Shown here piece after piece: positions 1 to 52,902 of a stretch of 52,902 nt of DNA (its first letter is position 1; each line of letters opens with the position of its first letter). The stretch is from an uncultured bacterium. GTDB lineage: Bacteria > Cyanobacteriota > Vampirovibrionia > Gastranaerophilales > Gastranaerophilaceae. The translations under genes and the position numbers were made by a program. Under the pieces are notes generated by a model. The model made no database searches. It saw nothing but the letters and a program-made list of their open reading frames with translations, and was not told where the DNA came from. The stretch covers positions 1-52,902 of the forward strand of contig CASDPF010000012.1 of NCBI GenBank assembly GCA_949282215.1, given 5' to 3'.

Positions 1-582
1 CAATCCAGCAGGAATAATTCCTTTAGGAGTAATATCAAAAATAAAAAAATCTTTTCCTAAAGTATATTGACCTTTTTTACCGTCAATATCAACTTTTATA
101 TTACCACAAGCTTGCCAAATAATATCATTTCCATCAACAGTTTCATTTCTAACGCAATCTGGAGATGAAAGCATAATCATTAAGGCAGTACCATCTGCAA
201 GAATAAATCGATACTCATCTGCATATGTATCATAATTAACATAATTACGTCCATCTAATGTCTTTACATATCCGGAAGTCAAGCACCCCTCTTCAAATCC
301 ACATTCTCTTAAAATTTTTAAATAAGGTTTGAGGTTATTAAAAAAAATTTCAGAATTAGTTGTCTTATCATTAGTAGTAAACCAATTTTCAATATCAGAG
401 TGTTCGTTTTTAGCAAGTCGATAAGCATTTTCCAGAGTTGAATGAACTTTTTTTAATTTTGCAACAGCTTCTTTTTCTCTTGTACTGGTGATTATAGCGG
501 GCATTGTCATCGCTGCTACTATTCCGATTATTCCTAATGTGATTAGCACTTCGGCTAAAGTGAATGCATTTTTCTTTTTCAT
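1..582 (-). CDS. Prepilin-like protein with N-terminal methylation motif (cut by left edge)
   Basis: Reading right to left from ATG at 582, the frame stays open for 194 codons to base 1, so the C-terminus is missing. The protein begins M-K-K-K-N-A-F-T-L-A-E-V-L-I-T-L-G-I-I-G, a class III/type IV prepilin signal: short basic leader, cleavage before the first hydrophobic residues, Glu at mature +5, then a hydrophobic helix. The rest is a polar globular domain with Cys pairs and, near the cut, a D-I-D-G-K-K-G-Q...G-K-D-F-F stretch matching the C-terminal motif of the other prepilins here. Family knowledge suggests a pilin or type II secretion pseudopilin in the inner membrane or periplasm; the exact role is unknown. 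ATG 582 has a strong GGAGG four bases upstream, and the frame is closed by TGA 21 bases further up. Confidence 0.9.
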   Translation of the reverse strand, partial: MKKKNAFTLAEVLITLGIIGIVAAMTMPAIITSTREKEAVAKLKKVHSTLENAYRLAKNEHSDIENWFTTNDKTTNSEIFFNNLKPYLKILRECGFEEGCLTSGYVKTLDGRNYVNYDTYADEYRFILADGTALMIMLSSPDCVRNETVDGNDIIWQACGNIKVDIDGKKGQYTLGKDFFIFDITPKGIIPAGL

Positions 583-586
583 AAGT

Positions 587-697
587 CCTCCGTTTATTTT
601 TCATTACCTGTTTTCAAAAATTTTGCATCACAAATCACCGTGTCTTTTGGCACGGCTTACTTTTCAGCTTTTTTCAAACCGGAGGTCTAAGTCGGAA
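587..697 (-). promoter_or_regulatory. Conserved structured leader of the left-edge prepilin gene
   Basis: On the minus strand this untranslated stretch holds, in order, TTCCGACTTAGACCTCC (697-681), a hairpin CCGTGCC-AAAA-GACACGG (655-638) and the Shine-Dalgarno ACGGAGG (593-587). The same three blocks occur in the same order upstream of the right-edge prepilin (52788-52902). CCTCCG at 685-680 is the exact complement of CGGAGG at 592-587, so the leader could mask its own ribosome binding site. The conservation is of bases, not of a protein: stops and frame differences separate the two copies. No known riboswitch family was recognised. Confidence 0.6.
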
Positions 698-713
698 ATG
701 CTTGTCCTAACTG

Positions 714-764
714 TTAGTTGGTAGCCCCCCCCCCCGAAATTCTATCTATTAGCGTTTTTTGCAT
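714..764 (-). promoter_or_regulatory. Short leader ORF with an 11-G tract
   Basis: Minus-strand ATG at 764 follows a strong AAAGGAGG (776-769). It encodes M-Q-K-T-L-I-D-R-I-S-G-G-G-A-T-N and stops with TAA at 716-714. The glycines are encoded by an uninterrupted run of 11 G (C on the plus strand, 725-735), a classic slippage-prone tract. The same arrangement (strong SD, ATG, short peptide, G run, CT, stop) occurs at 38305-38355. In this copy a one-base change would extend the peptide but would not fuse it to the prepilin at 582, because stops intervene. Confidence 0.55.
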
Positions 765-783
765 ACATCCTCCTTTAAATTAA

Positions 784-812
784 ATTATAACAGATTTGAG
801 TGCATTTTTCAA
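784..812 (-). promoter_or_regulatory. Promoter of the prepilin leader
   Basis: TTGAAA (812-807), 17 bases, TATAAT (789-784), then AAAGGAGG seven bases further on. It starts just past the fliR stop codon. The promoter at 38257-38285 has the same -35 box, the same spacing and nearly the same distance to AAAGGAGG. Confidence 0.75.
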
Positions 813-814
813 TA

Positions 815-1594
815 TCAGAATATATTTGCATAAGATAAAAAGTAATCAGTAATGACATTCAACAACATAGGCAAAATCCATACCATAATCGCTGCACCGA
901 ATACAGGTTTAAAAAGGAAGCTCAATTGAAAAACATTAACTTGAGGTGCGGTTTTCGAAATCACACCTAAAATAATATCTTGTCCGAGGGTCGCAAGCAG
1001 TATTGGAGAAGCTATTTGTAATCCCATATATAAAACATTCGATGTCATTTTAATCAAATAATCCATATTTACAATTTTAGTTAAAGGAACAGAAGTTGCA
1101 AAAAGCGGAAAAATATCAAAACTTCTCATAAAAGCCTTAATAAGCCAATAAATCCCACCCAGTTGAATAAAAATTAATACACCTAATAATGAAACAATCT
1201 TGGTTAAAATAGATACCTGACTGGAAGTTGTCGGATCTAAGACCATAGCAGAAGAAAGTCCCATTTGCATATTTATCATATCAGCCCCCGCATCAACCGC
1301 TAAAAGAATTAACTGAGCCATGTAACCTATCATAGCCCCGACTGCAAAATTCAATATAATAGAAAGAAGCATAGAATCTTCCATCCCCATTTTATCAGGT
1401 TTTATAAGGGCAGTAATACAAATTGTCATCAAAAGTGCCAGAGCAATCTTTATCATTCCGGGCATCTCTTTTCTGTTAAATACCGGTGCAAATCTGAAAA
1501 ATCCTATCATTCTCGCAAAAACATAAATACCTGACAAAAGTGAGGTATTTAATTGAGGAAATAATTTCATTATTTCTGCGATAATTTGTTCCAT
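815..1594 (-). CDS. fliR: Flagellar biosynthetic protein FliR
   Basis: A 259-residue, strongly hydrophobic protein with about six membrane segments, the usual length and pattern for FliR, part of the FliP5Q4R1 gate of the flagellar type III export apparatus. Recognisable features are the N-terminal segment with F-A-R-M-I-G-F-F-R-F-A-P and the central amphipathic stretch N-M-Q-M-G-L-S-S-A-M-V-L-D-P, both typical of FliR/SctT. It is the last gene of a five-gene minus-strand run (fliM/N-like, fliO, fliP, fliQ, fliR), with one base between it and fliQ. Flagellar rather than injectisome is inferred from the neighbouring fliO and fliM/N-type genes; flhB and flhA are not in the window. Confidence 0.9.
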   Translation of the reverse strand: MEQIIAEIMKLFPQLNTSLLSGIYVFARMIGFFRFAPVFNRKEMPGMIKIALALLMTICITALIKPDKMGMEDSMLLSIILNFAVGAMIGYMAQLILLAVDAGADMINMQMGLSSAMVLDPTTSSQVSILTKIVSLLGVLIFIQLGGIYWLIKAFMRSFDIFPLFATSVPLTKIVNMDYLIKMTSNVLYMGLQIASPILLATLGQDIILGVISKTAPQVNVFQLSFLFKPVFGAAIMVWILPMLLNVITDYFLSYANIF

Positions 1595-1595
1595 A

Positions 1596-2087
1596 CTAGT
1601 TTCCTAAAATTCTTCTCGTCTCAACTAAATCAGGTTTTGGATTTGGGGATCTGTTTGATGGAATAGTTCTAATTCTTTCTTCATTACGAATAAATGGAAT
1701 TTTTCCGGGATTTTTCATTATATAATCAATATTTTGTTGATTTCTGAATTTATCCGGAGCTAAACTTCCATAAGGAGAAGTATAGCGATAGTAATCAGCA
1801 GCCAAGACATAACTATCATTTTTAGGAACGACTTGGAAAGCCAAATTCATACCTTCATAAAATAAATTATTTAAAATTCTTATGAAACCGAAACCGCCAA
1901 TTACAATAACCAAAAATACAGCCAAGATTTTTGGAGCAGCAGCAATAGTTTGTTCCTGAACCTGAGTTACAGCCTGCAAAATACCAACAACAAGCCCGAC
2001 ACCTGCTGCCACAAGAACGCAAGGCATTGAAATTGTAAGCATTACGAGAAACCCTCTTGCTAAATATTCAGCTAAAACTTCTATCAT
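1596..2087 (-). CDS. fliQ: Flagellar biosynthetic protein FliQ with a C-terminal extension
   Basis: The first ~89 residues are a complete FliQ: two membrane hairpin helices, with the conserved Q-A-V-T-Q-V-Q-E-Q-T turn followed by P-K-I-L-A-V between them. FliQ is normally about 89 residues; this one has 163. The extra ~74 residues are polar, rich in Pro, Asn, Arg and Tyr, with no obvious membrane segment or known domain. FliQ subunits form part of the helical export gate in the flagellar basal body. The gene lies between fliP and fliR with short gaps. The tail is in frame and ends just before fliR, so it is not an obvious frameshift artefact. Confidence 0.88.
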   Translation of the reverse strand: MIEVLAEYLARGFLVMLTISMPCVLVAAGVGLVVGILQAVTQVQEQTIAAAPKILAVFLVIVIGGFGFIRILNNLFYEGMNLAFQVVPKNDSYVLAADYYRYTSPYGSLAPDKFRNQQNIDYIMKNPGKIPFIRNEERIRTIPSNRSPNPKPDLVETRRILGN

Positions 2088-2106
2088 TTATTTTATCTCC
2101 AATTTT

Positions 2107-2748
2107 TTAATTGTAACTTGAAACAAGCCCTTGTACGATTAAAGCCCATCCGTCCACTGCAATAAATATCAGCAGTTTAAACGGCAATGAGATAATCGTA
2201 GGTGATAACATAAACATACCAAGTGCCAACAAAATGTTTGCAACAACCAAATCCAGTACAATAAAAGGTACAAATATTATAAATCCGATTTCAAAAGCAG
2301 TTTTTAATTCACTGATAATATAAGCAGGTGCAACCTCCCATATTGTAATTTCATCAGGAGATGCAGGAGGTCTTTTTTTTGATAACTCAATGAAAAAAGC
2401 TAAATCGGATTCTCTTGTCTGCTTCATCATAAATTCTTTTAAAGGCTTTGATCCTTCATCTATAGCGGCAATAATATTTTGATTTTTCTGATAAGGAACA
2501 CTCCCCATATCATACATTTTTTGGAAAGTACCACCCATAGTATAAAATGTCAAAATCATTGAAAGCCCGATAATAACAATTGATGGAGGAACCTGTTGAG
2601 TACCCATTGCAGTCTTCAACATTGAAAATACAATTACAAATCTCAAAAAACTTGTCATGCAACAAAAGACTAAAGGTAATAACGAAAATAACGTCATTAC
2701 TATTAATATTTGTATAACCGGATTTATATTACTTAAAACATTTTGCAT
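2107..2748 (-). CDS. fliP: Flagellar biosynthetic protein FliP
   Basis: 213 residues, four predicted membrane segments and a central soluble loop, as in FliP/SctR, the main subunit of the export gate. Typical stretches are S-F-L-R-F-V-I-V-F-S-M-L-K-T-A-M-G-T-Q-Q-V-P-P near the N-terminus, P-A-Y-I-I-S-E-L-K-T-A-F-E-I-G-F in the loop and the hydrophobic end with L-S-P-T-I-I-S-L-P-F-K-L. Many FliP proteins begin with a cleavable signal peptide; this one starts close to the first mature helix. It lies 14 bases after fliO and 19 before fliQ. Confidence 0.93.
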   Translation of the reverse strand: MQNVLSNINPVIQILIVMTLFSLLPLVFCCMTSFLRFVIVFSMLKTAMGTQQVPPSIVIIGLSMILTFYTMGGTFQKMYDMGSVPYQKNQNIIAAIDEGSKPLKEFMMKQTRESDLAFFIELSKKRPPASPDEITIWEVAPAYIISELKTAFEIGFIIFVPFIVLDLVVANILLALGMFMLSPTIISLPFKLLIFIAVDGWALIVQGLVSSYN

Positions 2749-2762
2749 TATTAAATACTTCC

Positions 2763-3152
2763 TTAGTTGTTAATTTTTCTTACCATATTATGAAGAACAT
2801 CATTACTTTTTTTAGGAAAAGCCGAAATTACAGGTAGATCATCAATACTGTCTGAAACATTTTCAAGCTTTAATTCTCGTTTATAAGGAGCAGAAATATG
2901 TGTTTCATCAAGTTTTGAAATTAATGTTGTTTTATCAACATCACCGGCAATCAAAAACCTTTCATTTCCTGCCCTTACTACATATAAATTTTTTCTTGGG
3001 GCAATAGAAATAGATTCTTCTACGCTCAGAAAACCTGATTTTTTAGAACAATCTCCACCGATTGCAAATTTTTTATACAACATAAGGGCAAAGAAAATTA
3101 ACCCTATCATTGCCATTGTATAAACTGCAAAATTAACTAAGTATCCACCCAT
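2763..3152 (-). CDS. fliO: FliO-like flagellar export assembly protein
   Basis: A 129-residue protein with one N-terminal membrane helix (about residues 5-27) and a small cytoplasmic domain with V-E-E-S-I-S-I-A-P-R-K-N-L-Y-V-V, the beta-strand pattern of FliO proteins (S-x-x-L-x-P-x-x-x-L-x-V). FliO helps FliP oligomerise during export-gate assembly. The family is poorly conserved, so the call leans on position between the fliM/N-like gene and fliP as well as on the motif. ATG is preceded by GAGGGG three bases upstream. Confidence 0.75.
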   Translation of the reverse strand: MGGYLVNFAVYTMAMIGLIFFALMLYKKFAIGGDCSKKSGFLSVEESISIAPRKNLYVVRAGNERFLIAGDVDKTTLISKLDETHISAPYKRELKLENVSDSIDDLPVISAFPKKSNDVLHNMVRKINN

Positions 3153-3180
3153 AGTCCCCTCAATTCTTAATTACATAAAA

Positions 3181-4425
3181 TTAAATATCTTCATCTTCCA
3201 GTTCAAAATCACTGTAATCAAACTCATCTTCCTCATCACCGCTGCCTGAATTATTTTCCGCCTGAGGAGGTCCAGCCGGTGCAGGACTGTTATCGTATTC
3301 TACAGGTTGCGGAGCTGCCGCTTGAGCAGCAGGCTGCTGAGGTATACTTTGAGCTTGTTCTTCAATTTCATCAGCACTTTTCTGTACAATATCACTGACT
3401 TTAACCCCGTATCTATCGTTTATTATTACAAGTTCACCGTGTCCGATAACCTTGTTTTCAACTCGTAAAGTAACTTTATTGTCATATAATGCTGCAACAT
3501 CTACAACAAGCCCTTCTTCTATTTTCTTTAAATCACCAAGCGTAATTTTTACAGGATCCAACTCAGCGTACATATCAACTTCTATACTATCCCATAAGTT
3601 ATTTGGTTCTTCAGACATTTCTTCTCCTCCGTTATCATCCAGCGGATGAACTAATTCCATATTAGGGTCAATAAACATTTTATTAGTGTAATCTTGCAAA
3701 AATACTTTCCACACTTGCAGATTACTTTTTTCTAAAACAATTATATCCTCAGGCTCAAGCTCTTTTAAATCTTTAACAGTAAACCTTGTAGCACCGATTT
3801 CAATTTTAACTTTTACCGGACACTTGTAAAAATCTTTATTCTCAAACTTTAGAGATTTACACTCAACTTTATTAGGCTTTAACCTACCGTCGGGAACAGA
3901 TATAATAAATTTTCCCATAGCATTTTCTTCTTCATCTTTTATAAGAAAAGTTACATGGGTCATATCAAAATTTGTTCTCTTAAAATTAACCACCGGAGGC
4001 GGTTCTAAAAACTGCAAAATAATCTGATACACATAATCGTTAAAAGCAGTCATAATCTCGCCTTCCAAATCGGAAAGTTTATTAATATTAAACGCTCTGT
4101 TAGGACGTCCTAAAGCTCTGTTAAGCAACAATGCTACAGCCTGCTCTGAAATCCTTAAAAACATATCGTAAAATTTATCAATTCTAACTTTTGTAACGAA
4201 ATAAGATTCCTTAGTTTGGAGTAAATTAATATTTCGACTAACTCCCATCAACTCACATTTTAGACCGGGCGTAAAAAATCCATCACTTGATTTTTGCATA
4301 GCAAGCGGGAATAATTTCTGAAACCAGTCATATTCAGCATATAAGTTATCTGATGTAGATTTACAATTTTCCATTATATTACTAACTATCCCCTTATTTC
4401 GTCCGGTAAGTTGAGTTTTCCCCAC
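3181..4425 (-). CDS. Flagellar switch protein with two SpoA domains (FliM/FliN/FliY type)
   Basis: 414 residues. Two SpoA-type (FliN C-terminal-like) domains are visible, at roughly residues 200-260 (ending I-I-V-L-E-K-S-N-L-Q-V-W) and 285-350 (V-K-I-T-L-G-D-L-K-K-I-E-E-G, then G-H-G-E-L-V-I-I-N-D-R-Y-G-V-K-V). The tail is Pro/Gln/Ala-rich and ends strongly acidic. The N-terminal ~190 residues are not a clear CheC/FliM core and lack the FliM EIDALL motif. It probably forms part of the flagellar C-ring/sorting platform; fliM, fliN or fliY is undecided. The start is uncertain: GTG at 4425 lies nine bases after TATAAT (4440-4435), while the first ATG is at 4374 with a weak, distant SD. Confidence 0.75.
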   Translation of the reverse strand: MGKTQLTGRNKGIVSNIMENCKSTSDNLYAEYDWFQKLFPLAMQKSSDGFFTPGLKCELMGVSRNINLLQTKESYFVTKVRIDKFYDMFLRISEQAVALLLNRALGRPNRAFNINKLSDLEGEIMTAFNDYVYQIILQFLEPPPVVNFKRTNFDMTHVTFLIKDEEENAMGKFIISVPDGRLKPNKVECKSLKFENKDFYKCPVKVKIEIGATRFTVKDLKELEPEDIIVLEKSNLQVWKVFLQDYTNKMFIDPNMELVHPLDDNGGEEMSEEPNNLWDSIEVDMYAELDPVKITLGDLKKIEEGLVVDVAALYDNKVTLRVENKVIGHGELVIINDRYGVKVSDIVQKSADEIEEQAQSIPQQPAAQAAAPQPVEYDNSPAPAGPPQAENNSGSGDEEDEFDYSDFELEDEDI

Positions 4426-4528
4426 AAATACAATATTATATTTTTCCTGACTTCACATCAACTTTTTAATGTATTTTTTACAAAAAGCAAGTTTTTGCAT
4501 AATTTTTAATATTAAATAAATAATTAAA

Positions 4529-4544
4529 AAATCCTTAAGGATTT
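4529..4544. promoter_or_regulatory. 16-bp perfect palindrome upstream of groES
   Basis: AAATCCTTAAGGATTT is a perfect palindrome, 29 bases before a TATAAT-like box at 4573-4578 that precedes groES by 27 bases. The usual CIRCE operator of groESL (TTAGCACTC-N9-GAGTGCTAA) is not present between the fli operon and groES. The palindrome could be an alternative operator or simply a restriction-like site. Confidence 0.35.
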
Positions 4545-4605
4545 AAGTTTTTAATAAAAACCGTTATATAAATATAATGTGAAAGGTTAAAAAAGGAGAG
4601 ATAAT

Positions 4606-4893
4606 ATGTTAAAACCATTAGGCGACAGAATCGTAGTAAAAGTTATTGAAGATACAGAACAAACATCAGGCGGAATTTTTATTCCTGACAGTGCAAAAGA
4701 AAAACCTCAAAAAGGTGAAGTAGTTGCAGTAGGTCTTGGAAAAATGAATGAAAAAGGCGAAAGAGAACCTATGGATGTAGAAGTAGGACAGGTTGTTCTT
4801 TATGCAAAATATGCAGGTACTGACGTTAAACAAGGCGATGTTACATACAAAATCCTTTCAATAAAAGATGCCTTGGCAATTGTAGAAGCTTAA
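4606..4893 (+). CDS. groES: Co-chaperonin GroES
   Basis: 95 residues, the standard length, starting [13 protein letters not shown]. It carries the mobile loop ([12 protein letters not shown]) and the [10 protein letters not shown] and [11 protein letters not shown] segments of Cpn10. GroES caps the GroEL ring during ATP-driven protein folding in the cytosol. AAAAAGGAGAG sits just upstream of ATG, and groEL follows 34 bases after the stop, so the two form an operon. A TATAAT box at 4573-4578 is the likely -10. Confidence 0.98.
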
Positions 4894-4912
4894 TTAATAC
4901 ATTAGTATATAG

Positions 4913-6571
<1,659 letters not shown>

Positions 6572-6593
6572 CACGCTTCATATATAATGATTT

Positions 6594-6627
6594 AAAAAAG
6601 ACAGGTTATAAAAACCTGTCTTTTTTG
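6594..6627. terminator. Bidirectional intrinsic terminator after groEL
   Basis: A perfect stem of AAAAAAGACAGGTT (6594-6607) with AACCTGTCTTTTTT around a five-base loop. It has a T-run on the plus strand and, by symmetry, on the minus strand, so it can serve both groEL and the convergent gene ending at 6628. Confidence 0.9.
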
Positions 6628-8580
6628 TTATTCATTAATATTTATCAAATTCCCATTGCTATCAATGCCAAGCCCATATTGTTCAACATTCTTCAAATGA
6701 GAATCTATAAATGATTTTTCAGCATCTGTAAGTTCAGTACCGGCTTTTTGCTTATTTAATAAGTCATTATAAATTGTATTATTAACCGAAAGGGTTTGAG
6801 ATATGAAATCCATACTTGCTTGCAGAGAATTAATATCAGAATATTCTATACCTCTAAAAGAATAAAGCTGAGTTTTTTCATTAAAATAAACTTCGTTACC
6901 TTTGTCATTACTCATTCTAAAGAATTTAGAAGCTTCACCATTTCCTGAAACTTTCATATTAGTGGTAAGATTAAACCCATTACCATCTTCACCAGCAGTA
7001 AGACTATAAGATCCTGATACACCCTGACGTGAAACTTCAGCCATTTCAACATTAGACTTAGGATTTTGGACTTGTTGATTAACATTATCTACTTTATTTT
7101 TATATTCCACGGGTCCAACATCCTTCATCTCTCCTTGTGGAGTAACCGGAGTCTCAGCATCTACCGTGACATTTTGAGGTGAATCTTTATAATATACAGG
7201 CTCTTCGTCTGTTACAGGAGGTTCAATTCCAGCTTGCACCTGCATTACCTCACCATTAGCCGCACCAATTTCTTCACCTAAAGTTCCATCCATATTCATC
7301 CAGAAAGATTTGCCATCTTTTACAAATATAGGGGAACCTTCAAAATCTTGAACTTCATACCCTTCAGCCACGACTTTTTCTATATTAGGCTGTATTCTTT
7401 GCATCATAACTTCACTTCCATACTGGACAATTTCATCTGAAGTTAAAACATTATCTTTAATTTTATTTGCATTATCATAGAAATCTTTTAACTCTTGTTT
7501 TGTAATTTCACCGTCCTGATTAGCATCAATTGTACTAAAGTTCATGCTACTTGCTCCCATAAGAGTTTCTTCTGTTATGCCATTTTCTTCTAACATTTGA
7601 GGATCCATAGTACTTTTTTCATAATTGAAATACTCATCAAAATTTATATTACCTTGCTTATCGCCATATTTGTTATTAATAACATTAAATTGAGCAGAAG
7701 CTAATAACTCGGAATCATTAATTTCAGCTTGACCTTCAGCAGCCATTTGAGAATCAAACTTTTCTACTCGTTGTTCTTGCAACTGAGAAACATATTCTTT
7801 TAGTTGAGCTTGATCCATAACTTTGCCATCTTTTTTAAATATAAGAGTCGGAGTACCGCCTATTGAAACAAAATCACCTTTTATATCTTTTGGAATTTCT
7901 TCATTGTCAGCAAGTCCGAGAGCAGCTCTCATTCTGTTATCCATTTCTGTTTGAGTAATATATTTATTTTTACCCATAGTACTAACAGGAACAAGAGTAT
8001 CACCTAAAGTCCCATCTTCATTTACGACACGACGTACTTTTTCTCCATTTACATCGACTACAGCAATTTTCTGTTTTTGCCCGTTAACCTCGCGTTCTAA
8101 AAATTTTCCACCAAGATTATCAACTGTAGTTTCAGCATCTGGTCCTTGGGTTTTTTGAGGAATTTTAGCAGCATCTTCTGTATTTTGGTTTTCTTCAGAA
8201 ATTATAGGAGTAAGATTTTCATCTAAAGGCTGAGATTGTACTGGTTGTTGAGCAGGAGTTTCAGAAGTTTTAGCTTCTATAGGATTAAGATATCCTTTAA
8301 AAATTTCATTAAATTCTTCAGCACTCAATTGAATTTGTTGACCGTTTTGTACAACAAAATCTTTACCTGTACCACCTAAATACTTTGACCCGCCTGAAAA
8401 TATAGATCCACCCTCACGAGTTCCGGCATCACGTTCAGCATCAAACTTTGCGACCTTTTGCAGGATAGCATTTAATTCTGATTCGCTAACATTTTTTCCA
8501 CCGTTTGCTTTAATATAGTTTCTTAAGGTAGAAGCCAAATTACGATTTACTGTAATTGATGGGGGTAAATTTGGTGCCAT
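6628..8580 (-). CDS. Large EF-hand protein of unknown function
   Basis: 650 residues, acidic and Gln/Asn-rich, with no signal peptide or membrane segment. One canonical EF-hand loop is seen at about residues 352-363 (D-A-N-Q-D-G-E-I-T-K-Q-E), which by family knowledge binds calcium; a second, weaker one may lie just before it. Two copies of an N/M-D-G-T-L-G-D/E motif (around residues 195 and 430) mark an internal repeat in which a variable or key seems to be compared with a value (E-D-G-T-L-G-D-T-L-V-P). The N-terminus resembles a small helical domain. It is a single gene between terminators and a 96-base gap. I do not recognise the family; it may be lineage-specific and secreted or structural. 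Confidence 0.8.
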   Translation of the reverse strand: MAPNLPPSITVNRNLASTLRNYIKANGGKNVSESELNAILQKVAKFDAERDAGTREGGSIFSGGSKYLGGTGKDFVVQNGQQIQLSAEEFNEIFKGYLNPIEAKTSETPAQQPVQSQPLDENLTPIISEENQNTEDAAKIPQKTQGPDAETTVDNLGGKFLEREVNGQKQKIAVVDVNGEKVRRVVNEDGTLGDTLVPVSTMGKNKYITQTEMDNRMRAALGLADNEEIPKDIKGDFVSIGGTPTLIFKKDGKVMDQAQLKEYVSQLQEQRVEKFDSQMAAEGQAEINDSELLASAQFNVINNKYGDKQGNINFDEYFNYEKSTMDPQMLEENGITEETLMGASSMNFSTIDANQDGEITKQELKDFYDNANKIKDNVLTSDEIVQYGSEVMMQRIQPNIEKVVAEGYEVQDFEGSPIFVKDGKSFWMNMDGTLGEEIGAANGEVMQVQAGIEPPVTDEEPVYYKDSPQNVTVDAETPVTPQGEMKDVGPVEYKNKVDNVNQQVQNPKSNVEMAEVSRQGVSGSYSLTAGEDGNGFNLTTNMKVSGNGEASKFFRMSNDKGNEVYFNEKTQLYSFRGIEYSDINSLQASMDFISQTLSVNNTIYNDLLNKQKAGTELTDAEKSFIDSHLKNVEQYGLGIDSNGNLININE

Positions 8581-8676
8581 TATAAAACACTCCTCTAATT
8601 GCTCTCTAATAATATAAACAATTTTTTAGGAACTCAAATTCGGTCATATTAAATATTTTTACAAATTTTAATATTA

Positions 8677-9597
8677 TCAATTATAAAACAACTCACTTGA
8701 TAAATATCTTTCACCGCTATCAGGCAAAATAACAACGATTAATTTTCCTGCATTTTCAGCACGTTTTGAAAGCACATTAGCAGCCCAAACTGCAGCCCCT
8801 GACGATATTCCCGACAAAATTCCCTCCTTGATTGCAAGATTTTTTGCCGTTTTTATTGCATTTTCATCTGACACAGGAATAATTTCATCAACTAAATCAT
8901 TATCAAAATTTGCAGGTACAAAATTAGCACCGATACCTTGAATTTTATGTAAACCTGCACATTTTCCAGCAAGAACTTGAGAACTTTCAGGTTCTACAGC
9001 TACAGCCTTGATATTTGGATTTTTAGCTTTTAACCCCTTTGCAAGACCAGAAATAGTTCCACCTGTACCTACGCCTGCAACAATTATATCTACTTTACCG
9101 TCAGTGTCTTTCCAAACTTCTTCAGCTGTAGTCAAAACATGACTTTCAGGATTTGCAGGATTTGCAAACTGCTGAGGAATAAAAGAATTTTTTATTTCAT
9201 GATGCAGTTGTTCAGCCTTATCAACTGCCCCCTGCATACCTTTAGCACCATCTGTTAACACTAACTCTGCTCCATAAGCTTTTAGTAACTTACGTCTTTC
9301 AAGACTCATCGTCTCAGGCATTGTTAATATCATTCGATAACCTTTTATAGCACATACCATAGCAAGACCTATTCCGGTATTGCCGCTTGTAGGCTCTATT
9401 ATCACCGTATCTTTATCTATAAAACCTTCTCGTTCAGCCTTTAATAACATATTCAAAGCAGGACGATCTTTTATAGAACCGGCAGGATTTCTTGATTCAA
9501 TTTTAGCTACTAAAATAGCTCTCCCCTCATTTAATTTGTTAATTTTTACAAGCGGAGTATCACCTATTAAATCGATTAAACTGTTTGCAATATTCAT
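8677..9597 (-). CDS. cysK: Cysteine synthase A (O-acetylserine sulfhydrylase)
   Basis: 306 residues, standard length for a PLP fold type II cysteine synthase. The PLP lysine is K43 in N-P-A-G-S-I-K-D-R; the substrate loop is [11 protein letters not shown] and the phosphate-binding loop V-G-T-G-G-T-I-S-G. It makes cysteine from O-acetylserine and sulfide. Its ATG overlaps the stop of hydE (ATGA), so the two are translationally coupled; AAGGAG precedes the start. The link with an [FeFe]-hydrogenase maturase may reflect shared need for sulfur, which is only an inference. Confidence 0.95.
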
Positions 9598-10610
9598 AAA
9601 GCTCTCCTTAAATTTCTATAACCTTTATTATGTGAAATTTTTCTTCCGATTTGACCTAATTTATCTTCCAGTTCCTTATAATTTACCGTAGCTTTATTTG
9701 GATAAATTTCGTACTTGCATCTAATATCTTCAGTTGTAATATTAGGCATAATGACATTTGCACCAGATTGAAGTGCCATTATTCTTCCGTTAGGATTTAA
9801 AGTTTCCATAGCAGTTGTCGCAGGGATATTAATATCAGGCAGCAATAATCTGGTAATTGCCATTACTTTTAAAGCAAGTTCCAGATTTCCATTCTCAGCA
9901 TTTTTCAAAGGTGTTTGCGGATGAGGAATTAAAGGCCCAATTCCTATCATATCTGAATCCAACTCTTTAAAAAATAAAATATCACCAGCTAAAGACTCCA
10001 AACTCTGACCTGGAAGTCCAATCAAACAGCCCGTTCCGGTCTCATAACCGAGCTTTTTCAAATCAAATAAACATCTTTTACGATTTTCAAAATCAGCTTT
10101 AGGATGCATTTTCATATATAAATCTTTATCAGTGGTTTCAATCCTTAACAAAAACCTATCAGCACCAGCCTCTTTTAGAATTTTATACTCTTCAAAACTT
10201 CTCTCCCCAATAGACAAAGTTAAAGCTAGGTCAAGTTTCTTGATTTCTGAAATTATTTGAGCCAAATCTTCAACTTTATAAGCAAAATCTTCACCCGATT
10301 GTAAGACTACAGTTTTATAACCAAAATCATAAGCCTGTCGTGCCAGTTGAATAATTTGCTCGGCACTTAGTCTGTATCTGTCTACAAAAGAGTTTTCAGC
10401 ACGTATTCCACAATATAAACAGTTGCAATGACAAAAATTTGAAAACTCTATTAAAGCTCTTAAATGAACTTCATCTCCGACAAATTCTTTTCTAATAGAA
10501 TCCGCAGATTTGAATAACTCCTGATTTATTGTTTCATCTTGTAATAATTGAAGGATTTCGTCTTTAGAAAGTGTGTGTTCTGATTTTGCTTTCTCAATCA
10601 AAGTATTCAT
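9594..10610 (-). CDS. hydE: [FeFe]-hydrogenase maturation radical SAM protein HydE
   Basis: 338 residues from ATG 10610. It has the radical SAM cluster motif C60-x3-C64-x2-C67 (C-H-C-N-C-L-Y-C), then [12 protein letters not shown] and the C-terminal I-M-P-N-I-T motif of the HydE/biotin synthase group. HydE takes part in building the organic ligand of the hydrogenase H-cluster, which points to hydrogen metabolism in an anaerobe. BioB is less likely because the biotin-specific sulfur-donor cysteines are not evident. TATAAT (10622-10617) lies only six bases before ATG 10610, suggesting a leaderless mRNA. It heads an operon with cysK. hydF, hydG and the hydrogenase are not in the window. Confidence 0.85.
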
Positions 10611-10632
10611 ATTTGAATTATACAACAAGTAT

Positions 10633-10662
10633 AAAAAAACCGCCTTTGATAAGGCGGTTTTT
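10633..10662 (-). terminator. Intrinsic terminator of the ribosomal protein operon
   Basis: Stem AACCGCC/GGCGGTT with a seven-T tail on the minus strand (A at 10633-10639), eight bases after the rpsI stop. It marks the end of the long ribosomal operon and also separates it from hydE. Confidence 0.88.
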
Positions 10663-10670
10663 GAAATTGA

Positions 10671-11066
10671 TTAACGTTTTGAGAATTGGAAGCGTTTTCT
10701 TGCTCTTTTTCTACCGTATTTTTTACGTTCTTTAACACGTGGGTCACGAGTTAGAAGACCTTCAAGTCTCAATACATTTTTATATTCTTCATTAGCTTTA
10801 ACCAAAGCTCTTGAAATACCATGTCTGATAGCTCCGCACTGTGCTACAACACCACCGCCGATAGCTTTTACTCTTACATCGTATTTTTCTTGGTTATCAG
10901 TTAATACTAATGGTCTGTAAACTAACATTTCTACAGCAGGTCTGTTACCGATATAATTTCTTAAAGTTTTACCGTTAACAAAAATTCTGCCTTTGCCTTT
11001 TACTAATTTTACAACTGCAATAGAGGTTTTTCTACGGCCTGTTGCCATAATTTCTTTATCTGCCAT
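10671..11066 (-). CDS. rpsI: 30S ribosomal protein S9
   Basis: 131 residues with the S9 signatures A-T-G-R-R-K-T-S-I-A-V-V, G-G-G-V-V-A-Q-C-G-A-I-R-H-G-I and the basic end K-K-Y-G-R-K-R-A-R-K-R-F-Q-F-S-K-R whose tail reaches the ribosomal P site. It overlaps rplM by one base, the usual rplM-rpsI pair, and is the last gene of the cluster. Confidence 0.98.
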   Translation of the reverse strand: MADKEIMATGRRKTSIAVVKLVKGKGRIFVNGKTLRNYIGNRPAVEMLVYRPLVLTDNQEKYDVRVKAIGGGVVAQCGAIRHGISRALVKANEEYKNVLRLEGLLTRDPRVKERKKYGRKRARKRFQFSKR

Positions 11067-11503
11067 TATTTAGCCTCCTTTTCCAATACGATTGGTTTTT
11101 GTGCAGCATGTGGATGTTCACTGCCGGCATAGATTTTCAACTTAGTTAATTGTTGAGCACCCAAAGTATTGTGTTGCAACATACCCTTAACAGCTTTTTC
11201 CAAAGCCAGAGTACCGTCTTTTTCCATTAATTCCTTGAAACTAGCTGATTTTAAACCACCCGGATATCCTGTGTGGTGATAATAAATCTTATCAGTTTCT
11301 TTATTTCCTGTTACACGAACCTTATCTGCATTGATAACAATAACGAAATCGCCGGTATCAACGTTAGGAGTGTATTCAGGTTTATGTTTACCTCTTAAGA
11401 TATTGGCAATTCTAACTGCTAATCTGCCAAGAATTTCATCCTCAGCATCAATCAGATACCATTTTCTTTCTACTTCTAGAGGTTTTGCTGAATATGTTTT
11501 CAT
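11066..11503 (-). CDS. rplM: 50S ribosomal protein L13
   Basis: 145 residues, standard length. L13 signatures include [34 protein letters not shown] and [10 protein letters not shown]. It binds early in 50S assembly. It follows truA by 27 bases and is coupled to rpsI. The rplQ-truA-rplM-rpsI order is common in cyanobacteria and Firmicutes. Confidence 0.98.
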
Positions 11504-11530
11504 GCTTTATCTCCGTTTACTTTATTACTT

Positions 11531-12301
11531 TTAGTATGTAACTTCCATTAAAGTCAACCCGAACGGACTGACTGTCTGACCTGCCTTACGGCGGTCTTTG
11601 GCATCAAGCACATATTTCATGTGACTTGATGGCAGGTTATGCCCTTCTATTTCTAAAAGAGTTCCGACAATTGTCCTTACCATATTATACAAAAACCTGT
11701 TTCCTACAATATCAAGAACAATACGGTCACCGACTCTCCTGCATTCGGCACTTTCGATAAAACAGACTCTGCTCGGGTTTAGCGTTCCGGAACTTTTAAA
11801 ACTTGAAAAATCATGTCCCCCTAAAAGATAATTCAAAGAACTCTGCATTCTTTCAATATCAATTTCATACTTAATTCTCATTAAATCACCGTCAAAAGCA
11901 TTTTTGCACTTACGATTAATAAATTCAAATCTGTAATGACGACGTTTAGCAGACTTTTGAGCATGAAATTTTTCTGGAACCTCTTTCAAATCCGAGACTG
12001 AAATATCATCAGGCAGGATTTCGTTCAATGAATAGATAAATTTTGAAGCAACAATACATTTATCAGTATCAAAATGAACGACCTGTCCTAATGAATTTAC
12101 GCCTCTATCAGTTCTTCCGGAAAAGACTGTTTTAATCGGTCTTTTATTATGTTCGGCATTTCTACCGCATATCAGTGTACAAATAGCCTTTTCAAATTCG
12201 CCTTGTATAGTCGGAGTCTCTATCTGTTCGCCATTTCTAAATTGAATTTGGCTTCCTGCATAGTTTTTACCGATATACTGCACCTTTAAGGCATAACGCA
12301 T
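11531..12301 (-). CDS. truA: tRNA pseudouridine(38-40) synthase TruA
   Basis: 256 residues. The catalytic motif G-R-T-D-R-G-V-N-S-L-G-Q-V contains the active Asp, and R-F-L-Y-N-M-V-R-T-I-V-G-T-L-L-E-I-E-G lies near the C-terminus, both diagnostic of TruA. It isomerises uridines 38-40 in the tRNA anticodon arm. It sits three bases after the rplQ stop in the ribosomal operon and has no strong SD of its own, so coupled translation is likely. Confidence 0.95.
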   Translation of the reverse strand: MRYALKVQYIGKNYAGSQIQFRNGEQIETPTIQGEFEKAICTLICGRNAEHNKRPIKTVFSGRTDRGVNSLGQVVHFDTDKCIVASKFIYSLNEILPDDISVSDLKEVPEKFHAQKSAKRRHYRFEFINRKCKNAFDGDLMRIKYEIDIERMQSSLNYLLGGHDFSSFKSSGTLNPSRVCFIESAECRRVGDRIVLDIVGNRFLYNMVRTIVGTLLEIEGHNLPSSHMKYVLDAKDRRKAGQTVSPFGLTLMEVTY

Positions 12302-12304
12302 GGC

Positions 12305-12733
12305 TTACACCAATTGGATTAAAGCCATTTCAGAAGCATCGCCGCGTCTTGGTGGTAATCTGAATATTCTTGTATATCCGCCTTTGCGTTCAGAATATTT
12401 TTTACCGATTACTACGAATAACTGTCTTAATACAGTTTGACGAGCTAATTTTTTATCAGCTACTGGAGCTTCAAACACTTCGCCTGTTGCAAGATCCATA
12501 TATTTACCTGTTTCTTTGTTGTAAATATGTCTTGCTGCTTGACGAATAGCGTGAAGATCACCTTTTTTTGCAAGAGTGATAATCGCTTCAGCGTATGGTT
12601 TTAATGCTTTTGCACGAGCCATAGTTGTTTTGATTTCACCGTGTACAAAAAGTTCAGTAGCTAATGAGCGCAAAAGTGCATCACGTTGATCTTTTGCTTT
12701 GCTTAACGTATGTTTTTTAGTTTGGTGTCTCAT
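12305..12733 (-). CDS. rplQ: 50S ribosomal protein L17
   Basis: 142 residues, somewhat longer than the usual 116-130. It has the L17 pattern R-D-A-L-L-R-S-L-A-T-E-L-F-V-H-G-E-I-K-T-T, A-K-A-L-K-P-Y-A-E and Y-T-R-I-F-R-L-P-P-R-R-G-D. The extra length is an insertion around residues 70-92 (N-K-E-T-G-K-Y-M-D-L) between the two core parts. It follows rpoA as in most bacteria, but behind an unusually long 170-base spacer. Confidence 0.97.
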   Translation of the reverse strand: MRHQTKKHTLSKAKDQRDALLRSLATELFVHGEIKTTMARAKALKPYAEAIITLAKKGDLHAIRQAARHIYNKETGKYMDLATGEVFEAPVADKKLARQTVLRQLFVVIGKKYSERKGGYTRIFRLPPRRGDASEMALIQLV

Positions 12734-12903
12734 TTTGCTTTTCCTTATATTTTAGTTATATTTGTTTTTTAATTGTTTTATTTTGTACTAATTTATTTGG
12801 CTTTCCCGCTCCTTGTTTTCGCTTTGCAAATTTATAATTTGCAGTCGCTCAATCGGAGCTTTGGATGCGACGAGTTTCGCTAACGCTTCACTCTACCGAA
12901 AAA
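12734..12903 (-). other. Gene-free spacer between rpoA and rplQ
   Basis: 170 bases without a credible gene inside an operon where gaps are usually short. It holds a perfect 8-bp inverted repeat, TGCAAATT-TAT-AATTTGCA (12825-12843), next to blocks such as GTCGCTC and ACGAGTTTCGCTAACGCTTC whose style recalls the hairpin-rich stretch at 47645-48067. Function unknown. Confidence 0.5.
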
Positions 12904-13872
12904 TTAGCCGATTTCTTCCTCAACTTCAGGGTTTGGAGCAAGGTCTAAACCGAAGTGGTGTAATCTTTCGATTACTTCATCAGAAGATTTTTTACCGAAG
13001 TTTTTAATATTCAATAAATCATGTTCTGATTTTTTCAATAATTCTGCCATTGAATTGATGCTTGCACGTTTCAAGCAGTTATATGCTCTTACTGAAAGTT
13101 CCAATTCTTCGATAGTCATTGAAGGAACATTTGAATCATCTTCAACTTCTTCTTCAATTGATGCAACAGGAGCAACAACAGGCTGACCTGTAATTGCTGC
13201 GATTTGCATAAAGTGGTCGATTAATAAGTTAGAAGCTTGGCTCAATGCAGTTGTTACTTCGATTGAACCGTTAGACCAAATTTCCAAAGTCAATTTATCA
13301 AAATCAATTGAATCTCCTACACGGGTATTTTCTACATTGTAGCTGACTCTTTTGATTGGCATGAATGTTGCATCAATAGGCAATACATCGATTGATATAC
13401 CTTTTGAATCTCTAGGAACGTCGTGAGCAACGTATCCTTTACCTGTTTCAACGATAATATCAGCATGGAAACTACCGCCTTCTGCAACAGTACAAATTAA
13501 CCAGTCAGGGTTAACAACTTTAACTCCTGCAGGTAATTGAATATCACTTGCAAGTACAGCACCTGCTTTATCTACATCTATTCTCAAATGCTGTGCTTCC
13601 TTAGAATCGGTTTTTACAACCAAGCCTTTTAAGTTCAACATAACATCAATTACATCTTCCAATACACCAGGAATTGCAGTATATTCATGTGTGATACCTT
13701 CAATTCTTGCAGATGTAACAGCTGTTCCTTCAAGACTTGATAATAATACACGTCTCAAAGAGTTTCCGATAGTTGTACCAAACCCTTTTGCCAAAGGTTC
13801 GATTACAAATTTACCATATTGTGAACCATCTGAACTTGTTGTTGTATTAACGCATTTAATTTTTAATTCCAT
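12904..13872 (-). CDS. rpoA: DNA-directed RNA polymerase subunit alpha
   Basis: 322 residues. The N-terminal assembly domain shows F-V-I-E-P-L-A-K-G-F-G-T-T-I-G-N-S-L-R-R-V-L-L-S-S; the C-terminal domain, which binds UP elements and activators, shows L-E-L-S-V-R-A-Y-N-C-L-K-R-A and L-L-N-I-K-N-F-G-K-K-S. It dimerises and scaffolds the polymerase. It lies between rpsD and rplQ, the standard position, flanked by spacers of 116 and 170 bases. Confidence 0.98.
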   Translation of the reverse strand: MELKIKCVNTTTSSDGSQYGKFVIEPLAKGFGTTIGNSLRRVLLSSLEGTAVTSARIEGITHEYTAIPGVLEDVIDVMLNLKGLVVKTDSKEAQHLRIDVDKAGAVLASDIQLPAGVKVVNPDWLICTVAEGGSFHADIIVETGKGYVAHDVPRDSKGISIDVLPIDATFMPIKRVSYNVENTRVGDSIDFDKLTLEIWSNGSIEVTTALSQASNLLIDHFMQIAAITGQPVVAPVASIEEEVEDDSNVPSMTIEELELSVRAYNCLKRASINSMAELLKKSEHDLLNIKNFGKKSSDEVIERLHHFGLDLAPNPEVEEEIG

Positions 13873-13988
13873 TCTTTTAATCTCCTAGTTGTTAAATAAC
13901 TATCTTGGATTTCTCCATTTGGACTGGATTCGTTAAAATCCATCTCTGCACGCTCGCTTATACATTCTCAGTATTAAGCTAACTTACA

Positions 13989-14591
13989 TTATTTTGAGTA
14001 ATATTCAATTACAAGTTGTTCTTTAATTTCAGGATCTAATTCTTCTCTTTCAGGAATTCTATCGAATGTGATTTTTAATGCTTCTTTATCAATAGTCATC
14101 CATGCAGGAGCACAAGCCATATCTATCATTTCTGTTACAGATTTTAAGAATGCTGCACTCTTTGATTTTATAGTGATAACATCACCTGCTTTTAGTGAGT
14201 ATGATGGAATATCTACTTTTTTACCGTTTACAAGAACATGACCGTGATTTACGATTTGTCTTGATTGTTTACGTGTGATACCTAAACCTGCTCTATATAG
14301 AGTATTATCAAGTCTTGATTCTAGTAATTGCAATAGAATTGTACCTGTAACACCGCTTTTTCTAGCAGCTTTATTATAGTATTTTGCAAATTGTTTTTCA
14401 CTTACTAAATAAGTAAATCTGATTTTTTGTTTTTCTGCTAAGTGAATTGCATATTCAGAAAGTTTCTTTCTTACAGCACCATGCTGTCCGGAAGCCGTTT
14501 GTCTCATTGAAGAAGTTAATTTTCTATTTGACAAATCTTTTACTTTCTTATTTCTGAATAATTTATTACTTGGACCTTTATATCTTGCCAT
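13989..14591 (-). CDS. rpsD: 30S ribosomal protein S4
   Basis: 200 residues from ATG 14591 (M-A-R-Y-K-G-P-S-N-K-L-F-R). An upstream in-frame start would add 20 unrelated residues; the chosen ATG has AAAGGAG just before it and gives the normal S4 N-terminus. The S4 RNA-binding domain is seen as L-E-S-R-L-D-N-T-L-Y-R-A-G and I-V-N-H-G-H-V-L-V-N-G-K-K-V-D-I. S4 initiates 30S assembly. Many photosynthetic cyanobacteria carry rpsD elsewhere, so its place between rpsK and rpoA is worth noting. Confidence 0.97.
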   Translation of the reverse strand: MARYKGPSNKLFRNKKVKDLSNRKLTSSMRQTASGQHGAVRKKLSEYAIHLAEKQKIRFTYLVSEKQFAKYYNKAARKSGVTGTILLQLLESRLDNTLYRAGLGITRKQSRQIVNHGHVLVNGKKVDIPSYSLKAGDVITIKSKSAAFLKSVTEMIDMACAPAWMTIDKEALKITFDRIPEREELDPEIKEQLVIEYYSK

Positions 14592-14705
14592 TTTTATTTC
14601 TCCTTTTATTTTTGCGGGGCATCTATGGTTTGCTTTATTGGCTTTCAGCAAGCCCCCGCGATACTACGTATTTTTCTTAGAATAATTTAAATTATCTGAA
14701 ATTTA

Positions 14706-15092
14706 CTATACTCTGCGTTTTTTAGGTGGACGGCAACCATTGTGAGGGATTGGAGTTACGTCTTTGATTAAAGTAATTTCCAAACCTGCTGCTTGGATTG
14801 CTCTGATTGCAGTTTCACGTCCTGAACCCGGGCCTTTGATATGAACTTCAACTTTTTTCATACCTTGGTCAATTGATTTTTTAGCTACCAATTCGGCTGC
14901 TGATTGAGCTGCAAACGGAGTACCTTTTCTAGCACCTTTAAAACCGCTAGCTCCGGCTGTTGCCCACGCAATAGCATTACCTTGTGTATCGGTAGATGTT
15001 ACTATTGTATTGTTGAATGTTGATTGAATATGTACAACACCTTGCAATACATTTTTCTTTTCTTTTTTCTTTGTTTTTTGTGGTCTTGCCAT
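14706..15092 (-). CDS. rpsK: 30S ribosomal protein S11
   Basis: 128 residues with the S11 core [15 protein letters not shown], the [11 protein letters not shown] region, [12 protein letters not shown] and the end [13 protein letters not shown]. It forms part of the 30S platform next to the Shine-Dalgarno helix. It follows rpsM by 43 bases. Confidence 0.98.
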
Positions 15093-15135
15093 TTCTTTAT
15101 CCTTTATCTTTTTTACTTTTTATTTTTGAATTCCA

Positions 15136-15501
15136 TTATTTTTTCTTAGCAACTGCACCATTTTTCTTACCACGGCGAGTTCTTGCGTTAGTCTTAGTTC
15201 TTTGACCTCTGCAAGGAAGGTTGCGTTTATGTCTCATACCTCTGTATGAGCCGATTTCTTGAAGACGTTTAATATGCATAGTTACTTCACGTCTCAAGTC
15301 ACCTTCTATATGGTAATTTGCTAATTCATTACGCAAATTTTTAATATCTTCTTCAGTTAAATCATCTGTTCTTAAATCAGGTGAAATACCTGTAGCTGCA
15401 AGAATTTTCTTGCTTCTTGTAGGGCCTATTCCGTAGATATAGGTTAATGCTATTTCCATTCTTTTGTTACGAGGTAAATCTACCCCTGCTAATCTTGCCA
15501 T
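15136..15501 (-). CDS. rpsM: 30S ribosomal protein S13
   Basis: 121 residues, starting [14 protein letters not shown], with [34 protein letters not shown] and a basic tail. S13 bridges the 30S head to the 50S subunit. It is separated from rpmJ upstream by an unusually long 245-base spacer. Confidence 0.98.
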
Positions 15502-15746
15502 TGTTTAATTTTCTCCTTTTTCTTGTTGTTAGATTTTTTTTGTTATGAGGGTTAAATGCTTCCTCACCACTTACCGACTGTGCGTAAGTTCCACTTATTT
15601 TTTAATTTAATTCCCGCCTGTCAAACCAAAGATTTGCTCACTCCATTTGCGTTCGCTTCTGTCGTAAAGGCGGTATTGCAATGTTTCGCCACCTGCCAGT
15701 CACACTCATGTGGTCTGCACAGTGGTTTCACACCAGCTACCGCAGA
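15502..15746 (-). other. Long gene-free spacer between rpmJ and rpsM
   Basis: No credible gene is seen. CCGCC (about 15615) and GGCGG (about 15673) could close a long stem-loop, and a second GC-richer block (15690-15745) has repeated GTGGT and CACACC words able to pair. It may be a leader for autoregulation of the downstream ribosomal genes, but I recognise no known r-protein leader. Confidence 0.4.
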
Positions 15747-15860
15747 CTAACCCTGTCTTTGTTTGTGCTTAGGGTTTTCGCAAATTACTGCTACTCTGCC
15801 TTTTCTTTTAATCACTTTGCATTTATCGCAAATTGGTTTTACTGATGATCTTACTTTCAT
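15747..15860 (-). CDS. rpmJ: 50S ribosomal protein L36
   Basis: A 37-residue protein: [20 protein letters not shown], then [17 protein letters not shown] and TAG. This is the zinc-ribbon form of L36, with C11, C14, C27 and H32 as ligands, and the normal length. It sits between infA and rpsM, its usual place. GAAAAGAAAATG gives a weak SD. Confidence 0.97.
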
Positions 15861-15907
15861 TTTCTTTTCCTTTATATAGTTTGTACGTGAGATTTTGTAT
15901 TAAATAT

Positions 15908-16123
15908 TTATTTTAAACGGAAGGTAATTCTTCCTCTGCTTAGGTCATAAGGAGTCATTTCAACTTTTACTCTGTCACCAGGTAAAATTCTTATGAAATT
16001 CTTTCTTATTTTTCCTGAAATGTGAGCCAAAATTTCGTGGTCATTTTCTAATTTGACCCTGAACATGGCATTTGGCATTGATTCAAGAATCACGCCTTCT
16101 ATTTCTATAACGTCTTTTGACAT
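15908..16123 (-). CDS. infA: Translation initiation factor IF-1
   Basis: 71 residues, full length. S1-like OB fold with [41 protein letters not shown] and [12 protein letters not shown]. It blocks the ribosomal A site during initiation. It is the first gene of the cluster visible here; the 300 bases upstream hold inverted repeats but no further ribosomal gene. Confidence 0.98.
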
Positions 16124-16437
16124 AGATTCCTCTTTTTTCGGCTTGTCATTAATCGGTTCGACAAAGCTTTGTTATTAACGAGTGCGACCCGATTTTTACA
16201 TGTGCATAGTACACCCTTTTTAAGGGTATACATTTATGATACTTGGAAAATATTTGAATGCAAGCAAATTAGCCATATTTTAATAAGAAATTTTAAAATA
16301 TTTGTTTGGTTGTTTTTCTAATAACGGCACACTATCAATATTTGCTTGCATGTTAAAAAATCTTGTTTTAAGCAACTTTCCGACTTTTTGTAAATTTTTT
16401 GTAACAATTTTAATTATCTTATTTTTAATTAAACAAG
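16124..16437. other. Gene-free stretch with two inverted repeats upstream of infA
   Basis: No gene is seen. GTACACCCTT-TTT-AAGGGTATAC (16209-16231) is a 10-bp inverted repeat with one mismatch, 86 bases before infA, where its promoter should lie. ATGCAAGCAAAT (16258-16269) and ATTTGCTTGCAT (16340-16351) are perfect 12-bp arms 70 bases apart. Also present is ACAAAGCTTTGT, a 12-bp palindrome (about 16164-16175). The first is a candidate operator for the ribosomal operon; the second may be a large stem downstream of the prepilin gene. Confidence 0.5.
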
Positions 16438-17193
16438 CTACTTGCAGTGTGTTTTACTATTCCAATCCAAATCATCACAATAAAGATAATCTAAGTTTTC
16501 ATTATAAATTACCCAAACCGCACAGCCAAAGCCTTGACCATTTTTTACACTACAGCCTGTCTCGAAAGGAAATGAATTATCTGATGGCAGACCATAAGGA
16601 ACGATACCTTCCTTTGTAAAATAGAACTGAAAAACATCTCTTCCAATTTGATTAGGCTTTTTCGATCCATTCACATCAACAGCAAAAGCCCCACAGACTT
16701 TTGACAACATTCCATCTCCTCTGTTATTTGAGCAATCAGGACTAATGCTAACTAAGGAAATCATTCCGCCATCAGCTAAAATCATAGAAACCCTTGTTTT
16801 CCCATCAGCACTAAAGTTGTTATTCGTTACATTTCCGCTTAAGGACTTTAAATTCTCATTATACCAACAATCATTAGAATCTTTACAAATTTTTATAGTT
16901 TTTAGATATGGAGCAAATTTATCTGCAATTATAGAAGCATCGTTTTGATTATATTGCAAATTGCCATCCTCATCTTCAATCCTACCAAACATTCCCCAAT
17001 CATCCATAGACCCATATTCACTTTTAGCCATTACATATGCCTGAGACATAGAAGAATAGATCTTTTTTAGCTGCGAAACCGTCTGTTTATTCTTATAATT
17101 TGTAATTAATGACGGTAAGGTCATTGCTGCTACAACACCTATAATCCCCAATGTTATAAGAACCTCTGCCAAGGTAAAAGCATCTTTTTTCAT
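16438..17193 (-). CDS. Prepilin-like protein, divergent from an XRE regulator
   Basis: 251 residues. The N-terminus M-K-K-D-A-F-T-L-A-E-V-L-I-T-L-G is a type IV/class III prepilin signal followed by a hydrophobic helix; the remainder is a Cys-containing globular domain. Near the C-terminus it has D-V-N-G-S-K-K-P-N-Q-I-G-R-D-V-F, a motif shared by the prepilins at 38337-39098 and 52090-52782. Role: pilus or pseudopilus subunit by homology of the N-terminus only. ATG follows GGAG by six bases. Transcription probably starts from TTGACA-17-AATAAT, overlapped by tandem operators, so the neighbouring XRE protein probably controls it. Confidence 0.88.
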   Translation of the reverse strand: MKKDAFTLAEVLITLGIIGVVAAMTLPSLITNYKNKQTVSQLKKIYSSMSQAYVMAKSEYGSMDDWGMFGRIEDEDGNLQYNQNDASIIADKFAPYLKTIKICKDSNDCWYNENLKSLSGNVTNNNFSADGKTRVSMILADGGMISLVSISPDCSNNRGDGMLSKVCGAFAVDVNGSKKPNQIGRDVFQFYFTKEGIVPYGLPSDNSFPFETGCSVKNGQGFGCAVWVIYNENLDYLYCDDLDWNSKTHCK

Positions 17194-17211
17194 CTATCAC
17201 TCCATGACTGA

Positions 17212-17251
17212 TAATGTTTATTTGAACATTATATTGTTTATATTAACATTA
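17212..17251. promoter_or_regulatory. Two tandem 20-bp palindromic operators
   Basis: TAATGTT-TATTTG-AACATTA (17212-17231) is immediately followed by TATTGTT-TATATT-AACATTA (17232-17251). Both are palindromes of the same consensus in exact end-to-end repeat. They lie between the prepilin gene and the divergent XRE gene, and the second overlaps the -10 box of the prepilin promoter. Likely binding sites of the XRE protein. Confidence 0.75.
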
Positions 17252-17276
17252 TTCATCATTCTTATTCTATTGTCAA
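17248..17276 (-). promoter_or_regulatory. Promoter of the prepilin gene at 16438-17193
   Basis: Minus strand: TTGACA (17276-17271), 17 bases, AATAAT (17253-17248). The -10 overlaps the operator at 17232-17251, a layout fit for repression. Confidence 0.65.
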
Positions 17277-17294
17277 TTATATAGGATTTTATAT

Positions 17295-17519
17295 ATGAAA
17301 GATGACAGATTGCTACAGTTAGGTCAAAAGATACAATATGAAAGACGTAAACGAGGTCTTAGTCAAGAAACTCTTGAGGAATTATCTCGCGTATCAAGAC
17401 GTGCAATAAGCGAAATAGAACGAGGAAATACAGACATCAGATATACAAACCTATATCAAATTGCAGAAGCTTTTGGGATGAATATTTCAGAGCTTTTGGA
17501 TTTTAAACTCTCATGTTAA
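17295..17519 (+). CDS. XRE-family helix-turn-helix regulator
   Basis: A 74-residue protein made almost only of a Cro/C1-type HTH: L-G-Q-K-I-Q-Y-E-R-R-K-R-G-L-S-Q-E-T-L-E-E-L-S, then V-S-R-R-A-I-S-E-I-E-R-G-N-T and Y-Q-I-A-E-A-F-G-M. It lacks a sensor domain. It is divergent from the prepilin gene, and the two tandem palindromes between them are its likely operators, implying control of itself and of the prepilin. The SD is weak (AGGA eight bases before ATG). Confidence 0.9.
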   Translation: MKDDRLLQLGQKIQYERRKRGLSQETLEELSRVSRRAISEIERGNTDIRYTNLYQIAEAFGMNISELLDFKLSC

Positions 17520-17606
17520 CTTTTTTTACAATATTCAAAATGTCTGAAATTAGCTGATTTAAAAATCCTTTATATATTTAAGAAAAAAATATAAAGGAGA
17601 GCAATT

Positions 17607-17984
17607 ATGGCTTATAGAGTAGATGGTATAGAATCCGAAGATGAATTAAAAAAAGCTCAAGCTGCGGCTCAAGCTCAAGGAGCATCTATCCCAAATTACA
17701 ATGAATGGGCACAAATTTTAAAAGACTTAAATGAAGCTGGCGTAGAATCCACAGGCTCCTATGCAGGTGATAAAGCAAAATTAAAAGAAATTGAAACCGC
17801 TGTAGAAAATTTTATCAAAGAAGTTCAAACAGAACAAATTGCCCAAGAACGTCAAAAAGAAACAAAACAGGTGAAAGAAACTTCTGAATCCGACAAAGAT
17901 CAACAAATTAAAGCTACTGTTGCAAATGCTACAAGCTCTATGATTATGGCAGACTATATGAAGTATTATCATCTGCTTTCGTAA
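17607..17984 (+). CDS. Small Glu/Lys/Gln-rich protein of unknown function
   Basis: 125 residues, no signal peptide. The N-terminal half (M-A-Y-R-V-D-G-I-E-S-E-D-E-L-K-K-A) looks like a small helical domain with A-Q-A-A-A-Q-A-Q-G; residues 65-100 are a highly charged helix rich in Q, E and K, probably coiled coil; the end is hydrophobic (S-S-M-I-M-A-D-Y-M-K-Y-Y-H-L-L-S). AAAGGAG eight bases before ATG is strong. No family recognised. Confidence 0.75.
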   Translation: MAYRVDGIESEDELKKAQAAAQAQGASIPNYNEWAQILKDLNEAGVESTGSYAGDKAKLKEIETAVENFIKEVQTEQIAQERQKETKQVKETSESDKDQQIKATVANATSSMIMADYMKYYHLLS

Positions 17985-18266
17985 AGAAACATGAAGAAAA
18001 TCTTTATGCCCTAGTATTAGTTTTTATTAACATATACTCGGATATTTATTTGACCCAAAAGCCTGAAAACGTGTAATATCAACACTTTTCCGAGGTTAAC
18101 TTTATTAAGTTTTGTAAAAAATATTACTTGTGTAGTATTAACAATTGAGGATTATTCTTATAAAAGTGGTATAATGTAAGTGGGAGAGATAACATATATA
18201 AAAGAAATACATCACATCGCCAATAATTATATTTTGTATATAGCAAAATAGAAAGGCATAAAGAAA
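17985..18266 (+). other. Gene-free gap with a promoter for the Ycf45-like gene
   Basis: No gene is seen. TATAAT at 18170-18175 with TTGAGG at 18145-18150 (19-base spacing, longer than ideal) could drive the downstream ATPase gene with a leader of about 85 bases. The rest is AT-rich without clear structure. Confidence 0.4.
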
Positions 18267-19889
18267 ATGAGCAACCTACAATTTCAAAACGATCTAGACA
18301 GATTAATCGAAATTTTACCGGAAAAGGTAAGGAAGCACATTAACTATGGTCAAATGGATGATGTTATAGAAATTGTTCTGGACATCGGGCGAACGCCTGA
18401 GGTGCGTCATGCCAGCGGCAGGATAGAGTATTTAGGGACAGAAACCGTCAATGACGAAGATATTGATTTTATAACCGGCAGAATACAAGAATTCACATCA
18501 GATAATCGTTCAGGAATCCCCGGAACACTCCACAGAATTAGTGCAATAAGAAACCGTCAAGGCAAAGTGATAGGTCTTACTTGCAGAATCGGCAGAGTTG
18601 TTACGGGGACAATTGCTTGTATAAAAGATTTCTGCATGATGAATAAAAGTATATTGTTCTTAGGGCGTCCTGGAGTCGGTAAAACGACTAAATTAAGAGA
18701 AATATCAAGACTTGTAGCAGATGAGCTTGGCAAAAGAGTTGTTGTAGTCGACACATCAAATGAAATTGCAGGCGACGGAGATACTCCTCACCCTGCTATC
18801 GGACATGCCAGAAGGATGCAGGTAAGTCAACCCCAATATCAAAAAGATGTAATGATTGAAGCTGTCGAAAATCATACACCTGAGGTTATTGTGGTAGATG
18901 AAATCGGTACGGAAGAAGAAGCCCAAGCGGCAAGAACTATCGCAGAACGAGGGGTTATGTTAATTGCGACAGCTCACGGAAACAGCCTCGAAAGCTTAAT
19001 TAAAAACCCGACATTATCAGACCTTGTCGGAGGAATTCAGTCTGTTACACTAGGTGACGATGAAGCAAGACGAAGAGCTTCTCAAAAAACAGTACTTGAA
19101 AGAGAAAAACAACCTACTTTTGACATTGTAATTGAAATTCTCGACAGAAATACTCTTGCTGTATATAAAGATACAGCAGAAGCCGTTGATTATATTCTTA
19201 GAGGCTGGCCAATAAGACCTGAAATCAGGAAGGTCGATAAAACTTATGACAATCCTGAACCAGAAAAAATTGAACCTAAACATGAGCCGTCTATTACAGA
19301 ACAAATTAATAAACTTGAACAAAAAATCCAACCATCAGACAGTCTTAAATTCAGTTTTTCAAGACAAAAATATGTCGAAGAAGTAAAAGATTTCAAAAAA
19401 ATCTACCTCTATGCAGTATCAAGAAGTATTGTAGAAAAAGTTATTGAAAGATTAGATTTAAAAGCTGAAGTAACACGTAATCTTGATGATGCAGATATAG
19501 TCTTAGCACACAAAAATTTTGCAAAAGGCGGGGCTAAAATTCTCTCTACTGCAAATGATTATCGAATTCAGGTATTTTATATTAAAACAAATTCAATGGC
19601 TCAAATCCAAAAAGTGCTGAAAGATGCCTTACAAATTACAGAAACATCCGAGACTTTACAAGGGTACTATGATGATGCAGAAAGAGCTCTCGATGAAGCA
19701 AAAGCGGCAATAAATAAAATTCTTGCAGGAGCCGAGCATATTGAATTACAGCCTCAAAATCAGCACATAAGAAAACTTCAGCACGAATTAGTAGAACAAC
19801 ATAATCTAATCAGCAAAAGTGTTGGAGAAGGTGAACAACGTCATCTTAAAATAGTCGGCGGTAAAGATTTTGATAAAAAATTAGGATGA
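18267..19889 (+). CDS. Ycf45-type AAA+ ATPase with C-terminal R3H domain
   Basis: 540 residues. The N-terminal part carries a P-loop ATPase of the Ycf45/SpoIIIAA group: Walker A G-R-P-G-V-G-K-T-T around residue 135, Walker B V-I-V-V-D-E-I-G-T, and R-R-M-Q-V/I-A-T-A-H-G-N-S further on. Residues ~320-370 form a charged linker, and the C-terminus is an R3H nucleic-acid-binding domain (I-R-K-L-Q-H-E-L-V-E-Q-H-N-L, then S-V-G-E-G-E-Q-R-H-L-K-I). This ATPase-plus-R3H arrangement is characteristic of cyanobacteria and plastids, one of the best lineage clues here. Cellular role unknown; single-stranded nucleic acid binding is inferred. The start has AGAAAGG ten bases upstream. Confidence 0.88.
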   Translation: MSNLQFQNDLDRLIEILPEKVRKHINYGQMDDVIEIVLDIGRTPEVRHASGRIEYLGTETVNDEDIDFITGRIQEFTSDNRSGIPGTLHRISAIRNRQGKVIGLTCRIGRVVTGTIACIKDFCMMNKSILFLGRPGVGKTTKLREISRLVADELGKRVVVVDTSNEIAGDGDTPHPAIGHARRMQVSQPQYQKDVMIEAVENHTPEVIVVDEIGTEEEAQAARTIAERGVMLIATAHGNSLESLIKNPTLSDLVGGIQSVTLGDDEARRRASQKTVLEREKQPTFDIVIEILDRNTLAVYKDTAEAVDYILRGWPIRPEIRKVDKTYDNPEPEKIEPKHEPSITEQINKLEQKIQPSDSLKFSFSRQKYVEEVKDFKKIYLYAVSRSIVEKVIERLDLKAEVTRNLDDADIVLAHKNFAKGGAKILSTANDYRIQVFYIKTNSMAQIQKVLKDALQITETSETLQGYYDDAERALDEAKAAINKILAGAEHIELQPQNQHIRKLQHELVEQHNLISKSVGEGEQRHLKIVGGKDFDKKLG

Positions 19890-19914
19890 GTTAAAAATTT
19901 ATATTGTCAAGCAC

Positions 19915-19945
19915 GGCCGGTTTTATCTAAAACCGGCCTTTTCTT
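19915..19945 (+). terminator. Intrinsic terminator after the Ycf45-like gene
   Basis: GGCCGGTTTT-ATCT-AAAACCGGCC followed by TTTTCTT, a perfect 10-bp stem. It lies between two convergent genes. Confidence 0.9.
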
Positions 19946-19968
19946 AAAAAATTATAACAAGTTAAATT

Positions 19969-21660
19969 CTATGCATTATACCGCTTAAAGGTTTTTTCAA
20001 TATTCTTATCAATGACCGACTTGACTGTGTCATATTCGGTTGTCAAAGCAGATATTTCAGTATCTAAATTTTTCATTTTCATATCAAGAATATTTTCTTT
20101 AGAATTAATTTTTTGTTTTTCTCTGTTATATTTAGCCTCTGCTTGAGCAACAGCTTCCTCATCAGTTACTTCTTTTACATAGGTATTAGTTGAGTAATTA
20201 CCCTGATAATAATATCCGTCATCAGCTAATGTAGACATATACATAGCACCTGATTTGAGCATTTCTTCAAGATATTCATTATCATTGATTTTATCGTTTT
20301 CAGTCCAACCATTCAAGCAGATTTGGTTAAACAATGCATCATAGAAACCTGCAACAAGAAGGTTATTACCTGAAGTATCGACATCTGTTACATAAGTAAA
20401 TGTAAACATATCATCTACAAAGTTACATTGTTCTCTCAATTTTTCAACGCTGTAATCAGAATTTGAAATACCCTCCATATATTGAGCAAAATAAGTCAAA
20501 TATGCTTGTGCCATATATGAAATGTTTATACCGTAACCATCGTTATACTTGCCTTCATTTTCACGGGCACTGTTCTCAATGTATACGATACCGACATAGT
20601 TGTTAATATTTTTATCAACCTCTTTCATTACAGTATCAGTTTTATTATTACCGCCAAAAAGATGACTGCCTAATTTTTCCCAATAAGAGAAATTTGAATA
20701 GTCTACGTTACCACCATCATCTGCATTTGCTCTTTCGCCAAGGAGTTCAACTGTTTCCATAATCTTATTGCTTGCATATTCTAACGCAGCTTGAGTATAT
20801 GCATCTCCGGTATCCAATAAGTTTTCAACACCCTCAAACATACTACTCCATAGAGTACTGCTGCCTATTAGGTCAACAAGCAATTCCCAAGACTTGAATT
20901 CTCTTCCATCATCATCACCTTGGTGGTCAGCTGAACCTCTAATTGCATAGTTTCCATTCAATATATCTTTCAAGGATATACTATCTGGTGGATCTTCAAT
21001 TTTATGATAATTTGTTATTGCTCCGGTAACTTCATCTCGTTCAGATTCATATAATTCAAACCAAGCACCTTGCCCACCATTATAATTATGTTGTCCAAGA
21101 ATATCACCTAAATCAAAAGTGACATTCTCTAACATATCAAGTAATTCTGTATAGGTACAATCTTGAGTATTTACCGTAACCAAATCTTCAGAACCTACAC
21201 CTGCCATTTGGTTATAAGTTGTTTTCTTAATATTTTCACCTTGAACAGTACTGATTACATCATTTGCCATCAAACCGTCAATAAAAGCATTTCTCATATC
21301 CGAAGACGGTAAACCATCCATACCTTCTTGAGGAATACCTGCAGCTTTTGCCGCACGAGCAAGTTCTGGTGACAATACAACCCTGCCGCTCTTATCTGTT
21401 ATAGTCGTTGGAATATAATCATTTAATGCCGATGGAGACATTAATAAACTATAAGATAACGGATTTACTTGAGAATTGTTACCATAAAAGTCGTAAATCA
21501 ATTTTGTTTGATTAATAGCATCCTGATATTCCGCAGATACTTGATCCATATCTCGGGATAAAGCAATTTTCTGGTGCGATAATCTCATAGATTCATATTC
21601 GCAATCAGATTTTCTTGCGGTTATGGTTAATAATCTAGCTTGTGATGCCGATAATCCCAT
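19969..21660 (-). CDS. Long lineage-type protein with coiled-coil tail, function unknown
   Basis: 563 residues, no signal peptide or membrane helix. The N-terminus (M-G-L-S-A-S-Q-A-R-L-L-T-I-T-A-R-K-S-D) followed by a helix with R-L-S-H-Q-K-I-A-L-S-R-D resembles the start of flagellin- or hook-like secreted proteins, where both ends pair as a coiled coil. The C-terminal ~65 residues are a second charged coiled coil (K-E-N-I-L-D-M-K-M-K-N-L-D-T-E-I-S). The middle is acidic, Asn/Tyr-rich and globular. Such end-to-end helices would suit a substrate of a flagellar-type export gate, which this organism encodes, but that is an inference. It is monocistronic. Confidence 0.75.
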   Translation of the reverse strand: MGLSASQARLLTITARKSDCEYESMRLSHQKIALSRDMDQVSAEYQDAINQTKLIYDFYGNNSQVNPLSYSLLMSPSALNDYIPTTITDKSGRVVLSPELARAAKAAGIPQEGMDGLPSSDMRNAFIDGLMANDVISTVQGENIKKTTYNQMAGVGSEDLVTVNTQDCTYTELLDMLENVTFDLGDILGQHNYNGGQGAWFELYESERDEVTGAITNYHKIEDPPDSISLKDILNGNYAIRGSADHQGDDDGREFKSWELLVDLIGSSTLWSSMFEGVENLLDTGDAYTQAALEYASNKIMETVELLGERANADDGGNVDYSNFSYWEKLGSHLFGGNNKTDTVMKEVDKNINNYVGIVYIENSARENEGKYNDGYGINISYMAQAYLTYFAQYMEGISNSDYSVEKLREQCNFVDDMFTFTYVTDVDTSGNNLLVAGFYDALFNQICLNGWTENDKINDNEYLEEMLKSGAMYMSTLADDGYYYQGNYSTNTYVKEVTDEEAVAQAEAKYNREKQKINSKENILDMKMKNLDTEISALTTEYDTVKSVIDKNIEKTFKRYNA

Positions 21661-21803
21661 TTTTTACTCAGAATCCTTTCAACTTAGTAACATTTCCTGA
21701 TCTTTCATGTTCTACTACGGATTTTCAGCTCACAAACTTTAAAAATATATATAATTTTGTAACAAATATTTACAACTAAATAAAAATACTAATGAAAATT
21801 TTA

Positions 21804-22619
21804 TTAAACATCTGCTACAGGAGGAACATCAATTCTTTTTAACCTTTGTTCAATTCTTCTATACCATTTCAAATGCTGTTTAAATAATATTTTATAATCT
21901 GATACCTGACCTTTTGAAATATCATCAAACAATTCATCACAAGCCCCTTCAAGGCTTCTTTCCAAAATATGAGATAATGTTTTTCTTTCATAATCAGAAT
22001 CTGTTAATTCTATTCTTCTACCAAAATTCACAACAACCTCAGGTCTGTTATCTCTGAAAAAGCAATAATCAATTGCAACAGGTACAAGATTGACTTTACC
22101 ATATCTTTTAACCGCATTTTGAGCAATATAAGCAAGCCCTGTCTGAAATTGCATTGGTCTGAAATGTGGAGGGCGAATAATTCCTTGCGGGAATATACAT
22201 AAAATATTTTTTAAATCTCCTACTACATCTACAGAATATTTTAAAGCTTTCATAGCCGTTTGAGGAGATTTTTTACATACAGAAAACCCTCCGCCTCTTC
22301 TAAGTAAAGGAAACCGGTTTAATTCCTCAATCATAAGCCGAATTTCTTTATGGAAAATTCTATGTGTAATATTATACATAACAATTCCATCCCACCAATT
22401 ACAATGAGGGGCAAATAAAATTGTCGGAACACCTTTTTCTATAGAATTTTCAGCACCTTTATATCTAAAAGCAAAAAAGCGATTTTGCAACATATTAAAG
22501 AAAAACAAGCTCGCTATGGTAAGCCAAAATCTATTTGTTTTTGCGGGTTTAAATTTCTCCTCTTTATTCCTCAGCTTTGTAGGAGGGATGTCAGAATATA
22601 ATTGTTCTTCAACACTCAT
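21804..22619 (-). CDS. PlsC-type lysophospholipid acyltransferase
   Basis: 271 residues from ATG 22619. The acyltransferase motif I is H72-C-N-W-W-D77 (H-x4-D), and F-P-Q-G-I-I-R-P is the motif III region, with Q in place of the usual E. A hydrophobic stretch at residues 30-50 probably anchors it to the membrane. Family role: transfer of an acyl chain to a lysophospholipid or similar acceptor. A GTG at 22640 in the same frame is less likely, since TATAAT (22648-22643) ends only two bases before it. Exact substrate unknown. Confidence 0.82.
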   Translation of the reverse strand: MSVEEQLYSDIPPTKLRNKEEKFKPAKTNRFWLTIASLFFFNMLQNRFFAFRYKGAENSIEKGVPTILFAPHCNWWDGIVMYNITHRIFHKEIRLMIEELNRFPLLRRGGGFSVCKKSPQTAMKALKYSVDVVGDLKNILCIFPQGIIRPPHFRPMQFQTGLAYIAQNAVKRYGKVNLVPVAIDYCFFRDNRPEVVVNFGRRIELTDSDYERKTLSHILERSLEGACDELFDDISKGQVSDYKILFKQHLKWYRRIEQRLKRIDVPPVADV

Positions 22620-22704
22620 GATAAAATTATTGTACTCCACACATTATAAATAGTGAATACTTAAACAGCCTAAGTTAAAAAATCTTTACTTGATTAGCTT
22701 AGCT

Positions 22705-23505
22705 TCAGATACATTCAATTATCTTTAAAATCAATGATTTAAATTTAGTTTTAGCTTTATTTGTTGTTTCAATAACTTCAGAATGTGAAAGTCTATCGCC
22801 GTTATCCGAGCTTGCAGCATTTGATATGCAGCTAATACCGATAACCTTCATTCCGCAATAATTTGCGACAATAGCTTCAGGGACTGTTGACATACCAATA
22901 GCATCAGCCCCCAGTAATCTTGCTATATGAATTTCAGCAGGAGTTTCATAACTTGGTCCTGTATTTGCTAAATAAACACCTTCTTTTAACTCGATATCAA
23001 GACTTTTTGCACATTTTTTAACTAATTCTCTTAAATCTTTTTTATAAATTTCGGACATATCGGGAAATCTTTCTCCCATTGATTCATCATTAGGTCCGAT
23101 TAAAGGATTTGTCCCCATGAAATTTATATGGTCTTTTAAAAGCATTAAATCTGAAGGCTGGTAGCTTTCATTCACAGCTCCTGCAGCATTAGTAAGAATC
23201 AATATATCAACTCCGAGTTTTTTCATAACTTTAACGGGATAAATTATTTCCTGCATTGAATGACCTTCGTAAAAATGATTACGACCTTGCATCATAACAA
23301 CAGGATTTCCTGAAATTTCAGAAAAAACAAGTCTCCCTTTATGACCTTTTACCGTCGATGTTAAAAACCCCGGTATTTCAGAATAAGGAACTGAAATATC
23401 ACAATACTCATCCGCCAACTCTCCAAGACCTGAACCTAAGATAATACCGATTTTAGGTCTAAAACTTCCTATTTTTTCACTCAAAAATTCAATTGTTTCA
23501 TTCAT
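22705..23505 (-). CDS. punA: Purine nucleoside phosphorylase
   Basis: 266 residues, the trimeric (PNP/MTAP) type. Seen are I-I-L-G-S-G-L-G-E-L-A-D (phosphate loop), V-K-G-H-K-G-R-L-V, M-Q-G-R-N-H-F-Y-E-G-H, L-T-N-A-A-G-A-V-N and G-M-S-T-V-P-E. It cleaves inosine and guanosine with phosphate to the base and ribose-1-phosphate, a purine salvage step. It lies between the acyltransferase and an omega-like gene, with a terminator upstream, so it likely has its own promoter. Confidence 0.95.
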   Translation of the reverse strand: MNETIEFLSEKIGSFRPKIGIILGSGLGELADEYCDISVPYSEIPGFLTSTVKGHKGRLVFSEISGNPVVMMQGRNHFYEGHSMQEIIYPVKVMKKLGVDILILTNAAGAVNESYQPSDLMLLKDHINFMGTNPLIGPNDESMGERFPDMSEIYKKDLRELVKKCAKSLDIELKEGVYLANTGPSYETPAEIHIARLLGADAIGMSTVPEAIVANYCGMKVIGISCISNAASSDNGDRLSHSEVIETTNKAKTKFKSLILKIIECI

Positions 23506-23531
23506 TAACCCTAATACCCCTTAAATCACAA

Positions 23532-23562
23532 AAAGGCACACAAAATAATTTTGTGTGCCTTT
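23532..23562 (-). terminator. Intrinsic terminator downstream of the omega-like gene
   Basis: AAAGGCACACAAAAT and its complement form a long near-perfect stem; on the minus strand it ends in GCCTTTTTG. It follows the stop of the 79-residue gene and precedes the nucleoside phosphorylase gene. Confidence 0.85.
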
Positions 23563-23573
23563 AAAAAAATAAA

Positions 23574-23813
23574 TTAACCAACTAAACGGTTATCATCTGC
23601 TTCAGAAGCTTTTACCATAATAGCATGTTCTACAGGATTTTCTCTTGAATATCCTGCCTCATAATTTTCTTCAAAAACGAATTCATCATGTGCTTTTTTA
23701 GCCTGATTTTCATCAACTAATTTTTTTGCAAGTTCAGCAATTTCATATACTAATTGATATCTGTTATCAGTATTTTCATTCAAATCCCATGCTACTTTTA
23801 TTATTTGCTCCAT
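23574..23813 (-). CDS. Putative RNA polymerase omega subunit-like protein
   Basis: 79 residues. T-D-N-R-Y-Q-L-V-Y-E-I-A-E-L-A-K-K-L-V followed later by N-P-V-E-H-A-I-M-V-K-A-S-E matches the omega pattern (N-R-Y-x-L-V-x-x-x-A-x-x-A, then K/N-P-V-x-x-A-I), and the length fits RpoZ. Omega stabilises the beta' subunit. The similarity is short and the usual R-A-R-Q and E-I-x-x-G-K-I blocks are blurred, so the call is tentative. It is monocistronic, and no gmk is next to it. Confidence 0.5.
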   Translation of the reverse strand: MEQIIKVAWDLNENTDNRYQLVYEIAELAKKLVDENQAKKAHDEFVFEENYEAGYSRENPVEHAIMVKASEADDNRLVG

Positions 23814-23869
23814 ATGTAAACCTCATTTCCTTATTTTTAGTAACATTATAATAATATATAAAAAAATTT

Positions 23870-23898
23870 TTCGCAAGTAGTAAAAATCATGCTATAAT
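23870..23898 (+). promoter_or_regulatory. Promoter of the MCE-domain gene, leaderless
   Basis: TTCGCA (23870-23875), 17 bases, TATAAT (23893-23898), then seven bases to ATG at 23906. Transcription would begin at or next to the A of ATG; there is no Shine-Dalgarno sequence. Confidence 0.65.
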
Positions 23899-23905
23899 CA
23901 ATTAC

Positions 23906-24535
23906 ATGAACATAAAAGACAAATTTACAATTCTTCAATGGGCAGAAGCTTTAATCTGGATTATTATTATATGTGCAGTTATTTTTGGTATAAAATACCA
24001 CAAATACAGAGAACAAAAGGAGTTAAAAACATATCAAATATTTTTGCAGGATGTTGATGGTCTTATAGTTGGTTCTCCGGTAAGAATGCTTGGTGTTTCT
24101 ATAGGATATATTGAAAAAATTAAGATTATCGGAGACACCGTATATGTAAAATTTGTTTTAAACGATAAGAATATGTCAATTCCAAAAGGTTCAATCACAA
24201 CGGTAGAATTCAACGGTCTAGGGGGGTCTAAATCGCTCGAAATTTATCCGCCTACAGAACAGAGCCTTGCTACTAACAAACTACTTGTCGTCAAAAGACC
24301 AATGCGTCTAAACGATTCAATAGGACTAATTGACGATATGTTTAAGAAATTAACATCAATGATATTAAGAGGAACTCGTTTTGCCTCTGAAATGAATAGT
24401 TTTATGCCTAAAAAGAGCCCTGGAGCATTAAGAAAAAATGAAAAAGAAATACATGAAATTAATAATTTAATTGATAACTTACAAGAAAACAGACAACAAT
24501 TCCGCAATAATTTAAAGGAGTTAAAAAATGAATAG
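23906..24535 (+). CDS. MCE/MlaD-domain membrane protein
   Basis: 209 residues with one N-terminal membrane helix (about 15-33) and an MCE domain (about 40-120: F-L-Q-D-V-D-G-L-I-V-G-S-P-V-R-M-L-G-V-S-I-G). MCE proteins form hexamers that carry lipids between membranes (Mla type), implying an outer membrane. The rest is a short charged helix. No permease (MlaE) or ATPase (MlaF) is nearby. Its end overlaps upp by eight bases. The mRNA appears leaderless: TATAAT lies seven bases before ATG. Confidence 0.87.
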   Translation: MNIKDKFTILQWAEALIWIIIICAVIFGIKYHKYREQKELKTYQIFLQDVDGLIVGSPVRMLGVSIGYIEKIKIIGDTVYVKFVLNDKNMSIPKGSITTVEFNGLGGSKSLEIYPPTEQSLATNKLLVVKRPMRLNDSIGLIDDMFKKLTSMILRGTRFASEMNSFMPKKSPGALRKNEKEIHEINNLIDNLQENRQQFRNNLKELKNE

Positions 24536-25178
24536 CTCAAAAGTAAAAATTATCACAAATCCTGTAGTACTTGAAAATCTAAAGGTAATGAGAGATAAAA
24601 ACACAGATTCTCAAGGCGTTAGAATTGCTACAAGAAAAATAACAAGATGCCTTTTATATGAAGCCTCAAGAAATCTTCCGCTTGTAGAGCAAGATGTAAC
24701 GACTCCGCTTACAACATTTAAAGCAAAAGTAATTGATCCTGATATTAAACTTATAATATCACCTATTTTACGTGCAGGACTGATTTTTACGGATGAAGCA
24801 ATAGACATCCTGCCTCAAGCCTGCATAAGACATATCGGCATGTATAGGGATGAAAAGACTCTAAAACCTGTCTGGTACTACAATAAAGTTCCAATGGAAG
24901 CACCAAATCCTGAAAAATTCTACATATACTTAACTGATCCTATGCTCGCAACAGGAAACACATTACTTGAAGCTATCAAGCTGTATGCTGATAAAGGTAT
25001 TCCTATAGATAATATTAAAATAATTTGTATAATTGCAGCACCTGAAGGTATTGAAAATATTCAAAAACATTATCCGAATATTGAAATCACAACAGCAGCA
25101 GTCGATGACCATCTTAACGAAAAGGGTTATATTGTTCCGGGAATGGGTGATGCAGGCGATAGAATTTTTAACACTTAA
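24528..25178 (+). CDS. upp: Uracil phosphoribosyltransferase
   Basis: 216 residues, standard length. The PRPP-binding loop is D-P-M-L-A-T-G-N-T, and P-I-L-R-A-G-L, the R-K-I-T-R region and the end G-M-G-D-A-G-D-R-I-F-N-T are typical. It makes UMP from uracil and PRPP (pyrimidine salvage). It overlaps the MCE gene by eight bases, with AAAGGAG inside the end of that gene, so the two are cotranscribed, although no functional link is known. Confidence 0.96.
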   Translation: MNSSKVKIITNPVVLENLKVMRDKNTDSQGVRIATRKITRCLLYEASRNLPLVEQDVTTPLTTFKAKVIDPDIKLIISPILRAGLIFTDEAIDILPQACIRHIGMYRDEKTLKPVWYYNKVPMEAPNPEKFYIYLTDPMLATGNTLLEAIKLYADKGIPIDNIKIICIIAAPEGIENIQKHYPNIEITTAAVDDHLNEKGYIVPGMGDAGDRIFNT

Positions 25179-25203
25179 ACTATTTTGTAAAAATATGTAA
25201 AAA

Positions 25204-25254
25204 AATAACGGCAAACTTTAAAGTTTAAAATTACTAATGCCGTTATTTTTTTTG
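25204..25254 (+). terminator. Intrinsic terminator after upp
   Basis: AATAACGGCA and TGCCGTTATT (about 25238-25247) form a 10-bp stem followed by T8; the loop carries its own small hairpin. It ends the MCE-upp unit. Confidence 0.82.
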
Positions 25255-25280
25255 TGTAGAAGTTTTAAAGGAAGTGTAAA

Positions 25281-27110
25281 ATGGTACTTAGAATTGAAAA
25301 TACATCAAGCAGCAATGTAAAAAGAACAAGCGAACAAGAGAATATAGAGAAACTAAAGCGTGAAGCAAAAGCAAAAGGAGAGTTTATAGTCACAGTAAGT
25401 ACTGATGATAAAACCCTAAGTTCTATTGCAAAAAAATTCAATATGTCATTAACAGACTTTAAAAACATGACAGGTCTTACAAAAGACACTTTGCAAAAAG
25501 GTCAAGTTATTAAAAATGTACCAACTGCGAAAATTGAATCAGGTATGGGATTAGTTTCAGTTGCCAAAAAACATGGCATGACACTGGAACAATTCTGCAC
25601 ACTGAATAATATAGATAAGAATTATAAACCGCAAAAAGGTGAATATTTTTATGTATTTCCTAAACAAAAACAAGATAATGCATCAAAGTCAGAAACTAAA
25701 CCAAAGCCGGAGCCAAAACCAGAACCCAAACCGGTAGAAGCAAAACTAAATGCAGAAGAAATTGCAGACAAATTAGAACAAGCTGCAAGTAAGTATCGAG
25801 GAGCTGTAGGCAAAGAAGAATTTGATAATATATTCAAACAAATTAATAAAAATAACGTTATAGATGTAGTTAATAACTTCCAAGAAAATCAAGGCAAAAG
25901 TTTAATTAATATGATTTCTGATGAATGGAGCAGCGATAAAGAAGTCAGAAAAGCTGCAATGACCAAAATTTTTGATCTTGTTGCCGAAAAAACAGGCAAT
26001 AAAAACTCAAAATTAAGAGAAGAATTTATTAACGAACTCGATAACGAATTTGACTCTTGGGGTTTTGTTTCCACCAAGAAAATGGATAAAATGATCAACG
26101 GAATGATTAATCCTAACGCTGAAACTAATTTGGACGCACCAGCAAACAAAGACGCTAAAAGAGGCAATACGGGTACAAATGCATTGCATTTAAGCGGAAA
26201 AGTTTATCCGAATGAAGTTTTCTACTCTACAAACGGCGGAAGAAGTAAAGATATAACACCATCAACACAGACTTCAATAAAAGATGCTGACGGCAACTAT
26301 GTTAACGCAGGCACTTTAAAGTCTTGGGCACTCAGCGGAGGCAAAAGAGATAAAGGCTTTAAAGATGTGAAAGATCCATTTATTGTAAGACCGCTACCGA
26401 ATTACAATACCGAAACCAAAAAGATTGAAGCCGTAACTGAAATACTAGAACCAACCGGTGAAGGAAATCTTAATGGCAAAGTAGTAATCCTTAACCCGGG
26501 ACACGGCGGATATCAGCAAAAAAATGGATACTTTGATGCTGGAACTGTCCTTTCTGTAAAAAATGCTGAAGGTGAAGAAATGCCAATCGAAGAATGGCGT
26601 GTAGCACAAAGTTATGTCGAAAAAATTTCAGACAATTTAAGACAAAGAGGAGCTCAGGTAATAATTGTTTCAGGTGCAGTGAGAAATGGAGGAATGGCTG
26701 CACAAAAATATATCGAAAATATGCTGGCAGGTAAAAAAGGTGATGACAAAGTCAGAGATGTTATAAATTCTACCAGCAAATCTGATATGTTATTCTTATC
26801 AGTCCATGTTGAATCAGCAAAAGAAAACCCTGATACAAAAAAATGTACTGTAAGGTATACAAAAGATATAGATAAAGAACTTGCCAATAATATTAACAAA
26901 TATGTTAATCAAGGATTTACTACCCTAACGCCAACTTCACACCACGACAATCTTTATGTGAACAGGGCAGCAAAAGGGATTCCATCTTCATTATTAGAAA
27001 TTGGAAATATCGCTAATGATAAAATTACAAATTCTCTTTTATCAGATTATGATCAGAAAAAATATGCGGAATGCATAGCAAATGCAATAGAAGCAACAAT
27101 GTTAGACTAA
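25281..27110 (+). CDS. LysM-containing N-acetylmuramoyl-L-alanine amidase
   Basis: 609 residues. Two LysM-like repeats at the start (about residues 32-75 and 80-125: L-S-S-I-A-K-K-F-N-M-S and L-V-S-V-A-K-K-H-G-M-T), a Pro/Lys/Glu linker with repeated K-P-E-P (about 137-152), a helical middle, and a C-terminal Amidase_3 domain (about 390-605). Zinc and catalytic residues are visible in N-P-G-H-G-G, E-E-W, S-V-H-V-E and S-L-L-E-I-G. It cleaves the bond between muramic acid and the stem peptide. There is no signal peptide, which is odd for a wall enzyme. The next gene, a LysM-lysozyme, follows by 15 bases. Confidence 0.9.
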   Translation: MVLRIENTSSSNVKRTSEQENIEKLKREAKAKGEFIVTVSTDDKTLSSIAKKFNMSLTDFKNMTGLTKDTLQKGQVIKNVPTAKIESGMGLVSVAKKHGMTLEQFCTLNNIDKNYKPQKGEYFYVFPKQKQDNASKSETKPKPEPKPEPKPVEAKLNAEEIADKLEQAASKYRGAVGKEEFDNIFKQINKNNVIDVVNNFQENQGKSLINMISDEWSSDKEVRKAAMTKIFDLVAEKTGNKNSKLREEFINELDNEFDSWGFVSTKKMDKMINGMINPNAETNLDAPANKDAKRGNTGTNALHLSGKVYPNEVFYSTNGGRSKDITPSTQTSIKDADGNYVNAGTLKSWALSGGKRDKGFKDVKDPFIVRPLPNYNTETKKIEAVTEILEPTGEGNLNGKVVILNPGHGGYQQKNGYFDAGTVLSVKNAEGEEMPIEEWRVAQSYVEKISDNLRQRGAQVIIVSGAVRNGGMAAQKYIENMLAGKKGDDKVRDVINSTSKSDMLFLSVHVESAKENPDTKKCTVRYTKDIDKELANNINKYVNQGFTTLTPTSHHDNLYVNRAAKGIPSSLLEIGNIANDKITNSLLSDYDQKKYAECIANAIEATMLD

Positions 27111-27125
27111 AAAACGAGGTCTATT

Positions 27126-28319
27126 GTGACAAAAATAAATTTTGGACTTTTTCAACAAAAAAAATCAACACAACAAAATCAAACATATAAAGTGAAAGCA
27201 GGAGAAACATTATATTCCATTGCAAAAGCTATGGGGGTATCTGTCGAAGAATTGAAAGAAGCTAACAATTTAAAAGACAACAGCCTTTCAATCGGACAAA
27301 TCCTCAGAAAACCTACGGCAAAAATTTCTAAACCGCAAAATAGAGAACTTTCAATGGATAAAGATATTTCTGATGAAGAACTTATGCCTAACAGCAGCAG
27401 AAGTAAATACATTAGAACAATTTCACATCCGGATCACGTATTAAAAGAAGGAGAACATCCTTCAACATTAGCTAAAAAATACAACGTTGAAGAACGAACA
27501 ATCCTTATGATTAATGGTCTGGATAAAAACGATGCAACCGAATTACAAATTGGAGATGTACTAAAAATTCCGCCTACCAGAATTGCTAAGAATATTAATA
27601 ATTTAACAGATGCAGCATCTGCTTTAGGCGTAAGTGTAGATTTTGTAAAAAAATTAAAAAAAATTGAAGATGGAATGGATGAAAATAAAAATCCGTTTCC
27701 TGACAATAAATTCCATAATACACCATACAGAGACGATGAAGGTAATTTAACAATCGGCATAGGTCACCTTTACAAACAAGGTGAAAAAACAAAATTAACA
27801 AACAAAGAAGTCCTAGAACTTTTCGTAAATGACATGCTAAAAATGGAAGAAAATTTATGGGACGTTATGGGCGGAAAAGAAAATTATGACAAACTCCCGC
27901 AAAGCATAAAAGAAGCCTTATTAGATATGACTTTCAATAAAGGTACAGCCATTATCGAAAAAACCGAAGGTCTTGTCTGGGCCTTAAAAAACGGTAAATA
28001 TGAAGCCGCCATAAATAAGATGACAAATAATAAATCACAAAAAGGCAGAGAAATGAGCGGACTCAGTAAAAGGAGATTATTTGACATATCAATAGCTTCA
28101 AAAATGTATAAAAATAACCCGCCAAAAAGCATAATTAATACAGCACAAAATGTTTATAATCGAGGAATAGAATTATTAAAACAAGAAAGTTATAGGGCAT
28201 ATAAAAAATTAGTAAACCCCAAAATATCATTCCAGCAATATTATGAAAATCAACTTGTTGGTTATAATAAATACGCAAAAGAATATATGGGTGATAAAAT
28301 AAAACTAAAAACTCAATAA
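27126..28319 (+). CDS. LysM-containing GH24-type lysozyme
   Basis: 397 residues from GTG 27126 (GAGG six bases upstream). Two LysM repeats (about 20-65: Y-K-V-K-A-G-E-T-L-Y-S-I-A-K-A-M-G; and about 100-150: L-K-E-G-E-H-P-S-T-L-A-K-K-Y). Then a T4-lysozyme-like domain: K-I-E-D-G-M supplies the catalytic Glu, and P-Y-R-D-D-E-G-N-L-T-I-G-I-G-H the Asp and Thr. It should cut the glycan strands of peptidoglycan. No signal peptide. It is cotranscribed with the preceding amidase: two complementary murein cutters in one unit. No phage genes are nearby, so this is not an obvious prophage lysis cassette. Confidence 0.88.
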   Translation: MTKINFGLFQQKKSTQQNQTYKVKAGETLYSIAKAMGVSVEELKEANNLKDNSLSIGQILRKPTAKISKPQNRELSMDKDISDEELMPNSSRSKYIRTISHPDHVLKEGEHPSTLAKKYNVEERTILMINGLDKNDATELQIGDVLKIPPTRIAKNINNLTDAASALGVSVDFVKKLKKIEDGMDENKNPFPDNKFHNTPYRDDEGNLTIGIGHLYKQGEKTKLTNKEVLELFVNDMLKMEENLWDVMGGKENYDKLPQSIKEALLDMTFNKGTAIIEKTEGLVWALKNGKYEAAINKMTNNKSQKGREMSGLSKRRLFDISIASKMYKNNPPKSIINTAQNVYNRGIELLKQESYRAYKKLVNPKISFQQYYENQLVGYNKYAKEYMGDKIKLKTQ

Positions 28320-28358
28320 ATTTATCTAATTACATATAACTGGGTGAAGTGACAAAAT

Positions 28359-28388
28359 AAAAGTCTCAAAAATATTTTGGGACTTTTT
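28359..28388 (+). terminator. Intrinsic terminator after the lysin pair
   Basis: AAAGTCTCAAAA-ATA-TTTTGGGACTTT followed by a T-run; it also lies at the end of the convergent gene (28392). Confidence 0.8.
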
Positions 28389-28391
28389 TAA

Positions 28392-29126
28392 TTAATCTTC
28401 AATATTATCATCTTCGTGCTTAACAAGATATAATAGATGATTCATTTTTCTTTTCAACGCATCATTCGCCTTTTCTAAAAGCTCTATTTTAGCTTCTAAC
28501 TTTTCTTTTTCAGACTGTACAAGCTCACTTTTCGGAACTAAAGAATAATCTAGTATAAACCTTTTTTTGGCATCAGCTTTCAAAGTAAATAACGTCTGAA
28601 CATTTTTTTCTGTTATAAAACCCAAATCTACTAAAATTTTACCGAACAATTTATGTTCCATTCTTCCGTCAAGATTTTTCTGAGTCATAACAGCTTGATC
28701 CAATTGATCTATAGTAATAGAACCGTTAAGTTTATAATATTCACCGGTTCTGAATTTACCTGCAATAAAACCTCCCATAGCATATACTTCATCACTCTCG
28801 GGTTTTTCAATATAGTTCTGTTCAAGACAAAACATAAAATGTTTTGCGACTTCTTCTATCGATAAAAAAGTATTCAATGATACTTCAAGAATACTATAAC
28901 CTTCAGAACAAAGTCTTAGAAAATTATATATATTTGTATCAAGACCGCTTTTTCTGTCCCACAATTCTGTCTTACCTTTAAAAGTTATTGTCGGATTATA
29001 AAATGCAAAAAGATTATCGGCATTTTTTACAACAAAACGCTCACAATAATTCTCCTGCATATTCAAATATAATCTATAGTAAATAGCCTGCTTAATCCAT
29101 AACGGGTAAGCAAGTAATTTTCCCAT
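28392..29126 (-). CDS. Protein with a GspE-N/MshEN-like domain and C-terminal coiled coil
   Basis: 244 residues from ATG 29126. Longer in-frame starts exist, but they would run into the divergent gene's promoter. The first half shows no known domain. Residues ~150-205 contain G-S-I-T-I-D-Q-L-D-Q-A-V followed by L-F-G-K-I-L-V-D-L-G-F-I-T-E, the repeat pattern of the GspE/PilB N-terminal (MshEN-like) domain, which in some proteins binds c-di-GMP. The end is a charged coiled coil. A link with the pilus/secretion system suggested by the prepilins here is possible but unproven. The start is uncertain, since no clear SD is seen. Confidence 0.65.
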   Translation of the reverse strand: MGKLLAYPLWIKQAIYYRLYLNMQENYCERFVVKNADNLFAFYNPTITFKGKTELWDRKSGLDTNIYNFLRLCSEGYSILEVSLNTFLSIEEVAKHFMFCLEQNYIEKPESDEVYAMGGFIAGKFRTGEYYKLNGSITIDQLDQAVMTQKNLDGRMEHKLFGKILVDLGFITEKNVQTLFTLKADAKKRFILDYSLVPKSELVQSEKEKLEAKIELLEKANDALKRKMNHLLYLVKHEDDNIED

Positions 29127-29206
29127 ATATAATTCAAACAAATTCTTCTTCACGAAAAATATTATAAATAAAAAACGTATTTTAGGCAATCTAATACTTT
29201 CCGGTA

Positions 29207-29235
29207 TTGATTTATAATTATAAAAATTGTAAAAT
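29207..29235 (+). promoter_or_regulatory. Promoter of the VKOR-Trx gene
   Basis: TTGATT (29207-29212), 17 bases, TAAAAT (29230-29235). The predicted start gives a leader of about 20 bases carrying AGGAG before ATG 29263. Confidence 0.6.
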
Positions 29236-29262
29236 AGCCTTGTGGAATAGGAGAACTTTATA

Positions 29263-30459
29263 ATGGAAAATACACGTATGAAAAAATTATGGATTTTCAT
29301 AATTGCGTTGATTGGATTTATTACGACAATAAAGTTAGCAATCATATATTATGATGCAAATTTTAATCCTTATGCACTTCCGAGTTTTTGTAACGTAAAT
29401 GATTTTATAGATTGTGACGGGATTGCAAAAACTACTGAATCACAATTTTTTGGCGTTCCTCTTGCTTACTGGGGATTATTCTTATATTCTTTTATATTCA
29501 TATTACTTATTGCAGACAAGCTAAAAAACTTCAGACTTTTAAAATTTATGGAAGTATTCAAAAATCCCCTAGATTATATTGGTGCGTTAGGAATAATATC
29601 ATTTACAATTTCAATGATATTGTTATGTGTAAGTCTTTTCGAAATACAAAAATTATGCATATTATGTGCTTTTACATATATTCTTAACTTACTGATAGGG
29701 CTTATTGCTATTGATTTTAAAAATGGCGGAATAATAAAAGCCTTTAAACAAAGTTTCAATGATTTTATGGATGCAGTAAAAGTTAAGGCTTATTTAGTTG
29801 CACTAATTGCAGTAGTAATAGTTGCAGGAGCAGGATTAACATATACAAGCATCAGTTTAAAATTTGCACCTCAGGTAAAACATGCAAAATTGTTTGATGA
29901 ATTTACAAAACCTGACCATAACAAATATGCGATATCAGGAAACACACTTGGGGATGAAAATGCAAAAGTAATTTTATATGCATATACAGATTATCGTTGT
30001 CCTATCTGTAAAGTTAATGAAAGAATGATTCATAAATTAGCAAAAGAATTAAAAAATATAAAAATTGTACATAAAAACCTGCCGCTTGATATGGAATGCA
30101 ACAAATATTTAACCCAGCCATTCCATGAAGGCTCCTGCACTATGGCAAGATATGCACTTGCTGCAAAAAAACAGGGGAAATTCTGGGATATAGATAATCT
30201 TTTCTTTGAAAAACAGCCTGTTGACGAAGAAGAAATGATAAAACTTGCAGAAAGTATAGGACTTAATATAGAACAACTAAAAAAAGATGCAAACAGTCCT
30301 GAAATAAGACAAGAAGTACTTGATGAAATAGATGAAGCATATAAACAAGGGATTAATGCAACGCCTACAGCAAAAATCGTAAACGATGTATATGTAGGAA
30401 TAAAAGCATACCCTGACTTAAAAAAATGGGCAATGGAAAATGGAGCAGAAAAAAGATAA
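29263..30459 (+). CDS. VKOR-thioredoxin fusion (disulfide bond formation)
   Basis: 398 residues. The N-terminal half is a VKOR membrane domain with about five helices, a loop Cys pair (F-C-N-V-N-D-F-I-D-C-D-G) and the active-site C132-I-L-C135. The C-terminal half is a periplasmic DsbA-like thioredoxin domain with C246-P-I-C249. In cyanobacteria such VKOR-Trx fusions oxidise exported proteins and pass electrons to quinone. Here it would serve the Cys-containing prepilin domains, which is an inference. Its last codons overlap queH by 20 bases. The quinone partner is uncertain for an anaerobe. Confidence 0.9.
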   Translation: MENTRMKKLWIFIIALIGFITTIKLAIIYYDANFNPYALPSFCNVNDFIDCDGIAKTTESQFFGVPLAYWGLFLYSFIFILLIADKLKNFRLLKFMEVFKNPLDYIGALGIISFTISMILLCVSLFEIQKLCILCAFTYILNLLIGLIAIDFKNGGIIKAFKQSFNDFMDAVKVKAYLVALIAVVIVAGAGLTYTSISLKFAPQVKHAKLFDEFTKPDHNKYAISGNTLGDENAKVILYAYTDYRCPICKVNERMIHKLAKELKNIKIVHKNLPLDMECNKYLTQPFHEGSCTMARYALAAKKQGKFWDIDNLFFEKQPVDEEEMIKLAESIGLNIEQLKKDANSPEIRQEVLDEIDEAYKQGINATPTAKIVNDVYVGIKAYPDLKKWAMENGAEKR

Positions 30460-31009
30460 AATTATACTCCATGCCTGCTGTGCGATATGTTCAGGATATC
30501 CCGTATCATACTTAATTGATGCGGGATATTCCGTCAGCGTATACTTTTATAACCCGAATATTTATCCTGACAGTGAATATCAAAAACGATTAGAGGCTGA
30601 AAGAATTCTATGCAGACATTTTAATATTGAATTAATTGAAGGAGAATATGAAAGAGAAAGTTTTTTCGCCTGTGCCAAGGGACTTGAGGATGAACCTGAA
30701 AAAGGCAGAAGATGCATTGAATGTTTCAGATTAAGACTTGAAAAAACTGCTCAATTAGCAAAAGAAAAGGATATTAAAAATTTTACAACCTCAATCGTAA
30801 TAAGTCCGCACAAAAACTTCGCACTGCTTTCAAAATTAGGAAAAGAAATAGCAGAAAAATATAACTTAAATTATCTTGATATAGATTTTAAAAAGAAAGA
30901 CGGATTTTTAAAAACAAATAAAATAGCCAAAAGTCTCAATTTATATCGCCAAAACTATTGCGGATGCGAGTTTGCTCTCAAACAAATGAAAGTCAAGCAC
31001 GCAACATAA
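30440..31009 (+). CDS. queH: Epoxyqueuosine reductase QueH
   Basis: 189 residues. H-A-C-C-A-I-C near the start, R-R-C-I-E-C-F in the middle and N-Y-C-G-C-E-F near the end are the Cys sets that bind the iron-sulfur cluster and metal in QueH (DUF208). F-Y-N-P-N-I-Y-P-D-S-E-Y is also typical. It carries out the last step of queuosine synthesis on tRNA and replaces the cobalamin-dependent QueG, which suits anaerobes. The start overlaps the VKOR-Trx gene, with GGAG inside that gene. Confidence 0.93.
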   Translation: MEQKKDKIILHACCAICSGYPVSYLIDAGYSVSVYFYNPNIYPDSEYQKRLEAERILCRHFNIELIEGEYERESFFACAKGLEDEPEKGRRCIECFRLRLEKTAQLAKEKDIKNFTTSIVISPHKNFALLSKLGKEIAEKYNLNYLDIDFKKKDGFLKTNKIAKSLNLYRQNYCGCEFALKQMKVKHAT

Positions 31010-31093
31010 ATTAACATTTACTTGCCCGCCCTGATAACTCATGATAGGATACCTGTATAATAAACAATTTACTAATTAGGGTGTGAGGTTTGT

Positions 31094-31633
31094 ATGAAGA
31101 GTTCAACAATTAGAAGATCAAATTTATCTAAGGAGAAGATGGCTGTGTTAGAAGCATTATCTAAATACAAAACCGACGCTTCGGATAATACTCCGAATGT
31201 ATATGTAAGACCAAGCAGAGATAAAGAGCTTGACGTTTTATGGCAAAATTTTAAAGTAAACCAAAAAGCTGATAAATCACCTAGCATATATCTTGCAACA
31301 GGTTTTATTGCCGGTGTTGTGACAACACTTATTGCTGGAGCCGTAATAGGTTTATCGGCAAACGGAATTGTAACATCTCAGAATTTATCATTTGATAAAA
31401 AAGCAAACGTTAAAAATGAAAAATTAAACTTTGTACCGGCAGCAGAACAAGCAGCAGAGGCTGTAACTGATGAAGTTTATACAGTACAAAGCGGAGATAC
31501 AATGGAAAGCATTTTAACAAGATTCTATGGCGGATACACAAAAGAAAGAGCCTGGAAAGTTATGAATGCTAATAACATGACAAATCCGAACAAGTTATCA
31601 ATCGGACAAAAATTAACAATTCCGATGAAATAA
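31094..31633 (+). CDS. Membrane-anchored LysM protein
   Basis: 179 residues: an N-terminal basic, cytoplasmic-looking region (1-62), one membrane helix (about 65-88, Gly/Ala/Thr-rich) and a C-terminal LysM domain (about 131-179: Y-T-V-Q-S-G-D-T-M-E-S-I-L, then N-P-N-K-L-S-I-G-Q-K-L-T-I-P). It probably sits in the inner membrane and binds peptidoglycan. GAGG five bases before ATG and TATAAT at 31056-31061 suggest its own promoter; a terminator follows. Confidence 0.85.
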   Translation: MKSSTIRRSNLSKEKMAVLEALSKYKTDASDNTPNVYVRPSRDKELDVLWQNFKVNQKADKSPSIYLATGFIAGVVTTLIAGAVIGLSANGIVTSQNLSFDKKANVKNEKLNFVPAAEQAAEAVTDEVYTVQSGDTMESILTRFYGGYTKERAWKVMNANNMTNPNKLSIGQKLTIPMK

Positions 31634-31652
31634 CGAAAATAAGTTTAGTATG

Positions 31653-31682
31653 AAAAAGCCTCCATTATTGGGGGCTTTTTTA
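31653..31682 (+). terminator. Intrinsic terminator after the LysM gene
   Basis: AAAAAGCCTCC-ATTATT-GGGGGCTTTTTT, a strong stem with a T-run. Confidence 0.88.
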
Positions 31683-31705
31683 TTAGTTAAATAACTTCTT
31701 AATTC

Positions 31706-33196
31706 TTAGATTTCATTTAGTTTAAAATAAGGATACTCAGAACCTTGCGGATATTTTTTATAAGCTGTTTTCAGAGCGTCTAAGAAAATTTCATTTATTT
31801 TTAAAGACTCATTATTTTTAACTACATCTTGCTTTTCAGCTTTTTGAAGAGTCTTAAACCCTTGTCCCCCTTCCGCAATAAATGAATCTATACAGCATTT
31901 ATATTTTTTATCAGTATCAATAGGATTTGAATTTTTATCAAGTATAGGCTCATTGTTTATAAAAATTTGGGTCACATCAAATCTTTTTTCAGACAGGTTG
32001 TTTTTGCCATCAATTTTAATATTATTAGAACACTGTAGAAATCTTGGATTACTTGCACCATAACCGTTGGTTCTTAAAGCATTATCAAAAACCTCTTTTA
32101 ATTGTTTCGGCGATAATTCAACGATTTTTACAGGCGTCTCGGCAATCAACGTTTTCTTAAATGAATAATTAGTTATAAAATCGTTTTCAATATAAGGCAT
32201 GGGTTTCATTAAAAAACCGGTAGAAATAAATGCAGCATCAGCACCCGATTTATCTTTCATATTATCAGCAAGAAAGCTCCCGAGCGGACAAGGTTTTGAA
32301 TATTTTTTTGTAAGATTTAAAGTGCGTGGAACGATTTTATCAAGAAGTTTTGATTCATTCTCATATTCTCTTAAACAATTTTCAAATGTTCCATCGACAA
32401 GAAGATTTTTATTTTCAATCATCTCAACATCAGAAACTCTGACCTCATCACCTTTTCTTATAAGATTCATTTTATACATAGACTCACTAAATGCTTTCGG
32501 GTAATAAATATTAAGAGCCTTATCAGGAGGAACAAAATCGTGATCATGTCCGCCAATAACTAAATCAATATTAATTCCGTTATTTCTGCATAATTGAACT
32601 ATCTCACAACTGGACTCCATATAATCATGATTAAGAATTACAACGTTATCAGGTTTTTCACGAACTATAGCTTCGCTGATATCTCCAAGCACTTCTTTTT
32701 GTTTCCTTGGAATAATTCCATATTTTGCGGTATTGATATTATCAATACAAAAACCTGTCACAAGAGTTCTATCACCATCTCGATTAACAACCGTATAAGG
32801 TTTAAGCCATTTTGGTCTGTTTCCTGATATATCATAAATATTTGCACAGACTGTATGAATTCCTTTTGAGGCAAAAGTTTTAATAGTATCTATAAGATAA
32901 TCAAGACTTTCTTTATTAAATCCGAAATCATTATTTCCAAGCGTCATAACCATTTCCACATCAGGCTTTGCTTCTTTAAGTTTTACATAGCAGTCTCTTT
33001 CCAGTTGCCTTGGATAAATTCCTTTAAAAATATCTCCGCAATTCAAAAATAATATATTTTGACTATTTCTGTCATCTCTGAGAATTTTTGATAAAAAAGC
33101 ACTTGTTTTTCTTGTTTCTTGATGTGAATCAGAGATTGCATATATTTTTGTAATTCCACCAAATGCCACTGCACTGTCATTTATATTTAAATTCAT
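31706..33196 (-). CDS. 5'-nucleotidase/UshA-like metallophosphatase
   Basis: 496 residues. The N-terminal metallophosphoesterase shows I-S-D-S-H, N-C-G-D-I-F-K-G, L-G-N-N-D-F (the family's GNHE block, altered to GNND), N-H-D and G-G-H-D-H-D; the C-terminal half fits the 5'-nucleotidase substrate domain. It would hydrolyse nucleotides or related phosphate esters. UshA enzymes are usually exported, but no signal peptide is seen, so it may be cytosolic or reach the surface another way. GGAG precedes ATG. Substrate unknown. Confidence 0.85.
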   Translation of the reverse strand: MNLNINDSAVAFGGITKIYAISDSHQETRKTSAFLSKILRDDRNSQNILFLNCGDIFKGIYPRQLERDCYVKLKEAKPDVEMVMTLGNNDFGFNKESLDYLIDTIKTFASKGIHTVCANIYDISGNRPKWLKPYTVVNRDGDRTLVTGFCIDNINTAKYGIIPRKQKEVLGDISEAIVREKPDNVVILNHDYMESSCEIVQLCRNNGINIDLVIGGHDHDFVPPDKALNIYYPKAFSESMYKMNLIRKGDEVRVSDVEMIENKNLLVDGTFENCLREYENESKLLDKIVPRTLNLTKKYSKPCPLGSFLADNMKDKSGADAAFISTGFLMKPMPYIENDFITNYSFKKTLIAETPVKIVELSPKQLKEVFDNALRTNGYGASNPRFLQCSNNIKIDGKNNLSEKRFDVTQIFINNEPILDKNSNPIDTDKKYKCCIDSFIAEGGQGFKTLQKAEKQDVVKNNESLKINEIFLDALKTAYKKYPQGSEYPYFKLNEI

Positions 33197-33244
33197 ACTT
33201 AATCTCCGTTCATATTAATAACAAATATATATTTTTTTGCTACT

Positions 33245-33835
33245 TCAGTCGAGTTCAATCTGAATTGCACCTTGTCTAAAAATTTTCATATCGTCATCAA
33301 ACACACCGACAACCGTAGATTCAAGCCCTTTACAAAAACATCCGTAATCTTCAATAATTAAATCAGCAAGCCCTTCCATATTTTCTTTAGCCTGTGCAAA
33401 ACTTTTTGCAGATGGCTGGTGCGAAAGATTTGCACTGGTTGTAGCAAGAACATGGTTAGGAATAATCTCACAAATTTCTCTAAACACATCATTATCAGGA
33501 ACACGTATTCCAACAGTATCCATGCCTGACGTTATGTAATCAGGAGTCATTTCAGGATTTTTTTTGACAACAAGCGTAAGTGCCCCGGGAAAATATTTTT
33601 TAATTAATTTTTGTCCGATTTTAGGAATTATTTGGACATAATTCAAAAGATGATAAGTCTCATTAGACATAAGAATTAAAGGTTTTTGAGCTTCACGCTT
33701 TTTTATTTCATAAATTTTCTTAACCGCTTTTTCAGATGATGGCAGACAACCAAGCCCCCATACAGTATCAGTTACATAAGCGATAACCCCGTCATTTTCC
33801 AGAACTTTCTTAATTTCATCTTTATTATTTAGCAT
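33245..33835 (-). CDS. tsaC: Threonylcarbamoyl-AMP synthase (TsaC/Sua5/YrdC)
   Basis: 196 residues, the short (YrdC) form. Y-E-I-K-K-R-E-A-Q-K-P-L-I-L-M is the conserved nucleotide-binding stretch, and P-G-A-L-T-L-V-V and T-S-A-N-L-S-H-Q-P-S are characteristic. It makes threonylcarbamoyl-AMP for t6A37 modification of ANN-decoding tRNAs. Its start overlaps the end of murJ by 11 bases, so it is the last gene of a murJ-tsaC unit. Confidence 0.94.
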   Translation of the reverse strand: MLNNKDEIKKVLENDGVIAYVTDTVWGLGCLPSSEKAVKKIYEIKKREAQKPLILMSNETYHLLNYVQIIPKIGQKLIKKYFPGALTLVVKKNPEMTPDYITSGMDTVGIRVPDNDVFREICEIIPNHVLATTSANLSHQPSAKSFAQAKENMEGLADLIIEDYGCFCKGLESTVVGVFDDDMKIFRQGAIQIELD

Positions 33836-35429
33836 TAAATTTTCCTTTCAAACGCCCGATTAATTCCTCTGCGTAATCCATTTTCATTAACAGGTTTAAC
33901 TCAACATACATTACAATACAAATAAAACCTATTATAACAATTTTTACAAGTTCGAATACATATTTCGGAAGTTCAACAAACTTGTCATAAGCGATTGACA
34001 TAACTCCGCAGACTATAAGAGTAACCGCACCCGCTACACACATTTTAAACAGGTTTATAAATAAACTCTTATAATCCATTTTCATTTTCTTAGTAATTAA
34101 TACGCCCAAAACAACTGCATTAAATAAAGTAACAATTGAAGTTGAAAGCGTAATCCCTCCGATACTCATATGCATTATGTTTATAAATAAAATGTTGCAC
34201 AAAACTTTTAAAACAATCGAAGAAAAAGCAACGACAAAAGGAGTCAAAGAATCGTTAAACGAATAGTAAACCCTTGTAATAGAATCCCTGAAAACATAAG
34301 GTAAAATAGATACAGACAAAAACCATAAAGCTTCAGTCACCATAAAAGTCGCTTTTGTATCAAAAGCACCTCTTTCAAAAACAATTCTTACCCCATCAAG
34401 TCCAACGACAAGAATTCCGATAATAATGGGAATTGCCCCAAAGAACAATACCCCGACACCTTTGTTAAAATAAGTTCTGATACCATCATAATCTTTATCG
34501 GCAACGAGTCTTGCAAAAATAGGGAATAGCGGAACTAAAAAGGCAGTGACAAGAATTCCCACAGGGAATTGAAAAACTCTATTTGCATAACCTATAGCCG
34601 TCCAAGCACCTTCCCTAAGAGCTGAGGCAAAAAACATATCGACATAAATATGAATTTGACCGACAGTTGAACTTAATACAGCAGGGAATAATAATTCACA
34701 AATATTTTTATACTCAACGTTATTGAAAACATCAAGATTAGGTTTCAATCTAAAACCTAACTGTCTGATTTTCGGATATTGCATAACCCATTGAAAAACT
34801 GCACCAATAGTAGTTGCCCATGCAAGAACGACACCGGAATTATCTTTTCCGTTCGCCCCCATAACCATAGCGATTATAACAAGCGACATAATTATTGGTG
34901 ATAAATTCGGCAGCATAAAATATCTGTAAGTAACTAAAATTCCATAATATATTCCGACAATACCGCCAATAATTAAAACCGGAGACATAATTTTCAAATG
35001 CTCAGCCGCAAGTGAAATTAATTGAGGATCTCCACCTGATGCAATAATTCCCATAATTTGCGGGGCAAAAAAGTAACAAAGCACAGCCAAAATAGTAAAG
35101 AAAATTATAGTCGTTGTCATAAACGTACTGTATAATTTATTTACAACCTCAGCAGGTTTTTCTTTAAGGCTCGGTATAAGTTTTGAGAACACAGCAACTG
35201 TCGCACTATGAAAAGGTCCTCCGACCCCGCCAAGCAAAATAATTGCTAATGCCGGTATTTGATAAGCATAAAAATAAGCATCGGATACAGTAGATGCACC
35301 ATAGTAATTTGCGATAACTACATCCCTTATAAAACCTATTAACTTTGAAAAAATTGTTACTACAGCAATCAACCAAGCAGCCTTTAGCAAACTTGGAGTT
35401 TTATCATCACCAGATGTCGTATTTGTCAT
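33825..35429 (-). CDS. murJ: Lipid II flippase MurJ
   Basis: 534 residues with about 14 membrane segments. The MurJ/MVF pattern is clear: I-G-F-I-R-D-V-V-I-A-N-Y-Y-G-A-S near the start, F-P-V-G-I-L-V-T-A-F-L-V-P-L-F-P and R-V-Y-Y-S-F-N-D-S-L-T-P. It flips lipid II across the inner membrane for peptidoglycan synthesis. It overlaps the SpoIID-like gene before it by 23 bases and tsaC after it by 11, so three genes form one tight operon. Confidence 0.94.
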   Translation of the reverse strand: MTNTTSGDDKTPSLLKAAWLIAVVTIFSKLIGFIRDVVIANYYGASTVSDAYFYAYQIPALAIILLGGVGGPFHSATVAVFSKLIPSLKEKPAEVVNKLYSTFMTTTIIFFTILAVLCYFFAPQIMGIIASGGDPQLISLAAEHLKIMSPVLIIGGIVGIYYGILVTYRYFMLPNLSPIIMSLVIIAMVMGANGKDNSGVVLAWATTIGAVFQWVMQYPKIRQLGFRLKPNLDVFNNVEYKNICELLFPAVLSSTVGQIHIYVDMFFASALREGAWTAIGYANRVFQFPVGILVTAFLVPLFPIFARLVADKDYDGIRTYFNKGVGVLFFGAIPIIIGILVVGLDGVRIVFERGAFDTKATFMVTEALWFLSVSILPYVFRDSITRVYYSFNDSLTPFVVAFSSIVLKVLCNILFINIMHMSIGGITLSTSIVTLFNAVVLGVLITKKMKMDYKSLFINLFKMCVAGAVTLIVCGVMSIAYDKFVELPKYVFELVKIVIIGFICIVMYVELNLLMKMDYAEELIGRLKGKFNAK

Positions 35430-37146
35430 CTTTTTTCACCAATTCCACATATAGTCTCAGAGCTTTTTTGAATGCACTATCCGCAAAATCAGGTGAGCTA
35501 AAGACTATAGTATTCTTTCCACGTTTAATATATTTTGAAATATCAATTTCAGTAAAACGATTTGCCCCTAACAGAGCAGGAGGCAAATCAAAAGTATGCA
35601 TTTCTCCGTTTATATCAGCCATTAATTTGGTAACATAAAACTTATTATCAATAATAATTTTGGCTTTTTTATAAGGTGCATAAAAATGCTGAGTTGCCAT
35701 TAATTGAGATGGGTCAGACGAAATTATAACAGGCTTTGTCCCAAGAGTTATACCTGTATAATAGTGTTGTAAGATTTTATCATAAGATAAGTGCATTTCA
35801 TTTCCCATAAAACCGGCACCGTACTGACTCATCCCCACACCATGACCAAATCCGCCGCCATAAGCTTTTATGGACAGTAAATTATTACTCTCATCCTTTT
35901 GAGGTTCAAAAACTAAATTAGCACTAGGCAACGCTTTTCCATCTTTTTTTAATAGACGTCTTATCACAAGTTCCTTATAAACTTTATAAATCTGAGAATT
36001 TGTTACAATCTCCATTTCAATAATCTTACCGGAATCCCCGCGTCTTACAACTCGAAGATCTAAGATTTTATCAAGCTTGTCACCCTTATTGAATGCAGGT
36101 GATACAAAACCTGTAGCAGATTGAGCCGCAAGATTATCCTGCAAAACTTTTTGTAATTCATCAGCAGTCCATTCTCTAGTCCATCTGAAATAAGGAGAAC
36201 GCATATCATAAGCTGTAGGTTTTGATTTATAATACTCAGCTGCAGCCTCCTCGGTATTTAGCGGAGTTTGAGTCAAAATATCAGGACGAGCTTTCAAATA
36301 AGGTTTTTCTTTTGACGGAAATTCTTTTGTAGTAGGGTCAGAAAAAGCGTTTGCAAAATCTTCAGTATATCCGCCTGCAGTAGAAGAATATTGAGCTAAA
36401 ATCAAATCCCAGTTATATAAAGCAACAGTTCCCTCAGTTTCTTTTACAGCTTGATTTGATAGAGGTTTTTCAGTATTAGCACCAAAATAAACCTGACTTG
36501 CTACAGAATCCACTACATCATAGTTTGGTGAAGACTTTACTCTAGGAGAAAGAACGTAATTTCTTGCTGCAACACTTTGAGCCTTTAAAGCTTCCAGTCC
36601 AAAGTGTACAGGCATTTCATTAGGAACAACACCTTTTAAATAATCTTCAACTTCAATTAAATTAACAAGATTAAAATATCCTTGCTTGGCACCTGTAATC
36701 TCGAACACCCCATGATAAAGTGCCTGTTTTCCCGCACGTTTCAAACCTTTTACACCTAAAAGTCCGTCAGGGCATAAAATTCTTATTTTTCCGTAAATAG
36801 TTGCGATAATTGTTCCATCATCTTCTGTAATAGTATAACCGCCATCAGATCTCGGTTTTATATTCAAATTGATATTGGCAGGCATTCTTTCAATAACTCT
36901 GTCGTTATCGCAAATCATCACGTCATGAGTACCAAATATTCCTATATTGTTATATACATAGGTCTTAAAACCTGTATCCCCAATTCCGACACGAACGACT
37001 TGGGAAGACGGGGTTTTTGAGGCTTGTTTCAATTCTGCTTCCTGAGCAACTTTCAGAGTATTTACAGGAACAGGTGAGGTAAACGCATTCGCAGGCAAAC
37101 TAAGTGCCAAAATATTTAAAAGTAAAATAATTCCTAATCTTTTCAT
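35407..37146 (-). CDS. SpoIID/LytB-domain exported protein
   Basis: 579 residues from ATG 37146, with a signal peptide (M-K-R-L-G-I-I-L-L-L-N-I-L-A-L-S, then P-A-N-A-F). The SpoIID domain spans about 170-470: E-D-Y-L-K-G-V-V-P-N-E-M-P contains the likely catalytic Glu, followed by A-L-K-A-Q-S-V-A-A-R-N-Y and Y-G-G-G-F-G-H-G-V-G-M-S-Q-Y-G-A near the C-terminus. SpoIID proteins are lytic transglycosylases acting on peptide-free glycan; homologues occur widely in non-sporulating cyanobacteria. TATAAT (37158-37153) lies six bases before ATG with no SD, so the mRNA appears leaderless. It heads the murJ-tsaC operon. Confidence 0.9.
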   Translation of the reverse strand: MKRLGIILLLNILALSLPANAFTSPVPVNTLKVAQEAELKQASKTPSSQVVRVGIGDTGFKTYVYNNIGIFGTHDVMICDNDRVIERMPANINLNIKPRSDGGYTITEDDGTIIATIYGKIRILCPDGLLGVKGLKRAGKQALYHGVFEITGAKQGYFNLVNLIEVEDYLKGVVPNEMPVHFGLEALKAQSVAARNYVLSPRVKSSPNYDVVDSVASQVYFGANTEKPLSNQAVKETEGTVALYNWDLILAQYSSTAGGYTEDFANAFSDPTTKEFPSKEKPYLKARPDILTQTPLNTEEAAAEYYKSKPTAYDMRSPYFRWTREWTADELQKVLQDNLAAQSATGFVSPAFNKGDKLDKILDLRVVRRGDSGKIIEMEIVTNSQIYKVYKELVIRRLLKKDGKALPSANLVFEPQKDESNNLLSIKAYGGGFGHGVGMSQYGAGFMGNEMHLSYDKILQHYYTGITLGTKPVIISSDPSQLMATQHFYAPYKKAKIIIDNKFYVTKLMADINGEMHTFDLPPALLGANRFTEIDISKYIKRGKNTIVFSSPDFADSAFKKALRLYVELVKKDDKYDIW

Positions 37147-37167
37147 AAGAATATTATATGACAAACA

Positions 37168-37428
37168 TCACTCGTCACAAACAGAAAATTTTTCAGGCAA
37201 ATCTTTTTCGACTTCCTGCATAAATTGAGAAATTGACATCCCGAAAGCTGCAGAGAGTTTAAACAAAGTGGTAAGCTGAGGATCTTTCACACCTCTTTCA
37301 AGGTCACTTAATACAGAGGATGGAATATCGTATTCAGCACCGAGCATAAACTGACTCTTTTTTCCTCGCAAACGTTTGACAGTCTTTGCAATAGACTTAA
37401 AGATAATTTTCTTTTTTGTATCTTGCAT
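37168..37428 (-). CDS. XRE-family HTH regulator, divergent from a prepilin gene
   Basis: 86 residues from ATG 37428 (an in-frame TTG lies at 37455). Cro/C1 HTH: I-A-K-T-V-K-R-L-R-G-K-K-S-Q-F-M-L-G-A-E-Y-D-I-P-type helix 1-2 region, then S-S-V-L-S-D-L-E-R-G-V-K-D-P and L-F-K-L-S-A-A-F-G-M-S. No SD is evident. It faces the prepilin at 37511 across an 82-base gap holding an AATAAGC/GCTTATT inverted repeat (37447-37453, 37478-37484), the second case here of a small XRE gene beside a prepilin gene. Confidence 0.85.
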   Translation of the reverse strand: MQDTKKKIIFKSIAKTVKRLRGKKSQFMLGAEYDIPSSVLSDLERGVKDPQLTTLFKLSAAFGMSISQFMQEVEKDLPEKFSVCDE

Positions 37429-37510
37429 AATAACAATTTTGAATGTAATAAGCAATAAACCTATCGTGAACGCGAAAGCTTATTTAAAGAAAATTAAAGA
37501 TAATTTTTAT

Positions 37511-38191
37511 ATGAAAAATAAAGCATTCACGTTAGCTGAAGTCCTGATTACTTTAGGAATAATCGGCATAGTCGCAGCATTAACAATTCCTAATATCATA
37601 GCTGGATACAGAAAAAAAGTAGTAGAAACACGACTAGCAAAATTATATTCATCAATAAATCAAGCAATAAAAATGTCTGAAATAAAAAACGGAGACTGCA
37701 AATATTGGGAATGGGGTGATATAAATAATCATAGAGATTCGGTATTCATGGAACAATGGTGGAAAAAATATATGAATGATTATATGCCATTCATCATTTA
37801 TGCCAAAAGAGATTCCACCGAAAGTACATCCATAAGCGGGAACGGAGGATATAAGGTATTTTTTAAAGATGGCTCTGCTGTTAGAATAGAAGCAATACCA
37901 GGAACATATATATGGTTTATACTCTATCCTGAAGCCAAACTATCAGATTTTTCAAAAGGTATATTACAAAATACCAATGAAAAACCAGGAAAAAACTACT
38001 TCGGATTTTTTATTTTCCCTCAAAGAAAATGTCAAATCATTACTAACTATGAAAAAAAAGACCGATCAGAACTCCTAACACAATGCTTAAGTGACTATCA
38101 AGGCACAACATCCAGCATTGGGAGTCCCTGTGCAGAACTTATTATGCAAAATGGTTGGAAAATCCCTGACGATTATCCTATAAGATTTTAA
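37511..38191 (+). CDS. Prepilin-like protein
   Basis: 226 residues from ATG 37511 (M-K-N-K-A-F-T-L-A-E-V-L-I-T-L-G). A longer in-frame start at 37376 would prepend 45 unrelated residues and overlap the divergent regulator, so it is rejected. After the class III prepilin signal and hydrophobic helix comes a polar domain with several Cys near the end (C-S/C-Q-I, C-A-E-L-I-M-Q-N-G). It lacks the D-x-N-G-x-K-x-P-N motif of its paralogues and is the most divergent of the five. Downstream is the phase-variable-looking cassette of the next prepilin. Confidence 0.86.
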   Translation: MKNKAFTLAEVLITLGIIGIVAALTIPNIIAGYRKKVVETRLAKLYSSINQAIKMSEIKNGDCKYWEWGDINNHRDSVFMEQWWKKYMNDYMPFIIYAKRDSTESTSISGNGGYKVFFKDGSAVRIEAIPGTYIWFILYPEAKLSDFSKGILQNTNEKPGKNYFGFFIFPQRKCQIITNYEKKDRSELLTQCLSDYQGTTSSIGSPCAELIMQNGWKIPDDYPIRF

Positions 38192-38256
38192 TTTATTTGA
38201 CTTCCAATATTATAACTACCATGGATTTTTTAATAACAAATCTTTATTCGTTAATA

Positions 38257-38285
38257 TTGAAATTCTTAACGAAAAATGGTATTAT
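38257..38285 (+). promoter_or_regulatory. Promoter of the G-tract prepilin cassette
   Basis: TTGAAA (38257-38262), 17 bases, TATTAT (38280-38285), then AAAGGAGG six bases on (38292-38299). It matches the layout at 812-769 base for base in spacing. Confidence 0.78.
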
Positions 38286-38304
38286 TAATATAAAGGAGGA
38301 TAGT

Positions 38305-38355
38305 ATGAAAAAGTCAATTATAGCTTTAAATCTTAGATGGGTGGGGGGGGCTTAA
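38305..38355 (+). promoter_or_regulatory. Leader ORF with an 8-G tract, out of frame with the prepilin
   Basis: ATG 38305 follows AAAGGAGG by five bases and reads M-K-K-S-I-I-A-L-N-L-R-W-V-G-G-A, then TAA (38353-38355). The run of eight G is at 38343-38350. The prepilin frame (from 38337) is offset by two bases; one added G, or two lost, joins this well-initiated start to the prepilin without any stop. As written, the strong start is switched off from the prepilin: the picture of a contingency locus in its OFF state. Confidence 0.65.
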
Positions 38356-39098
38356 ATACAAGTAGGAAGCTCGTTTTAGACACTTACCACTATAAAAACC
38401 ACAATATTTTTACCGCTTTTTTCAAACCTATTTTGTTTAAAAATGATTTTTTATCTTTTCAAAAAGCATTCACGTTAGCCGAAGTCCTGATTACTTTAGG
38501 TATAATTGGTATAGTAGCAGCTATGACGTTACCAACACTTATTCAAAAACAACAACAGAAAATTCTATTTTCACAGTTTAAAAAAGTTTACTCAAACAAC
38601 CAAAATATTATTAACCAAATTTCTGCTGATTTTGGCGGGAATTTTGAATGCTATAATATAAAAAATGGAGAATATCACTGTAATGATTGTTTTCAATTTT
38701 GGGAAAACTTTTTTACAAAAATAAAATTTATAAAAAAATGTCCTGCAAATGATTACACATGTCGACCTAAATATAAAACAAAATCTGAAGTTCTGGCAGA
38801 AGGTGGAACTATAAAAAATACTTCTTGCGGAATGGATGTAAATACAGTTTATGATGGTTATATTACCTCTGATGGAACTATTTACTATATTGACAAACAT
38901 TATTATGCCACAGGTGCATATTCAAATTTTTTTGCAGTAGATATTAATGGCATCAAAGGACCTAACAAGTGGGGTTATGACTTATTTTATATGAATTTAC
39001 ACAAGAAAAATGAAAAATCTTCTGTAATCAATTTTGACAGTATTTGTTCTATGCAAGAAAAAGGCGGCTTCGAATTTAACGAAATTCTTCTGAAATAA
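38337..39098 (+). CDS. Prepilin-like protein behind a G-tract leader
   Basis: 253 residues in the open frame from ATG 38337; this ATG has no SD and begins inside the G-rich stretch, so the real start is probably ATG 38305 after a frame change. About 45 residues (M-G-G-G-G-L-N-T-S-R-K-L-V-L-D-T-Y) precede the prepilin signal Q-K-A-F-T-L-A-E-V-L-I-T-L-G, an unusually long leader. The mature domain is rich in Cys (C-Y-N-I, C-N-D-C-F, C-P, C-R, C-G, C-S) and has D-I-N-G-I-K-G-P-N-K-W-G-Y-D-L-F near the end. Role: pilin or pseudopilin by its N-terminus; expression may be switched. Confidence 0.8.
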   Translation: MGGGGLNTSRKLVLDTYHYKNHNIFTAFFKPILFKNDFLSFQKAFTLAEVLITLGIIGIVAAMTLPTLIQKQQQKILFSQFKKVYSNNQNIINQISADFGGNFECYNIKNGEYHCNDCFQFWENFFTKIKFIKKCPANDYTCRPKYKTKSEVLAEGGTIKNTSCGMDVNTVYDGYITSDGTIYYIDKHYYATGAYSNFFAVDINGIKGPNKWGYDLFYMNLHKKNEKSSVINFDSICSMQEKGGFEFNEILLK

Positions 39099-39117
39099 AA
39101 TAACGCTTAAACCTCTT

Positions 39118-40491
39118 CTATTTGACTTCCCAGACAGTGCCGTCTTTTGAGTCCTTTAGAATTATGTTCTTTTCATCAAGAGCAATACGGATTTTATCGG
39201 CAACGTCCCAATTTTTAGCGTCACGAGCTTCTTTACGATAAGCAATAAGCTCATCCATCAAAGTAAATTCTTTACCGAGCTTTTCTGATACATATTTTAG
39301 TGCATCAGTCAATTCTTCTTCTGATAAAGTAGCTTTTTCAAAAGAAAATCCGAGCACGTTTGCGAGCTTAAATAAAATAGTAAATGCGTCTTTGTCATCT
39401 TTGTTTGCTTTATTTGCCAATTCAAACAACACAGCAAGAGCCTTTGAAGTATTCAAATCTTCATCCATTGCCTCGACAAACTTAGCATATTCTTCAGTTT
39501 TTGTAATATCCAAGTCTTCGTTAATTTTTGTACGTTTAGCATTAAGCATTCTTTTTACACCTGCCTGAGCTGATGAAAGTGCTTCATCAGAAAACTCAAC
39601 AGGCATTCTGTAATGGTTTGTCAAAATAAAGAAACGAATTGTGTTTGCATCATATTTTTTAAGCAAATCATCAATAGTCAAAAAGTTTCCTAAAGATTTT
39701 GACATTTTTTCTTTATTAATAGTCACAAAACCGTTATGAAGCCAGTAATTAACAAACTTGCACCCGTTTGCACATTCAGATTGTGCTATTTCGTTTTCGT
39801 GGTGAGGAAAAATCAAATCAGCACCACCTGCGTGGATATCAATAGTTTTTCCAAGATATTTACGGCTCATAGCTGAACATTCAATATGCCACCCAGGACG
39901 ACCTACACCCCAAGGGCTTCTGTATCCGAATTTTTCATCTTTTTTCCATAGAGCAAAATCAAGCGGATCCTCTTTATGTTCTCCAACTTCAATTCTTGCT
40001 CCGCTTTCAAGCTGGTCTATCGGTTGTTTTGAAAGATAGCCGTATCTAGGGAATTTTTTTACTCTGAAATACACATCCCCGTCAGCCTCATAAGCATAAC
40101 CGTTTTTGATTAAATCTTTTACAATCGAAATCATTTCACCTAAAGTCTTTGTCGCAAAAGGTTCAACATCAGGCTTTAAGGTATTTAATGCTTTCATTGA
40201 GTTTTCAAATTGCTTATACCAATATTGAGAAACTTCCTCAGGAGTTTTATTTTCTTTTTCAGCTTTTTTCAAGATTTTGTCATCAACGTCAGTTACGTTA
40301 CGGCAATATGTCACATCATATCCTTTAAACTTTAAATATCTGTATAAAACATCCCAAGTGATATAACATCTTGCATGTCCCAAATGTGCAAAATCATATA
40401 CTGTAGGACCGCAGACGTACATTTTAACTTTATTACCATCAATAGGTGTAAACTCTTCAATTTTATTAGTATAAGAATTATGTAATCTCAT
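39118..40491 (-). CDS. cysS: Cysteinyl-tRNA synthetase
   Basis: 457 residues from ATG 40491 (M-R-L-H-N-S-Y-T-N-K). Class I motifs H-L-G-H (HIGH) and K-M-S-K-S, the zinc Cys in Y-V-C-G-P-T-V-Y-D, and W-H-I-E-C-S-A-M-S are present. It charges tRNA-Cys. An earlier in-frame start would add 28 residues without similarity; GAGG nine bases before 40491 supports the choice, though ATG 40506 is also possible. The gene is convergent with the prepilin gene before it. Confidence 0.95.
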   Translation of the reverse strand: MRLHNSYTNKIEEFTPIDGNKVKMYVCGPTVYDFAHLGHARCYITWDVLYRYLKFKGYDVTYCRNVTDVDDKILKKAEKENKTPEEVSQYWYKQFENSMKALNTLKPDVEPFATKTLGEMISIVKDLIKNGYAYEADGDVYFRVKKFPRYGYLSKQPIDQLESGARIEVGEHKEDPLDFALWKKDEKFGYRSPWGVGRPGWHIECSAMSRKYLGKTIDIHAGGADLIFPHHENEIAQSECANGCKFVNYWLHNGFVTINKEKMSKSLGNFLTIDDLLKKYDANTIRFFILTNHYRMPVEFSDEALSSAQAGVKRMLNAKRTKINEDLDITKTEEYAKFVEAMDEDLNTSKALAVLFELANKANKDDKDAFTILFKLANVLGFSFEKATLSEEELTDALKYVSEKLGKEFTLMDELIAYRKEARDAKNWDVADKIRIALDEKNIILKDSKDGTVWEVK

Positions 40492-40575
40492 TAAATTATT
40501 CCTCATTTTACTCTCAAAAGAATAGACATATCCGCATTCCGATTTTAACACAAAAAAAGATTTATTTTTAAGCAA

Positions 40576-40779
40576 TTACAAATTTTCATACACCTTATAA
40601 ATTTCAAGCAAACTTCCGCATTCACAACGTATCCTGTTTTTTATATGAATAAGAAAATCCTCAGAAAACCCACATTTACATAATATATTATTTCGTTCAA
40701 CCAATTCCCCAATCACACTTTTATGGCGTTTAATTCGACGAAGTAATTCCTTCTTTGAAAGATGTGCATACGTTCTCAT
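40576..40779 (-). CDS. Small Cys-rich protein, probable zinc ribbon
   Basis: 67 residues from ATG 40779 (GGAGG five bases upstream). A basic helical start (L-S-K-K-E-L-L-R-R-I-K-R-H-K) is followed by two Cys pairs, C-K-C-G and C-E-C-G, that could bind one zinc. Function unknown; it might bind nucleic acid or regulate. It is divergent from an XRE gene, with a palindromic operator abutting its -10 box. Confidence 0.7.
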   Translation of the reverse strand: MRTYAHLSKKELLRRIKRHKSVIGELVERNNILCKCGFSEDFLIHIKNRIRCECGSLLEIYKVYENL

Positions 40780-40812
40780 AAATACCTCCAAATTGTTAAA
40801 TAATATTACGCA

Positions 40813-40861
40813 TACTTTACTATACTAAAGTAATAATAAATTATACAAGAGTAAATGTCAA
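40813..40861. promoter_or_regulatory. Operator and promoter between the zinc-ribbon and XRE genes
   Basis: TACTTTA-CTATAC-TAAAGTA (40813-40832) is a perfect 7-6-7 palindrome. On the minus strand TTGACA (40861-40856), 17 bases and TATTAT (40838-40833) form a near-ideal promoter whose -10 touches the palindrome. A plus-strand -10, TATACT (40878-40883), lies six bases before the XRE ATG. The XRE protein is the obvious candidate ligand. Confidence 0.7.
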
Positions 40862-40889
40862 TTATAAATTAATAAATTATACTGTCATT

Positions 40890-41096
40890 ATGTATATTGT
40901 TAATTTATATAATATAAGATGGAAAAAGAAATATACTTACAATGATATTGAAAAAGCTACAGGTCTGAGCAAAGCGACTATAAGCAACTTGTTCAGCGGG
41001 GATTATCACGATTACCAGCTAAGTACTTTAGAAAAAATTTCAGAATTTTTTAATTGCGAAATAAAAGATATACTTATAAAGGTTGAGGATAAATAA
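40890..41096 (+). CDS. Small XRE/Cro-type regulator
   Basis: 68 residues, a bare Cro/C1 HTH of the short form: Y-T-Y-N-D-I-E-K-A-T-G-L-S-K-A-T-I-S-N-L-F-S-G-D-Y and L-E-K-I-S-E-F-F-N-C-E-I-K-D-I. It probably represses itself and the divergent zinc-ribbon gene through the 40813-40832 palindrome. TATACT at 40878-40883, six bases before ATG, and no SD point to a leaderless mRNA. Confidence 0.88.
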   Translation: MYIVNLYNIRWKKKYTYNDIEKATGLSKATISNLFSGDYHDYQLSTLEKISEFFNCEIKDILIKVEDK

Positions 41097-41128
41097 AAAA
41101 AGAGATGATTAAAAAATCATCTCTTTTT
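41095..41128. terminator. Bidirectional intrinsic terminator
   Basis: AAAAAGAGATGATT-AAAA-AATCATCTCTTTTT, a perfect stem with A- and T-runs on both sides, between two convergent genes. Confidence 0.9.
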
Positions 41129-41130
41129 AT

Positions 41131-41577
41131 TTACGAAAACATTTCTTTTAATTCTTGAGGGGATTTACCCAAGGCTTCAGCTAAATCTTTTTCATTGATA
41201 TTTATATATCTGGTGCCATCAGGTCCCATCGGAGCTTTACAATTCAAATCAGTACCGCCACCTATTATATTATCCATTACATATTCAGGAGAAATACCGG
41301 TTTTTTTGCAAAAGTCATTTAGAGTTTCATTGTCATCGACTTTGAAATTATAGCTGTTGCTCAGGCCTAAGAAACTTTTTTTATAAGTTACATTTCCTTC
41401 ATTTAATGCATTTGCAAAATATTCATTACCGCCTTCGTTTACAGCATTTGCAGAATCTGCGGATTTAAAGCCGTTGCCGAATACGCAATTAATTTTTGTT
41501 TCCTGTGCACTGCCTGATACGTTATCTTTCTTTTCGAACGGGTTAACACCACTCACTCCATTGACTTCTAAAGACAT
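41131..41577 (-). CDS. Small protein with a LysM-like domain, function unknown
   Basis: 148 residues, no signal peptide. The first half is Asn/Ser/Gly-rich (M-S-L-E-V-N-G-V-S-G-V-N-P-F-E-K-K); residues ~80-145 read Y-N-F-K-V-D-D-N-E-T-L-N-D-F-C-K-K-T-G-I-S-P-E-Y-V, a degenerate LysM pattern. The opening resembles those of other signal-less proteins here. Function unknown; peptidoglycan binding is a possibility. Confidence 0.7.
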   Translation of the reverse strand: MSLEVNGVSGVNPFEKKDNVSGSAQETKINCVFGNGFKSADSANAVNEGGNEYFANALNEGNVTYKKSFLGLSNSYNFKVDDNETLNDFCKKTGISPEYVMDNIIGGGTDLNCKAPMGPDGTRYININEKDLAEALGKSPQELKEMFS

Positions 41578-41669
41578 AGTCGCTCTCCTTGTTTTATATA
41601 AGATCTCTTACTTATATAAAAAAATCCAGCACCGATGGATTTCAGAAAAGCATTAATTTCGTTACAAAC

Positions 41670-42290
41670 TTAACAATCTTCCAAAAGCTTTAAAATTTTA
41701 TTTACAGGTTCAACCAAATCTTCAACGGGGCATTCTTCGTCCAACTCTAAAGTTATTGTAGGAATTTTTCTCTCAATACCCGCATAAGTTCCAAAACTAC
41801 CGGGCGTAGGATAGCCTATTGAGGCTTCCACAGGATAATTTATAATTTTAGATATTTTTTCACAAATATCTTTTGCATCACCGTCATAATTTACAACCTT
41901 AAAAGGTGCGTGGAGCGTCAAAATTATTTTCGGAGAATATTTTTCAATAATTGAAGCTACAAACTGAGTCTCAGTTTCACTAGCTGGACTATTCCCGCCG
42001 AAAAACTCATTTTTCTCAGTCAATTCCCAATTATCAGTCGGGAAATTTCTGTTCAAATCAACACCATGTGAATTTGTTCGAACACCTTGTGCCATCCCAT
42101 CAGGGTTTAGACAAGGAATAAACAGCAGATTACTTTTATGATTATTCAGGTAATTTTCTATTAAATATTTCCCCTGAGGCTCATCTCCATGAAAAACTCC
42201 GATTATGAGAATATTTTTATAATCCTCACAACCTTTCAATACAATTTCTCTGCCTTGAGCGGATATAGTTTTTTCAAGAATTTTCATCAA
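41670..42290 (-). CDS. M14-type carboxypeptidase, MpaA-like murein peptide amidase
   Basis: 206 residues. Zinc ligands are in V-F-H-G-D-E-P (H-x2-E) and L-T-L-H-A-P; the catalytic Glu is in I-T-L-E-L-D-E; N-P-D-G-M-A-Q-G-V-R-T-N and V-D-L-N-R-N-F-P are the M14 substrate-binding blocks. MpaA enzymes cleave the gamma-D-Glu-diaminopimelate bond of murein tripeptide in recycling. No signal peptide, as for cytosolic MpaA. It overlaps ftsY by four bases and lies last in the nusB-ftsY-mpaA unit. Confidence 0.83.
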   Translation of the reverse strand: MMKILEKTISAQGREIVLKGCEDYKNILIIGVFHGDEPQGKYLIENYLNNHKSNLLFIPCLNPDGMAQGVRTNSHGVDLNRNFPTDNWELTEKNEFFGGNSPASETETQFVASIIEKYSPKIILTLHAPFKVVNYDGDAKDICEKISKIINYPVEASIGYPTPGSFGTYAGIERKIPTITLELDEECPVEDLVEPVNKILKLLEDC

Positions 42291-43201
42291 TTAAAAATAG
42301 CCTCAATAAATTCTTCCGAATTAAAATTCTTCAAATCTTCCATTTTTTCACCGACACCTACGAGCTTGACTGGTAATTTAAGCTCTTTTGCAACAGCAAG
42401 GACAATAGCACCCTTTGCCGAACCGTCAAGTTTTGTGAGCGCAACAGAGGTAAGATTTACGGCTTCCGTAAACACTTTTGCCTGCTGAAGTCCGTTTTGA
42501 CCCGTGTTTGCATCAAGTACAAGCATACATTCTCTAAGACTTTCAGGAGCATTTTTATCGATTACGGATTTAATCTTGGATAATTCTTCCATAAGATTAA
42601 ATTTATTTTGTAATCTACCTGCAGTATCTACAAGAATTACGTCATAGGCTTCGTTTTTGGCTTTTTGGATAGCTTCATAGACAACAGAAGCAGGGTCAGC
42701 CTTATCTCTGCGGACAATATCAGCACCTGCACGTTTTGACCAGATATCAAGCTGTTCTTCCGCTGCTGCTCTAAATGTATCACCTGCAGCAATAAGAACT
42801 TTTTTACCTTCATTCTTAAATTTATAAGCAAGCTTCCCGATTAAGGTGGTTTTGCCGACACCATTCACACCTGTTATAAAATAAATATTTAACCCGCCGT
42901 CAGTGTAATTTAATTCATTACTACCGGCTAAATTAAGCGTATTTAAAAATTCGGTCTTCAAATAATTTTTTACATCTGACGGTCTAATTTTATTTTGGTC
43001 ACGAAGCTTATCAACGAGTTCTGCAGCGTAATTAACTCCTAGATCTGCACTTATCAGCATATCTTCCATATCGTCAAGTACAAACTCGGAAAATTCTTCT
43101 TCCTGCTCAACAGACTCAACAACATTCCCGACAAGAGCCTGTGCAGTATTTGCAACAGCTCGTTTTAAATTATTAAATCCGTCAGAAAAAAACTTAAACA
43201 T
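42287..43201 (-). CDS. ftsY: Signal recognition particle receptor FtsY
   Basis: 304 residues: N domain helices (about 1-95) and SRP GTPase G domain with T-G-V-N-G-V-G-K-T-T-L-I-G-K-L-A (P-loop), D-T-F-R-A-A-A, D-T-A-G-R-L-Q-N and T-K-L-D-G-S-A-K-G. The acidic N-terminal A domain of E. coli FtsY is absent, as in many bacteria. It docks SRP-ribosome complexes at the membrane. It overlaps nusB by one base and the M14 gene by four. Confidence 0.96.
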   Translation of the reverse strand: MFKFFSDGFNNLKRAVANTAQALVGNVVESVEQEEEFSEFVLDDMEDMLISADLGVNYAAELVDKLRDQNKIRPSDVKNYLKTEFLNTLNLAGSNELNYTDGGLNIYFITGVNGVGKTTLIGKLAYKFKNEGKKVLIAAGDTFRAAAEEQLDIWSKRAGADIVRRDKADPASVVYEAIQKAKNEAYDVILVDTAGRLQNKFNLMEELSKIKSVIDKNAPESLRECMLVLDANTGQNGLQQAKVFTEAVNLTSVALTKLDGSAKGAIVLAVAKELKLPVKLVGVGEKMEDLKNFNSEEFIEAIFN

Positions 43202-43860
43202 TATTGAAGTCCGTTTTCAACAATTACTTTCGCTAAAATGCCGTTAATAAATGATGAGCTGTCATCTGTAGAATATTTTTTAGCTAACTCCAAAGCTTCA
43301 TCTACAACAACTTTCATAGGTGCATCTTTTATGTACAAAAGTTCCACAATTGCAATACGCAAAATATCTTTATCCATTTTTACAAGACGTTGCAAATCCC
43401 AATTTCTTGCATGTTTTTGGATGATATCATCAACCTCTTTATGATGTTTTTGGAATGCTTCTGCAATTTCTATTGCATATTCTTTGACTTCATTTTGAGA
43501 ATCAAGAGTAGTGAATTCTGCAATTTCTAATGCGAGCATTGCTTTTTCCGCAATATCAATCATTTCATTAATTCTTCCTGTCATATCAGATGTCATAGGA
43601 AGAGGAACCGGAATATTAGCAACACCGATAGGCCTATTTAAATTAGTTTCATGCTCTGCTTCATAAGTATCAATTCTATCACGCATATCAACTAATGCAC
43701 CTAATGCAATTTTTAATTCATCACTTGCGTTGCTTGTCAAAATTCTTACTGATTTTAATATAATATCTTCTAAATCACTCTTAGAATAATTTGTAATCTT
43801 TTTATCAAATTGAGAAAATAGAATAAATGCTAATTCTCTTGCTGCTCTGCGGGCTTGCAT
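43201..43860 (-). CDS. nusB: Transcription antitermination factor NusB (long form)
   Basis: 219 residues against ~140 in E. coli; the long form with an insertion after the first helix is usual in cyanobacteria. It starts A-R-R-A-A-R-E-L-A-F-I-L-F-S-Q and ends with the NusB block M-D-K-D-I-L-R-I-A-I-V-E-L-L-Y, V-V-V-D-E-A-L-E-L-A-K-K-Y-S and F-I-N-G-I-L-A-K-V. NusB acts with NusE/S10 in rRNA antitermination. GAGG seven bases before ATG. Confidence 0.93.
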   Translation of the reverse strand: MQARRAARELAFILFSQFDKKITNYSKSDLEDIILKSVRILTSNASDELKIALGALVDMRDRIDTYEAEHETNLNRPIGVANIPVPLPMTSDMTGRINEMIDIAEKAMLALEIAEFTTLDSQNEVKEYAIEIAEAFQKHHKEVDDIIQKHARNWDLQRLVKMDKDILRIAIVELLYIKDAPMKVVVDEALELAKKYSTDDSSSFINGILAKVIVENGLQ

Positions 43861-43945
43861 ATATTTACCTCATTAATTGTATCTACAAAAGGAATGCTAT
43901 CATGAAAAAATTTACAGTACAAGAAAGTTTTATATAAAAAATATC

Positions 43946-44788
43946 TTAAACTAAATCGGATGCCCGATAAGAACTTCTCACAAGAGGTCCTATTTGATAG
44001 TGTTTAAATCCGATTTCAGAAGCAATTTTTTTTAAGTCCTCATACTCATCAAGTTTATAATATTTTTCAACTGGAAGATGTTCTTTTGACGGCTGAATAT
44101 ACTGACCTATAGTCACAATATCAACACCCGAATTCTTTAAATCCGTTAAAGTCTGTCTTATTTGCTCCATAGTTTCGCCAAGACCTATCATAAAACCTGA
44201 CTTAGTAATAAGTTTTCCTTTACCTTTCATATATTTAAGCACTTTTAAAGAGGTCTCATAATCACCCTGAGGACGTGCAGTTTTAAAAATATCTCTTGCA
44301 GTTTCAATATTATGATTAAAAACATCAGGTCTTGCTTTGAATATAATATCAAGAGAATTCTCATTACCTTTAAAATCAGGAGTAAGAATCTCTATTTTAA
44401 CACTTGACGTCATTTCTCTTATTTTTTGAATACACTGAGCAAAATGTTCAGCACCGCCATCAGGCAAATCATCCCTTGTGACAGAAGTTATTACCGCATA
44501 TTTTAGTCCTAAATCCCTTACTGCCTCTGCTACATGCAAAGGCTCTTCAACATCTAAAGGTAAAGGTCTTGCACAAGAAATATTGCAGTAACGACAGTTT
44601 CTCGTACAAACATCACCCATTATCAAAAAAGTCGCGGTATTTTTCGTATAGCATTCATTTTTATTAGGGCATCTTGCATTTTCACAAACTGTATTTAGAC
44701 ATCTGTTTTTCAAAGTCTTGCGAACTTTTCTTGTAGCATCGGTATCTATAATTGGTCTTTTTAAGTATTCAGGTAGTCTTTCTCGCAT
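43946..44788 (-). CDS. lipA: Lipoyl synthase
   Basis: 280 residues from ATG 44788. The auxiliary cluster Cys are in N-T-V-C-E-N-A-R-C-P-N-K-N-E-C, the radical SAM cluster in C-T-R-N-C-R-Y-C, and the conserved end is R-S-S-Y-R-A. It inserts two sulfurs into protein-bound octanoate. lpdA lies close by. A TTG five codons upstream is less likely. TATAAT (44800-44795) ends six bases before ATG 44788 and no SD exists, so the mRNA is probably leaderless. Confidence 0.95.
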   Translation of the reverse strand: MRERLPEYLKRPIIDTDATRKVRKTLKNRCLNTVCENARCPNKNECYTKNTATFLIMGDVCTRNCRYCNISCARPLPLDVEEPLHVAEAVRDLGLKYAVITSVTRDDLPDGGAEHFAQCIQKIREMTSSVKIEILTPDFKGNENSLDIIFKARPDVFNHNIETARDIFKTARPQGDYETSLKVLKYMKGKGKLITKSGFMIGLGETMEQIRQTLTDLKNSGVDIVTIGQYIQPSKEHLPVEKYYKLDEYEDLKKIASEIGFKHYQIGPLVRSSYRASDLV

Positions 44789-44794
44789 AAATTT

Positions 44795-44847
44795 ATTATA
44801 CAATAATTATTACAAATATTGAAAAATTTTACATATATATTTATAAT
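44795..44847. promoter_or_regulatory. Divergent promoters with overlapping -35 boxes
   Basis: Minus (lipA): TTCAAT (44823-44818), 17 bases, TATAAT (44800-44795). Plus (secreted protein): TTGAAA (44819-44824), 17 bases, TATAAT (44842-44847). The two -35 boxes share bases 44819-44823, so only one polymerase is likely to sit at a time. Confidence 0.7.
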
Positions 44848-44871
44848 ATAAGTAACAAAGGAGTATTTAAA

Positions 44872-45198
44872 ATGAAAAATATAGCAATTTTATTATGTTT
44901 ATTAGGCATGGCAGCTCCGGCTTTTTCTGCTGGAACTGAAATTATTATGCCGGAAGGCGGTTTTCAAGCATTAGATAACCCTGTTATGACAGAAGCAGAA
45001 TACAAAGAAAGTCTTAAAAACAAAAATAAAAATAACTCAACAACAATGGTCGAACCTCAACAAACTCAAACTTATGAAAGAAAAGTAAAATTCGGTTCGC
45101 AAAACCTAAATACACCAAACGCATATTGGAACCATGGCAGAGTTAAGTTCGGTACAGGAAACTTTGGTAACGGTGCAGCAGGGATGAACCGCTGGTAG
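44872..45198 (+). CDS. Small secreted protein of unknown function
   Basis: 108 residues with a clear signal peptide (M-K-N-I-A-I-L-L-C-L-L-G-M-A-A-P-A-F-S-A, cleavage probably after A20). The mature part is polar, with R-K-V-K-F-G-S-Q-N-L-N-T-P-N-A-Y-W-N-H and a near-repeat R-V-K-F-G-T-G-N-F-G-N-G-A-A-G, so two short V-K-F-G-S/T units. AAAGGAG eight bases before ATG. It abuts the convergent lpdA with no gap. Confidence 0.75.
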   Translation: MKNIAILLCLLGMAAPAFSAGTEIIMPEGGFQALDNPVMTEAEYKESLKNKNKNNSTTMVEPQQTQTYERKVKFGSQNLNTPNAYWNHGRVKFGTGNFGNGAAGMNRW

Positions 45199-46437
45199 TT
45201 ACAGTTTCATTAAACATTCATAAATTCCTTCCGAATACGTAGGATGAGCAAAACATATCTCTTTCAGTTTACTGATAGAGATATTGTTTTGTATTGCAAT
45301 CAAAAGCTCTTGAACCATAGCAGAGGCTTCTTTTGATACAATATGTACACCGATAATTTTATCATCTTGCAATAGAATTTTTATAAACCCTTCTGTTGAA
45401 TTATCGCAATGAGATTTTCCTAATGCAGAAATTAAAACTACAGCCTTTTTATAAGTTCCGACATCTAAATCCTGTTCACGTTTTCCTACCCAAGCAATTT
45501 CAGGATTACCATAGATTACTGAAGGGACAAGCGACTTATCAAACGGAATACCGGAAACATATTCTATAGCTTGTTTAGAAGCATAGTGTGCAAGCTGTAT
45601 AGCACCGCACACATCACCGATAAAAGTTACACCGTCAATCTTTGATACCTCACAAGCCTTTCTGCCAATCGCAACCAATACACATTCAGGAGTCAAGATT
45701 TCACCATTATTCAAATATACTTTCTTATCTTCAATTTTCTCGACAACAGTATTTTTGAAAAACTTTATCTTCTTACTCTTAAAAATTCTTTCAACACGTT
45801 TTGAAACCTCAATATCAGCAAGCGGAAGTAAATTTTCAGCAAGTTCAACAACAGCTACCTCACTGCCGAATGCAGAAAAAATTCTCGACCATTCAATCCC
45901 AATTGCCCCTGATCCAACAATCAAAATACTTTTAGGAATTTTAGTTAAATTAAGAACATCGTCAGAATTTAAAACAAATTCACCATCAGCTTTCATTCCC
46001 GCAAAATCTCGAGGCTCAGCTCCCGATGCAACAATTACATCTTTGCAATTATAAAATTCACCGTCAGCTTCAATTTCATTTGCAGAAATTATCTTTGCTT
46101 CAGCTTTCACAACATTAACTTTTGCATTTTTTAAAGACAATTCAAGACTTTTACGAAGTTTTTCCACAACCTGATTTTTATGCTCAATTATTTTGGCAAA
46201 ATCAAAACTTACATTATCAGCACATATTCCAATAGACTCACAAGACTTTAACTCTTCATAAATTTCTGCAGAATGTAAAATAGCTTTTGTCGGAATACAC
46301 CCTTTATTCAGGCAAACGCCACCCACTTTATCTTTTTCAAACATAACGACAGACAACCCTTTTGCCACAGCTTGAAAAGCAGCTGTATATCCTGCAGGCC
46401 CGCTTCCTATTATACCGATATCATAAGTCTGTGACAT
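45199..46437 (-). CDS. lpdA: Dihydrolipoamide dehydrogenase
   Basis: 412 residues, about 50 shorter than usual. FAD-binding G-S-G-P-A-G, the redox disulfide C42-L-N-K-G-C47, NAD-binding G-S-G-A-I-G-I-E-W, and the dimer-interface H-P-T-Y-S-E near the C-terminus are present, so the enzyme looks complete though compact, mainly through shorter loops. It reoxidises lipoyl groups of 2-oxoacid dehydrogenases or the glycine cleavage system. lipA lies 400 bases away and glyA 1.7 kb away, which fits lipoate and one-carbon metabolism. It is convergent with the secreted-protein gene. Confidence 0.9.
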   Translation of the reverse strand: MSQTYDIGIIGSGPAGYTAAFQAVAKGLSVVMFEKDKVGGVCLNKGCIPTKAILHSAEIYEELKSCESIGICADNVSFDFAKIIEHKNQVVEKLRKSLELSLKNAKVNVVKAEAKIISANEIEADGEFYNCKDVIVASGAEPRDFAGMKADGEFVLNSDDVLNLTKIPKSILIVGSGAIGIEWSRIFSAFGSEVAVVELAENLLPLADIEVSKRVERIFKSKKIKFFKNTVVEKIEDKKVYLNNGEILTPECVLVAIGRKACEVSKIDGVTFIGDVCGAIQLAHYASKQAIEYVSGIPFDKSLVPSVIYGNPEIAWVGKREQDLDVGTYKKAVVLISALGKSHCDNSTEGFIKILLQDDKIIGVHIVSKEASAMVQELLIAIQNNISISKLKEICFAHPTYSEGIYECLMKL

Positions 46438-46458
46438 ATTTCCCCCGATTTTAAAAAA

Positions 46459-47580
46459 TTATCTTGTATATACTCTAGGCAAACGAACTTTTAAACGACA
46501 AGTAAGTTCATAGTTAATAGTACCGAGAATATTAGCCCAATTATCAACAGTATTTTTATCATCAATAAGAGATATAATATCTCCGATTTCTGCATTAACA
46601 CCGGTAATATCAAACATCATTTGATCCATAGTTATATTACCAACCTGAGGAACAGGCTTACCATTCAAAGTTCCGTTAATTTTATTTGACAGACATCTTG
46701 ATACCCCATCAGCATAACCAATCGGGATTGTAGCAATTTTTCTGTCACCATTAGCTATAAACTTATGTCCGTAGCTAACTCCTTCACCGTCTTTAGCTGT
46801 ATGAATATTGACAATTCTTCCTTTTAATGACATTACAGGACGTAAGTCAGGCCTAAAGCCTTTATCATCAGGCATATCTGTCCACAATCCGTATAATGCA
46901 ATACCTACACGACGCATATTTGATTTTGGAATATCGTAACACATTGTACCAACAGTATTTTGAATGTGCAATAACAACCCTGTTGTATCAACCTGTGATA
47001 AAACTTTATTCCATTTATCAATTTGTAACTGAGTTTTATCCCTATCTTCAGCATTTGCAAAATGCGTAAATATCCCTTGCAAATTCAAATATTCTGCACT
47101 TTGAGCCTCCTTTATAAATTCAACAGCTTCATCAAAAGAAACACCTATCCTATTCATACCTGTATCAAGTTTAATATGCACTTTAGGCTTAATTCCTGTA
47201 CGTTCATAAGCATTTTTACAAGCTAAAAGATGTTCTTTAGAAAAAATCGAAATTGCTAAATCTGCATTTACTGCACTTTCTACCGCCCATACAGGTACAG
47301 CACCCAGCACCAAAATATCAGCTGTAATTTTCGCATTTCTTAAATCAACACCCTCATCTATTGACGCTACACCAAGCATATCAAAACCCGAAGCCAAAAG
47401 TGTCGGAGCAAGCATTACAGAACCATGTCCATACGCATCAGCTTTCACTACAGCTAATAACTTTGTATCAGATGGAACATTTTTTCTTATCTCTTTTGCA
47501 TTATGTGCAAGATTTTCTATATTTATTTCTACCCAAGAATCTCTGTGAATATTTACCTTAGTTTGTCTTATATTTTTCAT
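46459..47580 (-). CDS. alr: Alanine racemase
   Basis: 373 residues from ATG 47580. The PLP lysine is K46 in V-V-K-A-D-A-Y-G-H-G and the second catalytic residue is the Tyr of G-V-S-Y-G-H-K-F. It supplies D-alanine for peptidoglycan. A longer frame back to 47697 exists but runs into the hairpin-rich region and is not typical. TTGCTC-17-TATAAT ends nine bases before ATG 47580, giving almost no leader and no SD. Confidence 0.93.
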   Translation of the reverse strand: MKNIRQTKVNIHRDSWVEINIENLAHNAKEIRKNVPSDTKLLAVVKADAYGHGSVMLAPTLLASGFDMLGVASIDEGVDLRNAKITADILVLGAVPVWAVESAVNADLAISIFSKEHLLACKNAYERTGIKPKVHIKLDTGMNRIGVSFDEAVEFIKEAQSAEYLNLQGIFTHFANAEDRDKTQLQIDKWNKVLSQVDTTGLLLHIQNTVGTMCYDIPKSNMRRVGIALYGLWTDMPDDKGFRPDLRPVMSLKGRIVNIHTAKDGEGVSYGHKFIANGDRKIATIPIGYADGVSRCLSNKINGTLNGKPVPQVGNITMDQMMFDITGVNAEIGDIISLIDDKNTVDNWANILGTINYELTCRLKVRLPRVYTR

Positions 47581-47644
47581 AGCGTTAATATTATATAACG
47601 AATAATTTTTACGAGCAAACTCATAATATATGTTATCACTCCTA

Positions 47645-48067
47645 TTCACTTTTTCTTTTTGTTGCGAAGCAAAAAGAAAAAGTGAACCATCACACAACTA
47701 AAAACCTAAGTGAGACCATTTTGCAAGTTTCAAGCAAAAGCTTTCAACTGCAAAAGAAGGCAAAAAGAAAAACTCGCTGAATTTCCAGCAATGCCAGAAT
47801 GGCATTGCAAGACCAAATTGCTGTTCGTGAAAAGCTTTAGCTTTTCACCTCTTTGCTCGCTATCGTGCTTCGCACACGCTCGCTTAAAATTTGCCGAACG
47901 TGCACAATTTATTATGCGATAGTGAGGCTTGAACGGTTAAATGCGTCAGCATTTAACGACAGCCATTTGATTTTCGCATCGCTTTGCGATGCTATGAGCT
48001 TAGCGTTTTTCTCTTTCTTTAGTTCATTTCTTTCTCTTTTACTCGCAATAAAAGAGAAAGAAATGAA
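47645..48067. repeat. Gene-free block of long perfect hairpins between alr and glyA
   Basis: No gene is credible in 47581-48173. The block is bounded by two long perfect inverted repeats: 17-bp arms at 47645-47661/47670-47686 (loop TTGCGAAG) and 19-bp arms at 48023-48041/48049-48067 (loop CTCGCAA). Between them are perfect stems at 47788-47808 (8 bp), 47827-47848 (10 bp), 47936-47957 (9 bp) and 47976-47992 (7 bp), and a wobble stem joining about 47857 to about 47925. It may be a structured RNA, a hairpin-type mobile element or a recombination site; nothing known was matched. Confidence 0.75.
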
Positions 48068-48118
48068 TATACTAATAACTATATATTATGTAATAAATAA
48101 TGAATTAATGTGAAAATA

Positions 48119-48147
48119 TTGTCATAAAAATATATTTACTCTATAAT
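48119..48147 (+). promoter_or_regulatory. Promoter of glyA
   Basis: TTGTCA (48119-48124), 17 bases, TATAAT (48142-48147), about 26 bases before ATG 48174. It lies outside the hairpin block. Confidence 0.8.
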
Positions 48148-48173
48148 TTTCTTGAGGGAAATGTGAGGTGAAC

Positions 48174-49415
48174 ATGAATTTAGAACATATAAAAAAAGTA
48201 GACCCTGCTGTTGCAGAACAAATTGAGTTGGAATTAGAAAGACAACAAGAAACTATTGAACTTATAGCAAGCGAAAACATAACTTCTCAAGCTGTAATGG
48301 AAGCTGCAGGCAGTGTTTTAACAAATAAATATGCTGAAGGAAAGCCTCACAAAAGATTTTACAACGGTTGTGAGCACGTTGATGTAATAGAAGAAATTGC
48401 CCAAAAACGTGCTTGCGAACTTTTCGGTATGGATCACGCAAACGTACAACCACATAGCGGAGCTCAAGCTAATATGGCTGTATTTATGTATTGCTTAAAA
48501 CCTGGAGATAAAGTCCTTGGTATGGACTTGTCAAACGGAGGACACCTTTCTCACGGTTCGCCTGTAAACTTCTCAGGACTATACTTTGATGTAAAAAGTT
48601 ATGGCGTAGATGAAGATGGCAACATTGACTATGAAGATGTTCGCAAAAAAGCTCTTGAACACAGACCTAAATTAATCATTTGCGGAGCAAGCAACTATTC
48701 AAAAATAATTGATTTCAAAAAATTCAGGGAAATAGCTGATGAAATCGGAGCTTATCTTTTGGCAGATATCGCACATATTGCAGGTTTGGTTGTTGCTGGC
48801 CTTCATCCATCTCCTGCACCTTATGCAGATTTCGTTACAACAACAACTCATAAATCATTAAGAGGTCCAAGAGGCGGAATTACCATGTGCAAAGAAGAAC
48901 ATGCTATGGGTATTGATAAAGCAATTTTCCCTGGTATGCAGGGCGGCCCTTTGGAACATATTATTGCTGCTAAAGCTGTTGCACTTTTAGAAGCTTCCAA
49001 ACCTGAGTTCAAAGAATATGCAAAACAGATTATTAAAAATGCACAAGCTCTTGCTCAAGGTTTAATGGATGAAGGCATGGACATTGTTGGCGGAATGACA
49101 GAAAACCATCTTATGACTCTCGATTTGAGAAGAACCGGAAAAACAGGTAAAGATATGGCTAATGTATTAGAAAAAGTTGGTATTACCGCTAATAAAAATA
49201 CAGTACCGAATGATCCGCAAAGTCCTTTTGTCACTTCAGGAATACGTTTAGGAACACCTGCAGTTACTACAAGAGGTTTTAAAGAAGATGATATGAAAGA
49301 AGTTGCCAAAATTATTGCTTCTGCTATATATGCTTCTGACAATGAACAAGCGTTACAAAACCTTAGAGAACGCTCTTTAAAACTTTGCAGAAAATATCCG
49401 CTTTATCAAGATTAG
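48174..49415 (+). CDS. glyA: Serine hydroxymethyltransferase
   Basis: 413 residues from ATG 48174 (GAGG five bases upstream; GTG 48168 is an alternative). PLP lysine K227 in [13 protein letters not shown]; other marks are [15 protein letters not shown] and D-I-A-H-I-A-G-L. It interconverts serine and glycine with tetrahydrofolate, feeding one-carbon units. A WecA-like gene follows by 15 bases, likely cotranscribed. Confidence 0.97.
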
Positions 49416-49430
49416 TAAAAGAGAAAAAAG

Positions 49431-50468
49431 ATGATTATTAAATTAACACACGCTCATATTATAGGAACAATAATAGCATATATTTTCGGAGTATTTTTAG
49501 TACCTCTGGTCATAAATTTCTCCAAAAAAGAAGGACTTGTAGATTTACCTAACGAAAGAAAAATCCACACGACACCAATATCGAGAATAGGCGGAGTAGC
49601 TATATGGACAAGCACAATGCTGACTTTTCTCTGCTTAGTATTTCTAAGTTACTATCCTTATGGAAGTTTACTTTCAGGAATACTTCTCGGCAGTTCATTA
49701 ATGTTCCTTCTAGGACTTGTAGATGATATTTATAATCTTGATGCTAAATTTAAATTATTTATACAAGTTTCTATAGCAACTCTTGTATATCTATTAGGCG
49801 TCCAAATCAATACAATTCCGTTTTTTGGCGGGATGGACTTAGGTTTTTGGTCATATCCGATTACTTTACTATGGATAGTAGGTATCAGTAATGCTCTAAA
49901 CTTTATAGACGGAGTAGACGGACTTGCAGGATCTGTTACAACAGTTAATGCGATTACTTTAGCAATTATAGCAGTTGCAATGACTCCGCCAAATCCAATT
50001 ATTGCATTAGTAGGCTTTATTCTTGCAGGTTCAATGTTAGCATTTTTAACATACAACTTTAACCCTGCTAAAATTTTTATGGGCGACAGCGGAGCATTAT
50101 TTTCAGGATTTTTACTCGCTACAATTTCAATTACGGGAGTCATGAAAGCCGCAACATTCGCAATTTTACTACCATTTGTAGTTCTTGCAGTCCCTATTAT
50201 GGATATTACATATTCTTCATTAAGAAGAATTTCTAAAGGGAAATCACCTTTTGTAGCTGATGCAGAACATATTCACCATAAACTTTTACATGCCGGATTT
50301 TCACAGAAAAAAACTGTTGTAATTTTAACTTCTGTTGCAATTATTGCAGGAGCATTAGCATCGTTGTTAATGGGTGAAAACACTATTAAACACTATTTCA
50401 CCTACATTATAACAATTGTTATTGTGATGTTGTTACTAAATTTCATCAAGGTATTGACAAAAAAATAA
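49431..50468 (+). CDS. MraY/WecA-type undecaprenyl-phosphate glycosyl-1-phosphate transferase
   Basis: 345 residues with about ten membrane segments. Motifs: G-L-V-D-D-I-Y-N-L, N-A-L-N-F-I-D-G-V-D-G-L-A, M-G-D-S-G-A-L-F and the H-I-H-H sequence of the WecA/TagO subgroup. It starts lipid-linked sugar polymers by moving a sugar-phosphate (GlcNAc or similar) onto undecaprenyl phosphate, for O-antigen, enterobacterial-type antigen or wall glycans. MraY is less likely because of the H-I-H-H motif. Substrate unknown. The next gene's promoter overlaps its end. Confidence 0.9.
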   Translation: MIIKLTHAHIIGTIIAYIFGVFLVPLVINFSKKEGLVDLPNERKIHTTPISRIGGVAIWTSTMLTFLCLVFLSYYPYGSLLSGILLGSSLMFLLGLVDDIYNLDAKFKLFIQVSIATLVYLLGVQINTIPFFGGMDLGFWSYPITLLWIVGISNALNFIDGVDGLAGSVTTVNAITLAIIAVAMTPPNPIIALVGFILAGSMLAFLTYNFNPAKIFMGDSGALFSGFLLATISITGVMKAATFAILLPFVVLAVPIMDITYSSLRRISKGKSPFVADAEHIHHKLLHAGFSQKKTVVILTSVAIIAGALASLLMGENTIKHYFTYIITIVIVMLLLNFIKVLTKK

Positions 50469-50482
50469 TATTGTGTTATCAT
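50454..50482 (+). promoter_or_regulatory. Promoter of the 50649 gene
   Basis: TTGACA (50454-50459), 17 bases, TATCAT (50477-50482). It lies inside the 3' end of the WecA-like gene and gives a leader of about 160 bases. Confidence 0.8.
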
Positions 50483-50648
50483 ACCTAATGAATTTGATTA
50501 CTCAGTTTTAGGTAGATTATTTAGGATAATTATTTAAAATATTTAAGTGCAGATTCACCTATATACACTTCGATTGAGACTTAGATAGCAAGCCTTAATG
50601 AGCAAGTGTGGTTAACGAGGTACTTAGTTAAGTAAGGGTTTATTAACT
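50483..50648 (+). promoter_or_regulatory. Structured leader with alternative hairpins around the SD
   Basis: AGTTAA (50626-50631) and TTAACT (50643-50648), just before ATG 50649, close a hairpin whose loop holds AAGGG. A competing stem ACTTA-GT-TAAGT (50623-50634) uses the same bases, and GTTAAC at 50611 could also pair. This looks like an ON/OFF switch for translation. A short ATG-M-N-L-I-T-Q-F-TAG frame begins at 50488. No known riboswitch recognised. Confidence 0.5.
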
Positions 50649-51185
50649 ATGAAAGCACAAACTGTTGAAACATCAAATGGGAATAATTTTTCTACAATTG
50701 CAAAAGCAACAGCCATTGGCGGGGTTGCGGGTTACTTAGGGAAACTTTGGTATCCATTAACATCCGATGAAATGGATGAAGAATTTAAAGGTGCCATAAA
50801 CATCATAAAAAAAGAATCAAAAAAAGCTAAACATAAAGCTATTGAAGATATCAGAAAAATTCCTCAAAAAACTTTGGCACAAGACACATTCATAAAAATT
50901 GTGGATGCCAACGCTGCAATGAGAGCTGCTGATCCATTAGCAGATACAAAGAGTAATACATTTAGAATGCTTGCAAAAGCAGGATTAAATGAGACCGACA
51001 AAATCCAGTTCAAAAATATAGTAAAAGCCGTTCAAGCCAGATCACATCACTTATATAAAGAATGTGAAAAAGCTTACGTGAATGTAGTAAAAAGCAAACG
51101 CTCAACACCTTGGTTTATAGCTGCAGGTGCAGTATTAGGATTTGTCACAGGTCTAGGACATAACATTTTAAAATCAGACGTATAA
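50649..51185 (+). CDS. Membrane protein of unknown function
   Basis: 178 residues. A small hydrophobic segment at about 20-36 (T-A-I-G-G-V-A-G-Y-L-G-K-L) and a clear one at about 153-173 (F-I-A-A-G-A-V-L-G-F-V-T-G-L-G) flank a basic helical middle (K-K-E-S-K-K-A-K-H-K-A-I-E-D-I). The two glycine-rich segments suggest a hairpin membrane protein with a cytoplasmic core. No family recognised; strong promoter and structured leader suggest tight control. Confidence 0.75.
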   Translation: MKAQTVETSNGNNFSTIAKATAIGGVAGYLGKLWYPLTSDEMDEEFKGAINIIKKESKKAKHKAIEDIRKIPQKTLAQDTFIKIVDANAAMRAADPLADTKSNTFRMLAKAGLNETDKIQFKNIVKAVQARSHHLYKECEKAYVNVVKSKRSTPWFIAAGAVLGFVTGLGHNILKSDV

Positions 51186-51214
51186 TAATTTGCATTAATT
51201 ATTTTCTGAAAAGT

Positions 51215-51250
51215 AAGGAGCATTCAATTCCCACCAGAGTGCTTCTTTTT
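51215..51250 (+). terminator. Intrinsic terminator after the 50649 gene
   Basis: GGAGCATTC and GAGTGCTTC form a stem with two G-U pairs, followed by T6. It lies just before the convergent tyrA stop. Confidence 0.75.
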
Positions 51251-52008
51251 TATTGCAAAAACATTCTTGAACGTTCTGATTTAATTTTAGAAATAGTCTC
51301 AGGATAATTTCCCCCGATTAAATCCCCGACAGACTTATATAATTTAAGAATAGCATGCTCAATGTTTTGTGAATTCATTGATACCATATCACAAGCCATC
51401 TCCTCATTTGATAATGCAAGTCTTGTCATATCCCGAAATCCGCTTGAAGCCATTTCTAAAGCTAATTTATTATCACTTGCGGCAAAAAATAAAGCTTGAG
51501 CTAACACCATTGGCATGTGCGAAATCATAGCTGCAGCCTCGTCATGCTTTTCAGGTGTAGTAAATAAAGGCTTTGCACCTAAAGCTTCTATTATAGAAAC
51601 TAGTTCTTTACTTTCTCCAAACACAGGAGTTATAACCCATTTAGCACCCTTAAAAAGACCCTCAAAAGAATTTTCAAAACCCTTATGTTCAGTCCCTGCC
51701 ATAGGATGAGATGGGACAAAACGGTAAGGACGTTTCTTTTTACAAACGAATTCTTTTAAACTGCAAACATCTGTCACTATAGCATCAGGAGGTAAAACAG
51801 GTTCCAAATCATCAAGAACTTTTAAAGTTTTGTTCATAGCTGAACATACAAAAATAATATCTCTATCTTTCAGCACATCATAAGTTTTATAAATATTTTC
51901 ACCATCTTGCGAATTAGAAACAGCTATCACATCATATCCGAGTGCTTTTAGATCTTTAAAAATTGACCCTCCGATAAGCCCCAAACCAATAATACCGATT
52001 TTTTCCAT
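51250..52008 (-). CDS. tyrA: Prephenate/arogenate dehydrogenase
   Basis: 252 residues, catalytic domain only (no chorismate mutase or ACT domain). NAD(P)-binding G-L-G-L-I-G-G-S at the start, and S-H-P-M-A-G-T-E-H-K-G-F with the catalytic His. It makes 4-hydroxyphenylpyruvate from prephenate (or tyrosine from arogenate, the usual cyanobacterial route). GGAGG seven bases before ATG. A 13-bp inverted repeat spans this SD and the ATG (52006-52048), so expression is probably controlled there. Confidence 0.94.
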   Translation of the reverse strand: MEKIGIIGLGLIGGSIFKDLKALGYDVIAVSNSQDGENIYKTYDVLKDRDIIFVCSAMNKTLKVLDDLEPVLPPDAIVTDVCSLKEFVCKKKRPYRFVPSHPMAGTEHKGFENSFEGLFKGAKWVITPVFGESKELVSIIEALGAKPLFTTPEKHDEAAAMISHMPMVLAQALFFAASDNKLALEMASSGFRDMTRLALSNEEMACDMVSMNSQNIEHAILKLYKSVGDLIGGNYPETISKIKSERSRMFLQ

Positions 52009-52048
52009 AACAAATCCTCCGTATAATAATTGTACAGGATTTGTTATG
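52006..52048 (-). promoter_or_regulatory. 13-bp inverted repeat spanning the tyrA start
   Basis: Perfect 13-bp arms (52006-52018 and 52036-52048), 17-base spacer. On the minus strand the near arm includes the last G of the SD and the ATG; the far arm lies across a possible -10 (TACAAT, 52034-52029). It could act as a DNA operator or as an RNA hairpin masking the start. Confidence 0.6.
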
Positions 52049-52089
52049 AAAAAGCTAATTTGTTACCAAGGATAATAGTCCTTTATTTC

Positions 52090-52782
52090 CTAACCGTCCT
52101 GCATAATCAGTGCAGCACAATATATATTACCCCACTCGGTAGATTTTGTACAATAGGATTTAAGCAAACTTTCTCTTGTAAAAGACAATCCGTAAGGAAG
52201 CCACTTACCTTTTGACGTATCAAAATAAAACATAAACAAATCACGACCCCACATATTTGGATTTTGTCGTCCATTAATATCAAAACGACATAAAACATCT
52301 GTTAAATATACCTTTCCATCTACAGTGGTTGAATTAAGATCAAAAGTCAACAAAACTTGATTTGGTAATTCTATCATATAGGCTGTATTATTAATACCGG
52401 TAAGATTACCATTTGAGATAACTTTTCCATTTAATGTAACATATCCTCTTTTAAATCCTACTTGTGCAAGCGATTTCCAACCATACACCTTAGCTCCATT
52501 AAAATATGGGACCAAGTATTTTTCAACAAAATGTATTGTAGCATCTTTCATATTAGTTGCACTTTGCCCCTTTGAACTATCCCAATATTTTGGTTCATCG
52601 TAATCTTTTTGAGCTAATAATGTAACTTGCGAAAGTATACTATAAGCCTCTTTTAGTCGCGTGGCAGTAACTTTTTTTTGATGTTTTTGGATTAAAGTAG
52701 GCAATGTCATTGCTGCTACTATCCCGATTATTCCTAATGTAATAAGCACTTCTGCTAACGTAAAAGCGTTTCTCTTTTTCAG
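52090..52782 (-). CDS. Prepilin-like protein, probable CTG start
   Basis: 231 residues from CTG 52782 (L-K-K-R-N-A-F-T-L-A-E-V-L-I-T-L-G-I-I-G), which aligns with the ATG of the left-edge paralogue (M-K-K-K-N-A-F-T) and has the same GGAGG five bases upstream. The reading frame continues upstream past GTG 52854 to the right edge, so a longer form starting beyond the window is possible. After the prepilin helix comes a polar domain with F-D-I-N-G-R-Q-N-P-N-M-W-G-R-D-L-F near the end, the motif of its paralogues, then L-P-Y-G-L-S and Cys. It is the best-preserved match to the left-edge gene in both leader and coding start. Confidence 0.82.
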   Translation of the reverse strand: MKKRNAFTLAEVLITLGIIGIVAAMTLPTLIQKHQKKVTATRLKEAYSILSQVTLLAQKDYDEPKYWDSSKGQSATNMKDATIHFVEKYLVPYFNGAKVYGWKSLAQVGFKRGYVTLNGKVISNGNLTGINNTAYMIELPNQVLLTFDLNSTTVDGKVYLTDVLCRFDINGRQNPNMWGRDLFMFYFDTSKGKWLPYGLSFTRESLLKSYCTKSTEWGNIYCAALIMQDG

Positions 52783-52787
52783 AAAAG

Positions 52788-52902
52788 CCTCCGTTTGTAT
52801 ACTATTTTCTATTTTAACATTTTTTACACCAAAAATCACCGTGTCACTTGGCACGGCTTGCTTTTTAGCTCTTTTGCTTTCAATAGGAGGTCTAAGTCGG
52901 AA
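52788..52902 (-). promoter_or_regulatory. Conserved leader of the right-edge prepilin, copy of 587-697
   Basis: From the right edge inward: the 17-base block TTCCGACTTAGACCTCC (52902-52886), hairpin CCGTGCC-AAGT-GACACGG (52856-52839) and SD CGGAGG (52793-52788). The first block and the hairpin match the left copy almost base for base, and again the first block can pair with the SD. The copy is cut by the edge, so any G tract upstream is out of view. Confidence 0.65.

Follow-up and report, generated by a model that had tools for sequence, protein, structure and literature searches.

The target locus lies on the plus strand of the window, the whole 52,902-nucleotide stretch of DNA analyzed here. 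It consists of a promoter-like site, a short leader open reading frame (ORF), an interrupted G tract and a prepilin reading frame that is offset from the leader. These elements span positions 38257–39098 and follow a neighboring prepilin gene that serves as a contrast case.

37376–38191, plus strand: neighboring prepilin (DUF6613 and N_methyl), without a G tract
38257–38285, plus strand: sigma-70-like promoter TTGAAA-17-TATTAT with an extended -10, a consensus match only (∼1.7 promoter-like sites are expected within the 300 bases scanned)
38292–38299, plus strand: leader Shine-Dalgarno (SD) sequence AAAGGAGG, a motif that recurs at sister leaders
38305–38355, plus strand: leader ORF as assembled, with ATG at 38305 and 16 codons, reading MKKSIIALNLRWVGGA and then TAA (38353–38355)
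38339–38350, plus strand: interrupted G tract GGGTGGGGGGGG, the unbroken part of which is G8 (38343–38350)
38351–39098, plus strand: prepilin frame AFTLAEVLITLGIIGIVAA, joined to the leader only at G9 or G6

The promoter, the SD sequence, the ATG, the G8 run, the stop after 16 codons and the prepilin offset had all been claimed in the initial annotation, and each was confirmed to the base. The interruption was absent from that annotation. In the single assembly from which the tract state is read, GGGTGGGGGGGG has the form G3-T-G8. The leader DNA is common to paralogous switches. The prepilin frame is reached by the gain of one G or the loss of two, and the gain of one G leaves the leader open into the prepilin. 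The prepilin matches the Pfam N_methyl profile (PF07963) above the cut-off and contains an N-terminal methylation motif with a G/A↓F-T-L-x-E cleavage site, at which cleavage is predicted between A and F (38468/38469). A start codon with an SD sequence near the prepilin motif was looked for, and none was found. As in a contingency locus, the homopolymer is located within the 5′ coding part and is longer than chance, and a length change of one unit joins the start to the gene. G8 yields five overlapping matches from two tracts in the whole window, compared with a mean of 0.09 in dinucleotide shuffles.

A second switch of a different, leader-peptide design, likewise absent from the initial annotation, is found at the opposite end of the window on the minus strand (tract at 725–735, switch at 580–812), before another prepilin.

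769–776, minus strand: leader SD sequence AAAGGAGG
714–764, minus strand: leader ORF, with ATG at 764–762 and default-frame stop TAA at 716–714
725–735 (735–725 in reading order), minus strand: G11 tract
679–686, minus strand: anti-SD ACCTCCGG, with predicted pairing to CGGAGG, the SD of the prepilin (592–587)
637–656, minus strand: conserved terminator-like hairpin GCCGTGCCAAAAGACACGGT, followed by GATTTGTGAT
1–582, minus strand: prepilin putatively gated by this switch, with its own SD and an ATG at 582 (position 1 is the edge of the window rather than necessarily the 3′ end of the gene)

The two loci represent the two designs, classes B and A, to which the switches were assigned. In class B, which includes the target, the tract links the leader to the prepilin in a single fused gene. 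The joining segment is highly variable and includes apparent translated repeats, as would be expected if it were lost together with the prepilin leader peptide. In three fused prepilins (L119, L123 and L137), the N-terminal extensions resemble translated dispersed repeat DNA, which suggests that the segment is unconstrained. In class A, a short leader ORF is followed by a conserved element of ∼130 nt and then by a prepilin with its own GGAGG and ATG. The element contains an anti-SD, CCTCCG, 38 nt past the tract (at +38 in 81 copies) and a terminator-like hairpin with a weak U tract ∼72 nt past the tract. RNAalifold finds little covariation in class A because the anti-SD and SD hardly vary, and the predicted pairing thus rests on conservation and complementarity. 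The SD-sequestering pairing of the window copy has a z value of −1.48, which is not significant alone, and the class A loci have no match in Rfam. Some prepilins of class A find their best match in another species among class B genes (for example, L074 and L190), and the two designs therefore appear to serve the same purpose. One class A copy (L114; G000:C29:14816) has a deletion of ∼37 nt directly past a G10 tract that leaves the default frame open beyond the anti-SD, and is a possible constitutive variant.

The layout of the target recurs throughout the genome, which belongs to Candidatus Gastranaerophilales, a non-photosynthetic gut lineage of Cyanobacteria. The genome contains 92 tracts of G8 or longer. 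Among the 81 readable tracts of at least G9, 76 are found shortly downstream of a strong leader start and shortly ahead of a type IV prepilin motif, with 24–38 nt between the leader start and the tract in nearly all cases; script heuristics were used to call the leader starts and the classes. The tract length is G11 in 69 of 89 cases. A near-identical 5′ module precedes divergent coding sequences in many of the pilin paralogues. Of 59 related genomes, 26 have the same layout with genus-specific leader sequences, and almost all of these belong to the same family; matches to the reversed control pattern are rare across relatives. Two relatives (G005 and G008) have few prepilins and few or no tracts. 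The genome data cover the stretches around tracts in draft, metagenome-type assemblies, with one genome per species. In a scan of genome contigs, the nearest named carriers of the module are Candidatus Gastranaerophilales metagenome-assembled genomes (MAGs). The two MAG contigs returned correspond to genomes already in the set (L328 is from G007, and L329 is identical to the G003 element L249), so that a second strain of this species was not found. No syntenic orthologue of the target beside cysS was found among the relatives examined, and viral contigs scanned for the module and for the target gave no match.

The assembled tract lengths predominantly place the downstream genes out of frame. 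Across 18 genomes, only 12 of 129 fused genes are in frame as assembled (one third expected; binomial P = 2e-10, which is indicative only, as paralogues share descent and are not independent). Class A leaders are ON in four of 97 cases, all of which are G12 and come from G003. In genus g1, the assembled length of the fused genes is one base above the ON length in 49 of 64 genes; in G033, a genome of another genus, it is one base below in 40 of 46 genes. The default frame is closed shortly past the tract. In the +1 group of g1, the median distance from the tract to the stop is 5 nt, and 44 of 45 genes have the stop within 15 nt; the median is 8 nt in G033 and 26–30 nt for the third frame. When the synonymous codons of the productive frame are reshuffled, 26.6 stops are expected within 12 nt in g1 and 15.7 in G033, compared with 47 and 35 observed, respectively, and this excess indicates selection for the default-frame stop. 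All 83 class A copies at G11 have their default-frame stop 8–17 nt past the tract and before the anti-SD, and the +1 frame stays open beyond the anti-SD in 76 copies. Five copies with an anti-SD are exceptions; there, a different frame reads across it, and in three of these it continues into the prepilin frame.

Errors of sequencing or assembly could in principle produce such a pattern, with true tracts in frame and the G count an artefact, since long homopolymers are error-prone and the assemblies are metagenome-type drafts. This explanation is extremely improbable. The offset is +1 in g1, with agreement among three genomes, but −1 in G033; synonymous sites show selection for the default-frame stop; and the same G11 leaves class A OFF for another reason.

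The anatomy, the frames, the default-OFF bias and the conservation can be read directly from the assembled DNA, and the evidence supports a selected, default-OFF slippage switch. In the proposed mechanism, translation from the leader ATG would cross the tract and, at the usual length, terminate a few codons later. A length difference of a single base would put the ribosome into the productive frame. For class B, this frame would enter the prepilin, and cleavage of the prepilin leader peptide would also remove the additional N-terminal part. For class A, a longer leader would be read across the anti-SD and up to or into the hairpin, and this read-through would free the prepilin's own ribosome-binding site and/or block termination. 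DNA slipped-strand mispairing would turn on one of many pilins in rare cells. We assign a probability of roughly 60% to this reading, in which the G tract is a prepilin frame gate within a genome-wide, default-OFF repertoire and operates most likely through DNA slipped-strand mispairing. Tract lengths would differ between cells and alter expression, with DNA rather than RNA slippage as the probable main route.

Three observations point to the DNA route: some genomes carry in-frame alleles, the runs consist of G/C instead of A/T, and surface-glycan genes of a typically phase-variable kind (Stealth, RgpF and an FkbM-domain protein) share the layout. The in-frame alleles are L080, L151 (whose syntenic relative L149 is OFF), L273 (whose orthologues L083 and L251 are OFF) and the four G12 class A copies. 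In the alternative RNA route, programmed slippage of RNA polymerase or the ribosome on a fixed G10–G12 would yield a low, set expression level, and the DNA length would be stabilized by selection. Genes with programmed transcriptional slippage likewise contain a homopolymer run with a downstream frame offset by one, and the known bacterial cases are mostly on A/T runs. The RNA route would account for a tract length that is constant among orthologues and paralogues, for the conserved default-frame stops and for offsets that are kept despite a mutated tract edge. Such offsets are held in three fused orthologue pairs (L037/L267, L083/L251 and L084/L252); in the first, G12 is matched by AG11, with the edge substituted and the offset the same. 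The intact MutS1 also counts against a DNA-slippage switch and in favor of the RNA route. Loss of mismatch repair was considered as an explanation and rejected, given that MutS1 is present.

The RNA route nevertheless appears unlikely. Some genes are in frame at the DNA level, and classes A and B require opposite corrections at the same G11. In G033, six prepilin leaders (L211, L218, L232, L311, L324 and L327) have poly-C on the coding strand, and five of the six are OFF by one. These poly-C versions disfavor ribosomal slippage on Gly codons and make a Gly-codon or RNA-quadruplex explanation unlikely. The AT-rich genome uses G, although transcriptional slippage is considered likelier on A/T runs than on G/C runs, and in Neisseria the strong phase-variation candidates are mostly G/C tracts (PMC5084427). 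DNA slippage remains the preferred route, although one observation sits oddly with a freely switching locus: in all of the ∼18 class A orthologue pairs between two species, both members are G11. A mutational attractor near G11, combined with selection for OFF, would also fit.

The many pilin paralogues, in which a near-identical 5′ module meets divergent coding sequence, also recall Neisseria pilE/pilS, a large and mostly silent pilin repertoire with a G-rich element near the pilin gene. The tract could accordingly be viewed as a recombination or G-quadruplex signal for pilin gene conversion, with incidental frame effects. We consider this very improbable. It leaves the frame offset, the stop placement and the reading-frame logic unexplained, and the tract occurs at many copies, some with C on the coding strand, instead of at one expression site. 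In pilE/pilS, gene conversion feeds a single expression locus, whereas each copy here has its own promoter-leader-tract module.

For the target itself, the initial proposal that a G tract gates the prepilin by frame is strongly supported in its general form, both by the recurrence of the arrangement at ∼76 prepilin loci of the genome and in 26 of 59 related genomes and by the default-OFF frames, the conserved default-frame stops and the conserved tract purity. The support is weaker for this particular tract, which is shorter and interrupted and hence probably switches least readily of all members. As an example of the family the target is the weakest, and its tract is the shortest among the class B siblings of its genome. 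Given the interruption, the target may be a partly disabled copy, which has the family design and yet may be slow-switching or locked OFF.

In the stronger form of this idea, the T in GGGTGGGGGGGG stabilized a formerly longer tract, and the decayed gene is now rarely or never expressed. The G3-T-G8 form makes the target resemble a 12-base tract with one T substitution. Tract interruptions are very rare elsewhere, with ∼1 of ∼88 class A tracts of total length 11 being interrupted in a search that allowed nine free positions. A sister copy in the same genome is broken as GGGGGAGGGGG, and its orthologue in another species is G13. On the other hand, the prepilin ORF is unbroken for 253 codons, the promoter-like site, SD sequence and leader are also intact, and G8 tracts in other bacteria can still slip. 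A locked-OFF target is therefore a realistic possibility, but one we regard as somewhat doubtful. The broken sister copy is a class A locus beside gcvT (L333; G000:C13:102517). Its G13 orthologue is L328, and other 5′ modules are found beside gcvT elsewhere, so that a single locus appears to have differing switch states and designs. The comparison of the GGGGGAGGGGG copy with the G13 orthologue indicates that interrupted, probably stabilized copies occur.

The proposed class A mechanism has a close counterpart in the Pil1 pilus of Streptococcus gallolyticus, in which slipped GCAGA units extend a leader peptide so far that the translating ribosome disrupts a terminator; the short leader of the majority state ends upstream of the hairpin, and slippage by one unit shifts the end of the leader into the hairpin or close to it (PMC3894217; Danne et al. 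2014). In both systems, the repeat lies in a gene for a leader peptide that precedes the pilus genes, and the geometry is the same, as the default class A leader stops upstream of the structure and the shifted frame reads into it. Pil1 uses GCAGA pentanucleotides in one operon for sortase pili, with a demonstrated terminator, whereas class A uses G11 in dozens of copies per genome before type IV prepilins and has an extra conserved anti-SD. The target, as a class B switch, differs from Pil1 in having no attenuator: when it is ON, the leader and the prepilin form one frame without a separate start.

Class B resembles ordinary poly-G contingency genes. Contingency loci of Campylobacter, Helicobacter and Neisseria have a G/C homopolymer near the 5′ end of surface-structure genes, where one base toggles the frame. 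In contrast to those loci, one protein family here takes 76 of the 81 tracts of at least G9, nearly all genes are out of frame by one base and meet a selected stop just past the tract, and the lengths of orthologous tracts hardly vary. The family thus differs from known systems in its scale, its concentration on pilins, its selected off-by-one default and its two read-outs. No report of simple-sequence switching in this lineage (Gastranaerophilales/Melainabacteria/Vampirovibrionia) was found in the literature searched.

A broader proposal, for and against which we see even odds, is that Gastranaerophilaceae possess a family-wide regulon that holds, in each genome, tens of pilin genes one base out of frame as a selected default, by means of pure G (or C) tracts of fixed length and with two read-outs, fusion and a leader-peptide attenuator; one shared slippage process, at the DNA or even the RNA level, would select the few pilins that a cell displays. 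If the switch operates as proposed, one slipped G would activate one surface fiber out of a large silent repertoire of ∼80 pilin-type genes, and the set, with ∼76 members in one protein family, would be among the most concentrated homopolymer-switch sets known to us. It would help to explain the surface variation of uncultured gut symbionts, and tract counts in existing metagenomes would provide a direct read-out of the pilins that are ON. The findings raise the question of why the tract length is constant and off by one. They also bear on annotation, as gene callers will overlook or mis-start such pilins.

The combination of leader and G tract is also observed before genes other than prepilins. 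These encode Stealth (L083, L251 and L273), RgpF (L196 and L301) and FkbM-domain (L274) proteins, and the state of the Stealth gene is ON in one species and OFF in two others. Repeat-rich, surface-type proteins follow the same layout at L126 and L180. At L063 and L178, which share their gene context in two species, a G9–G11 tract is positioned within the coding region after ...GRQAIH and gives alternative C-terminal ends; this gene is possibly glycan-related.
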